DNA of 64,000 nucleotides from an uncultured Bacteroidaceae bacterium (GTDB lineage: Bacteria; Bacteroidota; Bacteroidia; Bacteroidales; Bacteroidaceae): contig CAJOEI010000006.1 in assembly GCA_905233465.1 (NCBI GenBank), forward strand, positions 1 to 64,000, given 5' to 3'. The notes below the pieces were generated by a model. That model was not told where the DNA came from, searched no databases, and was given only the letters and a program-made list of their open reading frames with translations. Numbering within the stretch: the stretch's first letter is position 1; the number at the start of each line of letters is the position of its first letter. Position numbers and translations under genes: made by a program. Below, piece by piece: positions 1-64,000 of the stretch.

Positions 1-572
1 GAGTCGACAGCGTCGAGTGTGTGCTGCTTCTCCTGCAATGTGACGAGCTGGTAGAAATATGATGTGAGTTGGCGTTCGACATCGTTGCGTGTGAGCTGTA
101 GCTGCAGGCGGCTGGCTTGTTCTCCGACCTTAGCCAGACGGTTACCATTGATTATCTGTCCGCCAGTGAAGATTGGCAGAACGGCATTGATGCCGGCAAT
201 GGTTCCATTTTTCATCATGGTCATTGTCATAGGTGACGACAACGCGGCGAGTGCTTCAGCAGGCAGACTCTGTGCGAGAGAAGCTCCAAGTTCGGGCGTG
301 ATATACTCCGACGGATCGATGTCCATCTTGGCCATCTCGCGATTGGCAGCGAAGGTCATGGCTGTGCCGCTGATGGTGGGGAAGTAGTTGGTGAATGCTT
401 CTTTGCGTTGCAACGACGAACTCTCTACGGCTCGAATGGCGTTGCGGATGCTAATGTTGCGTTGGAGCGCAGAGTCGAGCAGCTGCTGGAGGCTATAGGC
501 TGGTTGAGCTGCTGCGCCGCAGCAGAAGACAGACACTAATATGATGGAAAGAAGTTTTTTTATATAATTCAT
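1..572 (-). CDS. TolC-like outer-membrane efflux protein (partial)
   Basis: Outer-membrane channel of a tripartite efflux pump; only the first 190 or so residues lie in the window and the gene runs off the left edge. I translated it from the ATG whose complement is at 570-572. The protein opens with a signal peptide (MNYIKKLLSIILVSVFCCGAAAQ) and continues YSLQQLLDSALQRN, the usual start of the mature TolC/OEP fold, followed by long helical Gln/Ala-rich stretches. It is the third gene of a minus-strand set (adaptor, pump, channel), which supports the family call. The exported substrate cannot be told from the sequence. Confidence 0.85.
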   Translation of the reverse strand, partial: MNYIKKLLSIILVSVFCCGAAAQPAYSLQQLLDSALQRNISIRNAIRAVESSSLQRKEAFTNYFPTISGTAMTFAANREMAKMDIDPSEYITPELGASLAQSLPAEALAALSSPMTMTMMKNGTIAGINAVLPIFTGGQIINGNRLAKVGEQASRLQLQLTRNDVERQLTSYFYQLVTLQEKQHTLDAVD

Positions 573-582
573 AATTCAGAGG

Positions 583-620
583 CCCACCCCCAACCCCTCC
601 CCAAGGGAGGGGAGAGTGGG
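583..620. repeat. G/C hairpin repeat, CCCACCCC family (intergenic copy)
   Basis: The arms CCCCTCCCC and GGGGAGGGG-like bases form a strong stem, preceded by GGCCCACCCCC. Related copies lie at 17727, 22668, 29077, 29704, 30167 and 30264. This copy sits between the pump and the tolC-like gene. The bases that follow (about 619-669) are a low-complexity string of AATGGA/AATGCA words, also typical of junctions in this window. Confidence 0.7.
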
Positions 621-672
621 AATGGAGAATGGATAATGGAAAATTGACAATGGACAATGCACAATGCATAGA

Positions 673-3600
673 TCAGGATGACTTAGAACTAAGTTTCCAG
701 TAGAGTACTGGCAGGACAGTGACTACAAGTATGAGTGTGCCAATGCCTCCGGCGAATATGGTCACGCCGACGGGCATCCAGAATGATGACCCTGCGATGA
801 TCATGGGGATGACGCCTACTGCTGTGGTTGCTGTGGTAAGGAAGATTGGCACCATGCGTCGTCGTCCGGCATGGTAGGCAGCTTGACGAATGTCATTGTT
901 GATGTTTTTGCGATAGGCGTCGGCATGCTCGAAGATAAGAATCTCGTTGCGCATGATGATGCCCATTAGTGTAACGAGGCCGAATATGCTTGTCAGGCCG
1001 AGGGCGCGGTCCATGAGTGCAAGTCCCACGAGTGTTCCAGGCATCATGAGTGCGAGTGCTGCCAGGCATAGGAAGGTGATGCCGAATCTCTTGAAGTTGA
1101 ACAACAGGAAGAAGAATATGATGACTATTGCTATGGCTATGCCGTTGAATATTTGTGGCACAGCTTCGTTGTTGTATTCTATCTCACCGCCTATCTCGGT
1201 CCGGATGCCTTGTGGAAGTTCTATCTCATGCTGCATGATATGTGCTATGCGGTTCTCTACGGGAGCGGTGTAAACGCCGTGTGGGAAGTGTGCCGTCACA
1301 GTGATGCATCGTTCTCCACCACGATGCACGATGCGGCATTCGCTCCATTGTGGTTCTACTTGGGCTATCTGTCGGAGGGGCACGGTGGTGTTGGCTGATG
1401 AGATTGTGGCAGAGAGCATGGATGTAGGTGTGGCGATGCCGAAGTCCTCGACGTCGGAGTAACGCAGGTCGGCATCGTCTTTCACCACAACGGGCAGTTC
1501 GTAGTCGCCTTCCCATATCTGTCCGACGCGCATGTCGCCAGACGTGGCGCTGAGTGCGAGCTGTGCCATCGAGCGTGTCATGCCGAGTTCAACGGACTTC
1601 ACGGGGTCGAGAGCTACATTGATGATGGGCGTGGGGGTGAAGTAGTCGCTATGTACCCATTCCACCTGCGGCATGTCGCGCATGCAGTCCATGAGACGGT
1701 TGGCAGCCACGTGCAACGAGTCGATGTCTTCGCCATAGAAACGGTATTCCAGCTCATTCACTTCGAGATAGTCCAGACGTTTGAACTTGACGTAAGCATT
1801 GGGGAACGTCTCGCTCAAACGCGGCTGGTATTCGGTTAGGAGGTCAAGTGTGGCTTTGTCGGACACTGTGTTGACGATGAACTGTGCATAGTTGTCACCT
1901 GCAATATGTGGAGCATAGGCATCCATGAATCTTGGTGACGAACAACCAATGAAACTGGTGATGCTGGTGATGCGTTCGTCGTCCTCCAGTTGGCTCTGCA
2001 CGCTGTCTGCCACGGCTTGTGTGAGTGCGATGCCTGTGCCTTCTGGCATGAATATCTCCACGGCAAACTGGTCGCGGTCGGCGTATGGGAAGAGGCGTAT
2101 CTTCAGCGTGGGCACTATGAGCATCGACAGGGCTATGCTGGCCAAGCCCAGGCCGATGGTGATATATGGATGGCGGAACACCCAATCGAGGATGCGGTTG
2201 TAGAAGTCCTGTACGTGGTCAGTGAAGCGCTTGCGCTGTACTGTGCCGTTTGTCTTTGGTTTGGGCACACCGATGATCTTCACGCAGAGGAAGGGAATGA
2301 CAGCCATAGCGAGAAGTAGCGACACCATGAGATTGATGGTGATGGTCCACGGGAAGGAAAGCAGAGCATCGAGGAAGACTCCCTTCATGGTGATGAGGAA
2401 TGGGAAGAAGATGGCACAGATGCACACCGTGGCGAGCATCATGGGCATGAAATACTGCCTGACGGCCGTCACGGCAGCTTCGCGTGGGGGATTACCTTTG
2501 CCAATGTATTCCAGATAGCCGTCGATAACGACAATGGAGTTGTCGACAACCATCCCCAGCACCACAATGAGTGCAGCCAGGGTGACGATGTTCAGCTCTA
2601 TGCCAGTCATATACATGATTGCCACGGAGACAAATGTGCTGAGAGGTATGGTGATGGCAGCTACGATGGCAGAGCGTATGGGGAAGAGAATCATCATCAC
2701 AAGAATGATTACAGCCATCGATATGAGCAGGTCGCGCAAGAATCCTGTCACACTTTGGCTCACCACCTTGGGCTTGTCGGCGATACGTGTCAGTGTTACG
2801 TCGTCGGGCAGCTCGTCGGCAGCAAAGCTGCTGAGGACATCATCCACCTCGTGCCCATATTGCACGACATTGTTGCCAGGCGTCATCTCCATTGAGATGA
2901 GAAGACACGGGTGACGGTCCTGCTCAATGCGTGGCGAGAGGCTGTCGTACTCGCGCACCACGCGTGCCACATCCCGCACACGCACAACCTTGCCCGTTGA
3001 AGCATCACTATAGATAATCTGATTGGCAATCTCCTCCTCGCTGTTTTCCATCGCCTCGACATGTATAGGGATGTTCTGGTCTGGGTCGCGAATGCTACCG
3101 CTGATGGTTGTGATGCCTTGTGCCTGCAATCGACTGAATAGCAGTTGCTGTCCTATGCCATAGGCTTGCAGCCGCTGACGGTCCACGTAGAGGCTAATCT
3201 GTTCCTTCTGCGTGCCATATATCTTCACGTTGGCCACAGACGGTATTCTCCGCAGTCGGTCTCCAAGACGGTCGCTGTAGTGCTGAAGCTCGCGATAGCT
3301 GCGCTGGCTGCTTTCTATGGCTATTAGCAGGGCTGATGTGTTGCCAAAATCATCGTTAACCACGAGTGCGAGCACGCCTGACGGCAATGATGACTTGAAT
3401 GTCGTCAAGCCGTGTTTGATCTTGCTCCATACTTCATCTTTGTTATTAACGTTGTCTCCCAGTTTAACCATAACGATGCACATCCCGTTTTGGGAGGTCG
3501 TGACGGTTTTGGCACGGTTCACCTCGCCGTATGTGAAGAGATATCGTTCCAGCGGCTTTGCCACTTGTTCCTCGACCTCCTCAGTAGTGGCACCGGGATA

Positions 3601-3783
3601 TACTGCCACGACAACACCTTGACGTATTGTGGTGTGCGGAAATTCATCCTTGGGCATAACCCACATGCCGTATATGCCCATGATGAACAGCAGCCCGACA
3701 ACGAGCAGCGAGATGCGATAGTGCTCCAGTGGCCATGCAAACCAATCCGGTTTTTTCATAACTCTAATTCGTTGTTTCGTCAA
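673..3783 (-). CDS. RND-family efflux permease
   Basis: Inner-membrane proton-driven pump of the AcrB/MdtB/CzcA superfamily, 1036 residues, which is full length for the family. Visible features are the first transmembrane helix after a short cytoplasmic start, the large periplasmic porter domain with ATTEEVEEQVAKPLE, the TM4 stretch GMVVDNSIVVIDG (relay-type Asp, with Asn where many HAE1 pumps have a second Asp), and a duplicated second half ending in helices near residues 880-1030. It overlaps the upstream adaptor gene by 4 bases, so the two are translationally coupled. The unusual VDN relay sequence suggests a subfamily other than the classic drug pumps; substrate unknown. Confidence 0.93.
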   Translation of the reverse strand: MTKQRIRVMKKPDWFAWPLEHYRISLLVVGLLFIMGIYGMWVMPKDEFPHTTIRQGVVVAVYPGATTEEVEEQVAKPLERYLFTYGEVNRAKTVTTSQNGMCIVMVKLGDNVNNKDEVWSKIKHGLTTFKSSLPSGVLALVVNDDFGNTSALLIAIESSQRSYRELQHYSDRLGDRLRRIPSVANVKIYGTQKEQISLYVDRQRLQAYGIGQQLLFSRLQAQGITTISGSIRDPDQNIPIHVEAMENSEEEIANQIIYSDASTGKVVRVRDVARVVREYDSLSPRIEQDRHPCLLISMEMTPGNNVVQYGHEVDDVLSSFAADELPDDVTLTRIADKPKVVSQSVTGFLRDLLISMAVIILVMMILFPIRSAIVAAITIPLSTFVSVAIMYMTGIELNIVTLAALIVVLGMVVDNSIVVIDGYLEYIGKGNPPREAAVTAVRQYFMPMMLATVCICAIFFPFLITMKGVFLDALLSFPWTITINLMVSLLLAMAVIPFLCVKIIGVPKPKTNGTVQRKRFTDHVQDFYNRILDWVFRHPYITIGLGLASIALSMLIVPTLKIRLFPYADRDQFAVEIFMPEGTGIALTQAVADSVQSQLEDDERITSITSFIGCSSPRFMDAYAPHIAGDNYAQFIVNTVSDKATLDLLTEYQPRLSETFPNAYVKFKRLDYLEVNELEYRFYGEDIDSLHVAANRLMDCMRDMPQVEWVHSDYFTPTPIINVALDPVKSVELGMTRSMAQLALSATSGDMRVGQIWEGDYELPVVVKDDADLRYSDVEDFGIATPTSMLSATISSANTTVPLRQIAQVEPQWSECRIVHRGGERCITVTAHFPHGVYTAPVENRIAHIMQHEIELPQGIRTEIGGEIEYNNEAVPQIFNGIAIAIVIIFFFLLFNFKRFGITFLCLAALALMMPGTLVGLALMDRALGLTSIFGLVTLMGIIMRNEILIFEHADAYRKNINNDIRQAAYHAGRRRMVPIFLTTATTAVGVIPMIIAGSSFWMPVGVTIFAGGIGTLILVVTVLPVLYWKLSSKSS

Positions 3784-4820
3784 TATATTGTCTTTGTGCC
3801 TTCGCTAAGTTTTTGATAGCCTTCTGTGACGATGCGCTGTCCAGCAGCGAGGTTGCCGGACACTTCGACACGGTTGCCCACTGTCTGCCCTATGACCACG
3901 GGAATGCGGTGGGCCGCAGAGTCAGCGGCTATCGTCCACACAAATAGTGAACCATCAGGGCGGCGTTGGACGGATGTCAGTGGAACTGATATACGTTTGC
4001 TGTCGGCATTAGCATCAGAATCTGCATATACTGTTGCCACCATGCCTGGCAACAAAAGCCCTTCGTTATTATTTACGCGCACGCGAAAGTCATAGGTGTG
4101 AGTCAAGGCATCGGCTTGCACGCCACGTTCAATGCGTCCACCTGCATATTCTCGTCCAATAGCGTCGACATTGATGCGTGTGGGTGTTGTGGGAGTGATG
4201 GTGGCAACCTCAGCCTCTGGTACAGAGAATTTGACCTTGACGTTCGAGATGTCGAGAATTGTCACTACGGCCTGTGATGGCATTGCTGTCTCGCCTGCTT
4301 CAACGGCCTTGCGTCCTATTACACCGCTCACGGGAGCTGTCAGGCGACAGTCGGCAACGTTCTGCTGTGCGATGGCTTTCTGTGAACGAGCCTGTGCAAC
4401 TTTGCTCTGGACATCCACCCATTGTGCATCTGTGATCGAGCCCCGCTCGTGGAGCATACCATAGCGCTGCAAGGCATCCTCGGCCTGAGCAAGGCTGGCT
4501 TCAGCGGCTGCGAGCATGTTGCGTGCCTGTGTGTCGTCCATCTCTGCCAACAGTTGGCCGCGGCTCACAGCCTGTCCTTCGCTAACAAGCACTCGCCGCA
4601 CAGTGCCCATGCTGGTGAAGCTCACGGCAGTGGATTGTGATTCCTCGACAATACCAACATACTCACGTGCTGATGAAGTGGCATTGTCAGTATAGTCGCC
4701 CAGCACTTCTGTTGTCACGCGCGTGGGGGCTTTTGTGCTGCGTTGTGTCTCGTTGTGTGAACAAGCTACTGGCACTGTCATTGTTGCTGATAGTGCCAGT
4801 ATGATAATAGAATGCTTCAT
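3780..4820 (-). CDS. RND efflux periplasmic adaptor (membrane fusion lipoprotein)
   Basis: AcrA/MexA-type adaptor, 346 residues, linking the pump to the outer-membrane channel. The N-terminus is a lipoprotein signal peptide with lipobox VPVAC (Cys20), so it is probably anchored by lipid. It then shows the split lipoyl domain (GTVRRVLVSEGQAVSRGQLLAEMDD and, after the helical hairpin, DCRLTAPVSGVIGRK), a beta-barrel and a membrane-proximal end. The hairpin between residues about 95 and 150 is short, as in adaptors that meet TolC tip to tip. It is the first gene of the efflux set and overlaps the pump by 4 bases. Confidence 0.92.
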   Translation of the reverse strand: MKHSIIILALSATMTVPVACSHNETQRSTKAPTRVTTEVLGDYTDNATSSAREYVGIVEESQSTAVSFTSMGTVRRVLVSEGQAVSRGQLLAEMDDTQARNMLAAAEASLAQAEDALQRYGMLHERGSITDAQWVDVQSKVAQARSQKAIAQQNVADCRLTAPVSGVIGRKAVEAGETAMPSQAVVTILDISNVKVKFSVPEAEVATITPTTPTRINVDAIGREYAGGRIERGVQADALTHTYDFRVRVNNNEGLLLPGMVATVYADSDANADSKRISVPLTSVQRRPDGSLFVWTIAADSAAHRIPVVIGQTVGNRVEVSGNLAAGQRIVTEGYQKLSEGTKTIY

Positions 4821-4844
4821 TTGAGATAATATGCTATTGTCTTT

Positions 4845-5249
4845 TTATTTGTATTGTTGTGAAAGTGAATCTTGCATAAGTTGGTTCTCGTATGCCTGAC
4901 GCAGCAGGTCGTCGAATGTCTGTACGCGTTCGAATTCCTCTAAACGTCGTTGCCATCGTCGGCTGCGTCGCTCTTGCTTGCGCTGGCGTATGGCAAAGGG
5001 ATGTGTAATCTTATCATTGATGCCAGGTGAAAGCTTCTCCAGGACATCACCTATACTCTTCATGCGCGGCTCGTTGCCTAATGAGCGTCGCAGGGCATCT
5101 TCTACTGGTAGGTCTTTGGATGGCCGCACCTCCACTTCGCGCAATGTGTCGCCTTGCACAATAAGAACATTCTGTCCCAGCGTATCAGCTGGAACAGTGT
5201 CGGCCATTGTACATAGTGGCAGTGCTGCAGCAGCCACAAAGACGGCCAT
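4845..5249 (-). CDS. Hypothetical secreted protein, 134 aa
   Basis: No family recognised. I start it at the Met whose complement is 5247-5249, because that gives a signal peptide (MAVFVAAAALPLCTMADT). A longer reading from 5303 would overlap the upstream gene by 34 bases. The mature part has DTLREVEVRPSKDLPVEDALRRSLGNEP, then a basic stretch (RQRKQERRSRRWQRR) and an acidic/Gln-rich helix at the end. It lies 24 bases before the efflux adaptor on the same strand, so it may share its transcript, but nothing in the sequence ties it to efflux. Confidence 0.6.
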   Translation of the reverse strand: MAVFVAAAALPLCTMADTVPADTLGQNVLIVQGDTLREVEVRPSKDLPVEDALRRSLGNEPRMKSIGDVLEKLSPGINDKITHPFAIRQRKQERRSRRWQRRLEEFERVQTFDDLLRQAYENQLMQDSLSQQYK

Positions 5250-5269
5250 AGTATGTGTGAAATGGTGTT

Positions 5270-5509
5270 TCAGCGTTTGCCGCGAATGAGTTGGAACAGC
5301 CAAATCAACACGACAGCACCTACGACAGCAGTGCCTATGGTGCCTATTGTGCCACCCCAGGAGATGCCGAGTTTCTCAAACAGCCATCCGCCAAAGCAGC
5401 CACCAAGTAGTCCAATAACGATATTCCAAAGGCAACCATATCCTTCGCCGCGCATAATCCATCCTGCTATGGCACCTGCCAGCAGTCCGACGATTAGTCC
5501 TTCTATCAT
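5270..5509 (-). CDS. GlsB/YeaQ/YmgE family small membrane protein
   Basis: 79-residue integral membrane protein of the family named after transglycosylase-associated protein and GlsB; the members' function is poorly known (general stress in some bacteria). The family pattern is clear: GLIVGLLAGAIAGWIMRGEGYGCLWNIVIGLLGGCFGGWLFEKLG, that is Gly-rich helices with the G-W-I-M-R-G turn, followed by a third helix and the basic end LIRGKR. It is preceded by an A/T-rich junction with the word GAGTTGAAAGTTGAAAAATG. Confidence 0.85.
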   Translation of the reverse strand: MIEGLIVGLLAGAIAGWIMRGEGYGCLWNIVIGLLGGCFGGWLFEKLGISWGGTIGTIGTAVVGAVVLIWLFQLIRGKR

Positions 5510-5555
5510 GGAGAGTTGAGAGTTGAAAGTTGAAAAATGAAAGTGATAGTCTTAT

Positions 5556-7010
5556 TTATTTGATTGCTTCTTCCTCGTTTTGTCTTGCCATACGAATATA
5601 GTCTTTAACGTATGGGTCGTCAAGGAAACGTTGTGAAGCCAACGTGATGATTTCCTCGATCTGCGGCGTGAGCATGGGGTAGGGCAGTTCGCTGGTGAGA
5701 ATCATGAACACACCTGGTCCGAGAGGGTTGTCCATATTGCGCTTGATGAACTGTGTGACAATCTGGTCCTCGCGTGCGTTGAGCACAGCTGCCTCGGCAG
5801 AGAGCTGACGGAGAATCTCGTCGTGGTCCATGCCATCCATGATGAGCTGTGTCTCACGATGCGGCAGTTGTGATATCAAGTCGTCCACCTCGCTCTTGCG
5901 CTTGATGAAGGCAAATAGGCTGTCGTTGAGTGGTGATCCGCTGACACGGTTGTGTTTCTCACCGATACTGACATTGAGTTCTTCGGCATCGAGAACTATT
6001 GGCATTAGGCTCTCTGTGCCGATGAATATGCTTCCCATCACAGGGTCGTCGACTTGAGGCGCCATGGCAAATCGGCCGTGAACGATGCGTGCCGAGTCGA
6101 TGTCGTGTAGGGTGCCTTCGGAGTAGACCTTAATATATATAGTACGTCCTTCGAGCTGATGGAGCGATGTGGTGCCGTGGATGGTGGCTGGGCTCTGGCA
6201 GGAAGAAAGTGCAAACGTTAACGAAAATGATAACAAAAATAGGAGGGAGGCATGCAATTTACAATTTGACAATTTACAATTTACAGTGACTGTGGGTTGT
6301 AGTGCGCTGGCGATGATGTCGCGTGTGCGCTGCATTACCTCGTGTTCGGCTTCTGTGCCGTGTGTCGTTGAGGGTATGGGAGCGTGTATTGTCATGCTTA
6401 GTTTGTGTCGTCTCACGAAGTTCACTCCTCGCCATCGTGGAAGGACATCATATGAGCCGTTGATGGTGACAGGCAACAGCGGCAGTGAGAGTTCGTCAGC
6501 CAGCTGGAATGCTCCGCGCTTGAATGGCTGCATCTCTCCGTCAAGTGTGCGTGCACCTTCGGGGAAGACGACGACTGATATGCCTTCTTTGAGTATCTCG
6601 CGAGCGCGGTCGTATGTCTCTTTGATGCGTTTGGGGCCTCTGTTGTCCACAAAGATAAATCCCGAACTCTCGCATGCTCGTCCCACAAGGGGGATACTAC
6701 GCAGTTCGTGTTTCATCATCCACTTGAAATGGCGGTTGAGGAATCCGTAGACGAGGAAAATGTCGAATGCGCCCTGATGGTTGGGCACTATGACATAGCT
6801 CTGTCCGGGTTGCATGTTCTCGCGTCCCGTGACTTCAACGGGCAGGAGCAGTATGCGCACAAAGGCTCGTGCCCATAGGCGGCCGGGATAGTAGCTCCAC
6901 CACGATGCAGGGCCTACGGCACATCCAATGATTGTTGCAATGGATGTGAGAGCCGTGATGATGATGAGTAATGGTGCGGCCACAAGGAGTTGATAGGCAC
7001 GGTAGAACAT
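5556..7010 (-). CDS. PlsC-type acyltransferase fused in frame to a DUF4369-like lipoprotein
   Basis: 484 residues. Residues 1-240 are a 1-acyl-glycerol-3-phosphate acyltransferase: N-terminal membrane helix, H78QGAFD (HX4D catalytic motif), FVDNRG, and FPEGAR at 149-154. Residues 254-484 look like an independent Bacteroidota DUF4369-type lipoprotein, with a second signal sequence (ASLLFLLSFSLTFALSSC, lipobox Cys271) now internal. The joint, VTVNCKLSNCKL (241-252), is encoded by the A/T-rich junction repeat TGTAAATTGTCAAATTG. The two parts were probably separate genes whose spacer lost its stop codons. A TTG at codon 252 could still start the lipoprotein on its own. A sequencing or assembly slip is an alternative. 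Confidence 0.85.
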   Translation of the reverse strand: MFYRAYQLLVAAPLLIIITALTSIATIIGCAVGPASWWSYYPGRLWARAFVRILLLPVEVTGRENMQPGQSYVIVPNHQGAFDIFLVYGFLNRHFKWMMKHELRSIPLVGRACESSGFIFVDNRGPKRIKETYDRAREILKEGISVVVFPEGARTLDGEMQPFKRGAFQLADELSLPLLPVTINGSYDVLPRWRGVNFVRRHKLSMTIHAPIPSTTHGTEAEHEVMQRTRDIIASALQPTVTVNCKLSNCKLHASLLFLLSFSLTFALSSCQSPATIHGTTSLHQLEGRTIYIKVYSEGTLHDIDSARIVHGRFAMAPQVDDPVMGSIFIGTESLMPIVLDAEELNVSIGEKHNRVSGSPLNDSLFAFIKRKSEVDDLISQLPHRETQLIMDGMDHDEILRQLSAEAAVLNAREDQIVTQFIKRNMDNPLGPGVFMILTSELPYPMLTPQIEEIITLASQRFLDDPYVKDYIRMARQNEEEAIK

Positions 7011-7017
7011 AGTGGGC

Positions 7018-7085
7018 GCGGCCGAGGCCGCTGTTTAAAGTTTATAGTTGAAAGTAGAAAATTGAAAATTGAAAGTTTATGGTTT
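7018..7085 (-). repeat. Junction element: A/T-rich tract plus G/C hairpin before a start codon
   Basis: Read on the minus strand: repeated TTTCAATTTTCAA words, then AAACTTTAAACA, then the perfect hairpin GCGGCC-TC-GGCCGC (7018-7031), then 7 bases and the ATG of the acyltransferase. The same order occurs at 19723, 24522, 25421 and 26195 on the plus strand. Confidence 0.7.
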
Positions 7086-7090
7086 AGTGT

Positions 7091-7471
7091 TTAAAGGGGT
7101 TCCGTTTTTTTCTTGTTGAGTTCTGCTGGTATGCGGATAGCTGTGTAGAGTTGTAGTACGGCAGCTATGGAGAGTGCCACCACCCATTCGTTGCGTCGAG
7201 CAGGTCCGAGGTTCCATGTCTGCATGGTCATCAGTGCAGCGGCCACAAGGAGTGCGATGTCTCCCAGCAGCTGTTGTCGGCGCAAGCGTCGTATGACAAA
7301 GTCATTGCCCTCGTATCGGCAAAGCATCTGCATGGGGGTGAAAATCAATGTTCCCGTGACAAACATCACAGTTGCTGCCACGGGCCAGATAATGTATGTT
7401 GCGGCTCCTATGAGCATCACCACTGCTCCCACTTTCATGAGCCACTGCTGTAATGGTGTGAGTTCCGTCAT
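7091..7471 (-). CDS. Hypothetical four-helix membrane protein
   Basis: 126 residues, no named family recognised. Hydropathy by eye gives four membrane segments: VGAVVMLIGAATYIIW, AATVMFVTGTLIFTPMQ, DIALLVAAALMTM and VVALSIAAVLQLYTAI, with a basic loop (CRYEGNDFVIRRLRRQQ) between the second and third and a Lys-rich end. It overlaps the end of the upstream FtsB-like gene by 4 bases, so the pair is probably translated from one message. The link with a division gene is only positional. Confidence 0.7.
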   Translation of the reverse strand: MTELTPLQQWLMKVGAVVMLIGAATYIIWPVAATVMFVTGTLIFTPMQMLCRYEGNDFVIRRLRRQQLLGDIALLVAAALMTMQTWNLGPARRNEWVVALSIAAVLQLYTAIRIPAELNKKKTEPL

Positions 7472-7779
7472 TGTTCGTTGTCTGGCTCCTCAAAGACAAA
7501 GATGTCCTCTCCGGGGCGCTTCATGAAATATTTTTCACGTGCGAGATGTTCAATGGCATCAGATGAGGTCTCGATGGCCTGCAGTTGGGCCGTCTCGCTA
7601 TCGTAGAGTTCGACATATTTGTCTATCTCGCGATGCAGCCGTCGTATCTCCACTTGCCTTTGGTATCGAACCATTATGCTGTCATCATCAATGAATCCCA
7701 CCACCGCAAGGAATATCACGAACGCCACTGCATACTTGTGTTGGCGCATCATGTGCCAGAATGTAAACAGGTGTCCCAT
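7468..7779 (-). CDS. Septum formation initiator (FtsB/DivIC-like)
   Basis: 103 residues with the bitopic divisome layout: short cytoplasmic start, one membrane helix (YAVAFVIFLAVVGFI), then a coiled coil (QRQVEIRRLHREIDKYVELYDSE), ending with HLAREKYFMKRPGEDIFVFEE. The motif AREKYFMKRPGEDIF is the family signature. FtsB/DivIC proteins form a complex with FtsL and FtsQ that activates septal cell-wall synthesis. It starts 229 bases from dnaX, divergently, and is followed by a small membrane protein. Confidence 0.9.
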   Translation of the reverse strand: MGHLFTFWHMMRQHKYAVAFVIFLAVVGFIDDDSIMVRYQRQVEIRRLHREIDKYVELYDSETAQLQAIETSSDAIEHLAREKYFMKRPGEDIFVFEEPDNEQ

Positions 7780-7951
7780 CTTATCTTTTTCTATTTTTTA
7801 CTCCTTATTGTCCGTCTTTTTGACGGTGCGAAGATAATTAAAAGTTGAAAGCAGGCATGTGAAATCATACACTTTTTATGTATTTTTTAGAGTTTGATGT
7901 TCAAAGTTAAAAGTTTTTTTATTGAAATGCCGTTTTATAAATCATTTTATA

Positions 7952-7959
7952 TACTTTTG
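7952..7959 (+). promoter_or_regulatory. Candidate -7 box for dnaX
   Basis: TACTTTTG matches the Bacteroidota -7 consensus TAnnTTTG and lies 49 bases before the dnaX start. I see no well-spaced TTTG -33 element, so this is tentative. Confidence 0.45.
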
Positions 7960-8008
7960 CAGGCAAAATCTGGAAAGGGTAATTATCCTTTTCTTAATAT
8001 TACATTCA

Positions 8009-9799
8009 ATGTCAGACTATATAGTATCAGCACGTAAGTACCGTCCCGTGACCTTCGGTAGCGTTGTTGGCCAGGGTGCCATCGCCGCGACGCTGATGAA
8101 TGCCATCCAAAGCGGTAAGCTGGCTCACGCCTACCTTTTCTGTGGGCCTCGTGGAGTGGGCAAGACAACCTGTGCGCGCATCTTTGCCAAGACCATCAAC
8201 TGCATGCATCCCCAGCCTAATGGCGAGGCTTGTGGCGAGTGTGAATCCTGTCAGGCTTTTCAGGAGGGCCGCTCGATGAATATCCACGAGCTGGATGCCG
8301 CGAGCAACAACTCTGTCGACGACATTCGTACGCTGATTGACCAAGTGCGCATACCCCCGCAGATAGGTCGTTACAAGGTATTCATCATCGATGAGGTGCA
8401 CATGCTCTCTACGGCTGCATTCAACGCGTTCCTCAAGACGCTCGAAGAGCCTCCGGCACACGCTATCTTCATCCTTGCCACCACGGAGAAGCATAAGATC
8501 CTGCCGACCATCTTGTCCCGTTGCCAGGTGTATGATTTCCAGCGGATGAGTGTGTCGGACATAGTCAACCATCTGGCCAACGTGGCCAGCCAGGAAGGCT
8601 ACACATGCGAACCTGCAGCCCTGAACATCATCGCACAGAAGGCTGACGGCGGCATGCGCGACGCGCTGAGCATCTTCGACCAGGTGGTGAGCTACACTGG
8701 TGGCAACATCACATACGCCCGTACCATTGAGAACCTCAATGTCCTTGACTATGACTACTATTTCCGTCTTGTGGACCACATGCTCAAGGGGGAGATCAAG
8801 GAGTCGTTGCTGCTCTTCAACGAAGTGCTTTCGCATGGCTTCGAAGGTGGTCCCTTCATAGGTGGTCTAGCCAGCCATCTGCGTGATGTGCTTGTCTCGC
8901 GCGACAGCGCCACGGCTCAGCTGCTTGAGGTGGCTGATGATGTACGTGCACGATATGTTGAGCAGGCAGCCCGCTGCAAGCCGCAGTGGTTGTATCGTGC
9001 CATCAGCATCTGCAACCAATGTGACCAGGCCTATCGCACCAGCCGCAACAAGCGTTTGCAGGTCGAGTTGGCCATCATCGAATGCTCGCAGGCAGCCACT
9101 GACGACGGCATCGCGTCTGGGCTTCGGCCCGTACGTCGTCTTAACCCAATCTTCAGCCGTCTGACAACGGGAGATGCCGGACGGCAGGCACAAGCTCCAC
9201 AAGCACCACAAGCTCATCAGAGTGCCTCACAGACTGCGTCGGCACAGACGCCAGCGGCAGCCAATAAACCATCACGTGTCAAGCCCACATTGCGATTAGG
9301 TGCGTTGTCGCCCTCGCTGAGGTCTGTTGCCAAAGTCCAGCACAACCAGACGGCAGCCACTACAGTTGACGCTGCCACAGCCCCCGCCGCGCATGACGGA
9401 CAACCGATGCCGCCGGAAGAAGACCGACCGGTGCAGCAACTGGACTTCATGCTACAATGGCAATCTTTTGTCACCCGTTTACCCATAGACTACAAGGCTC
9501 TGGCCCAGCGCATGCAGATTATGCAGCCGAGTCTTGAGGTTGTTGACGGCCGCACCGTGGCCACCATCATTGTGGAGAACGATGATGTGTGTCGCCAGAT
9601 GCGCGAGCTGTCGGCACAGCAGTTGTTGACACACATGCGTACGACACTGCATAACAACCACTTGGAACTCAACTTCGAGGTTGTGGCCAAGGGCGAGACC
9701 ACACACGTCTATGACAAGCACGAGAAGCTGCGCCTATTGTGTGAGCGTCACGCTGTGCTGCCGAAATTCATCAAATGTTTTGAACTCGAATTAGAATAG
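8009..9799 (+). CDS. dnaX: DNA polymerase III subunit gamma/tau
   Basis: Clamp-loader ATPase, 596 residues from the ATG at 8009 (MSDYIVSARKYRPVTF, the invariant family start; a longer reading only adds an A/T-rich leader). It carries the Walker A GPRGVGKTT, the zinc-binding Cys set in NCMHPQPNGEACGECESC, the Walker B IIDEVHML and sensor FILATTEKHK, then the lid and clamp-loader collar domains. A Pro/Ala/Gln-rich linker (about residues 395-480) leads to a C-terminal tau-like region. The linker is typical of Bacteroidota DnaX. The gene stands alone with its own promoter. Confidence 0.97.
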   Translation: MSDYIVSARKYRPVTFGSVVGQGAIAATLMNAIQSGKLAHAYLFCGPRGVGKTTCARIFAKTINCMHPQPNGEACGECESCQAFQEGRSMNIHELDAASNNSVDDIRTLIDQVRIPPQIGRYKVFIIDEVHMLSTAAFNAFLKTLEEPPAHAIFILATTEKHKILPTILSRCQVYDFQRMSVSDIVNHLANVASQEGYTCEPAALNIIAQKADGGMRDALSIFDQVVSYTGGNITYARTIENLNVLDYDYYFRLVDHMLKGEIKESLLLFNEVLSHGFEGGPFIGGLASHLRDVLVSRDSATAQLLEVADDVRARYVEQAARCKPQWLYRAISICNQCDQAYRTSRNKRLQVELAIIECSQAATDDGIASGLRPVRRLNPIFSRLTTGDAGRQAQAPQAPQAHQSASQTASAQTPAAANKPSRVKPTLRLGALSPSLRSVAKVQHNQTAATTVDAATAPAAHDGQPMPPEEDRPVQQLDFMLQWQSFVTRLPIDYKALAQRMQIMQPSLEVVDGRTVATIIVENDDVCRQMRELSAQQLLTHMRTTLHNNHLELNFEVVAKGETTHVYDKHEKLRLLCERHAVLPKFIKCFELELE

Positions 9800-9800
9800 T

Positions 9801-10151
9801 TTGATAGTCAACCGTTTCATACCATGGCGTCCGTTCTCTGCACTCAATCTGTGTGGAACAGTTTTTGTGCGCCGCGGATGCTGTCTGACCGACTCCGATA
9901 TCCGCCACGAGCGCATCCACACATGCCAGATGATGGAGCTCATGTTTGTGGGCTTCTATATCGTCTATCTCATCGAATGGCTTGTGCACCTGGCCGCCAC
10001 GCGCAATGTGCTGCGTGCTTATCGCAGCATCAGCTTCGAGCGCGAGGCCTACGACCATCAGTCTGACCCCACGTATCTTGCCCGTCGGCGCCACTATGCG
10101 CAATGGAGGCACACTAAAGCTTCATGCGGCGCCACATCCAGCGTGGAATGA
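9801..10151 (+). CDS. Small protein with an HExxH motif, TTG start
   Basis: 116 residues starting at TTG (MIVNRFIPW), one base after the dnaX stop codon. The sequence DIRHERIHTCQMMELMFVGFYIVYLIEWLVHLA contains HERIH (HExxH) next to a hydrophobic helix, then AYRSISFEREAYDHQSDPTYLARRRHYAQW. I know this pattern as a conserved uncharacterised Bacteroidota protein; the HExxH with a downstream Glu (FEREAY) recalls a zinc-peptidase layout, but protease activity is only a guess. The 3' end overlaps the convergent dehydrogenase gene by 38 bases. Confidence 0.7.
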   Translation: MIVNRFIPWRPFSALNLCGTVFVRRGCCLTDSDIRHERIHTCQMMELMFVGFYIVYLIEWLVHLAATRNVLRAYRSISFEREAYDHQSDPTYLARRRHYAQWRHTKASCGATSSVE

Positions 10152-10851
10152 GTTGCCACAGGAACGTCATGATGCGGTAGCGCCAGTCGATGATGCGCAC
10201 ATGTTGCTGTTTAATGATGGCGCTCACGATGTCGCGAGCCACATATGCCGGCTGCATCATCATGGGATAGTGGAAGTCACCGTTGAGTAGCGCCGTGTCA
10301 ACGAAGCCTGGTCGTATGTCTGTGAAGCGTATGTTCAGTCCGCGCTGATTGGCCTGTTGTTCCAGCGCTTCGAGATAAGTGGCCTGAAGCGCCTTGGTGG
10401 CTGAATATGCAGGTGCTGGACCCAGGCCCTTGGTTCCTGCAATAGAGGTGATTGCAGCTATGTGTCCGTGCCCCTGTGAAGCAAAATATCTGTAGGCCGT
10501 ACCTATCATTCTTGTAAAGCCCATGGCATTGGTCTCCATCGTAGAAAGCTCGATGTCAGACTGCAGCGTGCGGTTTTGCTTGCCGATGCCTGAAGCATGG
10601 AAATATAGGTCCATGCCGCCCAGTTTGTCCACGAGCCGCAGCAGACGCTCGCCGGCATCTGGTTGCGTCACGTTGATGGACATCACCTCCACCTTGCAGC
10701 TCCCGTTTCCTTTCTCATTTTCCTCCTTGAGCTTTATGAGCGGCTCCTCGCGCCGCGCTGCCACACCGATGTGCCAACCGTCGGCTATCAACAAGCGTGC
10801 CACCTCACGGCCTATGCCAGAACTGGCACCAACTATGATTGCTTTCTTCAT
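10114..10851 (-). CDS. Short-chain dehydrogenase/reductase
   Basis: 245 residues, classical SDR fold: cofactor turn GASSGIGRE at residues 8-16 with AARREE after strand 2 (NADP preference is likely from the Arg pair), ASGIG in the NAG position, and the catalytic pair in YSATKAL preceded by Ser in ITSIAG. The C-terminal stretch is hydrophobic and basic (IMTFLWQLIPRWMWRRMKL), which suggests membrane contact, as in several lipid-acting SDRs. It overlaps the upstream BASS transporter gene by 4 bases. The substrate is unknown. Confidence 0.92.
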   Translation of the reverse strand: MKKAIIVGASSGIGREVARLLIADGWHIGVAARREEPLIKLKEENEKGNGSCKVEVMSINVTQPDAGERLLRLVDKLGGMDLYFHASGIGKQNRTLQSDIELSTMETNAMGFTRMIGTAYRYFASQGHGHIAAITSIAGTKGLGPAPAYSATKALQATYLEALEQQANQRGLNIRFTDIRPGFVDTALLNGDFHYPMMMQPAYVARDIVSAIIKQQHVRIIDWRYRIMTFLWQLIPRWMWRRMKL

Positions 10852-11702
10852 GCCTTAGTATAGAGTTTTGTCAGGCCCACATAAGCGAGGAGAATGAGGT
10901 TCATCATCAGTGCATAGATGATTGCTGGGATGGCTATCACTTCGTTGTTGAAGATTAGCGGGCTGCAAGCCACTGTGATAGCCTGTGCCGCATTCTGCAT
11001 CCCTATCTCAATGACTATCGTGCGACGCTCGCGTCCTGCCAAGTGCATTACCCACGAAAGCAGCGCTCCGCACGAGGTTGTGGCAACGATGAGCAGTCCC
11101 ATAGTTAGCCCCAGGGATGCGAACTCGGCCATGATTGTATGCTTGTGCTGAAAGAAGAAAACCGTCACCAGCAACACCAGCGCCGGCATGGCTATGCGCT
11201 TGAGCACATTGTGGGTCTTGTCGGCGCCCTCGGGGCGGAAGATGCGCACCATCAGGCCGGCAGTGATGGGAACCACCATTAGCACTATGTTCTGCATGAA
11301 GAGGTTGCCCACAGGCAGATGAATGTCAACGGCTTGCCCCACACTCTGCGTCACCCACGCCATGATGAGTGGCAACGTGAAAAGTGTGATGCTGCTGCTC
11401 AGTGCCGTTAGTGTGACCGATAATGCCACGTCACCATTTGCCAGCATGGAGAAGACGTTGCTCGAACTCCCGCCGGGGCTGCATGCCACAAGCATCAGAC
11501 CTATGAAGAAAAAGGGTGCAAGATGGAAGCCGTTTCCTATGCCCCATGCCACCAGAGGCAATAGGACAATCTGTCCCACCAGGCCTGCCACCACGGGTTT
11601 GGGACGGGATACAATAGCACGGAAATCCTGAAGCCGCAGCGTCAGGCCCAAGTCAAACATCAGCAGTGTGAGTATGGGTAGGACTATGAATATCGTGTTC
11701 AT
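10848..11702 (-). CDS. Bile acid:sodium symporter (BASS) family transporter
   Basis: 284-residue polytopic membrane protein of the BASS/SBF family. It shows the family motifs in TM4 (LVACSPGGSSSNVFSMLANGDVALSVTLTALSS) and the crossover region near IGMQNAAQAITVACSP, which carry the sodium sites in structurally known members. Length and helix count fit. Family members carry organic anions, including bile acids and keto acids; the bacterial substrate cannot be read from the sequence. It is coupled by a 4-base overlap to the SDR gene, hinting at a common organic-acid or lipid substrate (inference). Confidence 0.9.
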   Translation of the reverse strand: MNTIFIVLPILTLLMFDLGLTLRLQDFRAIVSRPKPVVAGLVGQIVLLPLVAWGIGNGFHLAPFFFIGLMLVACSPGGSSSNVFSMLANGDVALSVTLTALSSSITLFTLPLIMAWVTQSVGQAVDIHLPVGNLFMQNIVLMVVPITAGLMVRIFRPEGADKTHNVLKRIAMPALVLLVTVFFFQHKHTIMAEFASLGLTMGLLIVATTSCGALLSWVMHLAGRERRTIVIEIGMQNAAQAITVACSPLIFNNEVIAIPAIIYALMMNLILLAYVGLTKLYTKA

Positions 11703-11723
11703 CGTTGTTATATTTCTTGCAAA

Positions 11724-12503
11724 CTACTGTGCTGTCTTCGGATGTATCGGACCGAAGGCCACAGTGCCATCGTCGGCGAGTATGGTCTTGGCCGTCAGGA
11801 CGGGTGTGTCATCGTAGAGCAGCATCAGACCCGTTACAAATTTCACCCCCGGCACTACCTTGACCACAGGTTGCTCGCTGCTAAGGTCATAGCTGATCTG
11901 TTCGCCAATCCAAAGGGCATCGTCGTCGAATCCTCCCATATCCTCCACGGTGTTGGTGAAACCTATTGCGGGTTCACCGTCAATATAGATGTTGACATCC
12001 TCACCGCATGTGCCATATTCCAACCGCTCAACAAAGGCCTGCTGCACCAGATACGGGTCCACGGACATGACGACATATGCGCTGTCACCATCGAAGCGCA
12101 GCTGGTAAAGTCGCTTGACGTCAACGCCTGTGCCCTCCATAGCGCTGGCAGCAATCCACAGGTCACCGGTCTCGGGATTGTAGGCAGCTGGTGGCACGCG
12201 TGTGTTGCGTATGGCGGGGAATGTAGTCGAGACGCAGTTCCTCGTCACGACTATGCCGTAGCCTTCGGTGGACTGCTGGTCGGCTTCGCCAATGGCCCAC
12301 ACGCTGACGTTATTCACTGTGTCGTTCATGATTTCGTAAGAATGGAATTTTGTTGCCGAGGCTATTGCCTGCAACACGTGTGCTGGTGCCGTGTCCTCTG
12401 CCATGGGTTCGTCTATCGTGCCGCGAACGTGCTTCACGTCAGCCTTGGTAGCACACGAGGCGAAGCACAGAGCGGTGATAAACAGAAACAAGTTTTTCTT
12501 CAT
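11724..12503 (-). CDS. Hypothetical lipoprotein, 259 aa
   Basis: No family recognised. I start it at the Met whose complement is at 12501-12503 because it gives a clean lipoprotein signal (MKKNLFLFITALCFASC, Cys17); the longer reading would use A/T-rich intergenic bases. The mature part is rich in beta-type stretches and acidic residues (AIGEADQQSTEGYGIVVTRN, LWIAASAMEGTGVDVKRLYQL, VNIYIDGEPAIGF). It probably sits on the outer membrane or in the periplasm. It is followed after 21 bases by the BASS transporter gene on the same strand. Confidence 0.72.
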   Translation of the reverse strand: MKKNLFLFITALCFASCATKADVKHVRGTIDEPMAEDTAPAHVLQAIASATKFHSYEIMNDTVNNVSVWAIGEADQQSTEGYGIVVTRNCVSTTFPAIRNTRVPPAAYNPETGDLWIAASAMEGTGVDVKRLYQLRFDGDSAYVVMSVDPYLVQQAFVERLEYGTCGEDVNIYIDGEPAIGFTNTVEDMGGFDDDALWIGEQISYDLSSEQPVVKVVPGVKFVTGLMLLYDDTPVLTAKTILADDGTVAFGPIHPKTAQ

Positions 12504-12698
12504 AACTGTATTTGTTAATGATTTGCGGCCCAAAGTTATGAAGTTTTGCTCTTCTGGCAAAGCAAATGGGCTTTTATCTCTTAATGGCTGCCACAAAAGT
12601 GCAGAAAAATGCATTCTCACAGCGCTATATGTGCAGCAATGGGGGTTAATATATATTAATTAATGTGTCGGAGTTTCTCATTTGTCATGGAAAATGGC

Positions 12699-12706
12699 TA
12701 ATTTTG
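12699..12706 (+). promoter_or_regulatory. Candidate -7 box for the ftsY-rimO-HU transcript
   Basis: TAATTTTG fits the Bacteroidota TAnnTTTG consensus, 28 bases before the ftsY ATG and followed by the CCGCAAAAG leader common in the phylum. A TTTG at 12681 is closer than the usual spacing, so the -33 element is uncertain. The remaining 12504-12680 stretch between divergent genes shows nothing else clear. Confidence 0.5.
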
Positions 12707-12734
12707 CGCCGCAAAAGTAAAAAGCACACAGATA

Positions 12735-13706
12735 ATGGGTTTATTCAATTTCTTTTCCCGTAACAAAGAAGAGCAGAAGCAGACGCTTGACAAGGGTCTT
12801 GAGAAGACTAAAGAGTCGTTCTTTGGCAAGCTGACTCGCGCCGTGGCCGGCAAGAGCCGTGTCGACGACGAGGTACTTGACAACCTCGAGGAGGTTCTTG
12901 TGACGAGCGACGTTGGCGTGGACACCACTCTGAACATCATCAAGCGCATCGAGGAGCGTGTGGCTCGCGACAAATACGTGACCACATCGGAGCTCAACGG
13001 CATCCTGCGCGAGGAGATCTCGGCACTGCTCACCGAAAATAATACTGCCGACACCGAAGGTTTCCAGATTCCCGAGGGCAAGAAGCCATACGTGGTGATG
13101 GTTGTGGGCGTCAACGGCGTGGGTAAGACAACTACGATAGGCAAGCTCGCATACCAGTTCCGTCAGGCTGGCCTGAAGGTTATGCTCGGTGCCGCTGACA
13201 CGTTCCGTGCTGCTGCCGTGGAGCAGATTGTGATATGGGGCGAGCGTGTGGGCGTACCCGTGGTAAAGCAACAGATGGGCAGTGACCCTGCCAGCGTGGC
13301 ATTCGACACGTTGAGCAGTGCCGTGGCCAACGACGTGGATGTGGTGCTCATCGACACCGCGGGCCGATTGCACAACAAGAAGGGCCTCATGGACGAACTC
13401 ACCAAGATCAAGCGCGTGATGCAGAAGATTGTACCCGATGCACCCCACGACGTGATGCTGGTGCTCGACGGCTCCACCGGCCAGAACGCCTACGAACAGG
13501 CCCGTCAGTTCACCGCCGCTACAGACGTAACCAGCATGGCCATCACCAAGCTCGATGGCACAGCCAAAGGCGGAGTAGTTATTGGCATCTCTGAACATTT
13601 CAAGATTCCCGTCCGCTACATAGGCCTGGGCGAAGGCATGGAAGACCTGCAACCCTTTAATCGTCGCGACTTTGTGGACTCGCTCTTTGGCGAGAGCAAA
13701 CTGTGA
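12735..13706 (+). CDS. ftsY: Signal recognition particle receptor FtsY
   Basis: 323-residue GTPase that docks the SRP-ribosome complex at the membrane for co-translational insertion. NG domain motifs: GVNGVGKTTTIGKLAY (G1), DTFRAAAVEQ (G2), DTAGRLHNK (G3), TKLDGTAKGG (G4) and closing GLGEGMEDLQPFNRRDFVDSLFG. The acidic A domain of proteobacterial FtsY is nearly absent, usual in Bacteroidota. The stop codon overlaps the rimO start (TGATG). Confidence 0.97.
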   Translation: MGLFNFFSRNKEEQKQTLDKGLEKTKESFFGKLTRAVAGKSRVDDEVLDNLEEVLVTSDVGVDTTLNIIKRIEERVARDKYVTTSELNGILREEISALLTENNTADTEGFQIPEGKKPYVVMVVGVNGVGKTTTIGKLAYQFRQAGLKVMLGAADTFRAAAVEQIVIWGERVGVPVVKQQMGSDPASVAFDTLSSAVANDVDVVLIDTAGRLHNKKGLMDELTKIKRVMQKIVPDAPHDVMLVLDGSTGQNAYEQARQFTAATDVTSMAITKLDGTAKGGVVIGISEHFKIPVRYIGLGEGMEDLQPFNRRDFVDSLFGESKL

Positions 13707-15016
13707 TGCGTAAGAACAAGGTCGATATCATTACTTTGGGCTGCTCGAAGAATCTTGTGGATTCCGAGCGGCTCATCAGTCAGTTGCGCCACGCAGGCTA
13801 CACCGTGGCTCACGATGCCGATATACCTGACGGCGAGATATGTGTTGTCAACACGTGCGGCTTCATCGGCGATGCCAAAGAGGAAAGCATCAACATGATA
13901 CTCGAACAGGGTCAGCGCAAGGCCACTGGTCAGCTGCGTCGACTCTATGTCATGGGATGCCTGTCTGAGCGCTATCGCAGCGAACTGCCGGCCGAGCTGC
14001 CAGAGGTCGACGGCTGGTATGGCAAATTCGACTGGTCGCAGCTACTTGCCGACCTTGGTCATGCATGGGAAGATGCCCTCACACCGGGTCGCGACATCAC
14101 TACGCCCTCGCATTATGCCTACATCAAGATATCGGAGGGCTGCGACCGCCAGTGCTCGTATTGCGCCATTCCCATCATCACCGGCCGCCACCACAGCCGC
14201 AGCATTGAGGACATCGTTACTGAGGTGCGCGCGTTAGTGGCACAGGGCGTGAAGGAGTTCCAGCTGATAGCTCAGGAGCTCACGTTCTACGGCGTTGACA
14301 TCTATGGCCATCGTGCTTTGGCGAAGCTGCTCGAAGCCATTGCATCGGTGGAGGGTGTGCAGTGGATCCGCATGCACTATGCCTATCCTGCCGACTTCCC
14401 GTGGGAGGTGGTTGACGTTATGCGTCGCCATCCCAATGTGTGTCGCTACTTAGACATCGCCCTGCAACATATCGCCGACCCTGTGCTGACAGCCATGCGG
14501 CGACACATCACATCGCAGCAGACGCGCGACTTCATCGAGCGCATACGCCGCGAGGTACCGGGCATACACCTGCGCACAACCCTCATGGTGGGACATCCGG
14601 GCGAGGATGATGCAGCCTTCGAGGAACTGTTGGACTTCGTGCGCTGGGCGCGCTTCGAACGCATGGGAGCTTTTGCATACAGCGAGGAGGAGGGCACCTA
14701 CAGTGCCAAGCACTTTGCCGATGACATACCTGATGCCTTGAAGCAGACACGCTTGTCGCGGCTGATGCGCCTGCAGCAACGAATCTCAGCCGAGATACAG
14801 GAACAGAAGATAGGCACCCAGATGCGCATCATCATCGACCGCCGCGAGGGAGATTATCTCATCGGGCGCACCGAATTCGACTCGCCTGAGGTGGATCCTG
14901 AAGTGCTTGTTGCGGTAGCCGATGCTCCGACATGGGAGGCTGGCGAGTTCCACGACGTGAGGATCACCGCTGCTGCTGACGACTTTGACCTGTATGCACA
15001 ACCTATAACATCATAA
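13706..15016 (+). CDS. rimO: Ribosomal protein S12 methylthiotransferase RimO
   Basis: Radical-SAM enzyme that adds a methylthio group to the conserved Asp of ribosomal protein S12; 436 residues from the ATG overlapping the ftsY stop (a GTG three bases earlier is possible). The N-terminal UPF0004 domain carries its iron-sulfur Cys in TLGCSKN, VNTCGFI and MGCLSERY; the SAM cluster is CDRQCSYCAIP. The C-terminal TRAM domain starts near residue 365 (QKIGTQMRIIIDRREGDYLIGRTEFDSPEVDPEV). The NTCGFIGDAKEE segment and TRAM ending separate RimO from MiaB. Confidence 0.95.
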   Translation: MRKNKVDIITLGCSKNLVDSERLISQLRHAGYTVAHDADIPDGEICVVNTCGFIGDAKEESINMILEQGQRKATGQLRRLYVMGCLSERYRSELPAELPEVDGWYGKFDWSQLLADLGHAWEDALTPGRDITTPSHYAYIKISEGCDRQCSYCAIPIITGRHHSRSIEDIVTEVRALVAQGVKEFQLIAQELTFYGVDIYGHRALAKLLEAIASVEGVQWIRMHYAYPADFPWEVVDVMRRHPNVCRYLDIALQHIADPVLTAMRRHITSQQTRDFIERIRREVPGIHLRTTLMVGHPGEDDAAFEELLDFVRWARFERMGAFAYSEEEGTYSAKHFADDIPDALKQTRLSRLMRLQQRISAEIQEQKIGTQMRIIIDRREGDYLIGRTEFDSPEVDPEVLVAVADAPTWEAGEFHDVRITAAADDFDLYAQPITS

Positions 15017-15029
15017 TTCATTCAACATA

Positions 15030-15320
15030 GTGAATAACAAGGACTTCATATCAACACTGGCACGCCAGACGCAGTTCACAACACGCGCCACACAGCAACT
15101 GGTGGATGCCTTTGTGGCAGAGCTCACTGCTCAGCTCGAAGAGGGCAATGCTGTGGCTGTACCAGGTTTCGGCACCCTGGAGGTGAAGAAGAAGCTCGAA
15201 CGCATCTTCATCAATCCCTCCACAGGCCAGCGCATGCTGACCCCGCCCAAACTGGTGATTAACTTCAGGCCCTATGCCAACTTGCGTGAGATGGTGCAGG
15301 AGAAAGGAGAGGAGAGCTAA
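15030..15320 (+). CDS. HU family DNA-binding protein
   Basis: 96 residues, GTG start 13 bases after rimO. It has the HU/IHF fold: N-terminal helices (NKDFISTLARQTQFTTRATQQLVDAFVAELTAQL), the turn VPGFGTLEVKK, and the DNA-binding arm region FINPSTGQRMLTPPKLVINFRPYANLRE. It binds and bends DNA as a dimer. Its stop codon overlaps the next gene's ATG (TAATG), which encodes another HU domain. Confidence 0.93.
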   Translation: MNNKDFISTLARQTQFTTRATQQLVDAFVAELTAQLEEGNAVAVPGFGTLEVKKKLERIFINPSTGQRMLTPPKLVINFRPYANLREMVQEKGEES

Positions 15321-16615
15321 TGGCAGAGAACAGAATCCGTGTGGACAAGCTGGTGACAGGATTGTGTCAGCGTGCGGACATCACTGAGAGCGTGGCCTCG
15401 AACTTCATCAACACCATCTTCGACATCATCCGCGACAACTTGCGTCGCGACAAGCTGGTCAAGGTACGCGGTTTGGGAACGTTCAAGCTGGTGGACATAA
15501 GTCCCCGTGAGAGCACAGCCATAGGTACCAACGAGCGCTATACCATTGACGCCTATACTAAGGTCAGCTTCACGCCTGACCCGGTGTTGCGCGACGCTGT
15601 CAACAAACCCTTTGCCGAGTTTGAGACTGTGATTCTCAACGACGGCGTTGACCTGTCGTACATGTCTTCCACTGACGAGCTGCCTGACACCGCGGCAGAT
15701 GCCGAGGACGAACTGCCCGCACAGGCGGAGGATGTCGTCAGCAACGTCGTGGAAACTGCCAACGACCTCCCAGATGACGAGAGCGATAGCGTTGAGCAAG
15801 TCGGCACAGACGACGAGAACCTGCTTGTCCACGATGGAGAAGCAGAAGTGAAAGCTATGGAAGCGGCTGCCACAGACGAGGTGCCAGTTGCTGTACCACA
15901 GGCAGAGATTCTTAAGCCAGCACCCACACCAGTCATGGAGACGGCCAGCAAGCCAGCCACCAAACCTGCTGAGCCCGCGAGCACAGCATCTGATGAAACA
16001 ACTCCCAAGATACCGCAGCAGGTGGACGAGACAGTGATTGTCAAGCGCGCAGCCGTAGTGGAACGCGCCGATGTCGTACGCCACGCAGACCTCATACATC
16101 AGAACGACCGCGGCGGATGCCGCAGGGCTGCCCTCACAACCCTGCTGGCGCTGGTGATGCTGGTCGTGGGCTATCTGCTGGGATATTATTTCCATCCCTT
16201 CACGTTGCCCGACATCTTCCCGTCACAGCAGCCACAGCCAGCGGTCACACCAACCACACCCGTCGTCACCGACACCGTAGAGGCCGTGCCGCAGACAGCC
16301 GTCGTCGACACTGTGGACACCGCGCCGACAGCAGCCGACACCCTGATGGCCACCGCCGACAACCTGACAGCAGCTGTCGACACACTGGCAGCCGCTACAG
16401 ACTATCCCCAACTGGACGGAGGCGAATATCTGATTGTCGGCGTGGACACCATCGAAGTGATGCGCCCTGGCAAGACGCTGCTCAACATCTCCATCAAGCA
16501 CTATGGCAGCAAGAACTTCGTGGACTACATCTGCGTGATGAATAACATCGAGAATCCAGATATTGTTCCCATTGATAAAAAGCTGAAGATACCACGCCTG
16601 CACAAGAAGGAATAG
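15320..16615 (+). CDS. Membrane-anchored HU-domain protein with LysM-like C-terminus
   Basis: 431 residues in three parts. Residues 1-95 form an HU-type DNA-binding domain (VDKLVTGLCQRADITESVASNFINTIFDIIRDNL, VRGLGTFKLVD). Residues about 100-265 are an acidic, Pro/Ala/Thr-rich linker. A single membrane helix (TTLLALVMLVVGYLLGYYF, about 272-291) is followed by another Thr/Ala/Asp-rich linker and a LysM-like end (GKTLLNISIKHYGSKNFVDYICVMNN and PIDKKLKIPRL). The likely topology puts a DNA-binding head in the cytoplasm and a peptidoglycan-binding tail in the periplasm. It overlaps the HU gene by one base and precedes moxR. Confidence 0.85.
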   Translation: MAENRIRVDKLVTGLCQRADITESVASNFINTIFDIIRDNLRRDKLVKVRGLGTFKLVDISPRESTAIGTNERYTIDAYTKVSFTPDPVLRDAVNKPFAEFETVILNDGVDLSYMSSTDELPDTAADAEDELPAQAEDVVSNVVETANDLPDDESDSVEQVGTDDENLLVHDGEAEVKAMEAAATDEVPVAVPQAEILKPAPTPVMETASKPATKPAEPASTASDETTPKIPQQVDETVIVKRAAVVERADVVRHADLIHQNDRGGCRRAALTTLLALVMLVVGYLLGYYFHPFTLPDIFPSQQPQPAVTPTTPVVTDTVEAVPQTAVVDTVDTAPTAADTLMATADNLTAAVDTLAAATDYPQLDGGEYLIVGVDTIEVMRPGKTLLNISIKHYGSKNFVDYICVMNNIENPDIVPIDKKLKIPRLHKKE

Positions 16616-16656
16616 TATCGTCATAATATACTAAAGGTTAAACATTTATCAAAAAT

Positions 16657-17652
16657 ATGGCAGAATCATTCGACATTCGTGAGCTCAATGAGCGCATAGA
16701 GCGCCAGAGCTCCTTCGTGACAAATCTGATGACGGGCATGGACCAGGTGATTGTTGGCCAGCGTCATCTCGTGGAATCCCTTCTCATAGGCCTGCTCTCC
16801 GACGGCCATGTGCTGCTCGAGGGCGTGCCGGGCTTAGCCAAGACATTGGCCATCAAGACTCTGGCGCAGCTGATTGATGCCAAGTTCAGTCGCATACAGT
16901 TCACGCCCGACCTGTTGCCGGCCGACGTGACGGGTACAATGGTCTACTCGCAGCGCGACGAGCGTTTCACCGTGGAGCAGGGTCCTGTCTTTGCCAACTT
17001 CGTATTGGCCGACGAGATTAACCGTGCACCGGCTAAGGTGCAGAGCGCACTGCTCGAAGCCATGCAGGAGCGCGAGGTCACGATAGGCAAGCAGACATTC
17101 CAGCTGCCATCGCCATTCCTCGTTTTAGCCACACAGAACCCCATCGAGCAGGAAGGCACCTATCCGCTGCCCGAGGCACAGGTGGACCGCTTCATGCTCA
17201 AGGTGGTTATCGACTATCCCAAGCTCGACGAGGAGAAACGCATCATTCGTCAGAACATCACCGGCGAGCGCACAGCTGTGCGTCCAGTGCTCTCGACAAA
17301 GGAAATCATTGAGGCCCGCAAGGTGGTGCGTGAGGTCTATCTTGACGAGAAGATAGAACAATATATAGCTGATATCGTGTTTGCTACACGTTATCCCGAC
17401 AAGTACAACTTGAAGCAGCTGAAGGACTATATCGAATTCGGCGGTTCGCCTCGTGCAAGCATCAATCTGGCTCTGGCGGCACGCGCATACGCCTTCATCA
17501 AGCGTCGCGGATATGTCATCCCCGAGGATGTGCGTGCCGTGGCACACGATGTACTGCGCCATCGCATCGGCCTGACCTATGAGGCCGAAGCCAACAATGT
17601 CTCTGCCGAGGAGATAGTGAGCAAGATCCTCAATCAGGTGGAAGTGCCTTAA
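16657..17652 (+). CDS. MoxR family AAA+ ATPase
   Basis: 331-residue AAA+ ATPase, first gene of the bat (Bacteroides aerotolerance) set. Motifs: Walker A-like [14 protein letters not shown] (the MoxR form, Ala-Lys-Thr), [25 protein letters not shown] (Walker B), [23 protein letters not shown] (sensor region) and the lid [18 protein letters not shown]. MoxR proteins act as chaperones for the VWA proteins encoded beside them, and such genes follow here: DUF58, BatA and BatB. Confidence 0.95.
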
Positions 17653-17690
17653 TAGGAGCATACAGCGTTTTTGTGATAAGATAAACGACA

Positions 17691-18632
17691 ATGAGTATAT
17701 TCAGTAGCTCTTTGCGACCACAACAGGTGACAACTTCCCTCCCTCCGCTGGAGGAGCAGGGTGGTGGGTCTGCTGAAATCCTTAAGCGCGTCCGACAGAT
17801 AGAGATCAAGACCCGAGGGCTGTCCAACAACATCTTCGCGGGCGAATATCATTCGGCCTTCAAGGGCCGTGGCATGGCATTCTCTGAAGTGCGCGAGTAT
17901 GTCTATGGTGACGATGTGCGCGACATCGACTGGAATGTCACAGCACGCTTCAACCGACCCTTTGTGAAGGTGTTTGAGGAGGAGCGCGAGCTCACGGTGA
18001 TGCTGTTGGTTGATGTCAGCGGTTCATTGGACTTCGGCACTGTGGTGCAGACCAAGCGCCAGATGCAGACCGAGATTGCTGCCACGCTGGCCTTCAGCGC
18101 CATACAGAACAATGACAAGATTGGCGTCATTTTCTTCTCAGACCGCATAGAGAAATTCATACCACCCAAGAAGGGCCGCAAGCACATCTTGTACATCATA
18201 CGTGAACTGCTTGAATTCCGACCCGAGAGCCACCGCACGGATATCTGTCAGGCTGTGGAGTATCTCACACAGGTCATCAAGCGCCGCTGCACATGCTTCC
18301 TGATGTCCGACTTCATTGATGAGCGCGACTTCCGTCCGGCACTGACGATTGCCAACCACAAGCACGACGTCGTAGCCATACAGGTCTTCGACCGCCGTGT
18401 GGCCGAGCTTCCGGATGTGGGATTGTTGCGCGTGCGCGATGCCGAGACAGGCTTGCTGCAGTGGGTGGACACCTCCTCGCGCATTGTGCGACAGGCTCAG
18501 GCCCGATGGTGGCAGCAACGCCAACAAGTGTTGGCAGACGTCTTCACGCGGGCTGGAGTTGACAGCGTCAGCGTGCGCACAGACCAGGACTATGTTCTCG
18601 CCCTGAAAGCTCTTTTTGCCCAACGAATTTAA
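17691..18632 (+). CDS. DUF58 domain protein of the bat operon
   Basis: 313 residues; soluble VWA-like protein. The core begins at [41 protein letters not shown] and contains [14 protein letters not shown], the DUF58 signature, then a VWA-like [13 protein letters not shown] strand. In front of the core, residues about 13-28 ([16 protein letters not shown]) are encoded by a G/C hairpin repeat that has related copies in batD and gcvPA, so the N-terminus is repeat-derived. It lies 38 bases after moxR. Confidence 0.93.
17727..17773 (+). repeat. G/C hairpin repeat inside the DUF58 gene
   Basis: GGTGACAACTTCCCTCCCTC, stem CCTCC-GCT-GGAGG, then GGGTGGTGGGTC. It is aligned with and clearly related to the intergenic copy at 30167-30203 (other strand) and to the copy in gcvPA. 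It is read in frame as [15 protein letters not shown]. Confidence 0.7.
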
Positions 18633-18637
18633 GTATC

Positions 18638-19720
18638 ATGAGACTCAAGACAATAATTACGTGCCTGACGCTGGTGGTGGTGATCCTGCAAGCTGTGGCC
18701 CAGACCACATTCGTGGCCCGCGTAGACACCGTGGTGATGCTCATCGGCCAGCCGCGTGAGCTGACGCTGGAAGTGGCCTGCCCCCGCGACAAGAGTGTTC
18801 AGCTGCCGGCCTTCGAGCAATATCAGCCCCTTTTTGGCGGTATAGAGATTGTGGACCCTCTGGGCACCGACACCACGCTGCTTGACGACGGCCAGCGTAA
18901 GCAAGTGAGCAGCCGATACACCATCACAGCATTCGACTCCGTACTGGTGGCGCTGCCACCCTTTGCCGCCATTGTGGGCTCTGACACACTCTACTCGCAG
19001 AGCATTGCCCTGAAGGTCGTCACAGTGCCTGTCGACACGTTACATCCAGATCAGTTCTTCCCGCCCAAGAGCGTCCAGGCCAACCCGTTCTCGTGGACTG
19101 ACTGGAAAACCATCTACTGGTTGTCGGTGCTGGTGATGCTGCTGGCCGGCATACTGGCGTATGTTGCCCTGCGTGCATATCAGAACAAGCCCATCATACG
19201 CATCATCCGTCGTGCACCACGCCGGCCTGCACATCAGGTAGCGATGGAACAGATTGAACGTCTCAAGCAGGAGAAGCGTTGGACAGACGAGGATTCGAAG
19301 GAATACTATACCGAGCTCACCGACACGCTGCGCACGTACATCCACGAGCGCTATGGCTTCAATGCGATGGAAATGACATCAACTGAGATCATCGAGCGCC
19401 TGCTGCAGGAACAGGACGAGTCGGCACTGGCCGAGCTACGCCAGCTCTTCGAGACCGCCGACCTCGTGAAGTTCGCCAAGTGGAAAACGCTGATGAACGA
19501 GAACGATGCCAACCTGGTCAGTGCCATTGACTTCATCAACCAGACGAAGCTCGAGGTCGATCCGACAGCCAAGGCTGCTGTCGCTGAAGAGGTCACTGTG
19601 GAGGAGCGCCAGAGCCGTCAGCGCACTATGGCCATGCGCATCGCCATCGTTGTGCTCGCTGTGGCCGTAGCTGCACTCGGAACATACATAATCTGGCTTG
19701 TCGTGGACTTGCTAAGATAA
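18638..19720 (+). CDS. Bat-operon membrane protein (BatD-like/DUF4381-type)
   Basis: 360 residues: signal peptide (ending QAVAQ), a periplasmic beta domain about 130 residues long resembling the Ig-like part of BatD, a membrane helix (YWLSVLVMLLAGILAYVALRA), a cytoplasmic helical domain (EQIERLKQEKRWTDEDSKEYYTELTDTLRTYIHERYGF, then TEIIERLL), and a last membrane helix. The cytoplasmic part matches the pattern of DUF4381 proteins found in MoxR/VWA operons. The exact role is unknown. It starts 5 bases after the DUF58 stop codon. Confidence 0.8.
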   Translation: MRLKTIITCLTLVVVILQAVAQTTFVARVDTVVMLIGQPRELTLEVACPRDKSVQLPAFEQYQPLFGGIEIVDPLGTDTTLLDDGQRKQVSSRYTITAFDSVLVALPPFAAIVGSDTLYSQSIALKVVTVPVDTLHPDQFFPPKSVQANPFSWTDWKTIYWLSVLVMLLAGILAYVALRAYQNKPIIRIIRRAPRRPAHQVAMEQIERLKQEKRWTDEDSKEYYTELTDTLRTYIHERYGFNAMEMTSTEIIERLLQEQDESALAELRQLFETADLVKFAKWKTLMNENDANLVSAIDFINQTKLEVDPTAKAAVAEEVTVEERQSRQRTMAMRIAIVVLAVAVAALGTYIIWLVVDLLR

Positions 19721-19722
19721 CA

Positions 19723-19761
19723 TCTTTCAACGTAAAACATTCAACAGCGGCCTTATGCCGC
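19723..19761 (+). repeat. Junction element with G/C hairpin before batA
   Basis: CTTTCAACGTAAAACATTCAACA followed by the hairpin GCGGC-CTTAT-GCCGC (19747-19761), 29 bases before the chosen ATG of batA. Same layout as the elements at 7018, 24522, 25421 and 26195, with a different loop. Confidence 0.65.
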
Positions 19762-19790
19762 GATGTATAATAATTCTGAATACCTACTTA

Positions 19791-20789
19791 ATGCAATTAG
19801 CTTATCCATATCTGCTACTACTGCTGTTGCTGGCTATACCTTATATAATATGGTATATCCTGCGTCACCACACCGGCGACCCCACGATGCAAGTCTCGTC
19901 GACAGCAGCATACGCCTCGGTGCCGCCCACATGGCGCACGATGCTCGTGCATGTGCCATTTTTGCTGCGACTGCTGGCATACGTGATGATTGTCATCGTT
20001 CTGGCCAGACCACAGACCAGCAACTCGTGGAGCGACCGCAGCGTGGAGGGTATAGACATCATGCTCGCAATGGACGTCAGCACATCCATGCTGGCCGAAG
20101 ACTTGCGTCCCAACCGCTTGGAAGCAGCAAAGAAAGTGGCATCGGAGTTCATCGCGGGACGCCCCAACGACAACATCGGCCTCACCATCTTTGCCGGTGA
20201 GAGCTACACACAGTGTCCCATGACCACCGACCACGTCGTGCTTATCAACCTGTTCGAAAGCCTGCAGTGTGACATGGCGCAGAACGGCCTCATCGCCGAC
20301 GGCACAGCCATAGGCATGGGACTGGCCAATGCCATTTCACGTCTAAAGGACTCCAAGGCCAAGTCCAAGGTCATCATCTTGCTCACCGACGGTTCCAACA
20401 ACGCAGGCGACATATCGCCTCAGACGGCAGCCGAGATAGCACGCAGCTTCGGCATACGTGTCTACACCATCGGCGTCGGAACCAATGGCACAGCGCGCTA
20501 CCCCATGAATGTCGGAGGTCACATCGAATATCTCAACATACCTGTTGAGATTGACGAACGCACGCTGCAGGCCATAGCTGATGCCACAGAAGGAGAGTTC
20601 TATCGTGCCACCAACAACGCCAAGCTGCGTGAAGTATATCAGCAAATAGATCAGTTGGAAAAGACAAAGATGAACGTGCGCCAGTACAGCCGACGCTACG
20701 AAGCCTACTTCATCTTCGCCGCAATAGCATGTCTGGCCCTGCTGCTGGAGCTGCTGCTGCGCGAGACAATCCTGAAGAAAATACCCTGA
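19791..20789 (+). CDS. batA: BatA, VWA-domain membrane protein
   Basis: 332 residues from the ATG at 19791 (MQLAYPYLLLLLLLAIPYIIW); the reading can be extended to 19755 but only over a hairpin repeat. Two N-terminal membrane helices frame a short loop. The VWA domain carries a complete MIDAS: DVSTSM, the Thr-containing loop near TAIGMG, and LTDGSNNAGD. The C-terminal membrane helix (YFIFAAIACLALLLELLL) ends the protein. BatA is part of the Bacteroides aerotolerance set; the metal-binding VWA domain probably mediates complexes with BatB and MoxR. Confidence 0.92.
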   Translation: MQLAYPYLLLLLLLAIPYIIWYILRHHTGDPTMQVSSTAAYASVPPTWRTMLVHVPFLLRLLAYVMIVIVLARPQTSNSWSDRSVEGIDIMLAMDVSTSMLAEDLRPNRLEAAKKVASEFIAGRPNDNIGLTIFAGESYTQCPMTTDHVVLINLFESLQCDMAQNGLIADGTAIGMGLANAISRLKDSKAKSKVIILLTDGSNNAGDISPQTAAEIARSFGIRVYTIGVGTNGTARYPMNVGGHIEYLNIPVEIDERTLQAIADATEGEFYRATNNAKLREVYQQIDQLEKTKMNVRQYSRRYEAYFIFAAIACLALLLELLLRETILKKIP

Positions 20790-20837
20790 TTCCATCGCAA
20801 TTGTAAATTGTAAATTGTAAAATAGTCAATTACAACC

Positions 20838-22556
20838 GTGTTTAGATTCGAAAGCCCAATATATCTCTATGCCCTGGCGCTGATACCGCTGCTGGCGGTG
20901 TTGCACTATGCCACGGCCGTGCTGCGGCAGCGCAGGCTGCGTCGCTTCGGCGACCCCGAGCTGCTGCGTCTGCTTATGCCTGATGTGTCACGCTGGCGTC
21001 CAGAGCTGAAGTTCTGGCTCGTCAACGTAGCACTGGCAATGATGATTATCTGTCTGGCGCGACCACAGTTCGGCACCAAGCTCGACACACGCACGCGTCG
21101 CGGCATCGAAGCCATCATAGCTCTTGATGTCTCCAACTCCATGCTGGCACAGGATGTCTCACCCAGCCGTCTGGAGAAGAGCAAACTGCTCATCAACAGC
21201 CTCGTGGGCAGCATGACGGACGACAAGGTCGGACTGGTGGTATATGCCGGCGACGCCTTTGTGCAACTGCCCATCACCAGCGACTATGTCTCAGCTCGCA
21301 TGTTCCTCGACCAGATTTCTCCTGACCTCATCGCCGTGCAGGGCACCGACATCGCCCGCGCCATAGAGCTCTCGTCGCGCAGCTTCACACAGCAGGAAGG
21401 CGTGGGCCGCGCCATCTTTGTCATCACCGACGGCGAGGACAACGAGGGTGGGGCAGTGGAGGCCGCACGTGAGGCCGCCAAGAAAGGCCAGCGTGTCTAC
21501 GTCCTCGGTGTGGGTTCGCCCGACGGCAGCCCCATACCTGTGCCGGGCACCAACCGCTTCATCACCGACAACACCGGCACCACGGTCGTGTCACGTCTCA
21601 ACGAGGACATGTGCCGACAGATAGCTCAGGCTGGAGGCGGAGCATATATATATGTAGACAACAGCTCCAGCGCGCAGTCGGCCCTCTTCGGCTATGTCGA
21701 CAAACTGGCAAAGGCCGAGATGGAATCACAGATCTACAGCGAATACAACGAGCATAACCGCGACTTCGCATGGATAGCACTGGCGCTGCTGGTGCTCGAT
21801 GTGCTACTGCTGCTCAGACGCAACCGTGTACTGAGCCGCTTCCGCATGTTCCGTCCGCGTGGCGTGCAGGCAGCCACGATGCTGATGATTGCATTTATGC
21901 TGCCGACAATGGCAGCGGCACAGCACAACGACCGTCAGCATATACGTAGGGGTAATCGCCTGTTTGCCGACACGCTCTACACCAAGGCACAGGTGGAATA
22001 TCAGAAGGCTACCGAGGCCAACAGCCGCAACCCCGAAGCACTCTACAACCTCGGCACGGCGATGCTGGCACAGGGTCAGCCCAAGGAGGCCATGAAGCAC
22101 TATGAGCAGGCGGCAGCATTGCAGACAAACAAGCATCGTGCCGCACAGATATACCACAACATGGGCGTGATCATGCAGAGTCAGAAGCAGTTCGGGCCTG
22201 CAATAGAATGCTACAAGAATGCACTGCGGCGCAACCCCTTGGACGACGAGACGCGCTACAACCTCGCGCTGTGTCAGCATCAGCTGAAGAATCAGCCGCA
22301 GGATGATCAGCAAAACGACAAGGACGACCAGCAGGGAGAGGACAAGCAACAGCAAGACCAACAGCAACAGGAGCAGCAACAACAACAGCAGCAACAGCAG
22401 GACCAGCAACAGCAAGAGCAAGAGCAGCCCAAAATGTCACGCGAGAATGCCGAGCAGCTTCTCAAGGCCGCTATGCAGGAAGAGCGCCAGACACAGGACA
22501 AAGTACAGCGCGCACAGCAGAAGCCTATGCGACGCCAGCTCGAGAAACAATGGTAA
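20838..22556 (+). CDS. batB: BatB-BatC fusion (VWA domain plus TPR, Gln-rich tail)
   Basis: 572 residues, GTG start (MFRFESPIYLYALAL). Residues 1-335 are BatB: N-terminal helices, VWA domain with DVSNSM and ITDGEDNEGG, and a helix (FAWIALALLVLDVLLLL). Then MLMIAFMLPTMAAAQ looks like the old signal peptide of BatC, followed by three TPR units (YTKAQVEYQKATEANSRNPEALYNLGTAML and so on). The last 100 residues are a Gln/Asp-rich run (about 485-533) and a charged helix. In several Bacteroidota batB and batC are separate genes; here there is no stop codon between them. The spacer before it holds the repeat AATTGTAAATTGTAAATTG. Confidence 0.9.
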   Translation: MFRFESPIYLYALALIPLLAVLHYATAVLRQRRLRRFGDPELLRLLMPDVSRWRPELKFWLVNVALAMMIICLARPQFGTKLDTRTRRGIEAIIALDVSNSMLAQDVSPSRLEKSKLLINSLVGSMTDDKVGLVVYAGDAFVQLPITSDYVSARMFLDQISPDLIAVQGTDIARAIELSSRSFTQQEGVGRAIFVITDGEDNEGGAVEAAREAAKKGQRVYVLGVGSPDGSPIPVPGTNRFITDNTGTTVVSRLNEDMCRQIAQAGGGAYIYVDNSSSAQSALFGYVDKLAKAEMESQIYSEYNEHNRDFAWIALALLVLDVLLLLRRNRVLSRFRMFRPRGVQAATMLMIAFMLPTMAAAQHNDRQHIRRGNRLFADTLYTKAQVEYQKATEANSRNPEALYNLGTAMLAQGQPKEAMKHYEQAAALQTNKHRAAQIYHNMGVIMQSQKQFGPAIECYKNALRRNPLDDETRYNLALCQHQLKNQPQDDQQNDKDDQQGEDKQQQDQQQQEQQQQQQQQQDQQQQEQEQPKMSRENAEQLLKAAMQEERQTQDKVQRAQQKPMRRQLEKQW

Positions 22557-22585
22557 AGGACTGAAAAAGAATAGAAAATCATAAA

Positions 22586-24493
22586 ATGAGAATATCCTAT
22601 AAGATCCTATTCACTATAGTTTTCGCTATTGGCCTCACAATAGCACAAGCAACTCCTACACAGGCTGCAAAGGTAACAGCTCCCTCCCTCTCGCAAAGCA
22701 TGGGTGAATCCATCACCGTCCGTGTGCAGGCTCCCTCCGAGGTCATTCAGGGCGACCGCTTTCGTGTGTCATATGTGGTGAACACCAGCGATATTGATGA
22801 CTTTCGCGTCGGCGATTTCGAGGGCCTGATAGAGCTCTTCGGCCCCAGCCGCAGTCAGCAGTCCAGCTTCTCGATGGTCAACGGCAAGACCACGAGCAGC
22901 AGCAGCGTGACATTCACATACACGCTGACCAGCGACCAGCCCGGCACATTCCGCCTGCCGGCAGCAACGGTGAAGAGTGGTGGCGAGACGGTGGTGTCTG
23001 GCACGCCGCAAATCCATGTCCTGCCTGCCGGCAGTGGCAGCACGCAAGGTGGCAACTCTCAGGGCGGCAGCGCTCAAGGCGGACAGCCCCATGCCTCGCA
23101 GCCCGACCGCATGCGCACACAGAACGTCGGCGACCGCATCACGGGTTCCGATATCTTCATTGCCGTTACTGCATCAAAGAAGAAAGTCTTCGAACAGGAG
23201 GCAGTGTTGCTGACATACAAGCTCTACACTTTGGTCAATGTTAGCCAGATGCAGGGCAAGATGCCCGAGCTCGACGGCTTCCATGTGCAGGAGCTCGACC
23301 GCCAGCGCCAGCCCGAACTGAAGATTGAGCACTACAACGGCAAGAACTACGGCACCGTGGTGTGGAGCCAATATGTGGTCTTCCCACAGCGGTCGGGCAC
23401 GCTGACCATACCCGAGATCAAGTTTGATGCCACCATTGTTCAGCAAAACCGAAGCGCCGACCCCTTCGACATCTTCTTTGGCGGCGGTTCGATGGTACAG
23501 GAGGTGCGCAAGGTTGTCATGGCGCCGGCTGTGACACTGCAGGTCGAAGCACTACCCGAACCGCGTCCCGCTGGCTTCTCAGGTGCTGTTGGTAAGTTCA
23601 GCATCAGCTCAAGCCTCACGCCACAGAGCCTGAAGGCCAATGACGCCACAACACTGCGCCTCACTGTCAGCGGCACGGGCAACATGAAGTTGATGAACGC
23701 ACCCACGGTGGCGTGGCCTAAGGATTTCGAGAGTTATGACCCGCGCACCGAGGAGAAGACACGCATCAGCGCAGCTGGTTCGACAGGACAAGTGGTGTAT
23801 GACTACATCGCACTGCCTCGTCATCAGGGTAAGTACGAGTTGCCTGCACCGGAGTTCATATACTTCGACCCCTCGGCACGCGCATATAAGACCATCCGCG
23901 CCGAGGCATACACCATAGATGTTGCCAAAGGCAAAGCCACATCATCCGCCAACACCAACTATGCCAAAGAGGATGTTGAGCTGTTGGCCTCCGACATCCG
24001 ATATATCAAGACCGGCTCAGCACGCTATCAGCATTCTGATGCCGACTTCCTGGGCTCGGCCTTATATTGGGCCATCTATGCAGCGATGTTGCTGGCATTT
24101 GTGGTCGTAGTGGTTGTGTTCCGCCGTCAGGCCGTGGCCAACGCCGACATCGCGCGTCGTCGCGGACGTGGCGCCGGCAAGGTTGCCACCAAGCGCCTGA
24201 AGAAAGCCCGCCAGCTTCTGGCTGCCGGCAATGCCACGGTTATGTATGAAGAAACCATGCGTGCTTTGTGGGGCTATCTGGCCGACAAACTCAACATACC
24301 TGTTAGCGAGCTCAACAAGGACAATGTCCGCCAGCGACTGACCGAGCATCAGGCCGATGCCGCTGCCATCGATGCATACATGCGCGCCATCGACGACTGC
24401 GAGTTTGCACGCTTCGCACCAGGCGACCCCGCCGACATGATGCAGCGCGTCTACAGTCAGGCCGCCGAAGCCATCGAGACATTAAAGCTATAA
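22586..24493 (+). CDS. batD: BatD oxygen-tolerance protein
   Basis: 635-residue BatD family protein. After a signal peptide (MRISYKILFTIVFAIGLTIAQA) come repeated Ig-like periplasmic domains (VRVQAPSEVIQGDRFRVSYVV; DIFIAVTASKKKVFEQEAVLLTYKLYT; GKFSISSSLTPQSLKANDATTLRLTVSGTGNMK), a membrane helix (LYWAIYAAMLLAFVVVVVVF) and a cytoplasmic helical end with KKARQLLAAGNATVMYEETMRALWGYLADKL. A Gly/Gln/Ser-rich linker lies near residue 155. Residues 29-43 (KVTAPSLSQSMGES) are encoded by a degenerate copy of the G/C repeat also read in DUF58 and GcvPA. Confidence 0.93.
   Translation: MRISYKILFTIVFAIGLTIAQATPTQAAKVTAPSLSQSMGESITVRVQAPSEVIQGDRFRVSYVVNTSDIDDFRVGDFEGLIELFGPSRSQQSSFSMVNGKTTSSSSVTFTYTLTSDQPGTFRLPAATVKSGGETVVSGTPQIHVLPAGSGSTQGGNSQGGSAQGGQPHASQPDRMRTQNVGDRITGSDIFIAVTASKKKVFEQEAVLLTYKLYTLVNVSQMQGKMPELDGFHVQELDRQRQPELKIEHYNGKNYGTVVWSQYVVFPQRSGTLTIPEIKFDATIVQQNRSADPFDIFFGGGSMVQEVRKVVMAPAVTLQVEALPEPRPAGFSGAVGKFSISSSLTPQSLKANDATTLRLTVSGTGNMKLMNAPTVAWPKDFESYDPRTEEKTRISAAGSTGQVVYDYIALPRHQGKYELPAPEFIYFDPSARAYKTIRAEAYTIDVAKGKATSSANTNYAKEDVELLASDIRYIKTGSARYQHSDADFLGSALYWAIYAAMLLAFVVVVVVFRRQAVANADIARRRGRGAGKVATKRLKKARQLLAAGNATVMYEETMRALWGYLADKLNIPVSELNKDNVRQRLTEHQADAAAIDAYMRAIDDCEFARFAPGDPADMMQRVYSQAAEAIETLKL
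22668..22712 (+). repeat. Degenerate G/C repeat inside batD
   Basis: TGCAAAGGTAACAGCTCCCT and the following CCCTC match the gcvPA copy (TGCAAAAGTAACCGCTCCCT, then CCCTC) with only a few differences; the downstream half of the hairpin has decayed. It is read in the same frame in both proteins (KVTAPSL). Confidence 0.65.
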
Positions 24494-24521
24494 ACCTGAT
24501 TCATAGTGAGCTTGTCGAACT

Positions 24522-24567
24522 ACTTTAAACCTTTAACTTTAAACTTTAAACTACGGCCTCCGGCCGT
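24522..24567 (+). repeat. Junction element with G/C hairpin before batE
   Basis: TTTAAACCTTTAACTTTAAA, then AACTTTAAACT and the hairpin ACGGCC-TCC-GGCCGT (24553-24567), 7 bases before the batE ATG. The bases just before it (GTGAGCTTGTCGAACTAC) are another recurring word in this kind of genome. Confidence 0.7.
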
Positions 24568-24574
24568 GTCATAT

Positions 24575-25414
24575 ATGAACCTCCGTTCCGTATGCCGCTG
24601 TATTACAGCGGCCCCAATATTCCTCCTGTCCATACTGACCTGCAACATCGTTGCAGCTGAGGACACCCTCTCCGTGGCCATGCCCATGTCCACCGACAGC
24701 ACAGCCGTCACACCTGTCGAGGAAGTCACCAAAGTCGCTGCCGACTCGGCCTATGCCAAAGAGCATTTTGCTCTCGCCGCAACAATCTACAAGGCTCTCA
24801 TAGCACAAAACGGCGAGAGCGCTGAGGTATATTTCAACCTTGGCAACAGCTACTATCGTCAGGACTCCATCGCACAGGCCATCCTCTATTATGAGCGTGC
24901 CCTGTTGCTTGACCCTGCCGATGCAGACATCAGACTCAACCTGGACATGGCACGTGCCAAGACAGTGGACAAGGTGGTGCCTCAGTCCGAACTATTCTTC
25001 GTCACAGCGTGGCGGTCGCTCGTCCTCTCGCAAAGCGTTCATTCATGGATGCTGTGTGGGTGGATAGCCTTCGCTCTGTTGCTGCTGCTGTTGGGCGCCT
25101 GGCTCTTTGTGCCGCGTGTGGGCTTGCAGAAGGTCGCCTTTGCTGGTGCTGTCGCAGCGCTGTGCGTGTGCATTGTAGCCAATCTGGCAGCTTTCAACCA
25201 GCGTCGACAGATGCTGCAGCGCGACGGAGCAATCATCTTGTCGCCATCAGCTGTTGTCAAGAGCACACCCAGCGCCACAGGCACAGACCTCTTCATCCTC
25301 CACGAGGGAACACATGTCGACATCACTGACGACAGCATGCGCGACTGGGTGGAGATACGCATGGTCGACGGCAAGGCCGGATGGCTCGAACGCAGCACAA
25401 TAGAAGTCATCTAA
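24575..25414 (+). CDS. batE: BatE, TPR and SH3-like protein
   Basis: 279 residues from the ATG at 24575; a reading from 24506 exists but its first 23 residues are junction repeat. Signal peptide, then TPR units (AYAKEHFALAATIYKALIAQNGESAEVYFNLGNSYYRQDSIAQAILYYERALLLDPADADIRLNLD), two membrane helices (MLCGWIAFALLLLLLGAWLF; VAFAGAVAALCVCIVANLAAF) and a C-terminal bacterial SH3-like domain (AVVKSTPSATGTDLFILHEGTHVDITDDSMRDWVEIRMVDGKAGWLERSTIEVI, cited in part). This is the standard BatE layout and closes the bat set. Confidence 0.9.
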   Translation: MNLRSVCRCITAAPIFLLSILTCNIVAAEDTLSVAMPMSTDSTAVTPVEEVTKVAADSAYAKEHFALAATIYKALIAQNGESAEVYFNLGNSYYRQDSIAQAILYYERALLLDPADADIRLNLDMARAKTVDKVVPQSELFFVTAWRSLVLSQSVHSWMLCGWIAFALLLLLLGAWLFVPRVGLQKVAFAGAVAALCVCIVANLAAFNQRRQMLQRDGAIILSPSAVVKSTPSATGTDLFILHEGTHVDITDDSMRDWVEIRMVDGKAGWLERSTIEVI

Positions 25415-25420
25415 AATCTT

Positions 25421-25461
25421 TAAACTTTAAACATTAAACTTTCAACTACGAGCTTGCTCGT
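25421..25461 (+). repeat. Junction element with G/C hairpin before the PAP2 gene
   Basis: TTTAAACTTTAAACATTAAA, then CTTTCAACT and the hairpin ACGAGC-TT-GCTCGT (25448-25461). The stem bases differ from ACGGCC/GGCCGT of the neighbouring elements on both arms together, so pairing is kept. The likely GTG start of the PAP2 gene overlaps the right arm. Confidence 0.7.
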
Positions 25462-26191
25462 GAATATAGTATCCATAGACCAGCAGCTCTTCCTCCTACT
25501 CAACGGCAGCGAAAGCACTTTCCTTGATGTCGTCTTCACAGACATCACGCGCACCATCACGTGGGTGCCCATGCTGGTGTTGCTGCTGCTCGGCATAGCA
25601 CGCGGACGCAGCTGGCGACAGACGCTGTTTTTCGTCGTCGGGGCGGCACTTGTGGTACTGATTGCCGACCGCTTCAGCAGTGGACTGTGCAAGCCTTTCT
25701 TTCACCGACTCCGCCCCAGCCACGAACCTTCATTGCAGGGAGTTGTGGACCTCGTTGACGGATACAGCGGCGGTATGTATGGCTTCATCTCCAGCCATGC
25801 AGCCAACACCTTCGGCATAGCTACCTTCACTGCACTGTGCCTGCGACACAACTCTCCAAATTTTCATTTCTCAATTCTCAATTCTCAATTCCCCATCGCC
25901 CTCACCATGTTCGCATGGGCGCTGCTCTCGAGCTACTCGCGCATATATCTTGGCGTCCACTATCCAGGCGATATACTTGCTGGCGCCCTTGCCGGCTGCC
26001 TAATAGCCTTCATCGTTTATGCTATCATGCGATGGCTGACAGCACACCTCAATTCTCAATTCTCAATTCTCAATCCTCCATCCTTATGCCCCTCCTCGGA
26101 GAGGGCTCTCAGCATACTCGAACGTCACACACCAACATTGTTCCTGCTCACGCTGGCCGTGATACTGGTCCATGCCCTCGTCGTCAGCTGA
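25460..26191 (+). CDS. PAP2-family membrane phosphatase with two repeat-derived insertions
   Basis: 243 residues from GTG at 25460 (TTG at 25454 possible). Membrane phosphatase of the PAP2/undecaprenyl-pyrophosphatase type: KPFFHRLRP (KX6RP), SSHAANTFG (the PSGH motif, here SSH) and SRIYLGVHYPGD (SRX5HX3D) are all present, so the active site is whole. Between motifs 2 and 3 the protein reads NFHFSILNSQFPI, and after motif 3 HLNSQFSILNPPSL. Both are translations of the junction word CAATTCTCAATTCTCAATT. The second is followed by a remnant of the G/C hairpin (CCCCTCCTCGGAGAGGG). The insertions lie in loops between membrane helices. Confidence 0.88.
   Translation: MNIVSIDQQLFLLLNGSESTFLDVVFTDITRTITWVPMLVLLLLGIARGRSWRQTLFFVVGAALVVLIADRFSSGLCKPFFHRLRPSHEPSLQGVVDLVDGYSGGMYGFISSHAANTFGIATFTALCLRHNSPNFHFSILNSQFPIALTMFAWALLSSYSRIYLGVHYPGDILAGALAGCLIAFIVYAIMRWLTAHLNSQFSILNPPSLCPSSERALSILERHTPTLFLLTLAVILVHALVVS
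25858..25894 (+). repeat. CAATTCT tandem repeat inside the PAP2 gene (first)
   Basis: TTTCTCAATTCTCAATTCTC and following bases, the same words as in intergenic junctions, read in frame as FSILNSQF. Confidence 0.75.
26047..26110 (+). repeat. CAATTCT tandem repeat plus G/C hairpin remnant inside the PAP2 gene (second)
   Basis: Three CAATTCT units (26050-26075), then CCTCCATCC and the hairpin CCCTC-CTCGGA-GAGGG. It is read in frame as NSQFSILNPPSLCPSSERA. Both repeat types of this window occur here side by side inside one gene. Confidence 0.7.
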
Positions 26192-26194
26192 GAA

Positions 26195-26241
26195 AACTAT
26201 AAACCATAAACTATAAACTTTCAACTACGGCCCACGGCCGT
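26195..26241 (+). repeat. Junction element with G/C hairpin before the nucleotidyltransferase gene
   Basis: AACTATAAACCATAAACTAT, then AAACTTTCAACT and the hairpin ACGGCC-CAC-GGCCGT (26227-26241), 7 bases before the ATG at 26249. Compare the batE element: same stem, different loop. Confidence 0.7.
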
Positions 26242-26248
26242 GTCCATC

Positions 26249-27460
26249 ATGATCAAACGCGTTTTCGTCTCCGGCTGCTATGACCTGCTCCACTCAGGTC
26301 ACATCGAATTCTTCCGTCAGGCTGCACAATATGGTGACCTGTACGTCGGCATAGGCTCCGACGCCACATACCTTGGCTACAAACACCGCCAGACCGTATA
26401 TCCTGAACAGGAACGCCTGTTCATGGTCAAGAGCATACGCTATGTCAAGGATGCGTACATCAACGCTGGCAGCGGCGTGATGGACTTCGTGCCCACACTG
26501 GATATTGTCAAGCCAGACGTTTTTGTCGTCAACAGCGATGGTGCCAGCGACGAAAAGGAACGCGTCTGCCGTGAGCGCGGCATAGAATACATTGTTCTTC
26601 AGCGCACGCCACAGGAGGGATTGCAGGCACGCTCCAGCACCGACCTCAAGGCCGCCACATGCCAGCTGCCAACACGTTTAGACTTGGCAGGTACATGGAT
26701 AGACCAGCCCTATGTGTCGTGTTTCGGTGCCGGCTGGGCGCTGACCATCTCCGTCGAACCCACCTTTGAGATACGCGAACGTTGCGGACTGAGCACATCC
26801 ACACGCAATGTCATCAAGAGCATCTGGCCCTACCGTCTGCCCGACATGGTGCCCGAGACACTGGCCCGCCTCGTGTTCTGCTTCGAGAACAGCCCCGAGC
26901 GTCAGGACGGCTTTGTCAGCGGAGCACAGGATGCCATCGGCATCTGTGTGCCGGGACTGTGCCGACACTACTACAATGGCCACTTCTGGCCCGAGCGCAT
27001 CGAGACATGCAACGATGTCGCCACGCTCGACTGGCTCGAGCAGCACCTGTGTATGATTCCTCTTGAGCCCCGCCACTCGCGTTGCTCCGTCGTCGAGGGT
27101 AAGGACATCACGCCCACTAAGGTCAAGGCCCTGACCACGGCTGCCGATGCCTGCTGGCAGGCCATCATGCGTCACGACCTCGATGCCTTCGCCGCAGCCT
27201 ACCGCGCCTCGTTCGATGCACAGGTGGCAATGTTCCCAGGCATGATCAGGCCCACGCTGCTCGACATAAGCGACGATGACTATGACTACGAATATATTGT
27301 CGATGCCATAGCCCGCTGGGCCGCAGAGCCCGATGTGCTCGCATGGAAGATGCCTGGTGCAGGCGGTGGGGGCTATCTCGCCTTTGTGGTGACCGACACA
27401 CATCGCTTCTGCCAAGCCCATCCCCAAGCCATACCCCTGCGCATCCGCCGTCTGCAATAA
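26249..27460 (+). CDS. Nucleotidyltransferase-GHMP kinase fusion protein
   Basis: 403 residues. Residues 1-135 are a cytidylyltransferase-like domain: VFVSGCYDLLHSGHIEFFRQA carries the HxGH-type nucleotide motif (H15SGH18), and the later YIVLQRTPQEGLQARSSTDLK fits the RTxGISTS region in altered form. From about residue 140 the protein resembles a GHMP-type sugar kinase: PTRLDLAGTWIDQPYVS (substrate loop), a degenerate central motif, and GAGGGGYLAFVV near residue 370 (motif 3). One chain may phosphorylate a sugar and then transfer a nucleotide, as HldE and FKP do with other folds, but the kinase half lacks an obvious PxGxGLGSS loop. The substrate is not known. Start chosen at ATG 26249; a GTG at 26240 lies in the hairpin. 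Confidence 0.78.
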   Translation: MIKRVFVSGCYDLLHSGHIEFFRQAAQYGDLYVGIGSDATYLGYKHRQTVYPEQERLFMVKSIRYVKDAYINAGSGVMDFVPTLDIVKPDVFVVNSDGASDEKERVCRERGIEYIVLQRTPQEGLQARSSTDLKAATCQLPTRLDLAGTWIDQPYVSCFGAGWALTISVEPTFEIRERCGLSTSTRNVIKSIWPYRLPDMVPETLARLVFCFENSPERQDGFVSGAQDAIGICVPGLCRHYYNGHFWPERIETCNDVATLDWLEQHLCMIPLEPRHSRCSVVEGKDITPTKVKALTTAADACWQAIMRHDLDAFAAAYRASFDAQVAMFPGMIRPTLLDISDDDYDYEYIVDAIARWAAEPDVLAWKMPGAGGGGYLAFVVTDTHRFCQAHPQAIPLRIRRLQ

Positions 27461-27558
27461 ACTAGCTCTAACTAGTTCAACTAGTTTAAACTACTGAAAG
27501 CCAGTTCGCTATCCCCTAATCCAAAAAAGCGGCAAAAGGCCCGGGGGTTAGCGGTTGA
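27461..27558. other. Start of a 400-bp gene-free stretch
   Basis: Contains CTAGCTCTAACTAGTTCAAC and CTAGTTTAAACTAC, short CTAGTT repeats of the junction type, then AAAAAAGCGGC. No gene seen. The palindrome array and the promoter of the lipoate/glycine-cleavage operon fill the rest (to 27861). Confidence 0.5.
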
Positions 27559-27683
27559 TGATCCAGGAGGTTTGCACTTTAACATCCGGGACTTTCATGT
27601 AAATCTTCCAGGATCATTTTCCGCCAACATCCGGATGTTTTCATGCCAACTTGTGGATGTTGTACTCCTAACATCCGGATGTT
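27559..27683. repeat. 22-bp periodic palindrome array, AACATCCGGATGTT family
   Basis: Perfect 14-base palindromes AACATCCGGATGTT at 27626-27639 and 27670-27683, with a weaker copy AACTTGTGGATGTT between them at 27648, exactly 22 bases apart start to start. Degenerate units precede at 27559, 27581 and 27604 (spacing 22, 23, 22). A sister array lies at 41268-41347. It lies about 120 bases before the -7 box of the next gene. Confidence 0.8.
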
Positions 27684-27782
27684 ACTGCGCATATCTAGAA
27701 CTGCAACGAAGATTGTGTTTAATCAGGGACGCGCCCTTGACGAGAATTTCACTACAAAAAAGGTTAAAAGCGTGTACAGCTA

Positions 27783-27813
27783 TTGCATGTCAGTTTGTGT
27801 TTCACTACCTTTG
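27783..27813 (+). promoter_or_regulatory. Promoter of the lipoate ligase and glycine cleavage operon
   Basis: TTG at 27783-27785, 20 bases, then TACCTTTG (27806-27813), matching the Bacteroidota TTTG/TAnnTTTG promoter. The ATG of the first gene is 49 bases downstream. Confidence 0.7.
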
Positions 27814-27861
27814 TAGCCGAAACCAGCTAACTTACCTGTGTCGTTGTCGACACAAATCTAC

Positions 27862-28554
27862 ATGACATATATTCCGCTACCTGACGGAGAAGGGCTTAGT
27901 TTCTATCTTGCTGCCGAAGACTATGTGGCACGCCACTGGGCTCCGGCCGATGACTGTTTGCTTACTTGGCAGGTCGGCCCGAGTGTTATCTGCGGGCGCA
28001 ACCAGGATGTGGCTGCAGAAGTGGATCTTGCTTATTGCCGCGAGGCGGGTATATCTGTTTTCCGTCGCAAGAGCGGCGGCGGTGCTGTCTATGCCGACAG
28101 CGGCAATGTCATGATAACTTTCATTGCTCCATCAGACCAGGTTAATTTCACCTATCACCGTTTTGTAGAGATGCTGCTTTTGCTGTTGCGTCGCATTGGG
28201 GTTGAAGCCACGCACAGCGGCCGCAACGACATACTTGTCGAGGGGCGGAAGGTCTCGGGTACGGCATTCTATAAACTGCCTCATCACAGCATCGTTCACT
28301 CCACAATGCTTTTCGACACAGATGCAACAAATATGTCTGCGGCACTCACACCATCGAAGGACAAACTGCAGAGACATGGTGTGGGCAGCGTGCATCAGAG
28401 GATAACGCTGTTGCGAGAACACACCTCGGCATCGCCGGCTGACCTCAGACGGCTGGCCCAGACAAGCCTGTGTACGTCCGAGCGACAACTTAATGAAGAG
28501 GATTTCAGAAACATCCGTAAAAAAGAAAAAGAATACATAATCCAAATCCCATAA
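27862..28554 (+). CDS. Lipoate--protein ligase family protein
   Basis: 230 residues from the ATG at 27862. LplA/LipB-type fold: YLAAEDYVARHW, WQVGPSVICGRNQD, then the lipoyl-AMP site VFRRKSGGGAVYADSGNVMITFI (RRXSGGGAVYHD-like) and GRNDILVEGRKVSGTAFYKLPH with the catalytic Lys. It attaches lipoate to acceptor proteins. It is the first gene of the operon whose third gene, gcvH, is a lipoyl acceptor, so GcvH is its probable partner. The C-terminal accessory domain of larger LplA enzymes is short. Confidence 0.9.
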   Translation: MTYIPLPDGEGLSFYLAAEDYVARHWAPADDCLLTWQVGPSVICGRNQDVAAEVDLAYCREAGISVFRRKSGGGAVYADSGNVMITFIAPSDQVNFTYHRFVEMLLLLLRRIGVEATHSGRNDILVEGRKVSGTAFYKLPHHSIVHSTMLFDTDATNMSAALTPSKDKLQRHGVGSVHQRITLLREHTSASPADLRRLAQTSLCTSERQLNEEDFRNIRKKEKEYIIQIP

Positions 28555-28558
28555 TACT

Positions 28559-29701
28559 ATGGAAGAAAAGAAAACCTGTCTATATGACAAACACGTTGCT
28601 TTGGGCGCACTGATGTCGCCCTTTGGGGGCTTCATTATGCCAATACAGTACAGCACTATCATCGACGAGCACAATGCTGTGCGTCAGCACTGTGGCGTCT
28701 TTGATGTCTCGCACATGGGTGAGGTTCGCATCACAGGGCCTGATGCTGAGCGTTATGTCCAACATATTTTCACCAATGATGTCGCCAATGCTCCAATCGG
28801 ACAGATATATTACGGCATGATGCTTTATGCCGACGGTGGCACAGTGGACGACCTGTTGGTCTACAAAATGGGCGAGAATGACTTCTTTCTCGTTATAAAT
28901 GCGGCCAATATTAGTAAGGACGTTGAATGGATGCAGCAACAGATGCAGGGCTTCGACATCCGCTTTGACCACCAGAGTGACTACTACGGACAGCTTGCCG
29001 TTCAGGGCCCGGAGGCAGAGGCTGTTGTTGAGGAAGTACTTGGCCTGCAGTGCAAGGAACTAAAGTTCTATACGGCCGCCCCCCTCCAACTCCCCACATG
29101 GGGGGAGAGCTCTAAACCCAATCACCTCCCCCTTGGGGGAGGACGGGAAGGGGCTATTATCTCCCGTACAGGATACACCGGTGAAGATGGCTTTGAGATT
29201 TATGGCAGTCACGACTTCATTCGTGCAACTTGGGACAAGCTGATAGAGAGCGGTCGTTGCAAGCCCTGCGGCCTCGGCTGCCGCGACACACTGCGTTTTG
29301 AGGTTGGTCTGCCGCTCTATGGTGACGAACTCAGCGCCGACATCTCACCCGTCATGGCTGGCCTGTCGATGTTCTGCAAGTTGGACAAGGAAGAGTTCAT
29401 TGGCAAGGAAGCACTTGTGGAGCAGAAAGCCAACGGAGTGCCGCGTAAGCTCGTGGGCATAGAACTTTCAGACAAGGCCATTCCCCGTCATGGCTACGCA
29501 GTACTCACGCCGACAGGTGATGTCATTGGTGAGGTCACCACGGGTTACCACTGCATCAGCGTGGACAAGAGTGTGTGCATGGCTTTGATAAAAACTGAAT
29601 ATGCCAAGCTCGGTACGGAACTATTGGTGCAAATCCGCAAGAAGACCTTCCCGGGCGTTGTGGTGAAGAAGAAGTTCTACGACAAACATTATAAGAAATA
29701 G
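28559..29701 (+). CDS. gcvT: Glycine cleavage T protein (aminomethyltransferase) with in-frame repeat insertion
   Basis: 380 residues; the tetrahydrofolate-dependent enzyme that takes the aminomethyl group from lipoyl-GcvH. Family features: AVRQHCGVFDVSHMGEVRITGPDA, NDVANAPIGQIYYGMML, SRTGYTGEDGFEIYG, GLGCRDTLRFEVGLPLYGDEL, and the C-terminal barrel (GEVTTGYHCIS). Residues about 173-199 (APLQLPTWGESSKPNHLPLG and so on) interrupt the sequence just before ISRTGYTG. This segment is encoded by two G/C hairpins of the repeat family. Without it the length returns to the usual range (about 353-360). The catalytic parts are intact. Confidence 0.95.
   Translation: MEEKKTCLYDKHVALGALMSPFGGFIMPIQYSTIIDEHNAVRQHCGVFDVSHMGEVRITGPDAERYVQHIFTNDVANAPIGQIYYGMMLYADGGTVDDLLVYKMGENDFFLVINAANISKDVEWMQQQMQGFDIRFDHQSDYYGQLAVQGPEAEAVVEEVLGLQCKELKFYTAAPLQLPTWGESSKPNHLPLGGGREGAIISRTGYTGEDGFEIYGSHDFIRATWDKLIESGRCKPCGLGCRDTLRFEVGLPLYGDELSADISPVMAGLSMFCKLDKEEFIGKEALVEQKANGVPRKLVGIELSDKAIPRHGYAVLTPTGDVIGEVTTGYHCISVDKSVCMALIKTEYAKLGTELLVQIRKKTFPGVVVKKKFYDKHYKK
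29077..29157 (+). repeat. Double G/C hairpin element inside gcvT
   Basis: First hairpin CTCCCCACATGGGGGGAG near 29090-29107; second, perfect, CCTCCCCC-TT-GGGGGAGG at 29125-29142. About 81 bases, in frame, no stop codon. Confidence 0.75.
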
Positions 29702-29703
29702 GA

Positions 29704-29740
29704 GACCCACCCCTCACCCTCCCTTGCAGGGAGGGAGTGG
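29704..29740. repeat. G/C hairpin repeat between gcvT and gcvH
   Basis: GACCCACCCCTCACC, stem CTCCCTTGCAGGGAG, then GGAGTGG, directly after the gcvT stop codon. Nearly the same sequence as 30167-30203. It may also act as an RNA hairpin in the operon. Confidence 0.75.
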
Positions 29741-29784
29741 ATACTTTTCAAGAATTAAAACAACATTTAATAACACTTAGAATT

Positions 29785-30162
29785 ATGGCACACTTTGAAG
29801 CAGGACTCTATTATAGCGAGTCACACGAGTATGTTCGCGTAGATGGCGAATATGGTTACATTGGTATTTCCGACTATGCTCAGCACGCACTGGGCAACGT
29901 GGTGTACGTCGATATGCCCGAGGTCGATGACGAAGTCACCGCAGGCGAGGAATTCGGTGCTGTGGAGAGTGTGAAGGCAGCCAGCGACCTCATCGCACCC
30001 GTCAGCGGCACCGTCGTTGAAGTCAACGAGGCACTGGAAGACGAACCTGAACTCCTTAACAAGGATGCCTTCGCCAACTGGATCATCAAGGTCCAGCTAT
30101 CGGATTCCTCTGAGCTCGATAGCCTGATGGATGTGGAGGCATACAAGGCTCATTGTGAATAA
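29785..30162 (+). CDS. gcvH: Glycine cleavage H protein
   Basis: 125 residues from the ATG at 29785 (MAHFEAGLYYSESHEYVRVDGEYGYIGISDYAQHALG, cited as the family start; an upstream reading is repeat sequence). The lipoyl-lysine site is GAVESVKAASDLIAPVSG, with Lys in ESVKA. It shuttles the aminomethyl group from GcvP to GcvT. It lies between two G/C hairpin repeats, unlike the tight gene spacing elsewhere. Confidence 0.97.
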   Translation: MAHFEAGLYYSESHEYVRVDGEYGYIGISDYAQHALGNVVYVDMPEVDDEVTAGEEFGAVESVKAASDLIAPVSGTVVEVNEALEDEPELLNKDAFANWIIKVQLSDSSELDSLMDVEAYKAHCE

Positions 30163-30166
30163 AAAA

Positions 30167-30203
30167 GACCCACCCCTCACCCTCCCTGTGAGGGAGGGAG
30201 TGG
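30167..30203. repeat. G/C hairpin repeat between gcvH and gcvPA
   Basis: GACCCACCCCTCACCCTCCC, loop TGT, GAGGGAGGGAGTGGTCACC. It is in inverted orientation to the copy at 30264-30308 inside gcvPA, about 60 bases away. Confidence 0.8.
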
Positions 30204-30239
30204 TCACCATTCAAGAATTGTCATTCAATCTCTCTTGAT

Positions 30240-31637
30240 ATGAAAGAAAAACAAGATGCAAAAGTAACCGCTCCCTCCCTCACAGGGAGGGTAGGGGGTG
30301 GGTCTTTTAAGTACTTTCCCCATACCGAGGAAGACCTGCAGGAGATGCTTAAGACTGTCGGCGTGTCATCTGTTCACGACCTCTTTGCCGACATACCAGA
30401 GGCAGCACGTTTCGGCCGCGACTATAATCTGCCGCAAGCGCTTTCAGAGACAGACCTGCGTCTTTTCTTCGAACAACTAACGGCACCCTTCAACACCCAA
30501 CAACTCATTTGCTTTGCAGGTGCAGGATGCTACGACCATTATGCGCCGAGCGTGGTGCAGAACATCATACAGCGCTCGGAGTTTCTCACAAGCTACACAC
30601 CATATCAGGCGGAGATCTCGCAGGGCACACTGCACTATATCTTCGAATACCAGTCTATGATTGCCGAGCTCACAGGCCTGGATATCAGCAATGCCTCGAT
30701 GTACGATGGTGCTACAGCCACTGCTGAGGCGGCAATGATGGCATGGGATAACGCTAAGAAAGCCACTCGTTTGCTGGTGGCCGAGACTGTTGACCCCAAG
30801 GTGCGACGCGTGGTTGATACATACGCACACTTCCACGGCGTACCTATTCAACTCATACCCGCCAAGAACGGTAGCCTCGATCGTGAGGTCCTTGATCAGG
30901 AACTGGCAGCTGGCGGTGTGGCTGGAGTCATTGTTCAACAGCCCAACTACTTTGGTATCATAGAAGACTACACAGGCATAGCCGATGCCGTACACTCGCA
31001 GAAGGGATTATTCGTTATCAACGCCAACCCCAGCGACCTCGCCATCTTGAAAACGCCCGCTGAATGGGGTGCTGATGTCGCCGTGGGTGAAGGTCAGAGT
31101 CTGGGTATTCCCATGACATACGGTGGTCCGGGCGTAGGCTATATGGCTTGCACTGAGAAGCTGATGCGTAAGCTCCCAGGCCGCATCGTGGGCCAGACCC
31201 TCGACAATCGTGGTCAGCGTGCATTTGTGTTGACACTGCAAGCCCGCGAGCAGCATATCCGCCGCCAGAAGGCTACTTCGAACATCTGTTCCAACCAGAG
31301 CCTCATGGCCCTTTATGTGACTATCTACCTTAGCATCATGGGACGTGAAGGCCTGCGCGAGGTGGCAGAGATGAGCTACGCCGGCGCCCATAGTCTCCGC
31401 GATAAGCTCATTGCTTCTGGTAAGTTCAAGGACACCTTCCCAGGGCAACCTTTCTTCAACGAGTTTTGCCTCGACTACGACGGTGACCTCGACACGCTCT
31501 TGGAAGTTGCCACAGAGTGCGGTTACCTCGCAGGCGTGAAGGTTGGCGAGCATACTCTCATGCTGGCTGTTACCGAGCAACGCACGCCCGAAGAAATAGA
31601 TGAATTATGCGAGATTCTCGGGAAAGTCAATCAGTAA
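30240..31637 (+). CDS. gcvPA: Glycine dehydrogenase subunit 1 (GcvPA) with repeat-derived N-terminus
   Basis: 465 residues; the N-terminal half of the PLP-dependent glycine decarboxylase P protein, which works as a heterotetramer with GcvPB. The recognisable sequence starts at FKYFPHTEEDLQEML and includes FAGAGCYDHYAPSVVQNI, TPYQAEISQGTLHYIFEYQSMIAELTGLDISNASMYDG and GEGQSLGIPMTYGGPGVG. The 22 residues before it (MKEKQDAKVTAPSLTGRVGG and GS) come from a G/C repeat. Relatives begin with Met next to FKYFP, so the start has been moved upstream across the repeat. Confidence 0.95.
   Translation: MKEKQDAKVTAPSLTGRVGGGSFKYFPHTEEDLQEMLKTVGVSSVHDLFADIPEAARFGRDYNLPQALSETDLRLFFEQLTAPFNTQQLICFAGAGCYDHYAPSVVQNIIQRSEFLTSYTPYQAEISQGTLHYIFEYQSMIAELTGLDISNASMYDGATATAEAAMMAWDNAKKATRLLVAETVDPKVRRVVDTYAHFHGVPIQLIPAKNGSLDREVLDQELAAGGVAGVIVQQPNYFGIIEDYTGIADAVHSQKGLFVINANPSDLAILKTPAEWGADVAVGEGQSLGIPMTYGGPGVGYMACTEKLMRKLPGRIVGQTLDNRGQRAFVLTLQAREQHIRRQKATSNICSNQSLMALYVTIYLSIMGREGLREVAEMSYAGAHSLRDKLIASGKFKDTFPGQPFFNEFCLDYDGDLDTLLEVATECGYLAGVKVGEHTLMLAVTEQRTPEEIDELCEILGKVNQ
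30264..30308 (+). repeat. G/C hairpin repeat inside the gcvPA start
   Basis: GTAACCGCTCCCTCCCTCAC, then AGGGAGGGTAGGGGGTGGGT. It is read in frame as VTAPSLTGRVGGGS. It pairs as an inverted repeat with 30167-30203. Confidence 0.8.
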
Positions 31638-31640
31638 AGC

Positions 31641-31772
31641 ATGGATTCAGTCATTTCTTTTGCAAAGAATAACTACGATTTGATAACCCTGATGGTTGCC
31701 ATTGTTGGCGTATTGGTCAGTGTTGTCTCCGTGATTTATGAGTATAAGAAGCGAAAAAGCGAGAAACAATGA
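31641..31772 (+). CDS. 43-residue single-span membrane protein in the gcv operon
   Basis: ATG 3 bases after the gcvPA stop codon; the last codons overlap the gcvPB start as ATGA. The protein is MDSVISFAKNNYDLITL, a membrane helix MVAIVGVLVSVVSVIY, then the basic tail EYKKRKSEKQ, giving an N-out, C-in prediction by the positive-inside rule. No family recognised. Tight packing on both sides and a normal membrane-protein composition argue it is real. It may be a small regulator or an anchor for the P-protein subunits, but that is speculation. Confidence 0.65.
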   Translation: MDSVISFAKNNYDLITLMVAIVGVLVSVVSVIYEYKKRKSEKQ

Positions 31773-33298
31773 ATAGAACATTATATGGTAACCTGATCTT
31801 TGAATTGTCAAAGAGAGGTCGCAAAGGCTACTCACTGCCGCAGGATTATGACCGCACACACACCACAGCCGAGCTGCCCGCCTCACTGCGGCGCAAGGAC
31901 GTTGCACGACTGCCGGAGTGTGATGAGCTGACAGTCGTGCGTCATTACACCAACCTCAGTCACAATAACTTCGGTGTGAATGATGGGTTCTATCCACTTG
32001 GCTCATGTACGATGAAGTACAACCCCGTCATCAACGAGGAAATAGCAGCCATGAAGACTTTTGCCAGCCTTCATCCGCTGCAGTCAGCCGAGACTTGCCA
32101 AGGTGCACTTGAAATCTATTATAATCTGCAACAGTCACTTGCCGAGTTGGCAGGCCTCAGCGAGTTCACGCTCAACCCTTGTGCTGGCGCACATGGCGAG
32201 TTGACAGGCCTGATGATAATCAGAGCGTATCACGAAGCCAACGGTGAGGTCAGGACCAAGGTCCTCATACCTGATTCGGCTCATGGTACCAACCCAGCTT
32301 CTGCTGCTGTCTGCGGTCTTGAAGTGGTCGAGGTGAAGAGCCTCCCAGATGGCACCGTGGATGTAGAACACCTGCGGCAGCTACTCGATGAGATGGGTCC
32401 TCAAGTAGCAGCCATGATGATGACAAACCCCAATACCCTCGGCATCTTCGAACCCTGTGTGTTGGAAATCACTGATATGGTCCACAAGGCTGGCGGCCTG
32501 ATGTACTATGACGGAGCCAACCTCAACGCCCTGCTTGGCGAATGCCGTCCTGGTGATATGGGCTTTGATGTTATGCATATCAACCTACACAAGACATTTT
32601 CCACGCCTCATGGTGGCGGCGGACCAGGCAGCGGACCTGTTGGAGTGCGCAAAGGATTGGAGCAGTTCCTGCCTACACCGCACGTCGTGCTGGAAAAAGA
32701 TGAGACAGGTGAGAGCCGCTACGCTGTTGCTTGCGACGCAGTGAAACAATCTTCACAGCAGCAGGGAGTTTCTCAAAGCTCTCTTGGCTCCGTAGGAAGT
32801 TTCTTTGGCAACTTCGGCGTGATGCTCAAGGCTTACGCCTACATCCTATCTCTCGGCCGCGAATATATCAAGCAAGTAGGCCCGTTGGCTACGCTCAACG
32901 CCAATTACATCAAGGAGAGTCTGCGTGATGACTATTTGCTGCCCATCACTGGCCTATGCAAGCATGAGGTGGTCTTCGACGGCCTTCGTGACAAGAGTAC
33001 CGGCGTCACCACAATGGATGTTGCCAAGCGTTTGCTTGACTATGGCTACCACGCTCCCACCATCTATTTTCCGCTGCTCTTCCACGAGAGCCTAATGATT
33101 GAACCGACGGAGAATGAGAGCAAGGAGACCATCGACGCCTTTATTGACGTGATGCACCGCATTGCAGAAGAGGCCAAGAGCGACCCAGAGATGGTGAAGA
33201 GCGCCCCACACAACACTCCCATCGGGCGTGTTGACGATGTGTTGGCAGCCAAGCATCCCATCCTGACATACTGGCAAGCAGAAGCAGACAAAGGCTGA
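31769..33298 (+). CDS. gcvPB: Glycine dehydrogenase subunit 2 (GcvPB)
   Basis: 509 residues, C-terminal half of the P protein with the PLP lysine in DVMHINLHKTFSTPHGGGGPGSGPVGV (Lys of LHKTF). Other signatures: NFGVNDGFYPLGSCTMKYNP, LNPCAGAHGELTGLMIIRAYH and DSAHGTNPASAA. A short insertion-like, Ser/Gln-rich stretch (QSSQQQGVSQSSLG) near residue 330 lies before SVGSFFGNFGV. It starts within the stop codon of the small membrane protein and ends before a strong terminator. Confidence 0.96.
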   Translation: MNRTLYGNLIFELSKRGRKGYSLPQDYDRTHTTAELPASLRRKDVARLPECDELTVVRHYTNLSHNNFGVNDGFYPLGSCTMKYNPVINEEIAAMKTFASLHPLQSAETCQGALEIYYNLQQSLAELAGLSEFTLNPCAGAHGELTGLMIIRAYHEANGEVRTKVLIPDSAHGTNPASAAVCGLEVVEVKSLPDGTVDVEHLRQLLDEMGPQVAAMMMTNPNTLGIFEPCVLEITDMVHKAGGLMYYDGANLNALLGECRPGDMGFDVMHINLHKTFSTPHGGGGPGSGPVGVRKGLEQFLPTPHVVLEKDETGESRYAVACDAVKQSSQQQGVSQSSLGSVGSFFGNFGVMLKAYAYILSLGREYIKQVGPLATLNANYIKESLRDDYLLPITGLCKHEVVFDGLRDKSTGVTTMDVAKRLLDYGYHAPTIYFPLLFHESLMIEPTENESKETIDAFIDVMHRIAEEAKSDPEMVKSAPHNTPIGRVDDVLAAKHPILTYWQAEADKG

Positions 33299-33324
33299 CG
33301 CTGCTGTCACCGTCACTTAATCCC

Positions 33325-33361
33325 AAATCGGTCATTAGAATTGATGTCTAATGACCGATTT
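33325..33361. terminator. Bidirectional terminator between gcvPB and the P-type ATPase
   Basis: 15-bp perfect stem AAATCGGTCATTAGA / TCTAATGACCGATTT with a 7-base loop, A-rich and T-rich at the two ends, placed between convergent genes. Confidence 0.85.
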
Positions 33362-33364
33362 GTG

Positions 33365-35386
33365 TTAATCTGTTTTCAACGCTCTCATAGCGTTGAGCAC
33401 CGCGAGCACCGTGACGCCCACGTCGGCAAAGACAGCCATCCACATCGTGGCAAGCCCGCAGGCGGCGAGTAGCAGCACGGCCACTTTCACGCCTATGGCA
33501 AATGTCACGTTCTGACGGGCGATGGAGATGGTGCGTCGGGCAATGGCGATGGCTGTTGCCACCTTTGTTGGTTTGTCATCCATCAGCACCACGTCAGCAG
33601 CCTCGATAGCTGCATCTGAGCCCAGACCACCCATCGCTATGCCTACGTCGGCACGTGCCAGCACAGGTGCATCATTGATGCCGTCGCCCACGAAGGCAAG
33701 CCCATTGCCCGTTTGTTCTTGCGATGATGCTACAAGTAGCTTGTTGACAATATCCACTTTGTCGGCCGGCAGCAGTTCGGCGTGACACTCGTCAATATTG
33801 AGCTCTGCTGCCACATGCTCAGCCACCTCGCGGCGGTCGCCGGTTAGCATCACGGTGCGTGTGATGCCTTGCGCCTTGAGTGCTGCGATTGCTTCGGCGC
33901 TGTCAGCCTTAACCGTGTCGCTGATGACTATGTGACCTGCATATTCGCCGTTGATGGCCACATGTATCACAGTGCCGTGATCCTCCAGACTGCATTCTAT
34001 GACTTGTGCACCTTCGCGCTCCATCATCTTCCGGTTGCCCACGCACACGATGTCGTTCCCCACACGGGCTTTGATGCCATGACCTGCAATCTCCTCCACG
34101 TCCGTCACACGGCATCCGTCGGTGGCTTCGTCGGGATAAGCGTCGCGCATGGCTGCACCTATGGGGTGCGTCGAGAAGTGCTCCACGTGAGCTGCCAGAT
34201 GCAGCAGATGTTGCTCCGAATATTTCGGACGGCCTGTTGTCTGGTGGACGGCAGAGACAGCAAACTGCCCGTGTGTCAGCGTGCCGGTCTTGTCGAAGAC
34301 CACAGTGCCAATCTTCGACAACACATCCATGTAGTTGGCACCCTTAACTAATATACCCTTGCGCGAAGCACCGCCAAGTCCGCTGAAGAACGTGAGTGGA
34401 ACGGAAATAACCAGTGCGCATGGGCAGCTCACGACGAGGAAGATCAGCGCACGATGAATCCAGATTGTAAGTTGAGCGTAGAGTGTCGGCAGTTGGATGC
34501 TGAAAGGAGCCAGCTGTATTGACAGGGCAATCGGCGGCAGCAGCGCCAGCGCTATTGCAGCATAGACAACTATTGGTGTGTACACACGTGCAAAACGAGT
34601 GATGAATGTCTCGCTCTTGGATTTGCGCTCGGCGGCATTCTCCACCAAGCTGATAATCTTGGCCACGGTGCTCTCGGCGAACGCTTTAGTTGTTCTCACG
34701 CGTAGCACGCCCGTCAGGTTGACACAACCTGATATCACTTCGTCTTCCACCGACACATCGCGTGGCAGGCTCTCGCCTGTGAGTGCCATTGTGTTGAGGC
34801 TCGAGGAGCCATCAGTAACCACGCCGTCAATAGGCACGCGCTCGCCCGGACGTATAATTATTGTCTCACCCACTTTGACGTCTTCGGGACTCACGCTTTC
34901 TTCGCTACCACTACGCTCCACATGTGCCACATCGGGACGTATGTCCATCAGATGGGCGATGCTGTCGCGGCTCTTGCCCTCAGCATATCCTTCGAAGAGC
35001 TCACCGACCTGAAAGAACAGCATCACAAAGACAGCCTCCGCGAATTCCGTTTCCGCACCTGGCATAAAGCCTATGACCAGCGCACCCAGCGTGGCCACAG
35101 ACATCAGCAGATGTTCGTTGAAGGCATCGCCGTGAGTGATGCCCTCGGCTGCCTCATGCAGAGTCTCGTGTCCTACAAGCAGATATGGAACCAGATACAC
35201 CAGCAGTAGCTGCCATGTAGACAGATCAGTAAAGTGTTCTATTAGCATGGCTGCCGCCAGCAGCAATGCTGCAATAACAATCAGTGTCACTTGTCTGCTT
35301 GTGCCGCCGTGTTCATGATGGTGTTCGTGATGGTGCTCATGGTGATGTTCACATGAGCAGCATTCATGTTCGTGATGATGTGCCAT
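33365..35386 (-). CDS. P1B-type Zn/Cd/Pb-exporting ATPase with His-rich N-terminus
   Basis: 673 residues from the Met whose complement is 35384-35386 (MAHHHEHECCSCEHHHEHHH). Heavy-metal P-type ATPase: CPCALVISVPL in TM6, phosphorylation site DKTGTLTHG, HP locus HFSTHPIG, GDGINDAPVLARADVGIAMG. A Lys in TM7 (GVKVAVLLL) and Asp in TM8 (ADVGVTVLAVLNAMR) mark the Zn2+/Cd2+/Pb2+ group. There is no N-terminal GMxCxxC metal-binding domain; a run of His, Glu and Cys takes its place, probably as a metal buffer. It has its own promoter with dyad operators. Confidence 0.93.
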   Translation of the reverse strand: MAHHHEHECCSCEHHHEHHHEHHHEHGGTSRQVTLIVIAALLLAAAMLIEHFTDLSTWQLLLVYLVPYLLVGHETLHEAAEGITHGDAFNEHLLMSVATLGALVIGFMPGAETEFAEAVFVMLFFQVGELFEGYAEGKSRDSIAHLMDIRPDVAHVERSGSEESVSPEDVKVGETIIIRPGERVPIDGVVTDGSSSLNTMALTGESLPRDVSVEDEVISGCVNLTGVLRVRTTKAFAESTVAKIISLVENAAERKSKSETFITRFARVYTPIVVYAAIALALLPPIALSIQLAPFSIQLPTLYAQLTIWIHRALIFLVVSCPCALVISVPLTFFSGLGGASRKGILVKGANYMDVLSKIGTVVFDKTGTLTHGQFAVSAVHQTTGRPKYSEQHLLHLAAHVEHFSTHPIGAAMRDAYPDEATDGCRVTDVEEIAGHGIKARVGNDIVCVGNRKMMEREGAQVIECSLEDHGTVIHVAINGEYAGHIVISDTVKADSAEAIAALKAQGITRTVMLTGDRREVAEHVAAELNIDECHAELLPADKVDIVNKLLVASSQEQTGNGLAFVGDGINDAPVLARADVGIAMGGLGSDAAIEAADVVLMDDKPTKVATAIAIARRTISIARQNVTFAIGVKVAVLLLAACGLATMWMAVFADVGVTVLAVLNAMRALKTD

Positions 35387-35424
35387 GTTCAATAAATAAT
35401 GTTTATTAATTCCTTTTGACGGTG

Positions 35425-35460
35425 CAAAGTTACAACAAGATTGTTGCAACCCTGTTGCAA
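35425..35460 (-). promoter_or_regulatory. Promoter and dyad operators of the metal ATPase
   Basis: On the minus strand TAACTTTG (35425-35432) is a consensus -7 box. It overlaps the near-perfect dyad GTTGCAACA-4 nt-TGTTGTAAC (35429-35450), which is followed by a second perfect dyad TTGCAAC-CCT-GTTGCAA (35444-35460). GTTGCAAC arms over a promoter suit a metal-sensing repressor of the Fur or similar class; the regulator is not encoded nearby. Confidence 0.6.
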
Positions 35461-35490
35461 AGGTTGAAACTATGGCATTGTATAAAGTTT

Positions 35491-35521
35491 GTCCGTTATC
35501 TCAGAAATCAAGATAACGGAC
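35491..35521 (-). terminator. Terminator of the ileS-dksA-lspA-DUF4296 set
   Basis: 11-bp perfect stem GTCCGTTATCT / AGATAACGGAC with a 9-base loop, 5 bases after the stop codon of the DUF4296 gene on the minus strand. Confidence 0.7.
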
Positions 35522-35526
35522 TGATA

Positions 35527-36573
35527 TCATCCTCTACGGCGTGGCCTTTGTCGTGTCGGATACCCTTTTCGCTTTCCGCGTGGGTCAAAACGTTGTTCTT
35601 TTATGACATTGATGGTGTGCTCTACGTCTTGTTGCTCACGGAACTCGCTTGGTGAGAGACGTCGTTCGCCAACGCTGTCAGCCTTGATGCGTGCCAGGCT
35701 GTCTGCCATGATGCTGTCGGCTGTTATGCTGTCCAGGCCAAGGCTGTCGGCACGCAGGGCTGAGCGGCGTACATCCTCTGGTTTGTGCATGCGAACAAGT
35801 AATGGATGATGCAGCAACATAAGCCTGTAGTCCTGATTGTCGTCGCCCAGTGCCAGATAAGCATGCCCCGAAATCTCGCGTGGCTGCCATGCATCGGGTG
35901 ACTTGATGCGTAGTTCCACCTGTGGATTGGTGGTGATGTGTGTGATGGCAGAGCGCACTGAGTCGTTTGTGTATGTGACTATCAGGTCGACCTCCATAGC
36001 TGCTATGCCACTGCGTGCCAGTTGTGTGACTTGGAAGCGCCATAGCAAGTCGTCACCATTGAACCATGTTGAATCGGCATCTATGTGCCACTCGTAGAGG
36101 TTGTCCAGGATATTAGCTTTGAGAGCAACCATTAGTCTGTCAGCCCACACATTGGCTGTGTCGCCATATTGCGTAAGGTCTGAATAGATGTCGCGTTGGT
36201 TGTCTGATGCCATAACACCCAGAGCCTCGGCCTCGCGCTCCAAACGAGTGTCAACGTTCTTGTAGATACGTACCAACCGGTCCATATCAGAGCAATAGAA
36301 TGCCATCGAGCGCTCGAAGTCTTCGTAGGTGATACCGTATTTGCGGAACACGGCCTGCTGGTATATGTACAGCAGTTCGTCTGTGGTCTGTCCTTCCTCG
36401 CGCGGGCCGCTCTCGGCCATTCCCTGAGCTATGTGATAGTCATGCAGAATCTGTGCCATGCGCGACTCCGAGATTACTCCTGCAGGCAACTGTGGCTTGC
36501 AGCCCGTGAGCACGACGGCAAGAAGTATGAACAATGAATAATGGACAAAGGAAGATGGACGACGGTGCTTCAT
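35527..36573 (-). CDS. DUF4296 lipoprotein
   Basis: 348 residues; Bacteroidota-specific family of unknown role, usually next to lspA. The lipobox is VVLTGC (Cys25). The family region is SRMAQILHDYHIAQGMAES and TDELLYIYQQAVFRKYGITYEDFERSMAFYCSDMDRLVRIYKNV. The C-terminus is Arg/Gly/Pro-rich and basic. Part of the signal peptide, FVHYSLFIL, is encoded by the junction words GTCCATTATTCATTGTTCAT, so the export signal itself seems built from a repeat. The start overlaps the end of lspA by 4 bases. Confidence 0.85.
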   Translation of the reverse strand: MKHRRPSSFVHYSLFILLAVVLTGCKPQLPAGVISESRMAQILHDYHIAQGMAESGPREEGQTTDELLYIYQQAVFRKYGITYEDFERSMAFYCSDMDRLVRIYKNVDTRLEREAEALGVMASDNQRDIYSDLTQYGDTANVWADRLMVALKANILDNLYEWHIDADSTWFNGDDLLWRFQVTQLARSGIAAMEVDLIVTYTNDSVRSAITHITTNPQVELRIKSPDAWQPREISGHAYLALGDDNQDYRLMLLHHPLLVRMHKPEDVRRSALRADSLGLDSITADSIMADSLARIKADSVGERRLSPSEFREQQDVEHTINVIKEQRFDPRGKRKGYPTRQRPRRRG

Positions 36574-37247
36574 TCCTCATTATGCATACTTAATTCCTCT
36601 TCTCCTTCATCTTCACATTGTTTGTGCTCATCTTCTCCGAGTTCGCGTGCCAGCGTGTGGCGGTAGAATACAGCCAGCGATAGCGCGCCTGTGGTGATGC
36701 ATGCATCAGCCACATTGAAAATGTAGGAGAAGAAGTGCTCCATGCGTCCGCCAATGAATGGCATCCATTCGGGCCATGTCCAATCGGCAAGCGGGAAGTG
36801 CAGCATATCCACAACTCGGCCGCGCAGCACTGTGCCATAGCCCTGTCCGAATGGCACAAGCTGTGCGACATAGGGTGGGGCAGGGCTGTCGAAGATGAGT
36901 CCATAGAACACGCAATCGATGATGTTTCCAACGGCACCGGTTAGGATCAGTGACAGGCATAGCAGGTAGCCCCAGCTGACATCTCGGCGCAGCAGGCGCA
37001 CGATGTACCACAGCACTGCAACAGCAGCCACCAAGCGGAAGGCTGTGAGGAAGTACTTGTCGAAAAACTCCATACCAAAGGCCATACCGTTGTTCTCGAC
37101 AAAGGACAACTCAAACCACGGCGTGACCTCGATGACCTCGTGCAGAGCCATGTGTGTCTTCACCCAGAACTTGGACCATTGATCCAGAGTGAGCCCCACA
37201 GCAAAGACTAATGCCACACTGATTGCTTGCAAACTATGTTTGCTCAT
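36570..37247 (-). CDS. lspA: Lipoprotein signal peptidase (signal peptidase II)
   Basis: 225-residue inner-membrane aspartyl protease that cuts lipoprotein signal peptides at the lipidated Cys. Motifs: LDQWSKFWV, FVENNGMAFGM, GAVGNIIDCVFYG (first catalytic Asp) and FSYIFNVADACITTG (second catalytic Asp). It has an acidic tail (LGEDEHKQCEDEGEEELSMH) longer than most; its last codons are again junction-repeat sequence. It lies between a dksA-like gene and a lipoprotein gene, in line with its role. Confidence 0.95.
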   Translation of the reverse strand: MSKHSLQAISVALVFAVGLTLDQWSKFWVKTHMALHEVIEVTPWFELSFVENNGMAFGMEFFDKYFLTAFRLVAAVAVLWYIVRLLRRDVSWGYLLCLSLILTGAVGNIIDCVFYGLIFDSPAPPYVAQLVPFGQGYGTVLRGRVVDMLHFPLADWTWPEWMPFIGGRMEHFFSYIFNVADACITTGALSLAVFYRHTLARELGEDEHKQCEDEGEEELSMHNEE

Positions 37248-37268
37248 CTATTATCTTCTGATATTATT

Positions 37269-37655
37269 TTATCTATGGTGTTTGCGGTCGTTCTTGACCT
37301 CTATGCTCAGTGTAGCATGAGGCACGGCGCGCAACCGCTCCTTGGGTATGAGTTTGCCTGTCTCGCGACAGATGCCGTAGGTCTTGTTGTCGATGCGCAC
37401 CAATGCGGCTTTCAGCCCAGTGATGAATTTCTGCTGTCGCAGCGCCATCGCCATGAGTTGGTCTTTGGTCTGCACTTCTGAGCCCTCTTCCAGCGCATGG
37501 TAGGTTGGTGCGGTGTCGTCGGCTTCGTTGTTGTCGCGGTTCATGATGGCGTCCATCGTGTGCTCATAGTCGCTTTGCGCTATGGCAAGCTTCTCAAGGA
37601 TAATCTGGCGAAACTCTTCCAGCTCCTCGTCGGAATAACGAACTTGTTCGGCCAT
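37269..37655 (-). CDS. TraR/DksA family regulator
   Basis: 128 residues: a long N-terminal coiled coil (SDEELEEFRQIILEKLAIAQSDYEHTMDAIM) and a C-terminal zinc-finger-like motif reduced to YGICRETGKLIPKERLRAVPHATLSIEVK. Only one Cys of the usual four remains, common in the Bacteroidota version, so zinc binding is doubtful. DksA proteins bind the secondary channel of RNA polymerase and tune rRNA and stress transcription. It lies in one transcript with ileS and lspA. Confidence 0.88.
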   Translation of the reverse strand: MAEQVRYSDEELEEFRQIILEKLAIAQSDYEHTMDAIMNRDNNEADDTAPTYHALEEGSEVQTKDQLMAMALRQQKFITGLKAALVRIDNKTYGICRETGKLIPKERLRAVPHATLSIEVKNDRKHHR

Positions 37656-37712
37656 AGGGAATTAAGAATGAGTAATGAGAAATGTATAGTATGTTCTGTC
37701 TAATCTTTTGAC

Positions 37713-40700
37713 TTATCGTGACACAGCAATGTTGATGTCTACGGTGAAATCGTCGAAATCAAGTGTCTTGGCATTGTCCACGTTGTCCACCAGCTCTAGG
37801 CTGTCGGCCAGCACTTGCGAGCAGATATAGTCCTTGAAGGTAGCCACTGCCTCGTCAGTCTGCGGCGCATGTGCCATACGTATGTTGATGCGGTCGGTGA
37901 TTTCCAATCCGCTCTCCTTGCGCAGGTTCTGTATGCGCTTGACCAACTCGCGTGCAGAGCCCTCTGCCCGCAGTTCTGGTGTTGTCGTGATGTCGAGTGC
38001 CACGGTGAGTGTGCCCTCTGTGGCCACGCTCCATCCTGGTATGTCTTCGCTGTAGATCTCTACATCTTCGAGGTCGATGGTGACGGCCTCGCCTGTGGGC
38101 AACGTCAGCGGCAGCTGTCCGCCTTCGAGTTCAGCTATCTGCTGTTGTGTCAGGCCCTGTATTGCAGCGTTGATGTCTTTCATCAGTTTCCCGAACTTCT
38201 TTCCCATAGTGCGGAAGTTGCATTTCACCTTCTTGGAAAGCAGGCCTGCGCCCTCGACGAACTCCAACTGTTTGACGTTGACCTCGTCGAGAATGAGCTG
38301 CTTGACGGCCTCGATGCTCATCTGCAGCTCGTGGTCGGTTACGGGGATTGCGATGCGTGCCAGCGGCTGTCGCACGATGATCTGTTCCTTCTTGCGCAGC
38401 GAGAGCACCATGGATGTGATTTGTTGTGACAGTTCCATGCGGCGCTCCAGCTCCTTGTCGATGCGTGTGGTGTCGGCTATTGGGAACTGAGCAAGATGCA
38501 CGCTGCCTTCGTTATCGCCGACAGCGGCGTGAAGGTCGCGGTAGAGGCGGTCAGCATAGAATGGTGCTATCGGTGCCATGAGGCGACTCACGGTCTCCAT
38601 GCATGTGTATAGCGTCTGGTAGGCGCTGAGTTTGTCGATGCTCATGCCTCCGCCCCAGAAACGCTTGCGCGAGAGGCGTACAAACCAGTTGCTGACGTTG
38701 TCGATGACGAAAGACTGAATCAGTCGTCCAGCACGCGTGGGCTCATAATCGTCGTAGCAGGCATCCACCTCGAGGATGAGCGAGTTGAGTTCGCTGAGTA
38801 TCCAACGATCCATCTCCGGACGGTCGTTCATCGGCACGTCAGCTTCCTCGTAGCTCCAGCCGTCGACGTTGGCGTACATGGTCAGGAACGAGTAGGTCTG
38901 GAAGAGCTTGCTGAAGAATGAGCGGCTCACATCTTGAACTCCATCTTCATCATACTTGAGGTTATCCCATGGTTGTGAGTTGGTTATCATGTACCATCTC
39001 ACGGCATCTGGGCCATACTTCTCGATGTTGTCAAAGGGGTTGATGGCGTTGCCAAGTCGCTTTGACATCTTCATTCCGTTCTTGTCCAGCACGAGGCCGT
39101 TGCTGATAACAGCCTTGTATGCCACGCTGTCGAAGACCATCGTGGCGATGGCGTGCAGGGTGAAGAACCATCCTCGCGTCTGATCCACGCCTTCAGCGAT
39201 GAAGTCTGCGGGATATACTACGCGCTTGTCCAGTGCTTCCTTGTTCTCGAAGGGGTAATGGATCTGTGCGTATGGCATAGCTCCGCTGTCAAACCACACG
39301 TCGATGAGGTCCAACTCGCGACGCAGCGGTGCGCCGCTCTCGCCGACAAGCACAATGTCGTCCACGTATGGGCGGTGGAGGTCGATGCGATCGTAGTTCT
39401 CCTGTGACATATCGCCTGGCACGAAGCCCTTGTCCTTGAGAGGATTGTATGCCATAATGCCAGCGCGCACGCTCTTCTCAATCTCGTTGTATAGCTCTTC
39501 TATACTGCCGATGCACAGCTCTTCGCGGGTCTCGCGGTTGCGCCAGATGGGCAGCGGCGTGCCCCAGTAGCGTGAGCGGCTGAGGTTCCAGTCGTTGAGG
39601 TTCTCGAGCCACTTGCCGAAGCGTCCGGTGCCGGTGCTCTCGGGCTTCCAGAGGATGGTCTTGTTGAGCTCCATCATGCGCTCCTTGGCGGCTGTGCTGC
39701 GGATGAACCAGCTGTCGAGCGGGTAGTAGAGCACAGGTTTGTCGGTGCGCCAACAGTGCGGGTAGTTGTGCACGTGCTTCTCTATCTTGAATGCTGTGCC
39801 GGCTTGCTTCATCTCCATGCACAGCACGATGTTGAGGTCTTCGGTCTTGGCCAGAGCTTTCTCATCCAAGTCGGCGTACTGCGGGTCGTAGGCGTTCTTG
39901 ACGAAGTCGCCGGCGTGGTGCCAGTATTCGTCGAGGACACAAGCATCCACAAAATCGGCATCCATGTCTTCCTTCACGAAGTATTTGCCTGTGAAGTCCA
40001 CCATCGGGCGTGTGTCTCCAGCCTTGTCGATTACAAAGAGTGATGGTATGCCCGCATCCTTGGCCACCTTGGCATCGTCGGCACCGAAGGTAGGTGCAAT
40101 GTGCACAATGCCGGTACCGTCTTCGGTAGTTACATAGTCGCCAGGGATGACGCGGAATGCATCGGCCGACTTGTCTACGGCCTTGCCGTCAACGAGTTCA
40201 CATGGTTTGACCCACGGGAAGAGCTGCTCATAACGCAGGCCCAGAAGGTCGGTGCCCATGCACTCGCCAAGTACTTCGGGAGCTGGTACACCGTCTTCCT
40301 TGGGCGTGGGGAAGTAGACATCCTTGCGAGACTTGGCCACGATGTAGATTGCCTCCTCATGTGTGTAGGGGTTCTGGCCTTTCACGGCCACATATTCTAT
40401 CTTCGGTCCTACGCAAAGGGCTGTGTTCGACGGCAGGGTCCAGGGTGTTGTCGTCCATGCGAGGATGTAAACGGGCAGGTCGCTGGATTCGGCAGGGAAA
40501 CCGCCGAACACACTGGCTGCTGAATCGGTGACCTTGAACTGTGCTGTGACGGTGGTGTCCTTCACGTCGCGGTAGCATCCGGGCTGGTTGAGCTCGTGGC
40601 TGCTCAGGCCGGTGCCGGCGGCGGGGCTGTAGGGCTGGATGGTGTAGCCCTTGTAGAGCAGTCCCTGCTGATACAGCTGCTTGAGCAGCCACCACAGGGT

Positions 40701-41168
40701 CTCGATATATTTATTGTCATAGGTAATGTATGGATGCTCCATATCCACCCAGTAACCCATGCGACGGCTGAGGTCTTCCCACTCGCTGGTGTACATCATC
40801 ACGTTCTGGCGGCAGCGACGGTTATAGTCGTCGATGCTGATGGTCTTGCCGATGTCTTCCTTGGTGATGCCCAGCTCCTTCTCCACGCCGAGTTCCACGG
40901 GCAGTCCGTGGGTGTCCCATCCAGCCTTGCGGTGCACCTGATAGCCCTTCATGGTCTTGAAGCGGCAGAAAGTGTCCTTGATGCTTCGTGCCAGCACATG
41001 GTGTATGCCCGGGTGACCATTGGCCGATGGCGGGCCCTCGAAGAACACGAATGAGGGCGCTCCCTCGCGTTCGCTGATGCTGCGATGGAAGAGGTCTTCG
41101 CCATCCCACTGCTTCAGCACTTCTTTATATACTTCAGTCAGATTGAGTTTGCTGCGTTCTTGAAACAT
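37713..41168 (-). CDS. ileS: Isoleucyl-tRNA synthetase
   Basis: 1151 residues, class I synthetase charging tRNA-Ile with editing. HIGH-type motif in PPSANGHPGIHHVLARSIKD, editing domain (TTPWTLPSNTALCV and VTTEDGTGIVHIAPTFGADD), KMSKS-type loop in GMKMSKRLGN, and the tRNA-binding alpha-helical and C-terminal domains. There is no C-terminal zinc ribbon, as in the long eukaryote-like IleS of Bacteroidota. It is followed by dksA-like, lspA and DUF4296 genes on the minus strand. Confidence 0.97.
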   Translation of the reverse strand: MFQERSKLNLTEVYKEVLKQWDGEDLFHRSISEREGAPSFVFFEGPPSANGHPGIHHVLARSIKDTFCRFKTMKGYQVHRKAGWDTHGLPVELGVEKELGITKEDIGKTISIDDYNRRCRQNVMMYTSEWEDLSRRMGYWVDMEHPYITYDNKYIETLWWLLKQLYQQGLLYKGYTIQPYSPAAGTGLSSHELNQPGCYRDVKDTTVTAQFKVTDSAASVFGGFPAESSDLPVYILAWTTTPWTLPSNTALCVGPKIEYVAVKGQNPYTHEEAIYIVAKSRKDVYFPTPKEDGVPAPEVLGECMGTDLLGLRYEQLFPWVKPCELVDGKAVDKSADAFRVIPGDYVTTEDGTGIVHIAPTFGADDAKVAKDAGIPSLFVIDKAGDTRPMVDFTGKYFVKEDMDADFVDACVLDEYWHHAGDFVKNAYDPQYADLDEKALAKTEDLNIVLCMEMKQAGTAFKIEKHVHNYPHCWRTDKPVLYYPLDSWFIRSTAAKERMMELNKTILWKPESTGTGRFGKWLENLNDWNLSRSRYWGTPLPIWRNRETREELCIGSIEELYNEIEKSVRAGIMAYNPLKDKGFVPGDMSQENYDRIDLHRPYVDDIVLVGESGAPLRRELDLIDVWFDSGAMPYAQIHYPFENKEALDKRVVYPADFIAEGVDQTRGWFFTLHAIATMVFDSVAYKAVISNGLVLDKNGMKMSKRLGNAINPFDNIEKYGPDAVRWYMITNSQPWDNLKYDEDGVQDVSRSFFSKLFQTYSFLTMYANVDGWSYEEADVPMNDRPEMDRWILSELNSLILEVDACYDDYEPTRAGRLIQSFVIDNVSNWFVRLSRKRFWGGGMSIDKLSAYQTLYTCMETVSRLMAPIAPFYADRLYRDLHAAVGDNEGSVHLAQFPIADTTRIDKELERRMELSQQITSMVLSLRKKEQIIVRQPLARIAIPVTDHELQMSIEAVKQLILDEVNVKQLEFVEGAGLLSKKVKCNFRTMGKKFGKLMKDINAAIQGLTQQQIAELEGGQLPLTLPTGEAVTIDLEDVEIYSEDIPGWSVATEGTLTVALDITTTPELRAEGSARELVKRIQNLRKESGLEITDRINIRMAHAPQTDEAVATFKDYICSQVLADSLELVDNVDNAKTLDFDDFTVDINIAVSR

Positions 41169-41215
41169 GAAATGATAAGCGTATTTTATGTTTTTGTTAT
41201 TCTCTTTTTGGGGCG

Positions 41216-41223
41216 CAAAGGTA
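41216..41223 (-). promoter_or_regulatory. -7 box of ileS
   Basis: TACCTTTG on the minus strand, 48 bases before the ileS ATG; consensus TAnnTTTG. No clear -33. The palindrome array at 41268-41347 lies 45 bases further upstream. Confidence 0.6.
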
Positions 41224-41267
41224 CAACAAAATATCTAAATTCCTAACGTTTAAGGCAATTTATTTCC

Positions 41268-41347
41268 AAAGTTGGACTTTTTTGTCCCAAACATCTTGTG
41301 GATACAACAAAAACATCTGGATGTTAAAGTGTATACATCCAGATGTT
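41268..41347. repeat. 22-bp periodic palindrome array upstream of ileS
   Basis: AACATCTGGATGTT at 41312-41325 and TACATCCAGATGTT at 41334-41347, a degenerate unit AACATCTTGTGGAT at 41290, and the dyad AAAGTTGGACTTT at 41268. All starts are 22 bases apart. Same family as 27559-27683. Confidence 0.75.
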
Positions 41348-41371
41348 TATGCCTGTTTGTCAGGGTGTTTG

Positions 41372-42433
41372 TCAGTCAGCTGCTAACTTGCTGATGCGTT
41401 GCTCCTGGTCGCGGCGGCAGATGAGCAGCGAGTTGTCGTGTTCGGCAACGACATATCCGTTCAGTCCCTGCACCACGACACGTTTCTCACCCAGGGCGTG
41501 GATAATACAGTCGCTGCTGTCGTAGAGCCGTATGTCGGGCCCCACGGCGACATTGCCGTTGTTGTCCTTGGTCAGTTGTTCCTGCAGGCTGCCCCATGTG
41601 CCGAGGTCGCTCCATCCGAAGCTGGCCGGGAAGACAAATACTTCGTCGGCTTTCTCCATCACTGCATAGTCAAACGATATGCTTGGGCATTTGGGGAAAT
41701 GCTGGTTGATGGCAGCCTGTTCATCGGCTGTGCCGTAGACTGGCAGAAGTTGCTCGAAGATGCTGCTGATTTCAGGCGCATAGACTCGCAAGGCATTGAC
41801 CACGGTGCTAACGTGGAAGATGAAGATGCCTGCATTCCAGAAATAGGATTTCTGCTTGATGTATTTCTCGGCCGTCTCCACGTTGGGCTTCTCGCGAAAG
41901 GCATCAACACGGTAGATTTCCTTTGCCCTGACGCATGCAGCGCTGAGGTCGGCCTGGATATATCCGTAGCCAGTTTCGGGGCGTGTTGGTTGCATGCCCA
42001 GTGTGAGTATGCCGTCGGCTTCGGCAGTGAAGGCCAGTGCCACGCGCATCACCCGCTTGAACTCTTGCACGTCCATTACGATGTGGTCCGATGGTGTCAC
42101 GATTATGTTGGCCTTGGGGTTCTCGGCCTTTATACGCCAGCTGACGTATGCTATGCATGGTGCTGTGTTGCGTCGGCATGGTTCACGCAGAATGTGGCTG
42201 ACGGGGATGTCCGGCAGCTGCTGGTGTACAATGTCGGCGTATGCATCGGATGTCACAACCCATGTGTTTGCCATGGGGCACACATCAGCAAAGCGGTCGC
42301 AAGTGAGCTGGATCAGCGTGCGCCCGCAGCCCAGTGGGTCTATGAATTGCTTGGGCTTATGCGGCGTGCTCATAGGCCAGAAGCGGCTTCCTATCCCGCC
42401 GGCCATGATTACAAGATGTGTATTGTTATCCAT
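41372..42433 (-). CDS. Mannose-1-phosphate guanylyltransferase
   Basis: 353 residues from the Met whose complement is 42431-42433 (MDNNTHLVIMAGGIGSRFWP). It makes GDP-mannose from GTP and mannose-1-phosphate. Motifs: MAGGIGSRFWPMSTPHKPKQF (nucleotide site), TPSDHIVMD, ETGYGYIQ, FREKPN, FWNAGIFIF and the C-terminal FGWSDLGTWGSL. The additional isomerase domain of ManC/AlgA is missing, so it is the short GMP type. The pathway product (polysaccharide or glycoprotein sugar) is not shown by neighbours. Confidence 0.94.
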   Translation of the reverse strand: MDNNTHLVIMAGGIGSRFWPMSTPHKPKQFIDPLGCGRTLIQLTCDRFADVCPMANTWVVTSDAYADIVHQQLPDIPVSHILREPCRRNTAPCIAYVSWRIKAENPKANIIVTPSDHIVMDVQEFKRVMRVALAFTAEADGILTLGMQPTRPETGYGYIQADLSAACVRAKEIYRVDAFREKPNVETAEKYIKQKSYFWNAGIFIFHVSTVVNALRVYAPEISSIFEQLLPVYGTADEQAAINQHFPKCPSISFDYAVMEKADEVFVFPASFGWSDLGTWGSLQEQLTKDNNGNVAVGPDIRLYDSSDCIIHALGEKRVVVQGLNGYVVAEHDNSLLICRRDQEQRISKLAAD

Positions 42434-42496
42434 AACATTTAGTAATAAGATGTTCGACAATAGATATGCTCCTTCGAATACTTGTGTTTAATGATG

Positions 42497-42504
42497 CAAA
42501 AATA
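42497..42504 (-). promoter_or_regulatory. Candidate -7 box of the guanylyltransferase gene
   Basis: TATTTTTG on the minus strand, 63 bases before the ATG. The -33 element is unclear. Confidence 0.4.
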
Positions 42505-42686
42505 GTTGGTTCTTGTCGAAAAGCTCGCATAAAACTGTCGTTTTCTATTCAAAATGAGAAAAAAACTAAAAAAAAGATATTCTCTCTTGGCCATTATCGG
42601 AAAAAAACATATATTTGCACGATTTTGGCAAGGGAAATACATTCTTTACTGTTCGATGCAATACTAATTTTATCCTAGAGGTATTG

Positions 42687-42803
42687 TGGCAGCAAAAGTA
42701 TCACCTGGTGAGACGCACGAGTATCTCTGGTGAGACGCACAAGTATCACCGGTGATACTCGCAAGTATCACTGGAGATACACGCGCGTCTCACCAGGTGA
42801 TAC
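42687..42803. repeat. Five-unit palindrome array, copy 1
   Basis: Leader TGGCAGCAAAA, then five palindromic units separated by 6-base spacers: GTATCACCTGGTGAGAC, GTATCTCTGGTGAGAC, GTATCACCGGTGATAC (perfect), GTATCACTGGAGATAC, GTCTCACCAGGTGATAC. The last unit is the exact reverse complement of the first. The period is 22-23 bases and the array 106 bases. It lies in the 665-base gene-free region between the guanylyltransferase and tkt; apart from the promoters nothing else was seen there. Copy 2 is at 62459-62575, inverted. Confidence 0.9.
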
Positions 42804-42935
42804 ATGTAGTAGGCATTCATGTGCGTGCGCAAACCTATTTATTATCGATTGAGATACTTTTACTCTCAAATATGTCCGATTGACGGTTCGCTGGCACAGA
42901 CAACAAATATTTTCAAAAAAAATCGTTTCAGACTG

Positions 42936-42965
42936 TTGTCGCATCGACACTTTTTAGTATCTTTG
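42936..42965 (+). promoter_or_regulatory. Promoter of tkt
   Basis: TTG (42936-42938), 19 bases, TATCTTTG (42958-42965). The leader to the tkt ATG is about 130 bases. Confidence 0.65.
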
Positions 42966-43099
42966 CCCGCAAATGTGGGCATAATTCTATGTTTGCGTAC
43001 CTTCATCCAACCGTTGAACGATGAGCGCCTGCATAGGTCATGCGACTCTTCACACCAGAGTTCATCATCTAAACACTTTATATTTTAACATCTTACATT

Positions 43100-45115
43100 A
43101 TGAACGACATCAAGACCCTTAACCACGCAGCCGACAATATCCGTATTCTGGCTGCATCGATGGTGGAGAAAGCCAAGAGCGGTCACCCAGGCGGAGCTAT
43201 GGGTGGAGCTGATTTCATCAACGTACTCTACAGCGAGTATCTGCAGTATGACCCGGCAGACCCGACATGGGTGGGCCGCGACCGTTTCTTCCTTGACCCG
43301 GGACACATGGCTCCGATGCTCTATTCACAGCTCGCGCTGGCAGGCAAGTTCTCGCTCGATGAGCTGCAGCAACTGCGTCAGTGGGGCTCGCCCACACCCG
43401 GTCATCCCGAGGCAGACCCCGCACGTGGAATCGAGAACACCAGCGGTCCTCTTGGTCAGGGCCACACATTCGGTATTGGTGCTGCCATCGCTGCCAAGTT
43501 CCTGGCTGCACACACCGGTAACCCGACATTCGACAAGGAGACAATATACATCTACATCTCCGACGGCGGCATTCAGGAAGAAATCAGCCAGGGTGCTGCA
43601 CGCATCGCAGGCACGCTGGGGCTGGATAACATCGTGATGTTCTATGACAGTAACGACATCCAGCTCTCGACCGAGACTGCTGAAGTGATGAATGAGGACA
43701 CAGCTATGAAGTACCGCGCTCTGGGCTGGGAAGTGTTCTGCATCAACGGCAACGACGCAGTCGAGATTCGTCAGGCCATCGAGAAGGCTAAGGCCGTGAA
43801 AGGCAAGCCCGCGTTGATTATCGGCAAGACCGTGATGGGCAAGGGTGCGCTGAAAGACGACGGTTCGAGCTATGAGCGCAACTGCAAGACCCACGGTGCT
43901 CCCCTCGGTGGCGATGCTTATCGCAATACTATAGCCAATCTGGGCGGAGATGCTGATAATCCGTTTGTTATCTTCGATGATGTCAAGGAACTCTACGCAC
44001 GTCGTGCCGAGGAACTGAAGGCCATCGCCGCCCAACGCAAGGCTGAGGAGGCTGCATGGGCCAAGGCTAATCCTGAGTGTGCAGCAGCCCAGGCTGAGTG
44101 GTTCAGCGGCAAGGCTCCGAAGGTGGACTGGAGCAAGGTCAGCCAGAAGAGTGGCGATGCCACGCGCAACGCCAGTGCTGCTGTGTTGAGCCAGCTCGCC
44201 GAACAGGTGCCCAACATGATCTGCGCATCGGCCGACCTGAGCAACAGCGACAAGACCGACGGATTCCTCAAGAAGACCAAGGCTCTGCAGGCCGGCGACT
44301 TCAGTGGTGCATTCTTCCAGGCTGGCGTGGCCGAGCTCACTATGGCTTGCTGCTGTATCGGCATGGCTCTGCACGGAGGCGTGATACCCGCTTGCGGCAC
44401 ATTCTTCGTCTTCAGCGACTATATGAAACCCGCTGTGCGCATGGCAGCTCTGATGGAACTCCCCGTGAAGTTCATCTGGACACACGATGCATTCCGTGTG
44501 GGTGAGGACGGCCCAACCCACGAGCCCGTGGAGCAGGAAGCCCAGATTCGCCTGATGGAGAAGCTGAAGAATCACCACGGCAAGAACTCCACACTCGTGC
44601 TGCGTCCTGCCGACGCACAGGAGACCACCGAGGCTTGGCGTCTGGCTATGGAGAATACCGACAGCCCCACAGCTCTCATCCTCAGCCGTCAGAACATTGC
44701 CGACCTGCCAGCAGGCAACGACTATGCTCAGGCCGGACGCGGAGCATACATCGTTGCAGGCAGCGACAACCAGCCCGACGTCATCCTGCTGGCAAGCGGC
44801 TCTGAGGTGAGCACACTGGTGGCCGGTGCAGAGCTTCTGCGTAAGGACGGCCTGAAGGTACGCATCGTCAGCGTGCCCTCTGAGGGACTCTTCCGCAGCC
44901 AGCCCAAGGACTATCAGCAGGCTATCCTGCCCGCTGGCGTGAAGAAGTTTGGCCTCACCGCCGGTCTGCCCGTCAACCTCGAAGGCCTCGTGGGTGCCGA
45001 CGGCAGCGTATGGGGTCTGCAGAGCTTCGGCTTCTCGGCTCCCTACAAGGTGCTCGACGAGAAGTTGGGCTTCACGGCCGACAATGTCTACAAGCAGGTT
45101 AAGGCTATAATGTAG
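43100..45115 (+). CDS. tkt: Transketolase
   Basis: 671 residues; thiamine-diphosphate enzyme of the non-oxidative pentose phosphate pathway. Motifs: KSGHPGGAMGGADF, GLGQ-type loop in GPLGQGHTFGIGAAIA, the ThDP motif ISDGGIQEEISQGAARIAGTLGLDNIVMFYDSN (cited in part), and the pyrimidine domain with FFVFSDYMKPAVRMAALMELPVKFIWTHDAFRVGEDGPTH (cited in part). It is followed by rpiB, so two enzymes of the same pathway share a locus. The region before it holds the five-unit palindrome array. Confidence 0.97.
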   Translation: MNDIKTLNHAADNIRILAASMVEKAKSGHPGGAMGGADFINVLYSEYLQYDPADPTWVGRDRFFLDPGHMAPMLYSQLALAGKFSLDELQQLRQWGSPTPGHPEADPARGIENTSGPLGQGHTFGIGAAIAAKFLAAHTGNPTFDKETIYIYISDGGIQEEISQGAARIAGTLGLDNIVMFYDSNDIQLSTETAEVMNEDTAMKYRALGWEVFCINGNDAVEIRQAIEKAKAVKGKPALIIGKTVMGKGALKDDGSSYERNCKTHGAPLGGDAYRNTIANLGGDADNPFVIFDDVKELYARRAEELKAIAAQRKAEEAAWAKANPECAAAQAEWFSGKAPKVDWSKVSQKSGDATRNASAAVLSQLAEQVPNMICASADLSNSDKTDGFLKKTKALQAGDFSGAFFQAGVAELTMACCCIGMALHGGVIPACGTFFVFSDYMKPAVRMAALMELPVKFIWTHDAFRVGEDGPTHEPVEQEAQIRLMEKLKNHHGKNSTLVLRPADAQETTEAWRLAMENTDSPTALILSRQNIADLPAGNDYAQAGRGAYIVAGSDNQPDVILLASGSEVSTLVAGAELLRKDGLKVRIVSVPSEGLFRSQPKDYQQAILPAGVKKFGLTAGLPVNLEGLVGADGSVWGLQSFGFSAPYKVLDEKLGFTADNVYKQVKAIM

Positions 45116-45123
45116 TCACAGAT

Positions 45124-45197
45124 AGGGAGCGCCGGCAACATTCTCTCGTATTGCGATTGCCATAGTCAGTACTCCTTTTCTCAGCCGTGCGCTCCCT
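45124..45197 (+). terminator. Large stem-loop after tkt
   Basis: Perfect 9-bp arms AGGGAGCGC (45124-45132) and GCGCTCCCT (45189-45197) enclose 56 bases and are followed by TTTTCCTTTTTC. It looks like a terminator or attenuator with a long loop between tkt and rpiB. Confidence 0.6.
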
Positions 45198-45240
45198 TTT
45201 CCTTTTTCATTTGTAAATCTCACTAATCATTTTACAGTCA

Positions 45241-45681
45241 ATGAATAGCAAACCTATTGGCTTGGCCAGTGACCACGCAGGCTATGACCTGAAGATGCAG
45301 ATTCGCGAGTATCTTGATGCCCGCGGCATGAGCTACGAGGACTTCGGCACCGACAGCACAGCCTCGTGCGACTACAGTGACTTCGGCCACGCGCTGGGCC
45401 GTGCCGTTGATGAGGGTCGTGTTGACATCGGCATCGCTGTCTGCGGCTCGGGTGAGGGCATCTCCATGACACTCAACAAGCATCAGAAGGTGCGTGCCGG
45501 ATTGGTGTGGAACACAGATGTCACACATCTCATCCGACAGCACAACAATGCAAATGTAATCGTCTTTCCCGGACGCTTTATCTCCAAGGAAGATGCCTAC
45601 GCTTGTCTGGATGAGTTCTTTGCCACGCCCTTTGAGGGAGGACGTCATCAGGCACGCATCGACAAGATTCCTCTACAGTGA
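45241..45681 (+). CDS. rpiB: Ribose-5-phosphate isomerase B
   Basis: 146 residues, RpiB/LacAB family: LASDHAGYDLKMQIREYL, the catalytic Cys region IAVCGSGEGISMTLNKHQKVRAGL and HNNANVIVFPGRFIS. It interconverts ribose-5- and ribulose-5-phosphate, feeding transketolase encoded just upstream. Length is normal and the start is the only good ATG. Confidence 0.95.
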   Translation: MNSKPIGLASDHAGYDLKMQIREYLDARGMSYEDFGTDSTASCDYSDFGHALGRAVDEGRVDIGIAVCGSGEGISMTLNKHQKVRAGLVWNTDVTHLIRQHNNANVIVFPGRFISKEDAYACLDEFFATPFEGGRHQARIDKIPLQ

Positions 45682-45759
45682 ATGTGTGACCGTCCGCCGT
45701 GCGCTTAAGGCTCATTCTGCAATAGTTGTTTTTCACTCGCTAACATAATTTTATCAGAT

Positions 45760-46668
45760 ATGGCAGACTTGACGGTCTCGTTGGGCAACTTGCAGTTGCA
45801 GAACCCGGTTATGACAGCTTCAGGCACTTTCGGTTATGGCTTGGAGTTTGGCGACTTTGTCGACCTCAATCGTCTGGGCGGCATCATCGTGAAGGGTACG
45901 ACTCTGGAGGCCCGTCAGGGCAATGCATATCCACGTATGGCAGAGACACGCCAGGGCATGTTGAATTGTGTGGGGCTGCAGAACAAGGGTGTAGATTACT
46001 TCTGCGAGCATATCTACCCTAAGTTGCAGGGATTGCGCACGGCAGTGCTGGTTAATGTCAGCGGCAGCAGCCTGGAAGACTATGCAGAATGTGCCAGACG
46101 CATAGCAGCATTGGAGGACATCCCGGCAATAGAACTTAATATCTCTTGCCCAAATGTGCGGCAAGGCGGTATGGCCTTTGGTGTCACCACTGGTGGTGCG
46201 GCGAGCGTTGTGCGCGCTGTGCGTCAGGCTTATCCCAAGACCTTCATCGTGAAATTGTCACCGAATGTGACTGACATAGCTGAGATAGCCCGTGCTGTGG
46301 AGGCCGAGGGTGCAGATGCTGTCTCGCTGATAAACACATTGCTGGGAATGGCCATCGATGCCGAGCGTCGTAAGCCTGTGCTTAGCATCACCACAGGTGG
46401 CCTGTCTGGTCCTGCAGTGAAGCCTGTGGCATTGCGCATGGTGTGGCAGGTGTATAATGCAGTGCGCATACCCATTGTGGGTTTGGGTGGGATATGCAAT
46501 GCCACGGATGCGATAGAGTTTATTCTGGCTGGTGCCACTGCTGTGGAAATAGGTACAGCCAACTTTATCGATCCCGCTGTGACGATGAAGGTTATTGACG
46601 GAATTGAGGATTATATGCAACGGCACGGAGTGACTGCCATTTCCGAACTAATTGGTGCGGCGCATTGA
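45760..46668 (+). CDS. pyrD: Dihydroorotate dehydrogenase, class 1B-type
   Basis: 302 residues, FMN enzyme of pyrimidine synthesis (dihydroorotate to orotate). Motifs: [47 protein letters not shown] (active-site loop, Cys of class 1), [26 protein letters not shown] and the phosphate site [29 protein letters not shown] (cited in part). The class 1B partner PyrK is not next to it. The gene is followed by an A/T-rich junction repeat. Confidence 0.93.
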
Positions 46669-46692
46669 GAATTGATAGTTGAAAAGTGAGAA

Positions 46693-47652
46693 TTGATAAA
46701 ATTCTTGGTGGGCAGGAAGTTGAAAAGTGAACAACGTGCATTCGTGGTTATTATTGCCATGATTGTGGCTTTCTTCTGCGGAATGTTTTTTGAGCGGAGG
46801 TTGGCCACACAACGGCATGTGGATGTGGATTTGGTCATTGAGGAACCTGTTGGCAGTCACTCAGACATTATTGCAGATGCCCACAGGACTAAGCGCGGAA
46901 GTGATGGCTCCCGTGATGCTGTGACAGAGGCTTTGGATGATGATGTAGAGGTTGTTGAACCTGAGACTTTTAGCTTTGACCCTAATACCGCAAACGCTGA
47001 TACATTGCTGCGTCTGGGGTTTACGTCATGGCAGGTGAAAGCATTGCTGAAATATCGCAGTCGTGGCGGCCGCTTCCACCGCACGGAGGACTTGAAACGT
47101 CTTTATTACATGACGCCGGAGTTGTATGAGCGTCTGGCCCAAGTTGTAAGGATAGACAAGCGTTATCGCTACTATGACTCAGATGAGCTGGCGGCAGATG
47201 AAGCTGCAAGGCGTGACAGCGTGGACAAGCATCGCAGTCCAAGACAGGAGAAATTTGCTGAACAGGTGCATTTGGACCTGAACAACGTTGATACAGTCAC
47301 GCTGAAGAAGGTGCCTGGAATAGCCTCATATCGTGCCAGGCAGATTGTGGGCTATCGCGAGCGTCTGGGTGGCTATGTCAGCACATCACAACTGGCAGAG
47401 CTGGAGGGCTTCCCTGTCGAAGAGCTGGCAGCGTGGTTTGTTGTAGATTCATCCCGCGTGCGGCGCATCAATCTCAATCATGCGTCGGTGGCGGAGATGG
47501 GACGACATCCGTATATTGGCTTTGCCCGTGCCCGTGCTATTGAGGGCTATCGCCACAAAACGGGTCGAATAAATGCCTTGTCCGATTTGAGGCTGTTGCC
47601 CGGATTCGACGATGAATCGCTGCGGCGTATTGAGCCTTATGTGAACTATTGA
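46693..47652 (+). CDS. ComEA-like protein with three helix-hairpin-helix units
   Basis: About 319 residues; start uncertain (TTG 46693 or GTG 46708, no early ATG). A membrane helix (FVVIIAMIVAFFCGMFF) near the N-terminus is followed by an acidic linker and three HhH repeats: FDPNTANADTLLRLGFTSWQ, LDLNNVDTVTLKKVPGIASYRARQIVGYR and INLNHASVAEMGRHPYIGFARARAIEGYR. Such proteins bind DNA non-specifically at the outer face of the membrane in competent bacteria; a role in DNA uptake is possible. Its first codons (KLKSEQ) resemble the junction word AAGTTGAAAAGTGAA. The 3' end overlaps the convergent gene by 7 bases. Confidence 0.8.
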   Translation: MIKFLVGRKLKSEQRAFVVIIAMIVAFFCGMFFERRLATQRHVDVDLVIEEPVGSHSDIIADAHRTKRGSDGSRDAVTEALDDDVEVVEPETFSFDPNTANADTLLRLGFTSWQVKALLKYRSRGGRFHRTEDLKRLYYMTPELYERLAQVVRIDKRYRYYDSDELAADEAARRDSVDKHRSPRQEKFAEQVHLDLNNVDTVTLKKVPGIASYRARQIVGYRERLGGYVSTSQLAELEGFPVEELAAWFVVDSSRVRRINLNHASVAEMGRHPYIGFARARAIEGYRHKTGRINALSDLRLLPGFDDESLRRIEPYVNY

Positions 47653-49688
47653 GGTTCGGCGTTGAAGTCCATTGTCAGCTGTGTCGCCGACCGTGGCAAT
47701 GGCTCTTTTGTCATTGTTGGGGACACATTTGGCGTCTCCCTGCGTGTCGCTTGGATGGTTCTCTTCAATCCTTCGAAATGGTATTGGCGGAAGCCCGTCA
47801 TGGTGACTTCCTGTGTGCAGGCGTTGCGCCACCATGTGGCCAGTTGTGGCCGTTCCTTATTTGTCGGCAGGCGGTGGTAGCGCTTGCAGAAAGCCGCCAT
47901 CTGTCGGCAATGTTGCAGGAAAATCATCTCGCGGTCATTAGCCGGGAAGTCCATTGGCTGGATGTCGGACAGTGCCTGATGGTAGAGTTGATAGTTGGGA
48001 TCTTGGGTCTTGGTGCTGGTGGTGTACTTGTGGTGAGTGTAGTAGAGCATAGCCTCGACACTCTTCTGTGCTTTGGAGAACGGCCAACGCTCGTACTCTG
48101 CCAGAAAGCGTCGTATGCCTCGTATGGCACCTTGAACGAGATGCGGCGATGGCCAGAAACGTTGCGGGTAGATGACACCGGTGAGGCCCACATAGTAGCA
48201 TCGGCGTTCGGGGCTGACGTCCTCGCTCTCTGCTAATATAGCCGTGCTGTCGATGTAGTACGACAGTTCATCTTCCACTGCAGCAAGATATATGCTGGTG
48301 TAGCAACTCTTGTATGTGGTATGGGAGCGTTCCGCCATCATCTGGCGGCACAGCAGGTCTACTCGTACGGGTTCTGTGGCATCGCGCAGCAAATGTACTG
48401 CCAATTCATTGAGCGAACCTGCGAAGGTGTTCCATTCACGCAACTGGTAGACCGATTTGCTTCCTACAGCCTGAAAGCGGTTGTCCCGCAGCATGTAGCT
48501 GCGGATGAAGCTGCTGTTGGTGTGGTGGTCGTCAGGATGCATCGAGCGAAACTTAGCCCATATGTCTTCTACTGACATGGGTTTGCCGTTTTGATGCAGG
48601 ATATCATAGATGTCCTTGAGATAGTTGATGCTGTTTGCGTGGATTATTATCATATCGTCGCTCACTTCAACATTCTTCAGCATAGGCAACAATATACGGA
48701 TGATGCTGGCTATCTCATCAGCTGTGGCGACATCGTCTTGTGTAACCTTGCGGGTGTATGTGGATATTATTATAGGCAGCGACAGATGTATATCTTCGAT
48801 ATTCTTCAAGTTGGCATCGTGTCCTATGGCCTCCATCATAGCTTCTATCCTGAAGTTGGCAAAACGTGTATGTGCTGCGAAAACCAAATCTGGCTGCCGC
48901 CATGTGGCATCGTTGCTCCGATGGCCATTGGCACGTGTGCCATTGGATTGCAGGGAAATGATGTTTAGTGGGGCTACCAGCCGCAGGATGGATAGAAAAC
49001 CAAAGAATGTGACGCCGTTAAGATGTTCAGCCTCACGTATAGCATCCCATTTAACGATGTCAGTTGTGAGCAGCGGCTCGGAGATGAAGTCCAGCGCCTG
49101 CCAGCGTTGTAGGTCCCACACAGGCAAGTCCTCATCAGAGTGTGCGATGTTTGAAGAACTGATTTGGCGTACGCGTTCACGTGTCAAACCGAATTCCTGT
49201 CCCAGTTTGGTCATCGATTCTTGCTCGCCGCATATACCATTTGCATGCGCATAGAGCTGCATGTGTTTTGATGACGAGCGCAGCAAGAACTTTGATGCGA
49301 TGAAGAAGACAGGGTATCTGCCCTCGTGTTGATGGAAATCCACGACAAACCGGCATTCATCAGCTGTGAGAAAAGGATATTCGTGAGCGGTGATGTCAAG
49401 AAACACTTCAAGCTGTTGACCGTTTTCTATCTTCTGATATGTATCGTAGAAGTCCTGAAGGAACTGTTTCACCACAGTGATGCTCTGCCGGCCCATGCCT
49501 CTCCATTTGGCCAACTCTGATGGTTTGTTGAGATAGAACTCGATGTCCTGATATGTTAATATAGCGTGACTTATCAGATTCCTGGCACGCGAGTTGCTGA
49601 CTCTGCTAATCATGTGTGTTAACAGATGCTGTGTCAGTTCCTTGGTCGCTTCGGTGTCTGGATGTATGATGATAGTTGGGTGAGGCAT
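47646..49688 (-). CDS. Multi-HTH DNA-binding protein with a sigma-region-4-like motif
   Basis: 680 residues, no single named family recognised. Visible modules: residues about 45-85 resemble the RNA polymerase alpha C-terminal helix-hairpin domain (SELAKWRGMGRQSITVVKQFL); 158-178 is a sigma-70 region 4 helix-turn-helix (KLGQEFGLTRERVRQI); 353-416 resembles a HARE-HTH unit (DILHQNGKPMSVEDIWAKF, later SKSVYQLREW); and 590-650 recalls a helicase-associated domain (FCKRYHRLPTNKERPQLATWW). There is no catalytic motif. It lies at the end of the sulfonation gene run, 50 bases after the SGNH hydrolase gene, and could be cotranscribed. Confidence 0.7.
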   Translation of the reverse strand: MPHPTIIIHPDTEATKELTQHLLTHMISRVSNSRARNLISHAILTYQDIEFYLNKPSELAKWRGMGRQSITVVKQFLQDFYDTYQKIENGQQLEVFLDITAHEYPFLTADECRFVVDFHQHEGRYPVFFIASKFLLRSSSKHMQLYAHANGICGEQESMTKLGQEFGLTRERVRQISSSNIAHSDEDLPVWDLQRWQALDFISEPLLTTDIVKWDAIREAEHLNGVTFFGFLSILRLVAPLNIISLQSNGTRANGHRSNDATWRQPDLVFAAHTRFANFRIEAMMEAIGHDANLKNIEDIHLSLPIIISTYTRKVTQDDVATADEIASIIRILLPMLKNVEVSDDMIIIHANSINYLKDIYDILHQNGKPMSVEDIWAKFRSMHPDDHHTNSSFIRSYMLRDNRFQAVGSKSVYQLREWNTFAGSLNELAVHLLRDATEPVRVDLLCRQMMAERSHTTYKSCYTSIYLAAVEDELSYYIDSTAILAESEDVSPERRCYYVGLTGVIYPQRFWPSPHLVQGAIRGIRRFLAEYERWPFSKAQKSVEAMLYYTHHKYTTSTKTQDPNYQLYHQALSDIQPMDFPANDREMIFLQHCRQMAAFCKRYHRLPTNKERPQLATWWRNACTQEVTMTGFRQYHFEGLKRTIQATRRETPNVSPTMTKEPLPRSATQLTMDFNAEPQ

Positions 49689-49738
49689 GATGATTGAATG
49701 TAAGAAATAGAATGTGATAGGGCAGGTTCGGCTCGTAG

Positions 49739-50422
49739 TTAGAGCCCTGTGATGAATTTATCTGCCCAGTTCAGGATTAGGTTGTGGCCGTCATTGTTGA
49801 GGTGCGCGGTGTCGCCGTTTTGGAAGTAACGCTGGCGGAAGTCTTCGGAACGTACATGTATGCCGCTCTCCAGATCGGCGCGCAGCACAGGAATGCTCCA
49901 TTCGCCACAGACTTCGACAATGGTGTTTATAACCTGATGGAAGCCTGTACGGTTGACGTTCCATGGTGTGACAAAGGCTATGCGTGCCTGTGGGAACTTG
50001 TCAATGAGACGTGCGCAGAGATTCTCCATGGCATCGCGGAAGATGGCGAGACTGTCGGCGCTGTCCTTGATGAGCCCGGCATCATTGTGCCCAGCGATGA
50101 CGATGACATAGTCAGCAGACATCTGGATTTCGCTCAAGCGTGTGAGCATTGATGGCCCAAAGCCGTCGCGTGTGCGGTCGAAAGCAATGCTGCTGCCGTT
50201 GCGGCCGTAGTTGATATATCGCATGTTGTGGCGTTGTGCAACCTTGTAGTGCCAGGTGTTCTCGAACGGCTCCCTATGGTTTTTAACATATGAGTCGCCG
50301 AAGACAAGAAGGGTCTTGTTGTCGAGATGGTCTGCAGGTGTCGTCTGTGCCACAGCAGGAGAGCCGAACAGACATGCTGCGACGAATGCCAGATAGAGTA
50401 GGGGAGATGTGATATGTTTCAT
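49739..50422 (-). CDS. SGNH/GDSL-family secreted hydrolase
   Basis: 227 residues with a signal peptide (cleavage near AVAQ). SGNH blocks: LVFGDSYVKNH (nucleophile Ser), YGRNGSS, VIIAGHND-like VIVIAGHNDAG and the C-terminal DTAHLNNDGH (Asp/His pair). Members hydrolyse esters of carbohydrates or lipids. It is the gene after the sulfotransferase on the same strand (42 bases apart), so it may remove an acyl or acetyl group from the sulfonated substrate or its precursor, but this is guesswork. Confidence 0.85.
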   Translation of the reverse strand: MKHITSPLLYLAFVAACLFGSPAVAQTTPADHLDNKTLLVFGDSYVKNHREPFENTWHYKVAQRHNMRYINYGRNGSSIAFDRTRDGFGPSMLTRLSEIQMSADYVIVIAGHNDAGLIKDSADSLAIFRDAMENLCARLIDKFPQARIAFVTPWNVNRTGFHQVINTIVEVCGEWSIPVLRADLESGIHVRSEDFRQRYFQNGDTAHLNNDGHNLILNWADKFITGL

Positions 50423-50464
50423 GACTATAGTGGGTTTATTATTACATTAAGCACAATTCATAGT

Positions 50465-51574
50465 TCAACGTCGTTCATAGCCCCAGTCGTTGATGGCCTG
50501 ACTCCAATAGCGGTTGACGAGGTCGATGGTACGGGGCTTATACTCGTATTGGTTCTTCTTGTAGCCACGTTTGCTCTCTATGTATGAGCGGATTGCTGGC
50601 TCGGCATCGTCCCATCCCGGCAGCTGCAGCTTGGAATAGATGTTGCGTGTGGTGGTATAGGCATCGTTCTCGAAGTCCTCAAAACGAACTTCATACAGGT
50701 TGCCTTCGGGGATGAATAGCTTTTGCCGCTGGTATGCTTCATACAATCGCGGATAGACCTGTATGCAGTTCATCTCGACATCGTCGTCGCTCACAGCCTG
50801 TGCGCGCAGTGGTGCAATGGTCTGTGTGAAGAACGACCGAGTGCTCTCGAACACGGTGTATGGATTGCGCATGAGATAGATGAACTTGGCATTGGGGAAC
50901 ATTTCCACGAGAGCCTGAACATGACCTGTGTGGGGCGGATTCTTCGACAAGTATTGTGTGCCACCGGTGTTCCACATCGATATCTTCACTATCTTCATGA
51001 AGGCCTCTTGATATGCCCGCTTCTCTTCGGGGGTGATGTTGTCGAAGGTGAGATAGCGGTCGCAGAACTCCAGCTGATGCTTGGGGTAGTACCAGAAGTT
51101 GTAGTAGGAGTATGGCATAGTGTTGTTCATGGCGAACTCCTCTTCCTGTGGTGTATCGGGTGTGAGCTCCATGCCGTCGGTGGGCCGGTGGCTGGGGATG
51201 AAGATGTTCATCATGAACTTCATGAACGGCTGTCCCCACAGCATCAGGTGAGGAAACACAGTCTGATAGGTTGTGGTGTGGGCAAAGTGGTGATCCTGTG
51301 CAAAGATATTGTGCACAAAGGTCGTGCCGCTACGCCAGTGACCAAGAATGAACAGTGGGTCATGCTCCAGAGGCTTGTCACGCAGCAACTTGTCATAGCG
51401 TCGGTCTTGTATCGGTGCGGGTAATGACAGCAGACGTTGCAATGCCTTGGTCATCCGTATCTTGGTGCGGTATTGAGGATCCTCTTTCCAGAGTGAGGTC
51501 ATTTCGTCGAATGTCTTTCTGTCGGCACCAATAAGAGGATAGACAGGAAGGTTCTCGAATTTCAGTAAACCCAT
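50465..51574 (-). CDS. PAPS-dependent sulfotransferase
   Basis: 369 residues. The 5'-phosphosulfate loop FILGHWRSGTTFVHNI (about 76-90) and the 3'-phosphate site KFIYLMRNPYTVFESTRSFF (about 237-256) are both complete. It belongs to the Sulfotransfer_3-type family that includes Bacteroides thetaiotaomicron BT_0416, which sulfonates cholesterol and other steroids (from memory of published work). Neighbours are cysC/cysD/cysN for the sulfonate donor and a steroid 5-alpha-reductase homologue 36 bases upstream. The acceptor is therefore probably a steroid or sterol (inference). Confidence 0.9.
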   Translation of the reverse strand: MGLLKFENLPVYPLIGADRKTFDEMTSLWKEDPQYRTKIRMTKALQRLLSLPAPIQDRRYDKLLRDKPLEHDPLFILGHWRSGTTFVHNIFAQDHHFAHTTTYQTVFPHLMLWGQPFMKFMMNIFIPSHRPTDGMELTPDTPQEEEFAMNNTMPYSYYNFWYYPKHQLEFCDRYLTFDNITPEEKRAYQEAFMKIVKISMWNTGGTQYLSKNPPHTGHVQALVEMFPNAKFIYLMRNPYTVFESTRSFFTQTIAPLRAQAVSDDDVEMNCIQVYPRLYEAYQRQKLFIPEGNLYEVRFEDFENDAYTTTRNIYSKLQLPGWDDAEPAIRSYIESKRGYKKNQYEYKPRTIDLVNRYWSQAINDWGYERR

Positions 51575-51610
51575 ATTTGTTTGCGAATTAACTATTTACG
51601 ATTAATGAGA

Positions 51611-52381
51611 TTAATATAAGAATGGAATGATTCGTTTGCGATTGCCTACGGCTGAGTCACCAAACTCGGCACGATATTTCTTGTGTATGGCGTGGGCACG
51701 TGGCACGAGGTTCGCCGCCGTCCAGATGGGAAACACCCAAGCTGCTGGTGTCGCGGCAACAACAGCGAAGCCTATCCACTCAACGAGCTCTCCAAAATAG
51801 TTGGCACTGGTGACAAGACGATAGTAGCCACGATTGGGCAGATAGTGGCGTGTGTCGCCAGGTTGACGCAGATGGCGGATGACGTGGTCGCTATGGAGGT
51901 TGATGGCCATACCGGCAGCGAAAAGTGCTATGCCAACGATTGAGCGGAAACTCATGAGGTAGTCTACGCCGAGGGCATAGTCGGGGTTGGGGTACCAATA
52001 GAGGGCTCCGCCCTGAAGGATGCCGTTGATGGTGTTGAAGATTATGCCCATGAGCATGATAGCCACTGGCATCGTGCTGCGTCCCGTCATCAGGCAGGGG
52101 AAGACAAAGCTACGCTGAAAATAGTGAAGCTCGAAAAGACCGAAGAGCACAAGTTCGGGAATGTGCGTGCTGGCACCTGTTGAGAGCCAAATGGCAAGCA
52201 TGACGAAGAACACTGGCGCTTCCATGAGCACCCAAGCAACGCGGTTGTTTATGCTCCAACCCCACTGGTGGGAACGGAACTGTCCGTAGCCGGCCGTGAC
52301 GAAGTAGAGGCTTATGAACACCACAACGGCTATAGCGAGCATGGCAACGATGAGGATGTTGAAAGTGGAGGCAGAGAGCAT
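51611..52381 (-). CDS. Steroid 5-alpha-reductase (SRD5A) homologue
   Basis: 256 residues with about seven membrane helices. The C-terminal half matches the human SRD5A enzymes closely by memory: INLHSDHVIRHLR (161-172; human INIHSDxxLRxLR), RLVTSANYFGELVEWIGFA (188-206) and the final RKRIIPFLY. In the N-terminal half, AWVLMEAPVFF keeps the catalytic Glu (Glu54; the Gln before it is Met) and FELHYFQRSFVFP keeps the Tyr (Tyr87) that polarises the steroid ketone. The NADPH-binding Asn, Asp and Glu positions are kept. A reductase of a delta4-3-keto steroid or related enone is the best prediction. It lies between cysN (28 bases) and the sulfotransferase. Confidence 0.88.
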   Translation of the reverse strand: MLSASTFNILIVAMLAIAVVVFISLYFVTAGYGQFRSHQWGWSINNRVAWVLMEAPVFFVMLAIWLSTGASTHIPELVLFGLFELHYFQRSFVFPCLMTGRSTMPVAIMLMGIIFNTINGILQGGALYWYPNPDYALGVDYLMSFRSIVGIALFAAGMAINLHSDHVIRHLRQPGDTRHYLPNRGYYRLVTSANYFGELVEWIGFAVVAATPAAWVFPIWTAANLVPRAHAIHKKYRAEFGDSAVGNRKRIIPFLY

Positions 52382-52409
52382 TGTCTGTTACTTAAGCAGG
52401 TTTTCAAAC

Positions 52410-53837
52410 TTACTTTATTACCCTTATTTCGAGGCCTTGACGAGCGAGCTCGCGCACAGCCGTGTCGATGGCGGCATAGTGGTCGGGACTGATGCCCAGT
52501 TTGGGCAGGTCAAGAGTCGGTATGATGTCGTTCTCAAGTGCGCTCTCGTCGAGAGGTGACAGAATCATGCCCACAGCCGAAGTGTTGTTGGTGATGGGGT
52601 CAATGAGGATGAATGCTCCTGTCTGACGGTTCTTGGCGTAGGCATCAAAGAACAGCGTCTTGGCCGTGAGGATATCCACTTGTCCTATCTCGTTGAGCTG
52701 GAACGGTTTGCCAGGTTTTTGCTCAAGAGTGTTGACATCCACACGATGTCGCAGAGCCACGATGCTGGCTCGCGTGGTGTTGGTGTTGTGCTTGAGGAAG
52801 AATTGCTTGCCCGTATCCATTGGCTCCTCGTCCATCCACACGAGCATGGTGGTGAAGTGGCGGCCTATGCATGGCAGATTGTCGGGGTGTACTATCATCT
52901 CGCCGCGGCTGATGTCAATCTCGTCCTCAAGGGTGATGGTCACGGACTGTGGCGGGAAAGCGTACTGTAATTCGCCATCATAGGTCACAATGCTTTTCAC
53001 GTGGCTGCGTTTCATTGATGGCAGGGCAACGACCTCGTCGCCCACGCGGACGACGCCGCTGGCAACCTTACCCGAGAAGCCGCGGAAGTCAAGATTGGGA
53101 CGCAGTACATACTGCACCGGGTAGCGGAAATCCGTAAAGTTGCGGTCGGCGTGTATGGGCACCGTCTCAAGGAATTCCAGCAATGCAGGTCCTTGGTACC
53201 ACGGTGTGCGTTCGCTTCGCTCAACAACATTGTCCCCGTCGAGAGCCGACAGTGGAAAGCACGTGACATCCTCGATGCCGAGCTGGTCGGTCAGCGCACG
53301 GTAGTCCTGAACGATGTTGTCAAAGACCTTCTGGTCGAAGTCAACGAGGTCCATCTTGTTCACAGCCAGAACAATGTGCTTGATGCCCAGCAGCGACACC
53401 AGATAGGTGTGGCGTCGTGTCTGAGTGATGACTCCCGTCCGGCAGTCAACAAGTATGATGGCGAGATTGGCTGTTGAGCCACCCGTAATCATGTTTCGGG
53501 TATATTGCTCGTGTCCCGGTGTGTCGGCGATGATGAACTTGCGGCGGTTGGTGGAGAAATATCTGTATGCAACATCGATAGTGATGCCTTCCTCGCGCTC
53601 AGCCTTCAGGCCATCGAGCAGCAGGGCATAGTCGATGTGGTCTCCTGCATTGCCTACACGCTTGGAATCGCGTTCGAGTGCTGCCAGTTGGTCGTCATAC
53701 AGTTTCTTTGAGTCAAACAGCAGACGGCCGATGAGTGTGGATTTGCCATCGTCAACGCTGCCGGCTGTGAGCAGGCGCAAGAGGTCCTTCTGTTCATCGG
53801 CATCCAGAAAAGCCCGTATATCCAATTCTTTTGACAT
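52410..53837 (-). CDS. cysN: Sulfate adenylyltransferase GTPase subunit CysN
   Basis: 475 residues, EF-Tu-like GTPase that drives ATP sulfurylase. G motifs: [17 protein letters not shown] (G1), [14 protein letters not shown] (G3), [10 protein letters not shown] (G4); then beta-barrel domains with [25 protein letters not shown] (cited in part). There is no C-terminal APS kinase domain; cysC is separate. The partner gene cysD is 5.3 kb upstream on the same strand, separated by one huge gene, whereas these two are usually adjacent. Confidence 0.96.
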
Positions 53838-53887
53838 AAGTCTGATGTGTAGATTATAGTTGATTGTTGAATGTTTAGAATCTGAAG

Positions 53888-56800
53888 TTATGATAGCTTG
53901 ATTGTCTGTCCATCGCGAGAGATGGTTTTATTGACGATAAGTTCTGCTATGCGGCGTGTGATGACGTCGTCGGCACGCTGGCCTCGTCGCTGATATCCGA
54001 ATGAGCGTGACACAACGCGCAACAAGTCCTCCATAGGCAGTGCAACGTGTTGTCGCACAGCATTGACGATGGCCTTGTCCAACTCATTCACGGGAACTGT
54101 CTCGATGTCACGTTTTTTATCAGGCGTCAGTGCTGGTTCAAACTGCACGTCTTTTGAGCCGACAACGGTCGGTGTCCTGAAATTCAGATGAGGTGCTTCT
54201 GCACGCTGCAGCGACTGTCCGCGCGTCTTCACGGCTTGCATTATGGCTTCCAGCACTTGCTCGCGGTTGTGCATCCATTCGATTGTCCACACACGCATGA
54301 TGTGCCATCCAAGTCCCGTGAGCACGGAAGGCCGTGTGAGTTCGCGGTCGCGTGCAATTTCTGTTGCTGCCCATGCGCGTCCGTCGATGAGTATACCCAG
54401 GATGTAGCGACTGGGCTCCTCGGGATCAGGTACAGCAACGTCCACTTTGAACTGCGAGCGTCCCACGGCAGTGGTGGCCTCGCAGCCGCGTGCCTTAAGT
54501 GCATCGGCAATCTCGCGCGGTATGTCGCGGTCGAGGATGGTACCCACATGAGCGGCGTTCATCGACAGTGAGCCTTGCTGGGCGTATTCGAGGAACTTAC
54601 GCAGTCCTGCTACGCCAGCGGCCTGTGAGCGCCGCAGGTCAATCTGTTCGGGCTTGAGCGTCGAGAAGACCATCATCTCATATCGTGCACGCGACACTGC
54701 AACATTCAAGCGTCGCTCACCGCCACGGTTGTTCAGTGGGCCGAAGTTCATGGACACATTGCCATGTTTGTCAGGACCATAGCCTATACTGAAGAGAATT
54801 ACATCGCGCTCATCACCCTGAACATTCTCCAGATTCTTGATGAAGATGGGTTCGTCGCCCTGTGTGGCTTTGGCTTCGAGGTCGGGATGCTTGGCCAGCG
54901 CCTCGGTGAGAACGTCTTCGATAAGGTTTTGCTGCGCCACAGAAAATGCCACTACACCTATGCTGCGCTTGGACAGCTCGTCGTCGGCGAGGCGACGCAA
55001 TATTTCGGCAGTCACGGCTTCGGCCTCGGCGAGGTTGCTGCGTCGGCCGCCTTTGTCATAGGAGCCTTCCACCTCCTGCAGCGTGACTTTTGACACGCGG
55101 TCGTCGGCCGAAGGGAAGGTATACAGACGCCCGTCGTAGTATTCCTGATTAGAGAATGCGATGAGCGACTCGTGCTTCGAGCGATAGTGGAAGGCCAGAT
55201 AGTGGTCAGCCATAGACAGCGCGTGACAATCGTCCAGAATGCTATCAAGGTCGTCCAGGTCTGCCTCGTCCTCGTCCACGTTGGTGGTGTTGAAGAAACT
55301 GGTTGGAGGCATCTGCTTGTTGTCGCCAACAACGATGAGAGCCTTGCCGCGTCCTATGGCGCCAATGGCCTCTGATGTCGGCATCTGTGATGCCTCGTCG
55401 AATATCACAAGATCAAATTTAGGGCTGTCCAGGTCGATGAATTGTGCCACGCTGATGGGGCTCATCAGCATGCATGGGCACAACCGTGGCAGCAGATTGG
55501 GAATTTGGTCGATGATGTGTCTGATGCTTGTCCCACGTCCTCCGTTGGCTATGTTGCGCTTTAGGATGTTGACCTCAGAATTTGTGGCCGTCTCGCTCGT
55601 TACGCTGGGTATGTTCTTTGCCAGCCGGCAGTAGAGTTCCTTCTCTGTCAGCTTCTGGAAGTGTTCGGTGAGCTGCTTGTAGCGTTCGATGATGTCGGCC
55701 ATAATCAGACCATTGAAGGACCGTAGAGCTTCATTGTCCTCAATCATCTCTGTCGCCCATGTCGTGTATGCCGTCTTTTGCAGCGCCAGTGCCGCCTCCT
55801 TGCCTGTGTGCCCATCTGTGATGAAGCGGACAATGTCCTTCAGACCCTTGTCCTCCAGCTGTTGCTGATGTTCGTTCCATCTGTACCAGTCGCGCATCAT
55901 GTCGGTGTGCTGCAGCCATTGTGTGATGTTTCGTTGCAGCGTAGCAGCATAGTCTGTGTCGCAGTCGGGCAGCATGCAGATGGCATCTATCTGTCTTAAC
56001 AAGCTGTGCCATTGCTCCTGTGTAGACTTGAGTGCCTTCTGCCAGTTGCGGGCTCCGCCCTCGATGTTGCGGTAGCCGCTGACAACGCTCTCTTCGTTTA
56101 TGCCCATGCCAAGGCTTATGTCCTCATAATCTGCCAGCCTGTTGATGAAGCTGTCTATGTCGCTGGCCTTCATGTCCGGCTTATATGCCCGCAGTGTTGT
56201 CAGCGTTTTGCGTGTGGACAGATATCGTGGCAACAGCCACTTGGCCTTTGTCTGAAGCCATGTGCGGCGCAGTTCGTCGGCATCAAGTTTGAGAGCTTCT
56301 ATGGTGCCAAAGGCAATCATGTCGCTGAGCTCTTCGAGCCATTTATAACCTCCTATGGTGTCTGGCACGTTGATGCCGCATGCTGTGTTCAACTGCTTGC
56401 GGGCGGTGTCCATGCGTTGCATCACGCTGCTGAGTTCACGCAACAGTGTCTCAAGCTGGCTGATGCTATCGCGTCGGTTGTCCTTCATGCGCAATGATGC
56501 CAATGGATGTCCTGCCGGATGGCCAGTAATCTGGAAGATAGTGTCTAAACTTGACAATTCCTGTGTGAGTTCTTCCAGTTGCTGCTCATCTATGGCCATG
56601 AGCACATCCTTGTTTATCTCTATGCCTTGGTCTATGGGTATATTGGCATAGCGCTCTATGCAGTCATAAACGGAAAGGCCGCTCTTGCCTTTCCCATGCA
56701 TGGCCATCAGGTGGTTGTTGAGCGCCTTCCGTTCATTGAACAGCTCTTGCGAACGAATCTCAAAGCTCTCGCTGAGGTGGCCGTGCGTGACGTCCAATGC

Positions 56801-59065
56801 CTGTTGCAGCTGATTAAGGAAGTGTGACTTTGTCACTTTGTTGGAGTGCAGCTCCAGACAGAATGGATCGAGCCCTATCTTTGCCAGACGACGTTGTACC
56901 ACGCTGAGAGCCGCCATCTTCTCGGCTACGAAGAGCACTCGTTTGCCTTGATACATAGCATTGGCGATGATGTTGGTGATGGTCTGGCTCTTGCCCGTTC
57001 CTGGAGGGCCGTAGAGGATGAAGCTTTTGCCTTTACCACTCTCAATAACGGCTTTCAGCTGCGAGCTGTCGACGCTGATGGGCGTAGCCACCGTTGCCGG
57101 CACGTTGTTTGTGTCGAAGTCGCGAATGTCAACATCCTTGTCTGCATCGTCCAGCAGCAGCCGTTGCTGCATGAGGCTTGCCACTACTGGGCTTGTCTGC
57201 AGCTTCTCTGCGCCAGTGTGGATATCGTTCCACATCACGAACTTGGAGAATGAGAACAGTCCCAGCAGACTCTCTTCCATGAGGTTCCATCTCGACTTGT
57301 CGCGTATGGCATTGCGTATGGCAGCAAAGATATATCTCACGTCCACGCCGCTCTCGTCGCGCGGCATCGGGTCGAAGGTGGGCAGTTGCAGCTTGAACTC
57401 CTGATTGAGGAACTCCACAAGAGTGATGTTGAGAATAATCTCTTCGTCGCGTGTGCGCACCACATATCCTGCTCCGTTCCTTACGATGTCCACGGGAAGC
57501 AGCAGTATGGGAGCATATCTCGGCAGCTCGCTGACAGGTGTCTCATACCATTTCAGCATTCCTATGGCAATGAACAGCGAGTTGGCACCGTTCTCCTCCA
57601 ACGCCGTGCGGGCGTTGCGGTAGAGAGCTGTGAGCGAAGGCTTTAGCTCTTCTTCATTCAAGTATGTGTATATCCTGTGGCTGTTGATCTGTTCCACCAC
57701 CAGCTCACGAAGATCGGCTGCATCGTTGGTCGAGTCGTGCATTGTGCGTGCTGCCACATTCTTCTGTTTTGGCCAGGGCTGAATGGAGTAGTTCACGCCA
57801 GTCTGCAAAATATCTTCGAGGTGGTCTATGTCGAAGCTGACAAACTGCACGGCACGTTTGCCGATGCGTGTGTTGAGCAGGTTGTTGCGCATGGTGAAGT
57901 CCAGCAACTTGCGTTCCCAGATGGCTTGTCGGCTCAGCTCACGCGCGTTCATGGCTTGGCTGAAGTCATAGCTCTGACGCTGCATGGCTTCTTCGGCTGC
58001 CTGTTTGTGGTCAATGCCTTCGTTGTTGATGACGACCGAGCCGTCAGCAGCAATAGTTTGCGTCAACGGGCGTATATTGTCGAGACGGCACCTCTTGATG
58101 TCGATTGACATCTGGAAAGCAGCCTCGTCATGCAGCTTGTCTTCTGCTGCCTGCACAGCGCTCTCGAAGCTCACGGCCCCGCTCTGTGTCAACATCGTGG
58201 TCTCTACAACTACGATGTCGTTGGTGCCGTCGCTCACAGCCTTGAGCAGGAAGGCAGCATCGTCGTTGGTGGTGTTTTGATATGTCTCGTTGCGTAGCCA
58301 GCAGCCCACAAATGCATGCCCTTGCACAATCACCACTATGGGATTGAGACTTGCTGCTTCGAGACATGAGGCGAACAGCAGCGTCAGGTCCAGACAATTG
58401 CCGAGTTTCTCTGTCAGCACTTTCTCTGCCATGCGCACCCGTTGTCCGGTTTTTTCGAAGCTGGGTGCTGCAGCTGCATAGACCAGTCCCTCGGCACGCA
58501 GGGCCTCGAAGATAGCCGCCACCTGTGCTCGCACACGGTTGGGGTTGCATGTCTGGTAGGCATCCATCTGTCCGCCACGTCCCCATTTCTCTTGTTGTCG
58601 CTGCGCTTCCACGATGATGTGTGAGAGCAGCGGGTGGTTGGGTGTGACAAAACTGGCTATCAACTCAGGCAGCACGCCAACTCCAAGCCAGTGGTCAAAT
58701 GGCATGAACTGTAGCTCGCCGTCGCATGTCATCACTTGTTCATCACCTATGGATAGCGTGACGCTGAAAGATGCTGACGTCGTCTCTGTGCGACGTGCCA
58801 GTTCATCGATATCGGGCCTGATATTCAGTTGGCCAGATACCTTTCTTCCGGCTGGCACGACGTCGATGTGCTCCTCTATTGGTGACAGCAACTGACCTTC
58901 GACACGGATGCATACGTGTTCCCACGCCGCTTCACCAGTGTTGGTGAGTTCGTAGGTGGCTATCCCCTTGGGAGCATAACACAACAGTGCATAGTTGATG
59001 CGTTCTATATAACTCAGGCTCAGCTCTCCGCTGTGGCTGTCGGGAAGAGAATGCTTGATATCCAT
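53888..59065 (-). CDS. DUF4011-type helicase with Vsr/MTES_1575-like nuclease and DUF3320 end
   Basis: 1725 residues. Order: an N-terminal beta domain; a transglutaminase-like region ([24 protein letters not shown], about 230-260); DUF4011-like [16 protein letters not shown] (about 390); SF1 helicase Walker [19 protein letters not shown] (about 683-700), Walker [15 protein letters not shown] (about 1220), [26 protein letters not shown] (about 1422) and VAVSRAR; a PD-(D/E)XK-type fold ([39 protein letters not shown], 1505-1608); and a DUF3320-like end (residues 1655-1725). This domain set occurs in single-gene helicase-nuclease proteins thought to be anti-phage. It sits between cysD and cysN, same strand, gaps 39 and 50 bases. 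Confidence 0.88.
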
Positions 59066-59104
59066 GCGCGCGCGTACATTAAATATATTATTTGTAATGA
59101 TGCG

Positions 59105-60013
59105 TCAGAAGTAACCTTCGCGTTTCTTCTGTTCCATGCTGGCTTCCTGGTCGAAGTCAATGACGCGGGTAGTGCGTTCGCTCTTTGTGGTTGTCATCAT
59201 TTCCTCAACAATCTCTTCAATTGTTGTTGCGTTACTCTCCACGGCTCCGGTCAGTGGCCAGCAGCCAAGTGTGCGGAAGCGCACCATGCGTGGCTTGATG
59301 AGCGGACGATACTGTTCGGGCAGGCGGTCGTCATCGGCCATGATGAGGTTGCCGTCAATCTCCACACAGGGACGTTCCTTGGCGTAGTAGAGTGGCACGA
59401 TGGGTATGTTCTCCAGTCGTATGTACTGCCAGATGTCCAGCTCTGTCCAGTTGCTGAGGGGGAAGACGCGTATGCTTTCCCCTTTGTGTATGCGAGCGTT
59501 GTAGATATCCCACAGCTCTGGGCGTTGGTTCTTGGGGTCCCATTGCTGGAACTGGTCGCGGAATGAGAATATGCGTTCCTTGGCGCGACTTTTCTCCTCA
59601 TCACGACGTGCTCCGCCGAAAGCCGCATCAAACTTGTATTTATTCAGTGCGTCAAGCAGAGCCTTGGTCTTCATGAGGTCGGTGTGCACCTTCGAGCCGT
59701 GAGTGAACGGTCCTACGCCAGCATTGAAGGCTTCCATGTTCGACTCCACGATGAGGTTCCAGCCGTGCTGCTTAGCATAACTGTCGCGGAACTCGATCAT
59801 CTCGCGGAACTTCCACTTGCTGTCGATGTGCATGAGTGGGAATGGCACCTTGCCCGGTGCAAAGGCTTTCTCCGCCAAGCGCACCATGACACTGCTGTCC
59901 TTGCCGATGCTGTAGAGCATCACGGGGTTTTCGAATTCGGCCGCCACTTCGCGGATGATGTGTATGCTCTCGGCTTCGAGTTCCTGAAGATGTGAGAGAT
60001 GATAGTTATTCAT
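59105..60013 (-). CDS. cysD: Sulfate adenylyltransferase subunit CysD
   Basis: 302 residues, PAPS-reductase-like ATP-pyrophosphatase fold that makes APS from ATP and sulfate with CysN. Motifs: [24 protein letters not shown] (P-loop SxGKDS), [41 protein letters not shown], and the C-terminal [15 protein letters not shown]. No CysH-type PAPS reductase is near. It follows cysC by 31 bases. Confidence 0.96.
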
Positions 60014-60044
60014 GATGTGAGTATGTTAATAGGACAGATGATGT

Positions 60045-60638
60045 TTACGAGAGTAGTGAGAGGATGAGCGCTACCACTTGTTCGACGCTTGTTTGCAAAG
60101 GTTGTTGTGTCGTGTCAATGTCGAGGGCGGGGTTGGTGGGTGCTTCAAATGGCGCGCTGATGCCTGTGAAGTCCTTCACCTCACCGCGTCGTGCACGGGC
60201 ATAGAGCCCTTTGACGTCGCGACACTCGCATTCTTCAAGTGGCGTGCTGACATAGACCTCAAAGAAGTCGTCCGCACCGATGATGCTTCGCGCCATCTCC
60301 CGATATTCATTTGTTGGTGACACGAATGCTGCCAGCGTGACTATGCCTGTGTCGACAAAGAGTTTGCCCACTTCGGCTATGCGACGTATGTTCTCACGGC
60401 GGTCGTCGGCGCTGAAGCCGAGTCCGGCATTGATGCCCGTGCGTATGTTGTCGCCGTCAAGGATGCGGCATAGGATTCCGCGCTTGTGCAGCTCGCGCTC
60501 CACACCGAGGGCTATGGTCGACTTGCCAGAACCGCTCAGCCCGGTGAACCAAATCATCATGCCGCGCTGGTGGAGCAGTTGCTCCTTGTCCTGACGAGTC
60601 ATCATTTTATCATATATCGGATAGATGTTGTTTTCCAT
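60045..60638 (-). CDS. cysC: Adenylylsulfate kinase
   Basis: 197 residues; phosphorylates APS to PAPS, the sulfonate donor. Motifs: WFTGLSGSGKSTIALGVERELH (P-loop), LDGDNIRTGINAGLGFSADDRRENIRRIAEV (cited in part), and the lid region FEVYVSTPLEECECRDVKGLYARARRGEVKDFTG (cited in part). Its ATG directly follows the permease stop codon with no spacer. Since no reductase genes follow, the PAPS made here is most simply used by the sulfotransferase downstream. Confidence 0.97.
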   Translation of the reverse strand: MENNIYPIYDKMMTRQDKEQLLHQRGMMIWFTGLSGSGKSTIALGVERELHKRGILCRILDGDNIRTGINAGLGFSADDRRENIRRIAEVGKLFVDTGIVTLAAFVSPTNEYREMARSIIGADDFFEVYVSTPLEECECRDVKGLYARARRGEVKDFTGISAPFEAPTNPALDIDTTQQPLQTSVEQVVALILSLLS

Positions 60639-62297
60639 TTATATAAGATTATAGAATATAGGTATGAGCAGCACGCTGAGCACGAAGACGATGATGTTCA
60701 TCGGCAGGCCCACGCGCACGAAATCCTTGAACTTATAGCCTCCCACACCCTGCACGATGAGGTTGGTCTGGTAGCCTATGGGTGTTGAGAAGGCTGAACT
60801 GGCGGCGAAGCACACGCACACCACGAATGGCATGGGGTTGACTCCAAGTTTCTCGGACACGGCAAGTGCCAGAGGGAAAGCCAATGCAGCTGCCGCGTTG
60901 TTGGTAATCAGCTCGGTGAAGATGTTTGTGATGAGGAACAGTGCCGCCAGGATGATGTATATGCCGTAGTCTGAGCCCCTGACGATGTCGGTGAGTGAGA
61001 TGATATAGCTGGCAATGAAGTCGGCAAAGCCCGAACGCGTCATGGCCGTGGAGATGGCAAAGGCGCATGCGATGGTGATGAGCACGTCCCATGAGAAGAA
61101 CTTGGTGTACTTGCGTGGCGAGAACATTCGCGTCCATGCCATGATGACCGTGGTGATGCATACGAAGAAGAACATATCCAGCTTCAGGCCTGGCATGTGT
61201 GCCTGCACGAAGTCCGACTGCGCCAGCATCTGTTTCACAGGCTCAAGCTCGCCTACAGTGGCACCTATGATCATCAGGATGAGCAGCAGCAGTGCGAACC
61301 AGCGCTTTTTCCTGCCCAATGGCGGCTCGTAGTCGCCAACGCGGTTAATCATCCAGAACACGCGGCTGTCGCCCCATGCTTTCATGAAACTATCGTCGGC
61401 ATCAATGATGAGTGTGTCCTCGTGTGTGAGGCGCATGTTCATGAAGTCGCCCTGCAGAATGTTGCCGTTGCGGCTTATGGCCCGCACGTGTGCTCCATAG
61501 TGGCGGTAGAAGTCAAATTCATGCAGCGTCTTGCCCAGTCCCGGGAAGCGGTTGCCCAGCAATACTTCATGGCGCGTCATCCCTGGTGCCAAGTCCTGCT
61601 CCGCTGCTTCTTCCTCGCTGCGGCGTTCGTCAGGCAGGAAATAGCGTGAGAAGAAGATGAGGTATATCAGTCCTGCTGCAGCAATGAAGATACCCACCTT
61701 TGTCAGCTCAAACATCGACATACCATCAATGCCGAAGCGCATAAGTATGCCTTCGGCGGCGCCATTTTCCACTGCCGCAGCCTCGTCCTTGGCTTCCTGC
61801 AGCAGCATGCCGTGTAGCACGAGGTTGGTGGTGGTGCCTATGAGCGTACAGATGCCGCCGATGACAGTGGCGTATGATAGCGGGATGAGGAACTTGGTGG
61901 GTGAGAGTTTCATCTTGCGGGCCCAGTTCTTGATCATCGGGGCGAAGATGACCACCACTGGAGTGTTGTTGAAGAAGGCCGAGATGAATGTCACGATGGG
62001 GTAGAAGCGTAGTCCGGCGCTGGTGATGGTTGCGTTCTTCCTTGGCAGCATGCGGAAGACGATGCGTTCCAGGATGCCGCTCTTGCGCACACCTTCGCTG
62101 ACAAGATAGAGCAGCGCTACCGTTATCATACCCTTGTTTGCAAATCCTTTCAGGGCTTCTTCGGGGCTGATGATGCCAGCCACAAGCAGCATCACCACTG
62201 CCGTGAAAAGTATCAGTCCTGGCCGCAGACACTCGCGCATGAGTGCCACGAGCATGAACACCAGCACAGCCGCTACATATATTATAGGGAAAGACAT
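60639..62297 (-). CDS. SLC13/DASS-type anion permease with RCK_C-like domain
   Basis: 552 residues, polytopic. Two halves of the divalent anion symporter fold (FFNNTPVVVIFAPMIKNWARKM and ITNIFTELITNNAAAALAFPLALAVSEKLG, both with the N-N-T/A-type loops) are separated by a regulatory RCK_C-like domain (ILQGDFMNMRLTHEDTLIIDADDSF). Members with this layout carry sulfate or other anions in bacteria. As first gene of the cysC/cysD/cysN run and with no spacer before cysC, it is the probable sulfate importer. It has a strong promoter of its own. Confidence 0.9.
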   Translation of the reverse strand: MSFPIIYVAAVLVFMLVALMRECLRPGLILFTAVVMLLVAGIISPEEALKGFANKGMITVALLYLVSEGVRKSGILERIVFRMLPRKNATITSAGLRFYPIVTFISAFFNNTPVVVIFAPMIKNWARKMKLSPTKFLIPLSYATVIGGICTLIGTTTNLVLHGMLLQEAKDEAAAVENGAAEGILMRFGIDGMSMFELTKVGIFIAAAGLIYLIFFSRYFLPDERRSEEEAAEQDLAPGMTRHEVLLGNRFPGLGKTLHEFDFYRHYGAHVRAISRNGNILQGDFMNMRLTHEDTLIIDADDSFMKAWGDSRVFWMINRVGDYEPPLGRKKRWFALLLLILMIIGATVGELEPVKQMLAQSDFVQAHMPGLKLDMFFFVCITTVIMAWTRMFSPRKYTKFFSWDVLITIACAFAISTAMTRSGFADFIASYIISLTDIVRGSDYGIYIILAALFLITNIFTELITNNAAAALAFPLALAVSEKLGVNPMPFVVCVCFAASSAFSTPIGYQTNLIVQGVGGYKFKDFVRVGLPMNIIVFVLSVLLIPIFYNLI

Positions 62298-62323
62298 CTG
62301 AATTTATAATTGGTAAAACGCCG

Positions 62324-62355
62324 CAAAGATACATCTATTTTGTTATTTAGCCAAA
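62324..62355 (-). promoter_or_regulatory. Promoter of the sulfate activation and sulfonation operon
   Basis: On the minus strand TTTG (complement of 62352-62355), 20 bases, TATCTTTG (complement of 62324-62331), an exact fit to the Bacteroidota consensus, 27 bases before the permease ATG. Confidence 0.75.
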
Positions 62356-62458
62356 GGAATCATATACAAAATGATGTGTAAACAGTGAATTAAGCACAAC
62401 CGTTGGATAAATTAATTCAACTTTCTGAAGTTATGATGTGGAGTTCTTGTTTCCTTAT

Positions 62459-62575
62459 GTATCACTTGGTGAGACGCGCGTGTATCTCCAGTGATACTTG
62501 CGAGTATCACCGGTGATACTTGTGCGTCTCACTAGAGATACTCGTGCATCTCACCAAGTGATACTTTTGCTGCCA
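62459..62575. repeat. Five-unit palindrome array, copy 2 (inverted)
   Basis: Reverse complement of copy 1 with 4 differences in 106 bases. All four 6-base spacers and the flank TGGCAGCAAAA are the same. Units read in copy-1 direction: GTATCACTTGGTGAGAT, GTATCTCTAGTGAGAC, GTATCACCGGTGATAC, GTATCACTGGAGATAC, GTCTCACCAAGTGATAC. It lies in the 658-base gene-free stretch between the sulfonation operon and ppdK. Confidence 0.9.
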
Positions 62576-62593
62576 CTTGAAGTGAGCATTGAG

Positions 62594-62640
62594 AGGCCCA
62601 CACCCCATTCGGCTGAGCTCAGGGCCGAAGCCAACCCCAG
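62594..62640. repeat. Degenerate G/C repeat with TTCGGC hairpin
   Basis: GGCCCACACCCCATTCGGCT, then GAGCTCAGGGCCGAAGCC: stem TTCGGC/GCCGAA. The start resembles the CCCACCCC family at 583. Function unknown. Confidence 0.5.
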
Positions 62641-62664
62641 TAACGAATCACAATTAAATGACAT

Positions 62665-62770
62665 GTTTTAGTACACAGAGACACAGGAACATAGAGTTTT
62701 ATTTTATCTCTGTTCCGGTGGTTTAAATTTTTTGTCTCTGTGTCTCTGTGTCTCTGTGTACTAAAATGTT
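62665..62770. repeat. Inverted repeat with ACACAGAGAC arms
   Basis: Left arm TTTTAGTACACAGAGACAC (from 62667), right arm GTCTCTGTGTCTCTGTGTAC then TAAAA (to about 62766), with tandem CTCTGTGT units in the right arm. The arms enclose about 50 bases with a T-rich centre. A simple mobile-type or hairpin repeat; no gene inside. Confidence 0.65.
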
Positions 62771-62848
62771 GTGTAAACTAATTTTGCTCGTTCACTTAAT
62801 AATACATTATGAATTAATCTAAAATGTGAATTCTTTTTTTCATTTTTC

Positions 62849-62879
62849 TTGGAACTTCTAAAATAAAAATGTACTTTTG
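62849..62879 (+). promoter_or_regulatory. Promoter of ppdK
   Basis: TTG (62849-62851), 20 bases, TACTTTTG (62872-62879), 76 bases before the ppdK ATG. Confidence 0.7.
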
Positions 62880-62955
62880 CGCACTTGATTCTTACAAATC
62901 ACTAAAAAAACCAAATCGTAATATTGTAAATCTTTTAATTGTAAATCATTTTAAG

Positions 62956-64000
62956 ATGAGTCAAAAACGTGTTTACACCTTCGGCAACGGACAAGCTGAA
63001 GGAAATGCGCAGATGCGCGAGCAACTCGGCGGTAAGGGTGCTAACCTCGCTGAGATGAACCTCATTGGCGTTCCCGTTCCCCCGGGCTTCACCATCACCA
63101 CCGACGTGTGCAACGAGTACTACGAGGTTGGTCAGGAGAAGATCATGGAGCTGCTGAACGACGACGTCATGGCCGCTGTGAAGCACATCGAAACCCTCAT
63201 GAACTCCAAGTTCGGCGATGCCCAGAACCCGCTGCTCGTCAGCGTCCGTTCCGGCGCACGCGCTTCTATGCCCGGTATGATGGACACCATCCTCAACCTG
63301 GGTCTGAACGATGAGGTTGCCGAGGGAATGGCCAAGAAGACCAACAATCCTCACTTCGTGTATGACAGCTACCGCCGCTTCGTGCAGATGTACGGCGACG
63401 TCGTGCTCGAGATGAAGCCCGTCAACAAGACCGACATCGACCCCTTCGAGGAAATCATCGAGAAGGTGAAGGCCGAGCGCGGCATCAAGCTGGACAAGGA
63501 CCTCAGCGTTGAGGAGCTCCAGAAGCTTGTTAAGCTGTTCAAGGCCGCCATCAAGGAGCGCACAGGCAAGGACTTCCCCGACGATCCCATCGAGCAGCTC
63601 TGGGGAGCTATCTGCGCTGTGTTCCGCAGTTGGATGAACGAGCGCGCCATCCTCTATCGTAAGATGGAAGGCATACCCGACGAGTGGGGAACCGCTGTCA
63701 GCGTTATGGCAATGGTGTTCGGTAACATGGGTGACACCTCTGCTACCGGCGTATGCTTCAGCCGCGACGCCGCCAACGGCGAAAACCTGTTTAACGGTGA
63801 GTATCTCGTGAACGCTCAGGGTGAGGATGTCGTTGCCGGTATCCGCACACCGCAGCAGATCACCAAGATCGGTTCTCAGCGTTGGGCTGAGCGCGCAGGT
63901 ATCAGCGAGGCTGAGCGCGTAGCCAAGTATCCCTCAATGGAAGAGGCTATGCCCGAGATCTATGCTGAACTCGATGCCATCCAGAACAAACTCGAAGAGC
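62956..64000 (+). CDS. ppdK: Pyruvate, phosphate dikinase (partial)
   Basis: First 348 residues; the gene runs off the right edge. The N-terminal nucleotide-binding domain is clear: VYTFGNGQAEG, LGGKGANLAEMNLIGVPVPPGFTITTDVCNEYY (cited in part), SVRSGARASMPGMMDTILNLGLND (ATP site), and VFGNMGDTSATGVCFSRDAANGENLFNGEYLVNAQGEDVVAGIRTPQ (cited in part). PPDK interconverts pyruvate and phosphoenolpyruvate using ATP/AMP and phosphate, a central step in anaerobic Bacteroidota. Its promoter lies 300 bases after the palindrome array copy 2. Confidence 0.96.
   Translation, partial: MSQKRVYTFGNGQAEGNAQMREQLGGKGANLAEMNLIGVPVPPGFTITTDVCNEYYEVGQEKIMELLNDDVMAAVKHIETLMNSKFGDAQNPLLVSVRSGARASMPGMMDTILNLGLNDEVAEGMAKKTNNPHFVYDSYRRFVQMYGDVVLEMKPVNKTDIDPFEEIIEKVKAERGIKLDKDLSVEELQKLVKLFKAAIKERTGKDFPDDPIEQLWGAICAVFRSWMNERAILYRKMEGIPDEWGTAVSVMAMVFGNMGDTSATGVCFSRDAANGENLFNGEYLVNAQGEDVVAGIRTPQQITKIGSQRWAERAGISEAERVAKYPSMEEAMPEIYAELDAIQNKLEE

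Follow-up and report, generated by a model that had tools for sequence, protein, structure and literature searches.

The window analyzed here (64,000 nucleotides at the start of contig C6, CAJOEI010000006.1, in GenBank assembly GCA_905233465.1 of an uncultured Bacteroidaceae bacterium) contains eight minus-strand genes arranged in one row downstream of a Bacteroides-type promoter. These genes encode, in order, a permease, CysC, CysD, a ProA/DUF4011 helicase-nuclease, CysN, an SRD5A-family protein, a PAPS-type sulfotransferase and a GDSL hydrolase (Table 1), with a spacing of 0–50 bp (0, 31, 39, 50, 28, 36, and 42 bp along the operon). The pattern search for promoters, with spacers of 18–21, used what we take to be the Bacteroides-type consensus; it produced three occurrences in the window compared to 0.22 in shuffles, and the match upstream of the permease is the sole one at or in the operon. 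A generic scan for sigma-70 promoters and terminators was uninformative (17 promoter-like sites vs 10.4 expected, and 13 terminator-like sites vs 11.3 expected). The promoter and all genes listed in a preliminary description of this locus were recovered at their positions and on the minus strand, and the family of each gene was borne out by profile matches; the ProA-type gene and the GDSL hydrolase gene, which lie within the same region, were absent from that list. The permease matches the CitMHS/Na_sulph_symp families (Pfam profile search), and its substrate is presumably sulfate. A GDSL homologue is located downstream of the sulfotransferase in loci L002, L003, and L113 as well.

Table 1 Features of the sulfonation operon, in the direction of transcription (coordinates in the window).
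Feature	Coordinates	Strand	Length	Evidence or remark
Bacteroides-type promoter, TTTG-N20-TATCTTTG	62324..62355	-		end 26 bp before permease ATG
DASS/SLC13-type anion permease	60639..62297	-	552 aa	PF03600 213.7 bits, PF00939 69.5 bits
CysC, APS kinase	60045..60638	-	197 aa	PF01583 210.8 bits; TIGR00455 231.3 bits (cut-off 138.7)
CysD, ATP sulfurylase small subunit	59105..60013	-	302 aa	TIGR02039 495.4 bits (cut-off 396.6)
ProA-type DUF4011 SF1 helicase, MTES_1575 nuclease domain	53888..59065	-	1725 aa	nested between cysD and cysN
CysN, ATP sulfurylase GTPase subunit	52410..53837	-	475 aa	NF003478 equivalog 696.6 bits (cut-off 590)
SRD5A-family (3-oxo-Delta4-steroid 5-alpha-reductase) membrane protein	51611..52381	-	256 aa	PF02544 124.7 bits
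PAPS-type sulfotransferase	50465..51574	-	369 aa	PF13469 144.4 bits; syntenic counterpart of BT_0416 (BtSULT)
GDSL/SGNH hydrolase	49739..50422	-	227 aa	PF13472 52.1 bits; 42 bp downstream of sulfotransferase

The assignment of the 256-aa protein to the SRD5A family, made in the preliminary description, holds: the Pfam score is 124.7 bits for Steroid_dh (cut-off 22.6) vs 25.8 bits for DUF1295, the best solved relative in a phmmer search is PbSRD5A (7c83, E=1.7e-48, followed by human SRD5A2, 7bw1, 2.4e-35), and a Foldseek search with an AlphaFold2 model (pLDDT 79.7) retrieved these bacterial and human enzymes as the only PDB matches at E≤0.001 (TM 0.84 and 0.79, respectively). A DUF1295 or phospholipid methyltransferase identity is ruled out by the Pfam scores, phmmer, and Foldseek. 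The Glu54/Tyr87 pair, previously noted as catalytic, is kept in all 43 rows with a letter at these positions in an alignment of 44 rows, and is presumably the counterpart of the catalytic Glu57/Tyr91 of SRD5A (human numbering). Among 25 positions that we take to be the NADPH and steroid contacts of human SRD5A2, 17 are the same in the window protein and 8 differ. Human R114 is replaced by Met, and PbSRD5A likewise lacks an Arg at this position in the phmmer alignment.

The sulfotransferase belongs to the Sulfotransfer_3 family (Pfam), has sulfotransferases as its best Foldseek matches, and is 61% identical to a Bacteroides gallinaceum sulfotransferase (P0181). The alignment is invariant or nearly invariant around FILGHWRSGTTF and RNPYTVFESTR, two stretches that we take to be the PAPS sites. 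The permease-Cys-sulfotransferase core corresponds to BT_0412-0416, and it is by synteny that we equate the sulfotransferase with BT_0416: as in the BtSULT cluster, genes for sulfate import and PAPS synthesis precede the sulfotransferase gene, and the window operon additionally contains ProA and SRD5A. Of the 80 named loci kept, 66 have CysD and CysN ahead of the sulfotransferase on its own strand, and 50 have CysC and the permease there too. According to the study on Bacteroides thetaiotaomicron (PMC9417993), BT_0412-BT_0416 is a cluster for cholesterol and steroid sulfonation; BT_0416 sulfonates cholesterol, its deletion abolishes the activity, and the common bile acids tested were not sulfated.

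The absence of PAPS reductase and sulfite reductase, initially noted for the window, extends to the assembled host genome (84.8% complete), where the sole PF01507 match is CysD and no NIR_SIR match was detected; cysH or cysI elsewhere in the genome had been put forward as the sign that the cys genes serve assimilation. CysQ is encoded in this genome at C17:43445-44191, with a score above the cut-off. As for the acceptor, coprostanol is a 5-beta sterol, and isolithocholic acid is a 5-beta compound as well. A review that lists isolithocholic acid among planar steroids backs the premise that sulfonation favors flat 5-alpha acceptors, but this premise is qualified by the sulfation of coprostanol by B. 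thetaiotaomicron (PMC9417993), so that flatness of the A/B rings is not a strict requirement.

The 1725-aa protein nested in the operon matches DUF4011 (147.5 bits), MTES_1575 (82.2 bits), the antiphage_ProA equivalog NF058533 (1780 bits, above the cut-off of 1500) and, in PADLOC, PDC-S37 (1107.5 bits). Fourteen further loci have a ProA homologue at the corresponding position (CysD was not seen in one of them); most operonic relatives have a length of about 1290 aa and are missing the bulk of the N-terminal ~350 residues. Across the 15 loci, Mantel tests yielded a rho of 0.82 for ProA and the sulfotransferase and of 0.69 for CysN and the sulfotransferase (0 of 2000 permutations as high in each case), and of 0.61 for ProA and CysN (3 of 2000). 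The ProA distances track those of the surrounding operon genes, and a scenario in which ProA was replaced here repeatedly is therefore not favoured. A DUF4011 gene is listed as a core gene of Pseudomonas aeruginosa (PMC10250203).

In relatives, SRD5A is usually the first gene of a 5AR-OYE-SDR cluster. A review (PMC10382948) describes clustering of the 5AR of gut Bacteroidota with an NADH:flavin oxidoreductase and a 3-beta-HSDH, ties the cluster to flat "allo" bile acids, and reports that the 5AR of P. merdae, clustered with a predicted 3-beta-HSDH and a flavin oxidoreductase, is required for alloLCA derivatives. Among 41 SRD5A loci (the window and 40 fetched ones, 20 selected by hand from the genus and 20 from family hits), the OYE family is present in 30, including 19 of the 20 from family hits, and the SDR family in 26. 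Strong matches in 121 genomes of the genus nearly coincide (SRD5A in 58, OYE in 57, and SDR in 58), with OYE found in 54 of the 58 SRD5A-carrying genomes. Three of the four SRD5A genomes without OYE possess an extended SDR that matches 3Beta_HSD, and in two of these three (G287 and G267) it is located between SRD5A and the sulfotransferase; in three of the six genomes with an extended SDR, it lies away from both genes, and its association with SRD5A is not significant (p 0.10). The window operon contains no 3-keto reductase gene. In the host genome, the 5AR is on C6, whereas an adjacent OYE-SDR pair, 80% (OYE) and 77% (SDR) identical to the cassette genes, is on contig C51 with no SRD5A beside it. 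These homologues of genes that lie downstream of SRD5A in relatives could supply the missing 3-keto reduction, providing a candidate for the separate reduction step postulated earlier. The surroundings of the pair and of related places (MatE transporter, DUF5013, galactanase, amylase) offer no functional clue.

The operon is probably a BT_0412-0416-type operon for steroid sulfonation that has taken up the 5AR of a 5AR-OYE-SDR (iso-allo steroid) cassette. The original proposal of 5-alpha reduction followed by sulfonation, encoded in one operon, is supported by the SRD5A rather than DUF1295 identity of the reductase and by the lack of cysH and cysI in the assembled genome. We infer that the likely products are 5-alpha-steroid 3-sulfates; the substrate and the order of steps given below, as well as their action on one and the same molecule, are proposed on this basis. 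The permease would import sulfate, CysD/CysN would produce APS, and CysC would produce PAPS. The membrane-embedded SRD5A would use NADPH to convert a 3-oxo-Delta4 steroid or sterol to a flat 5-alpha-3-ketone, the C51 SDR or another 3-HSDH would reduce the 3-ketone to a 3-hydroxyl, and the sulfotransferase would add the sulfate cap to this hydroxyl. CysQ, encoded outside the operon, would remove the by-product PAP.

Alternatively, SRD5A might have landed in the operon by chance, through an ordinary relocation of a gene to an operon that is expressed, and be metabolically unconnected with sulfonation. SRD5A lies inside the sulfonation operon in only 7 of the 121 genus genomes (7 of the 86 with the sulfotransferase; one case is a fragment at a contig end), and all seven group together in the SRD5A tree; the tree fits a single capture, so these cases are not independent events. 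The unrelated-looking ProA helicase nested in the same operon indicates that the operon accepts other genes, and there are SRD5A genes with neither OYE nor sulfotransferase adjoining (G235 and G350). At the genus level, the co-occurrence of SRD5A and the sulfotransferase is weak and speaks for chance placement as well (47 of 58 genomes with SRD5A vs 39 of 63 without; p 0.03, phylogeny not corrected). Nevertheless, we consider chance placement unlikely given the recurrence of the linkage. The two genes are less than 20 kb apart in 12 of the 47 genus genomes that carry both; in five genomes beyond the seven, SRD5A is within 16 kb of the sulfotransferase, with the cassette 12–16 kb upstream; the distance is 6.3 kb in Odoribacter and 3.8 kb in a member of another family (G525), where the neighboring genes include one of the 3Beta_HSD type and one for an MMPL protein that has a sterol-sensing match. 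The insertion of an extended SDR between the two genes in G287 and G267 and the order-wide co-occurrence (25/41 vs 38/254, phylogeny not corrected) also argue against chance.

Another possibility is that the molecule modified is not a host or plant steroid but a polyprenoid or other lipid of the bacterium itself, with the SRD5A protein reducing an enone or a polyprenol, in the manner of SRD5A3, and the sulfotransferase producing a sulfated envelope lipid. We regard this scenario as distinctly improbable: among solved structures, steroid 5-alpha-reductases are the closest, SRD5A is accompanied by OYE and SDR genes in a cluster that a review (PMC10382948) ties to bile acids, and deletion of the syntenic cholesterol-sulfonating gene BT_0416 abolishes the activity (PMC9417993). 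In its favor, conservation of the cys-sulfotransferase core across Bacteroidales of various hosts would fit a housekeeping role, and 6 of the 15 closest named loci (L002-L016) are titled rumen, omasum, or reticulum, compartments where bile acids are presumably scarce. A role of the cys genes in assimilation or in the sulfation of glycans, with a sulfotransferase unrelated to steroids, is hardly credible: CysC, CysD, and CysN are generic, the Sulfotransfer_3 family is broad and the genome is 84.8% complete, but neither PAPS reductase nor sulfite reductase was found in the assembly, and the order of import, PAPS synthesis, and sulfotransferase genes is the same as that described for BT_0412-0416.

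Gut-bacterial pathways that form flat (5-alpha) steroids and those that sulfonate steroids have so far been described from separate gene clusters; a partial search of the literature, which is no proof of absence, yielded no operon joining SRD5A with a sulfonation cluster. With a native operon that joins both, one can directly test whether bacterial flattening of steroids serves their sulfonation; such an operon would also represent a compact set of genes for the production of 5-alpha-steroid sulfates. The host bacterium is related to rumen bacteria; if this kinship reflects habitat, it would point to steroid chemistry away from bile. It is conceivable, if doubtful, that Bacteroidota repeatedly assemble dedicated steroid capping, in which SRD5A flattens the A/B rings ahead of 3-sulfonation, in rumen-related bacteria exposed to plant sterols, saponin aglycones, or diet-derived enones instead of bile, and that, in one clade, a co-inherited helicase-nuclease brings steroid capping and defence against DNA invaders under one promoter.

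Compared with known systems, the window operon has the same succession of import, PAPS synthesis, and sulfotransferase genes as BT_0412-0416, and named Bacteroides loci (L068 and L078) show the same permease-CysC-CysD-CysN-sulfotransferase arrangement. It differs from BT_0412-0416, described without an SRD5A, ProA, or GDSL gene in the available text, by the addition of SRD5A between CysN and the sulfotransferase and of ProA between CysD and CysN. The window SRD5A has the fold and the Glu54/Tyr87 pair in common with PbSRD5A and human SRD5A2, with 38% and 33% identity, respectively, in the Foldseek alignments. Its genome encodes the same kind of 5AR as the 5AR-OYE-SDR cluster, along with OYE and SDR homologues, but in a split form, with the 5AR in the sulfonation operon and the OYE-SDR pair on another contig. 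Finally, the helicase-nuclease shares DUF4011, the SF1 helicase, and the MTES_1575 nuclease with the ProA (NF058533), Hhe, and PADLOC PDC-S37 proteins but, unlike these systems, is nested in a biosynthetic operon.

Eight open reading frames are encoded on the minus strand from 62297 to 49739, with gaps of 0–50 bp. The preliminary description read this run as a probable steroid-sulfonation operon, and the genes it named are all present, on that strand and in families confirmed by Pfam and NCBIfam; its entries were correct, and its list omitted the fourth (DUF4011) and eighth (GDSL) genes. The sequence 5' of the operon matches TTTG-N20-TANNTTTG, the Bacteroides promoter consensus. This pattern (spacer 18–21) occurs 3 times in 64 kb versus 0.22 in shuffles, with one copy at the operon and none within it. 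The 680-aa frame immediately 3' of the operon matches nothing in Pfam or PADLOC at E≤0.001.

Features of the minus-strand operon and its flanks
Feature	Position	Strand	Assignment
Promoter-consensus match	62355-62324		pattern match
1, CitMHS/DASS-type permease		minus	Pfam, NCBIfam
2, CysC		minus	Pfam, NCBIfam
3, CysD		minus	Pfam, NCBIfam
4, 1725-aa DUF4011/helicase/MTES_1575 protein	53888-59065	minus	Pfam, NCBIfam
5, CysN		minus	Pfam, NCBIfam
6, Steroid_dh protein (SRD5A)	51611-52381	minus	Pfam, NCBIfam
7, Sulfotransfer_3 protein	50465-51574	minus	Pfam, NCBIfam
8, GDSL hydrolase		minus	Pfam, NCBIfam
680-aa open reading frame	47646-49688	minus	

The reductase scores 124.7 bits against Steroid_dh versus 25.8 bits against DUF1295. 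With phmmer, the best matches are PbSRD5A (7c83; 1.7e-48) and human SRD5A2 (7bw1; 2.4e-35), followed by a weak enoyl-CoA reductase match (7e-05) and three chance-like matches near E 1. The same two structures are the sole matches at E≤0.001 of its AlphaFold2 model (pLDDT 79.7), namely 7c83 (E 7e-13, TM 0.84) and 7bw1 (E 3.7e-11, TM 0.79). Glu54 and Tyr87, retained in all 43 SRD5A rows (of 44) with a letter there, align to the catalytic Glu57 and Tyr91 of human SRD5A2; the reductase shares 17 of 25 functional positions with the human enzyme and departs from it at 8.

For the model of the sulfotransferase (pLDDT 81.4), the closest matches are mycobacterial STF9 and STF1, with other sulfotransferases next. 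Among the best 80 of at least 594 sulfotransferase stretches in named genomes, CysD and CysN lie 5' on the same strand in 66, and CysC and the permease as well in 50; the loci without the full arrangement include ones cut by contig ends. The genome that carries the window (2.54 Mb, 57 contigs, 84.8% complete) has CysD as its only PAPS_reduct match, yielded no NIR_SIR domain, and encodes CysQ.

Six genomes place the reductase between CysN and the sulfotransferase: the window genome, G010, G252, G305, G308, and G287. A further genome, G267, shows the sulfotransferase, an extended SDR (short-chain dehydrogenase), and an SRD5A truncated where the contig stops; it encodes a second SRD5A elsewhere. 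G308, G010, and G267 add no cases to the named loci because they appear to be the same as L003, L015, and L008; the record titles indicate goat rumen for L003 and a rumen co-assembly for L008. In G078, G344, G251, G265, and G309, a cassette of SRD5A, an OYE-type flavin oxidoreductase, and an SDR lies on the same strand, upstream of the permease and 12–16 kb from the sulfotransferase; the intervening stretch holds carbamoyl-phosphate synthase genes. Overall, the two genes are <20 kb apart in 12 of the 47 genus genomes with both, and these 12 form two tree groups; about 0.6 would be expected from random placement in an assumed 3-Mb genome.

At the order level (295 genomes, kinship ignored), SRD5A was found in 25 of the 41 sulfotransferase genomes versus 38 of the 254 others, the association being stronger for distant sulfotransferases (32–39% identity; 13/16) than for closer ones (12/25, p 0.002). 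The genes are ≤7 kb apart in 3 of the 25 genomes with both: the window genome, Odoribacter G460, and G525, from another Bacteroidales family. In Odoribacter (L181/L043), CysC-CysD-CysN-sulfotransferase and an SRD5A-OYE-SDR-SDR cassette share a strand, the cassette lying 6.3 kb further downstream, beyond other genes. In G525 (L180, 4809-13965), a distant SRD5A (39%) adjoins a 3Beta_HSD-type gene, an MMPL protein with a sterol-sensing/Patched match, and a LolA-like protein; a distant sulfotransferase (34%) lies 3.8 kb away on the other strand, with a TonB receptor nearby.

At E≤0.001, 36 of the 251 family genomes have an SRD5A match, a weak one in four cases. We compared 41 loci: the window, 20 hand-picked from the genus, and 20 taken from the family hits, including two of that same genus. 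In the usual order, SRD5A is followed by OYE (PF00724), which partially matches the bile-acid BaiCD model far under the cut-off, and SDR (PF00106); 30 loci have a member of the OYE family, among them 19 of the 20 family-search loci, and 26 have one of the SDR family. Strong matches in 121 genus genomes (SRD5A 58, OYE 57, SDR 58) nearly coincide, 54 of the 58 SRD5A genomes also having OYE. The window's genome has OYE and SDR next to each other on a different contig, C51, with no SRD5A beside them, and its single SRD5A match is the one within the cys operon. In a tree of 44 SRD5As, 27 of them unlabelled, the seven operonic ones (one a fragment) group together relative to the other labelled rows, with modest support (57/81), G305 loosely placed, and 0/500 shuffles as low; this grouping points to a single capture into the operon as the simplest reading.

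An extended SDR (~512 aa) with a 3Beta_HSD match is present in 3 of the 4 genus SRD5A genomes without OYE, and in 6 of 121 genus genomes altogether (L116:8587-10125, L158, L169, and L131). It adjoins SRD5A or the sulfotransferase in three of the six, lying between them in G287 and G267, and is away from both in the other three; across the 121 genomes, it shows no significant association with SRD5A (p 0.10).

The 1725-aa protein scores above the NF058533 antiphage_ProA cut-off and matches PADLOC PDC-S37. The window and 13 other loci have such a gene between CysD and CysN; in one more, L169, whose fetched stretch ends before CysD, a homologue directly precedes CysN. Distances among the copies correlate with the corresponding distances for the sulfotransferase (rho 0.82) and for CysN (rho 0.61), so this gene was probably inherited together with the operon. 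The window encodes a long form; most of the first ~350 residues are missing from the 14 relatives (a longer L003 frame, which runs into CysD, was dismissed as spurious), and 12 of the 14, all but L003 and L113, also lack over half of residues 884–1045. A defence role is putative; in Pseudomonas aeruginosa, a DUF4011 gene belongs to the core genome (PMC10250203). In L118 (6616-6984) and at the same place in L122, where ProA is absent, a ~122-aa frame between CysD and CysN resembles, by eye, a DUF559/Vsr-like nuclease.

The proposal that 5-alpha reduction comes first and sulfonation follows a separate 3-keto reduction is supported, and now includes a likely origin of the reductase, a candidate for the absent 3-keto step, and further linkage elsewhere. 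A review supports the premise that flat 5-alpha steroids are good acceptors for sulfonation. 5-alpha reduction of a Delta4-3-ketone yields a planar A/B-trans ring, and the planar 5-alpha ketone, once 3-keto reduced, would be a suitable sulfotransferase acceptor. Genes for each of the three catalytic types are present in the genome, and we infer that the three enzymes would act serially on a single molecule. B. thetaiotaomicron sulfates coprostanol too, which counts against a strict flat-ring requirement, and in the same study no sulfation was seen for the common bile acids assayed (PMC9417993).

The window operon combines two known modules in a new arrangement. In B. thetaiotaomicron, BT_0412-BT_0416 comprise sulfate import, PAPS synthesis, and a sulfotransferase, with cholesterol sulfate as the product, and deletion of BT_0416 abolishes this activity (PMC9417993); the permease-Cys-sulfotransferase arrangement in the named loci fits this cluster by synteny. 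The SRD5A-OYE-SDR loci resemble the 5AR cluster with a predicted 3-beta-HSDH and a flavin oxidoreductase described in a second publication, where disruption of the P. merdae 5AR stopped formation of alloLCA derivatives (PMC10382948).
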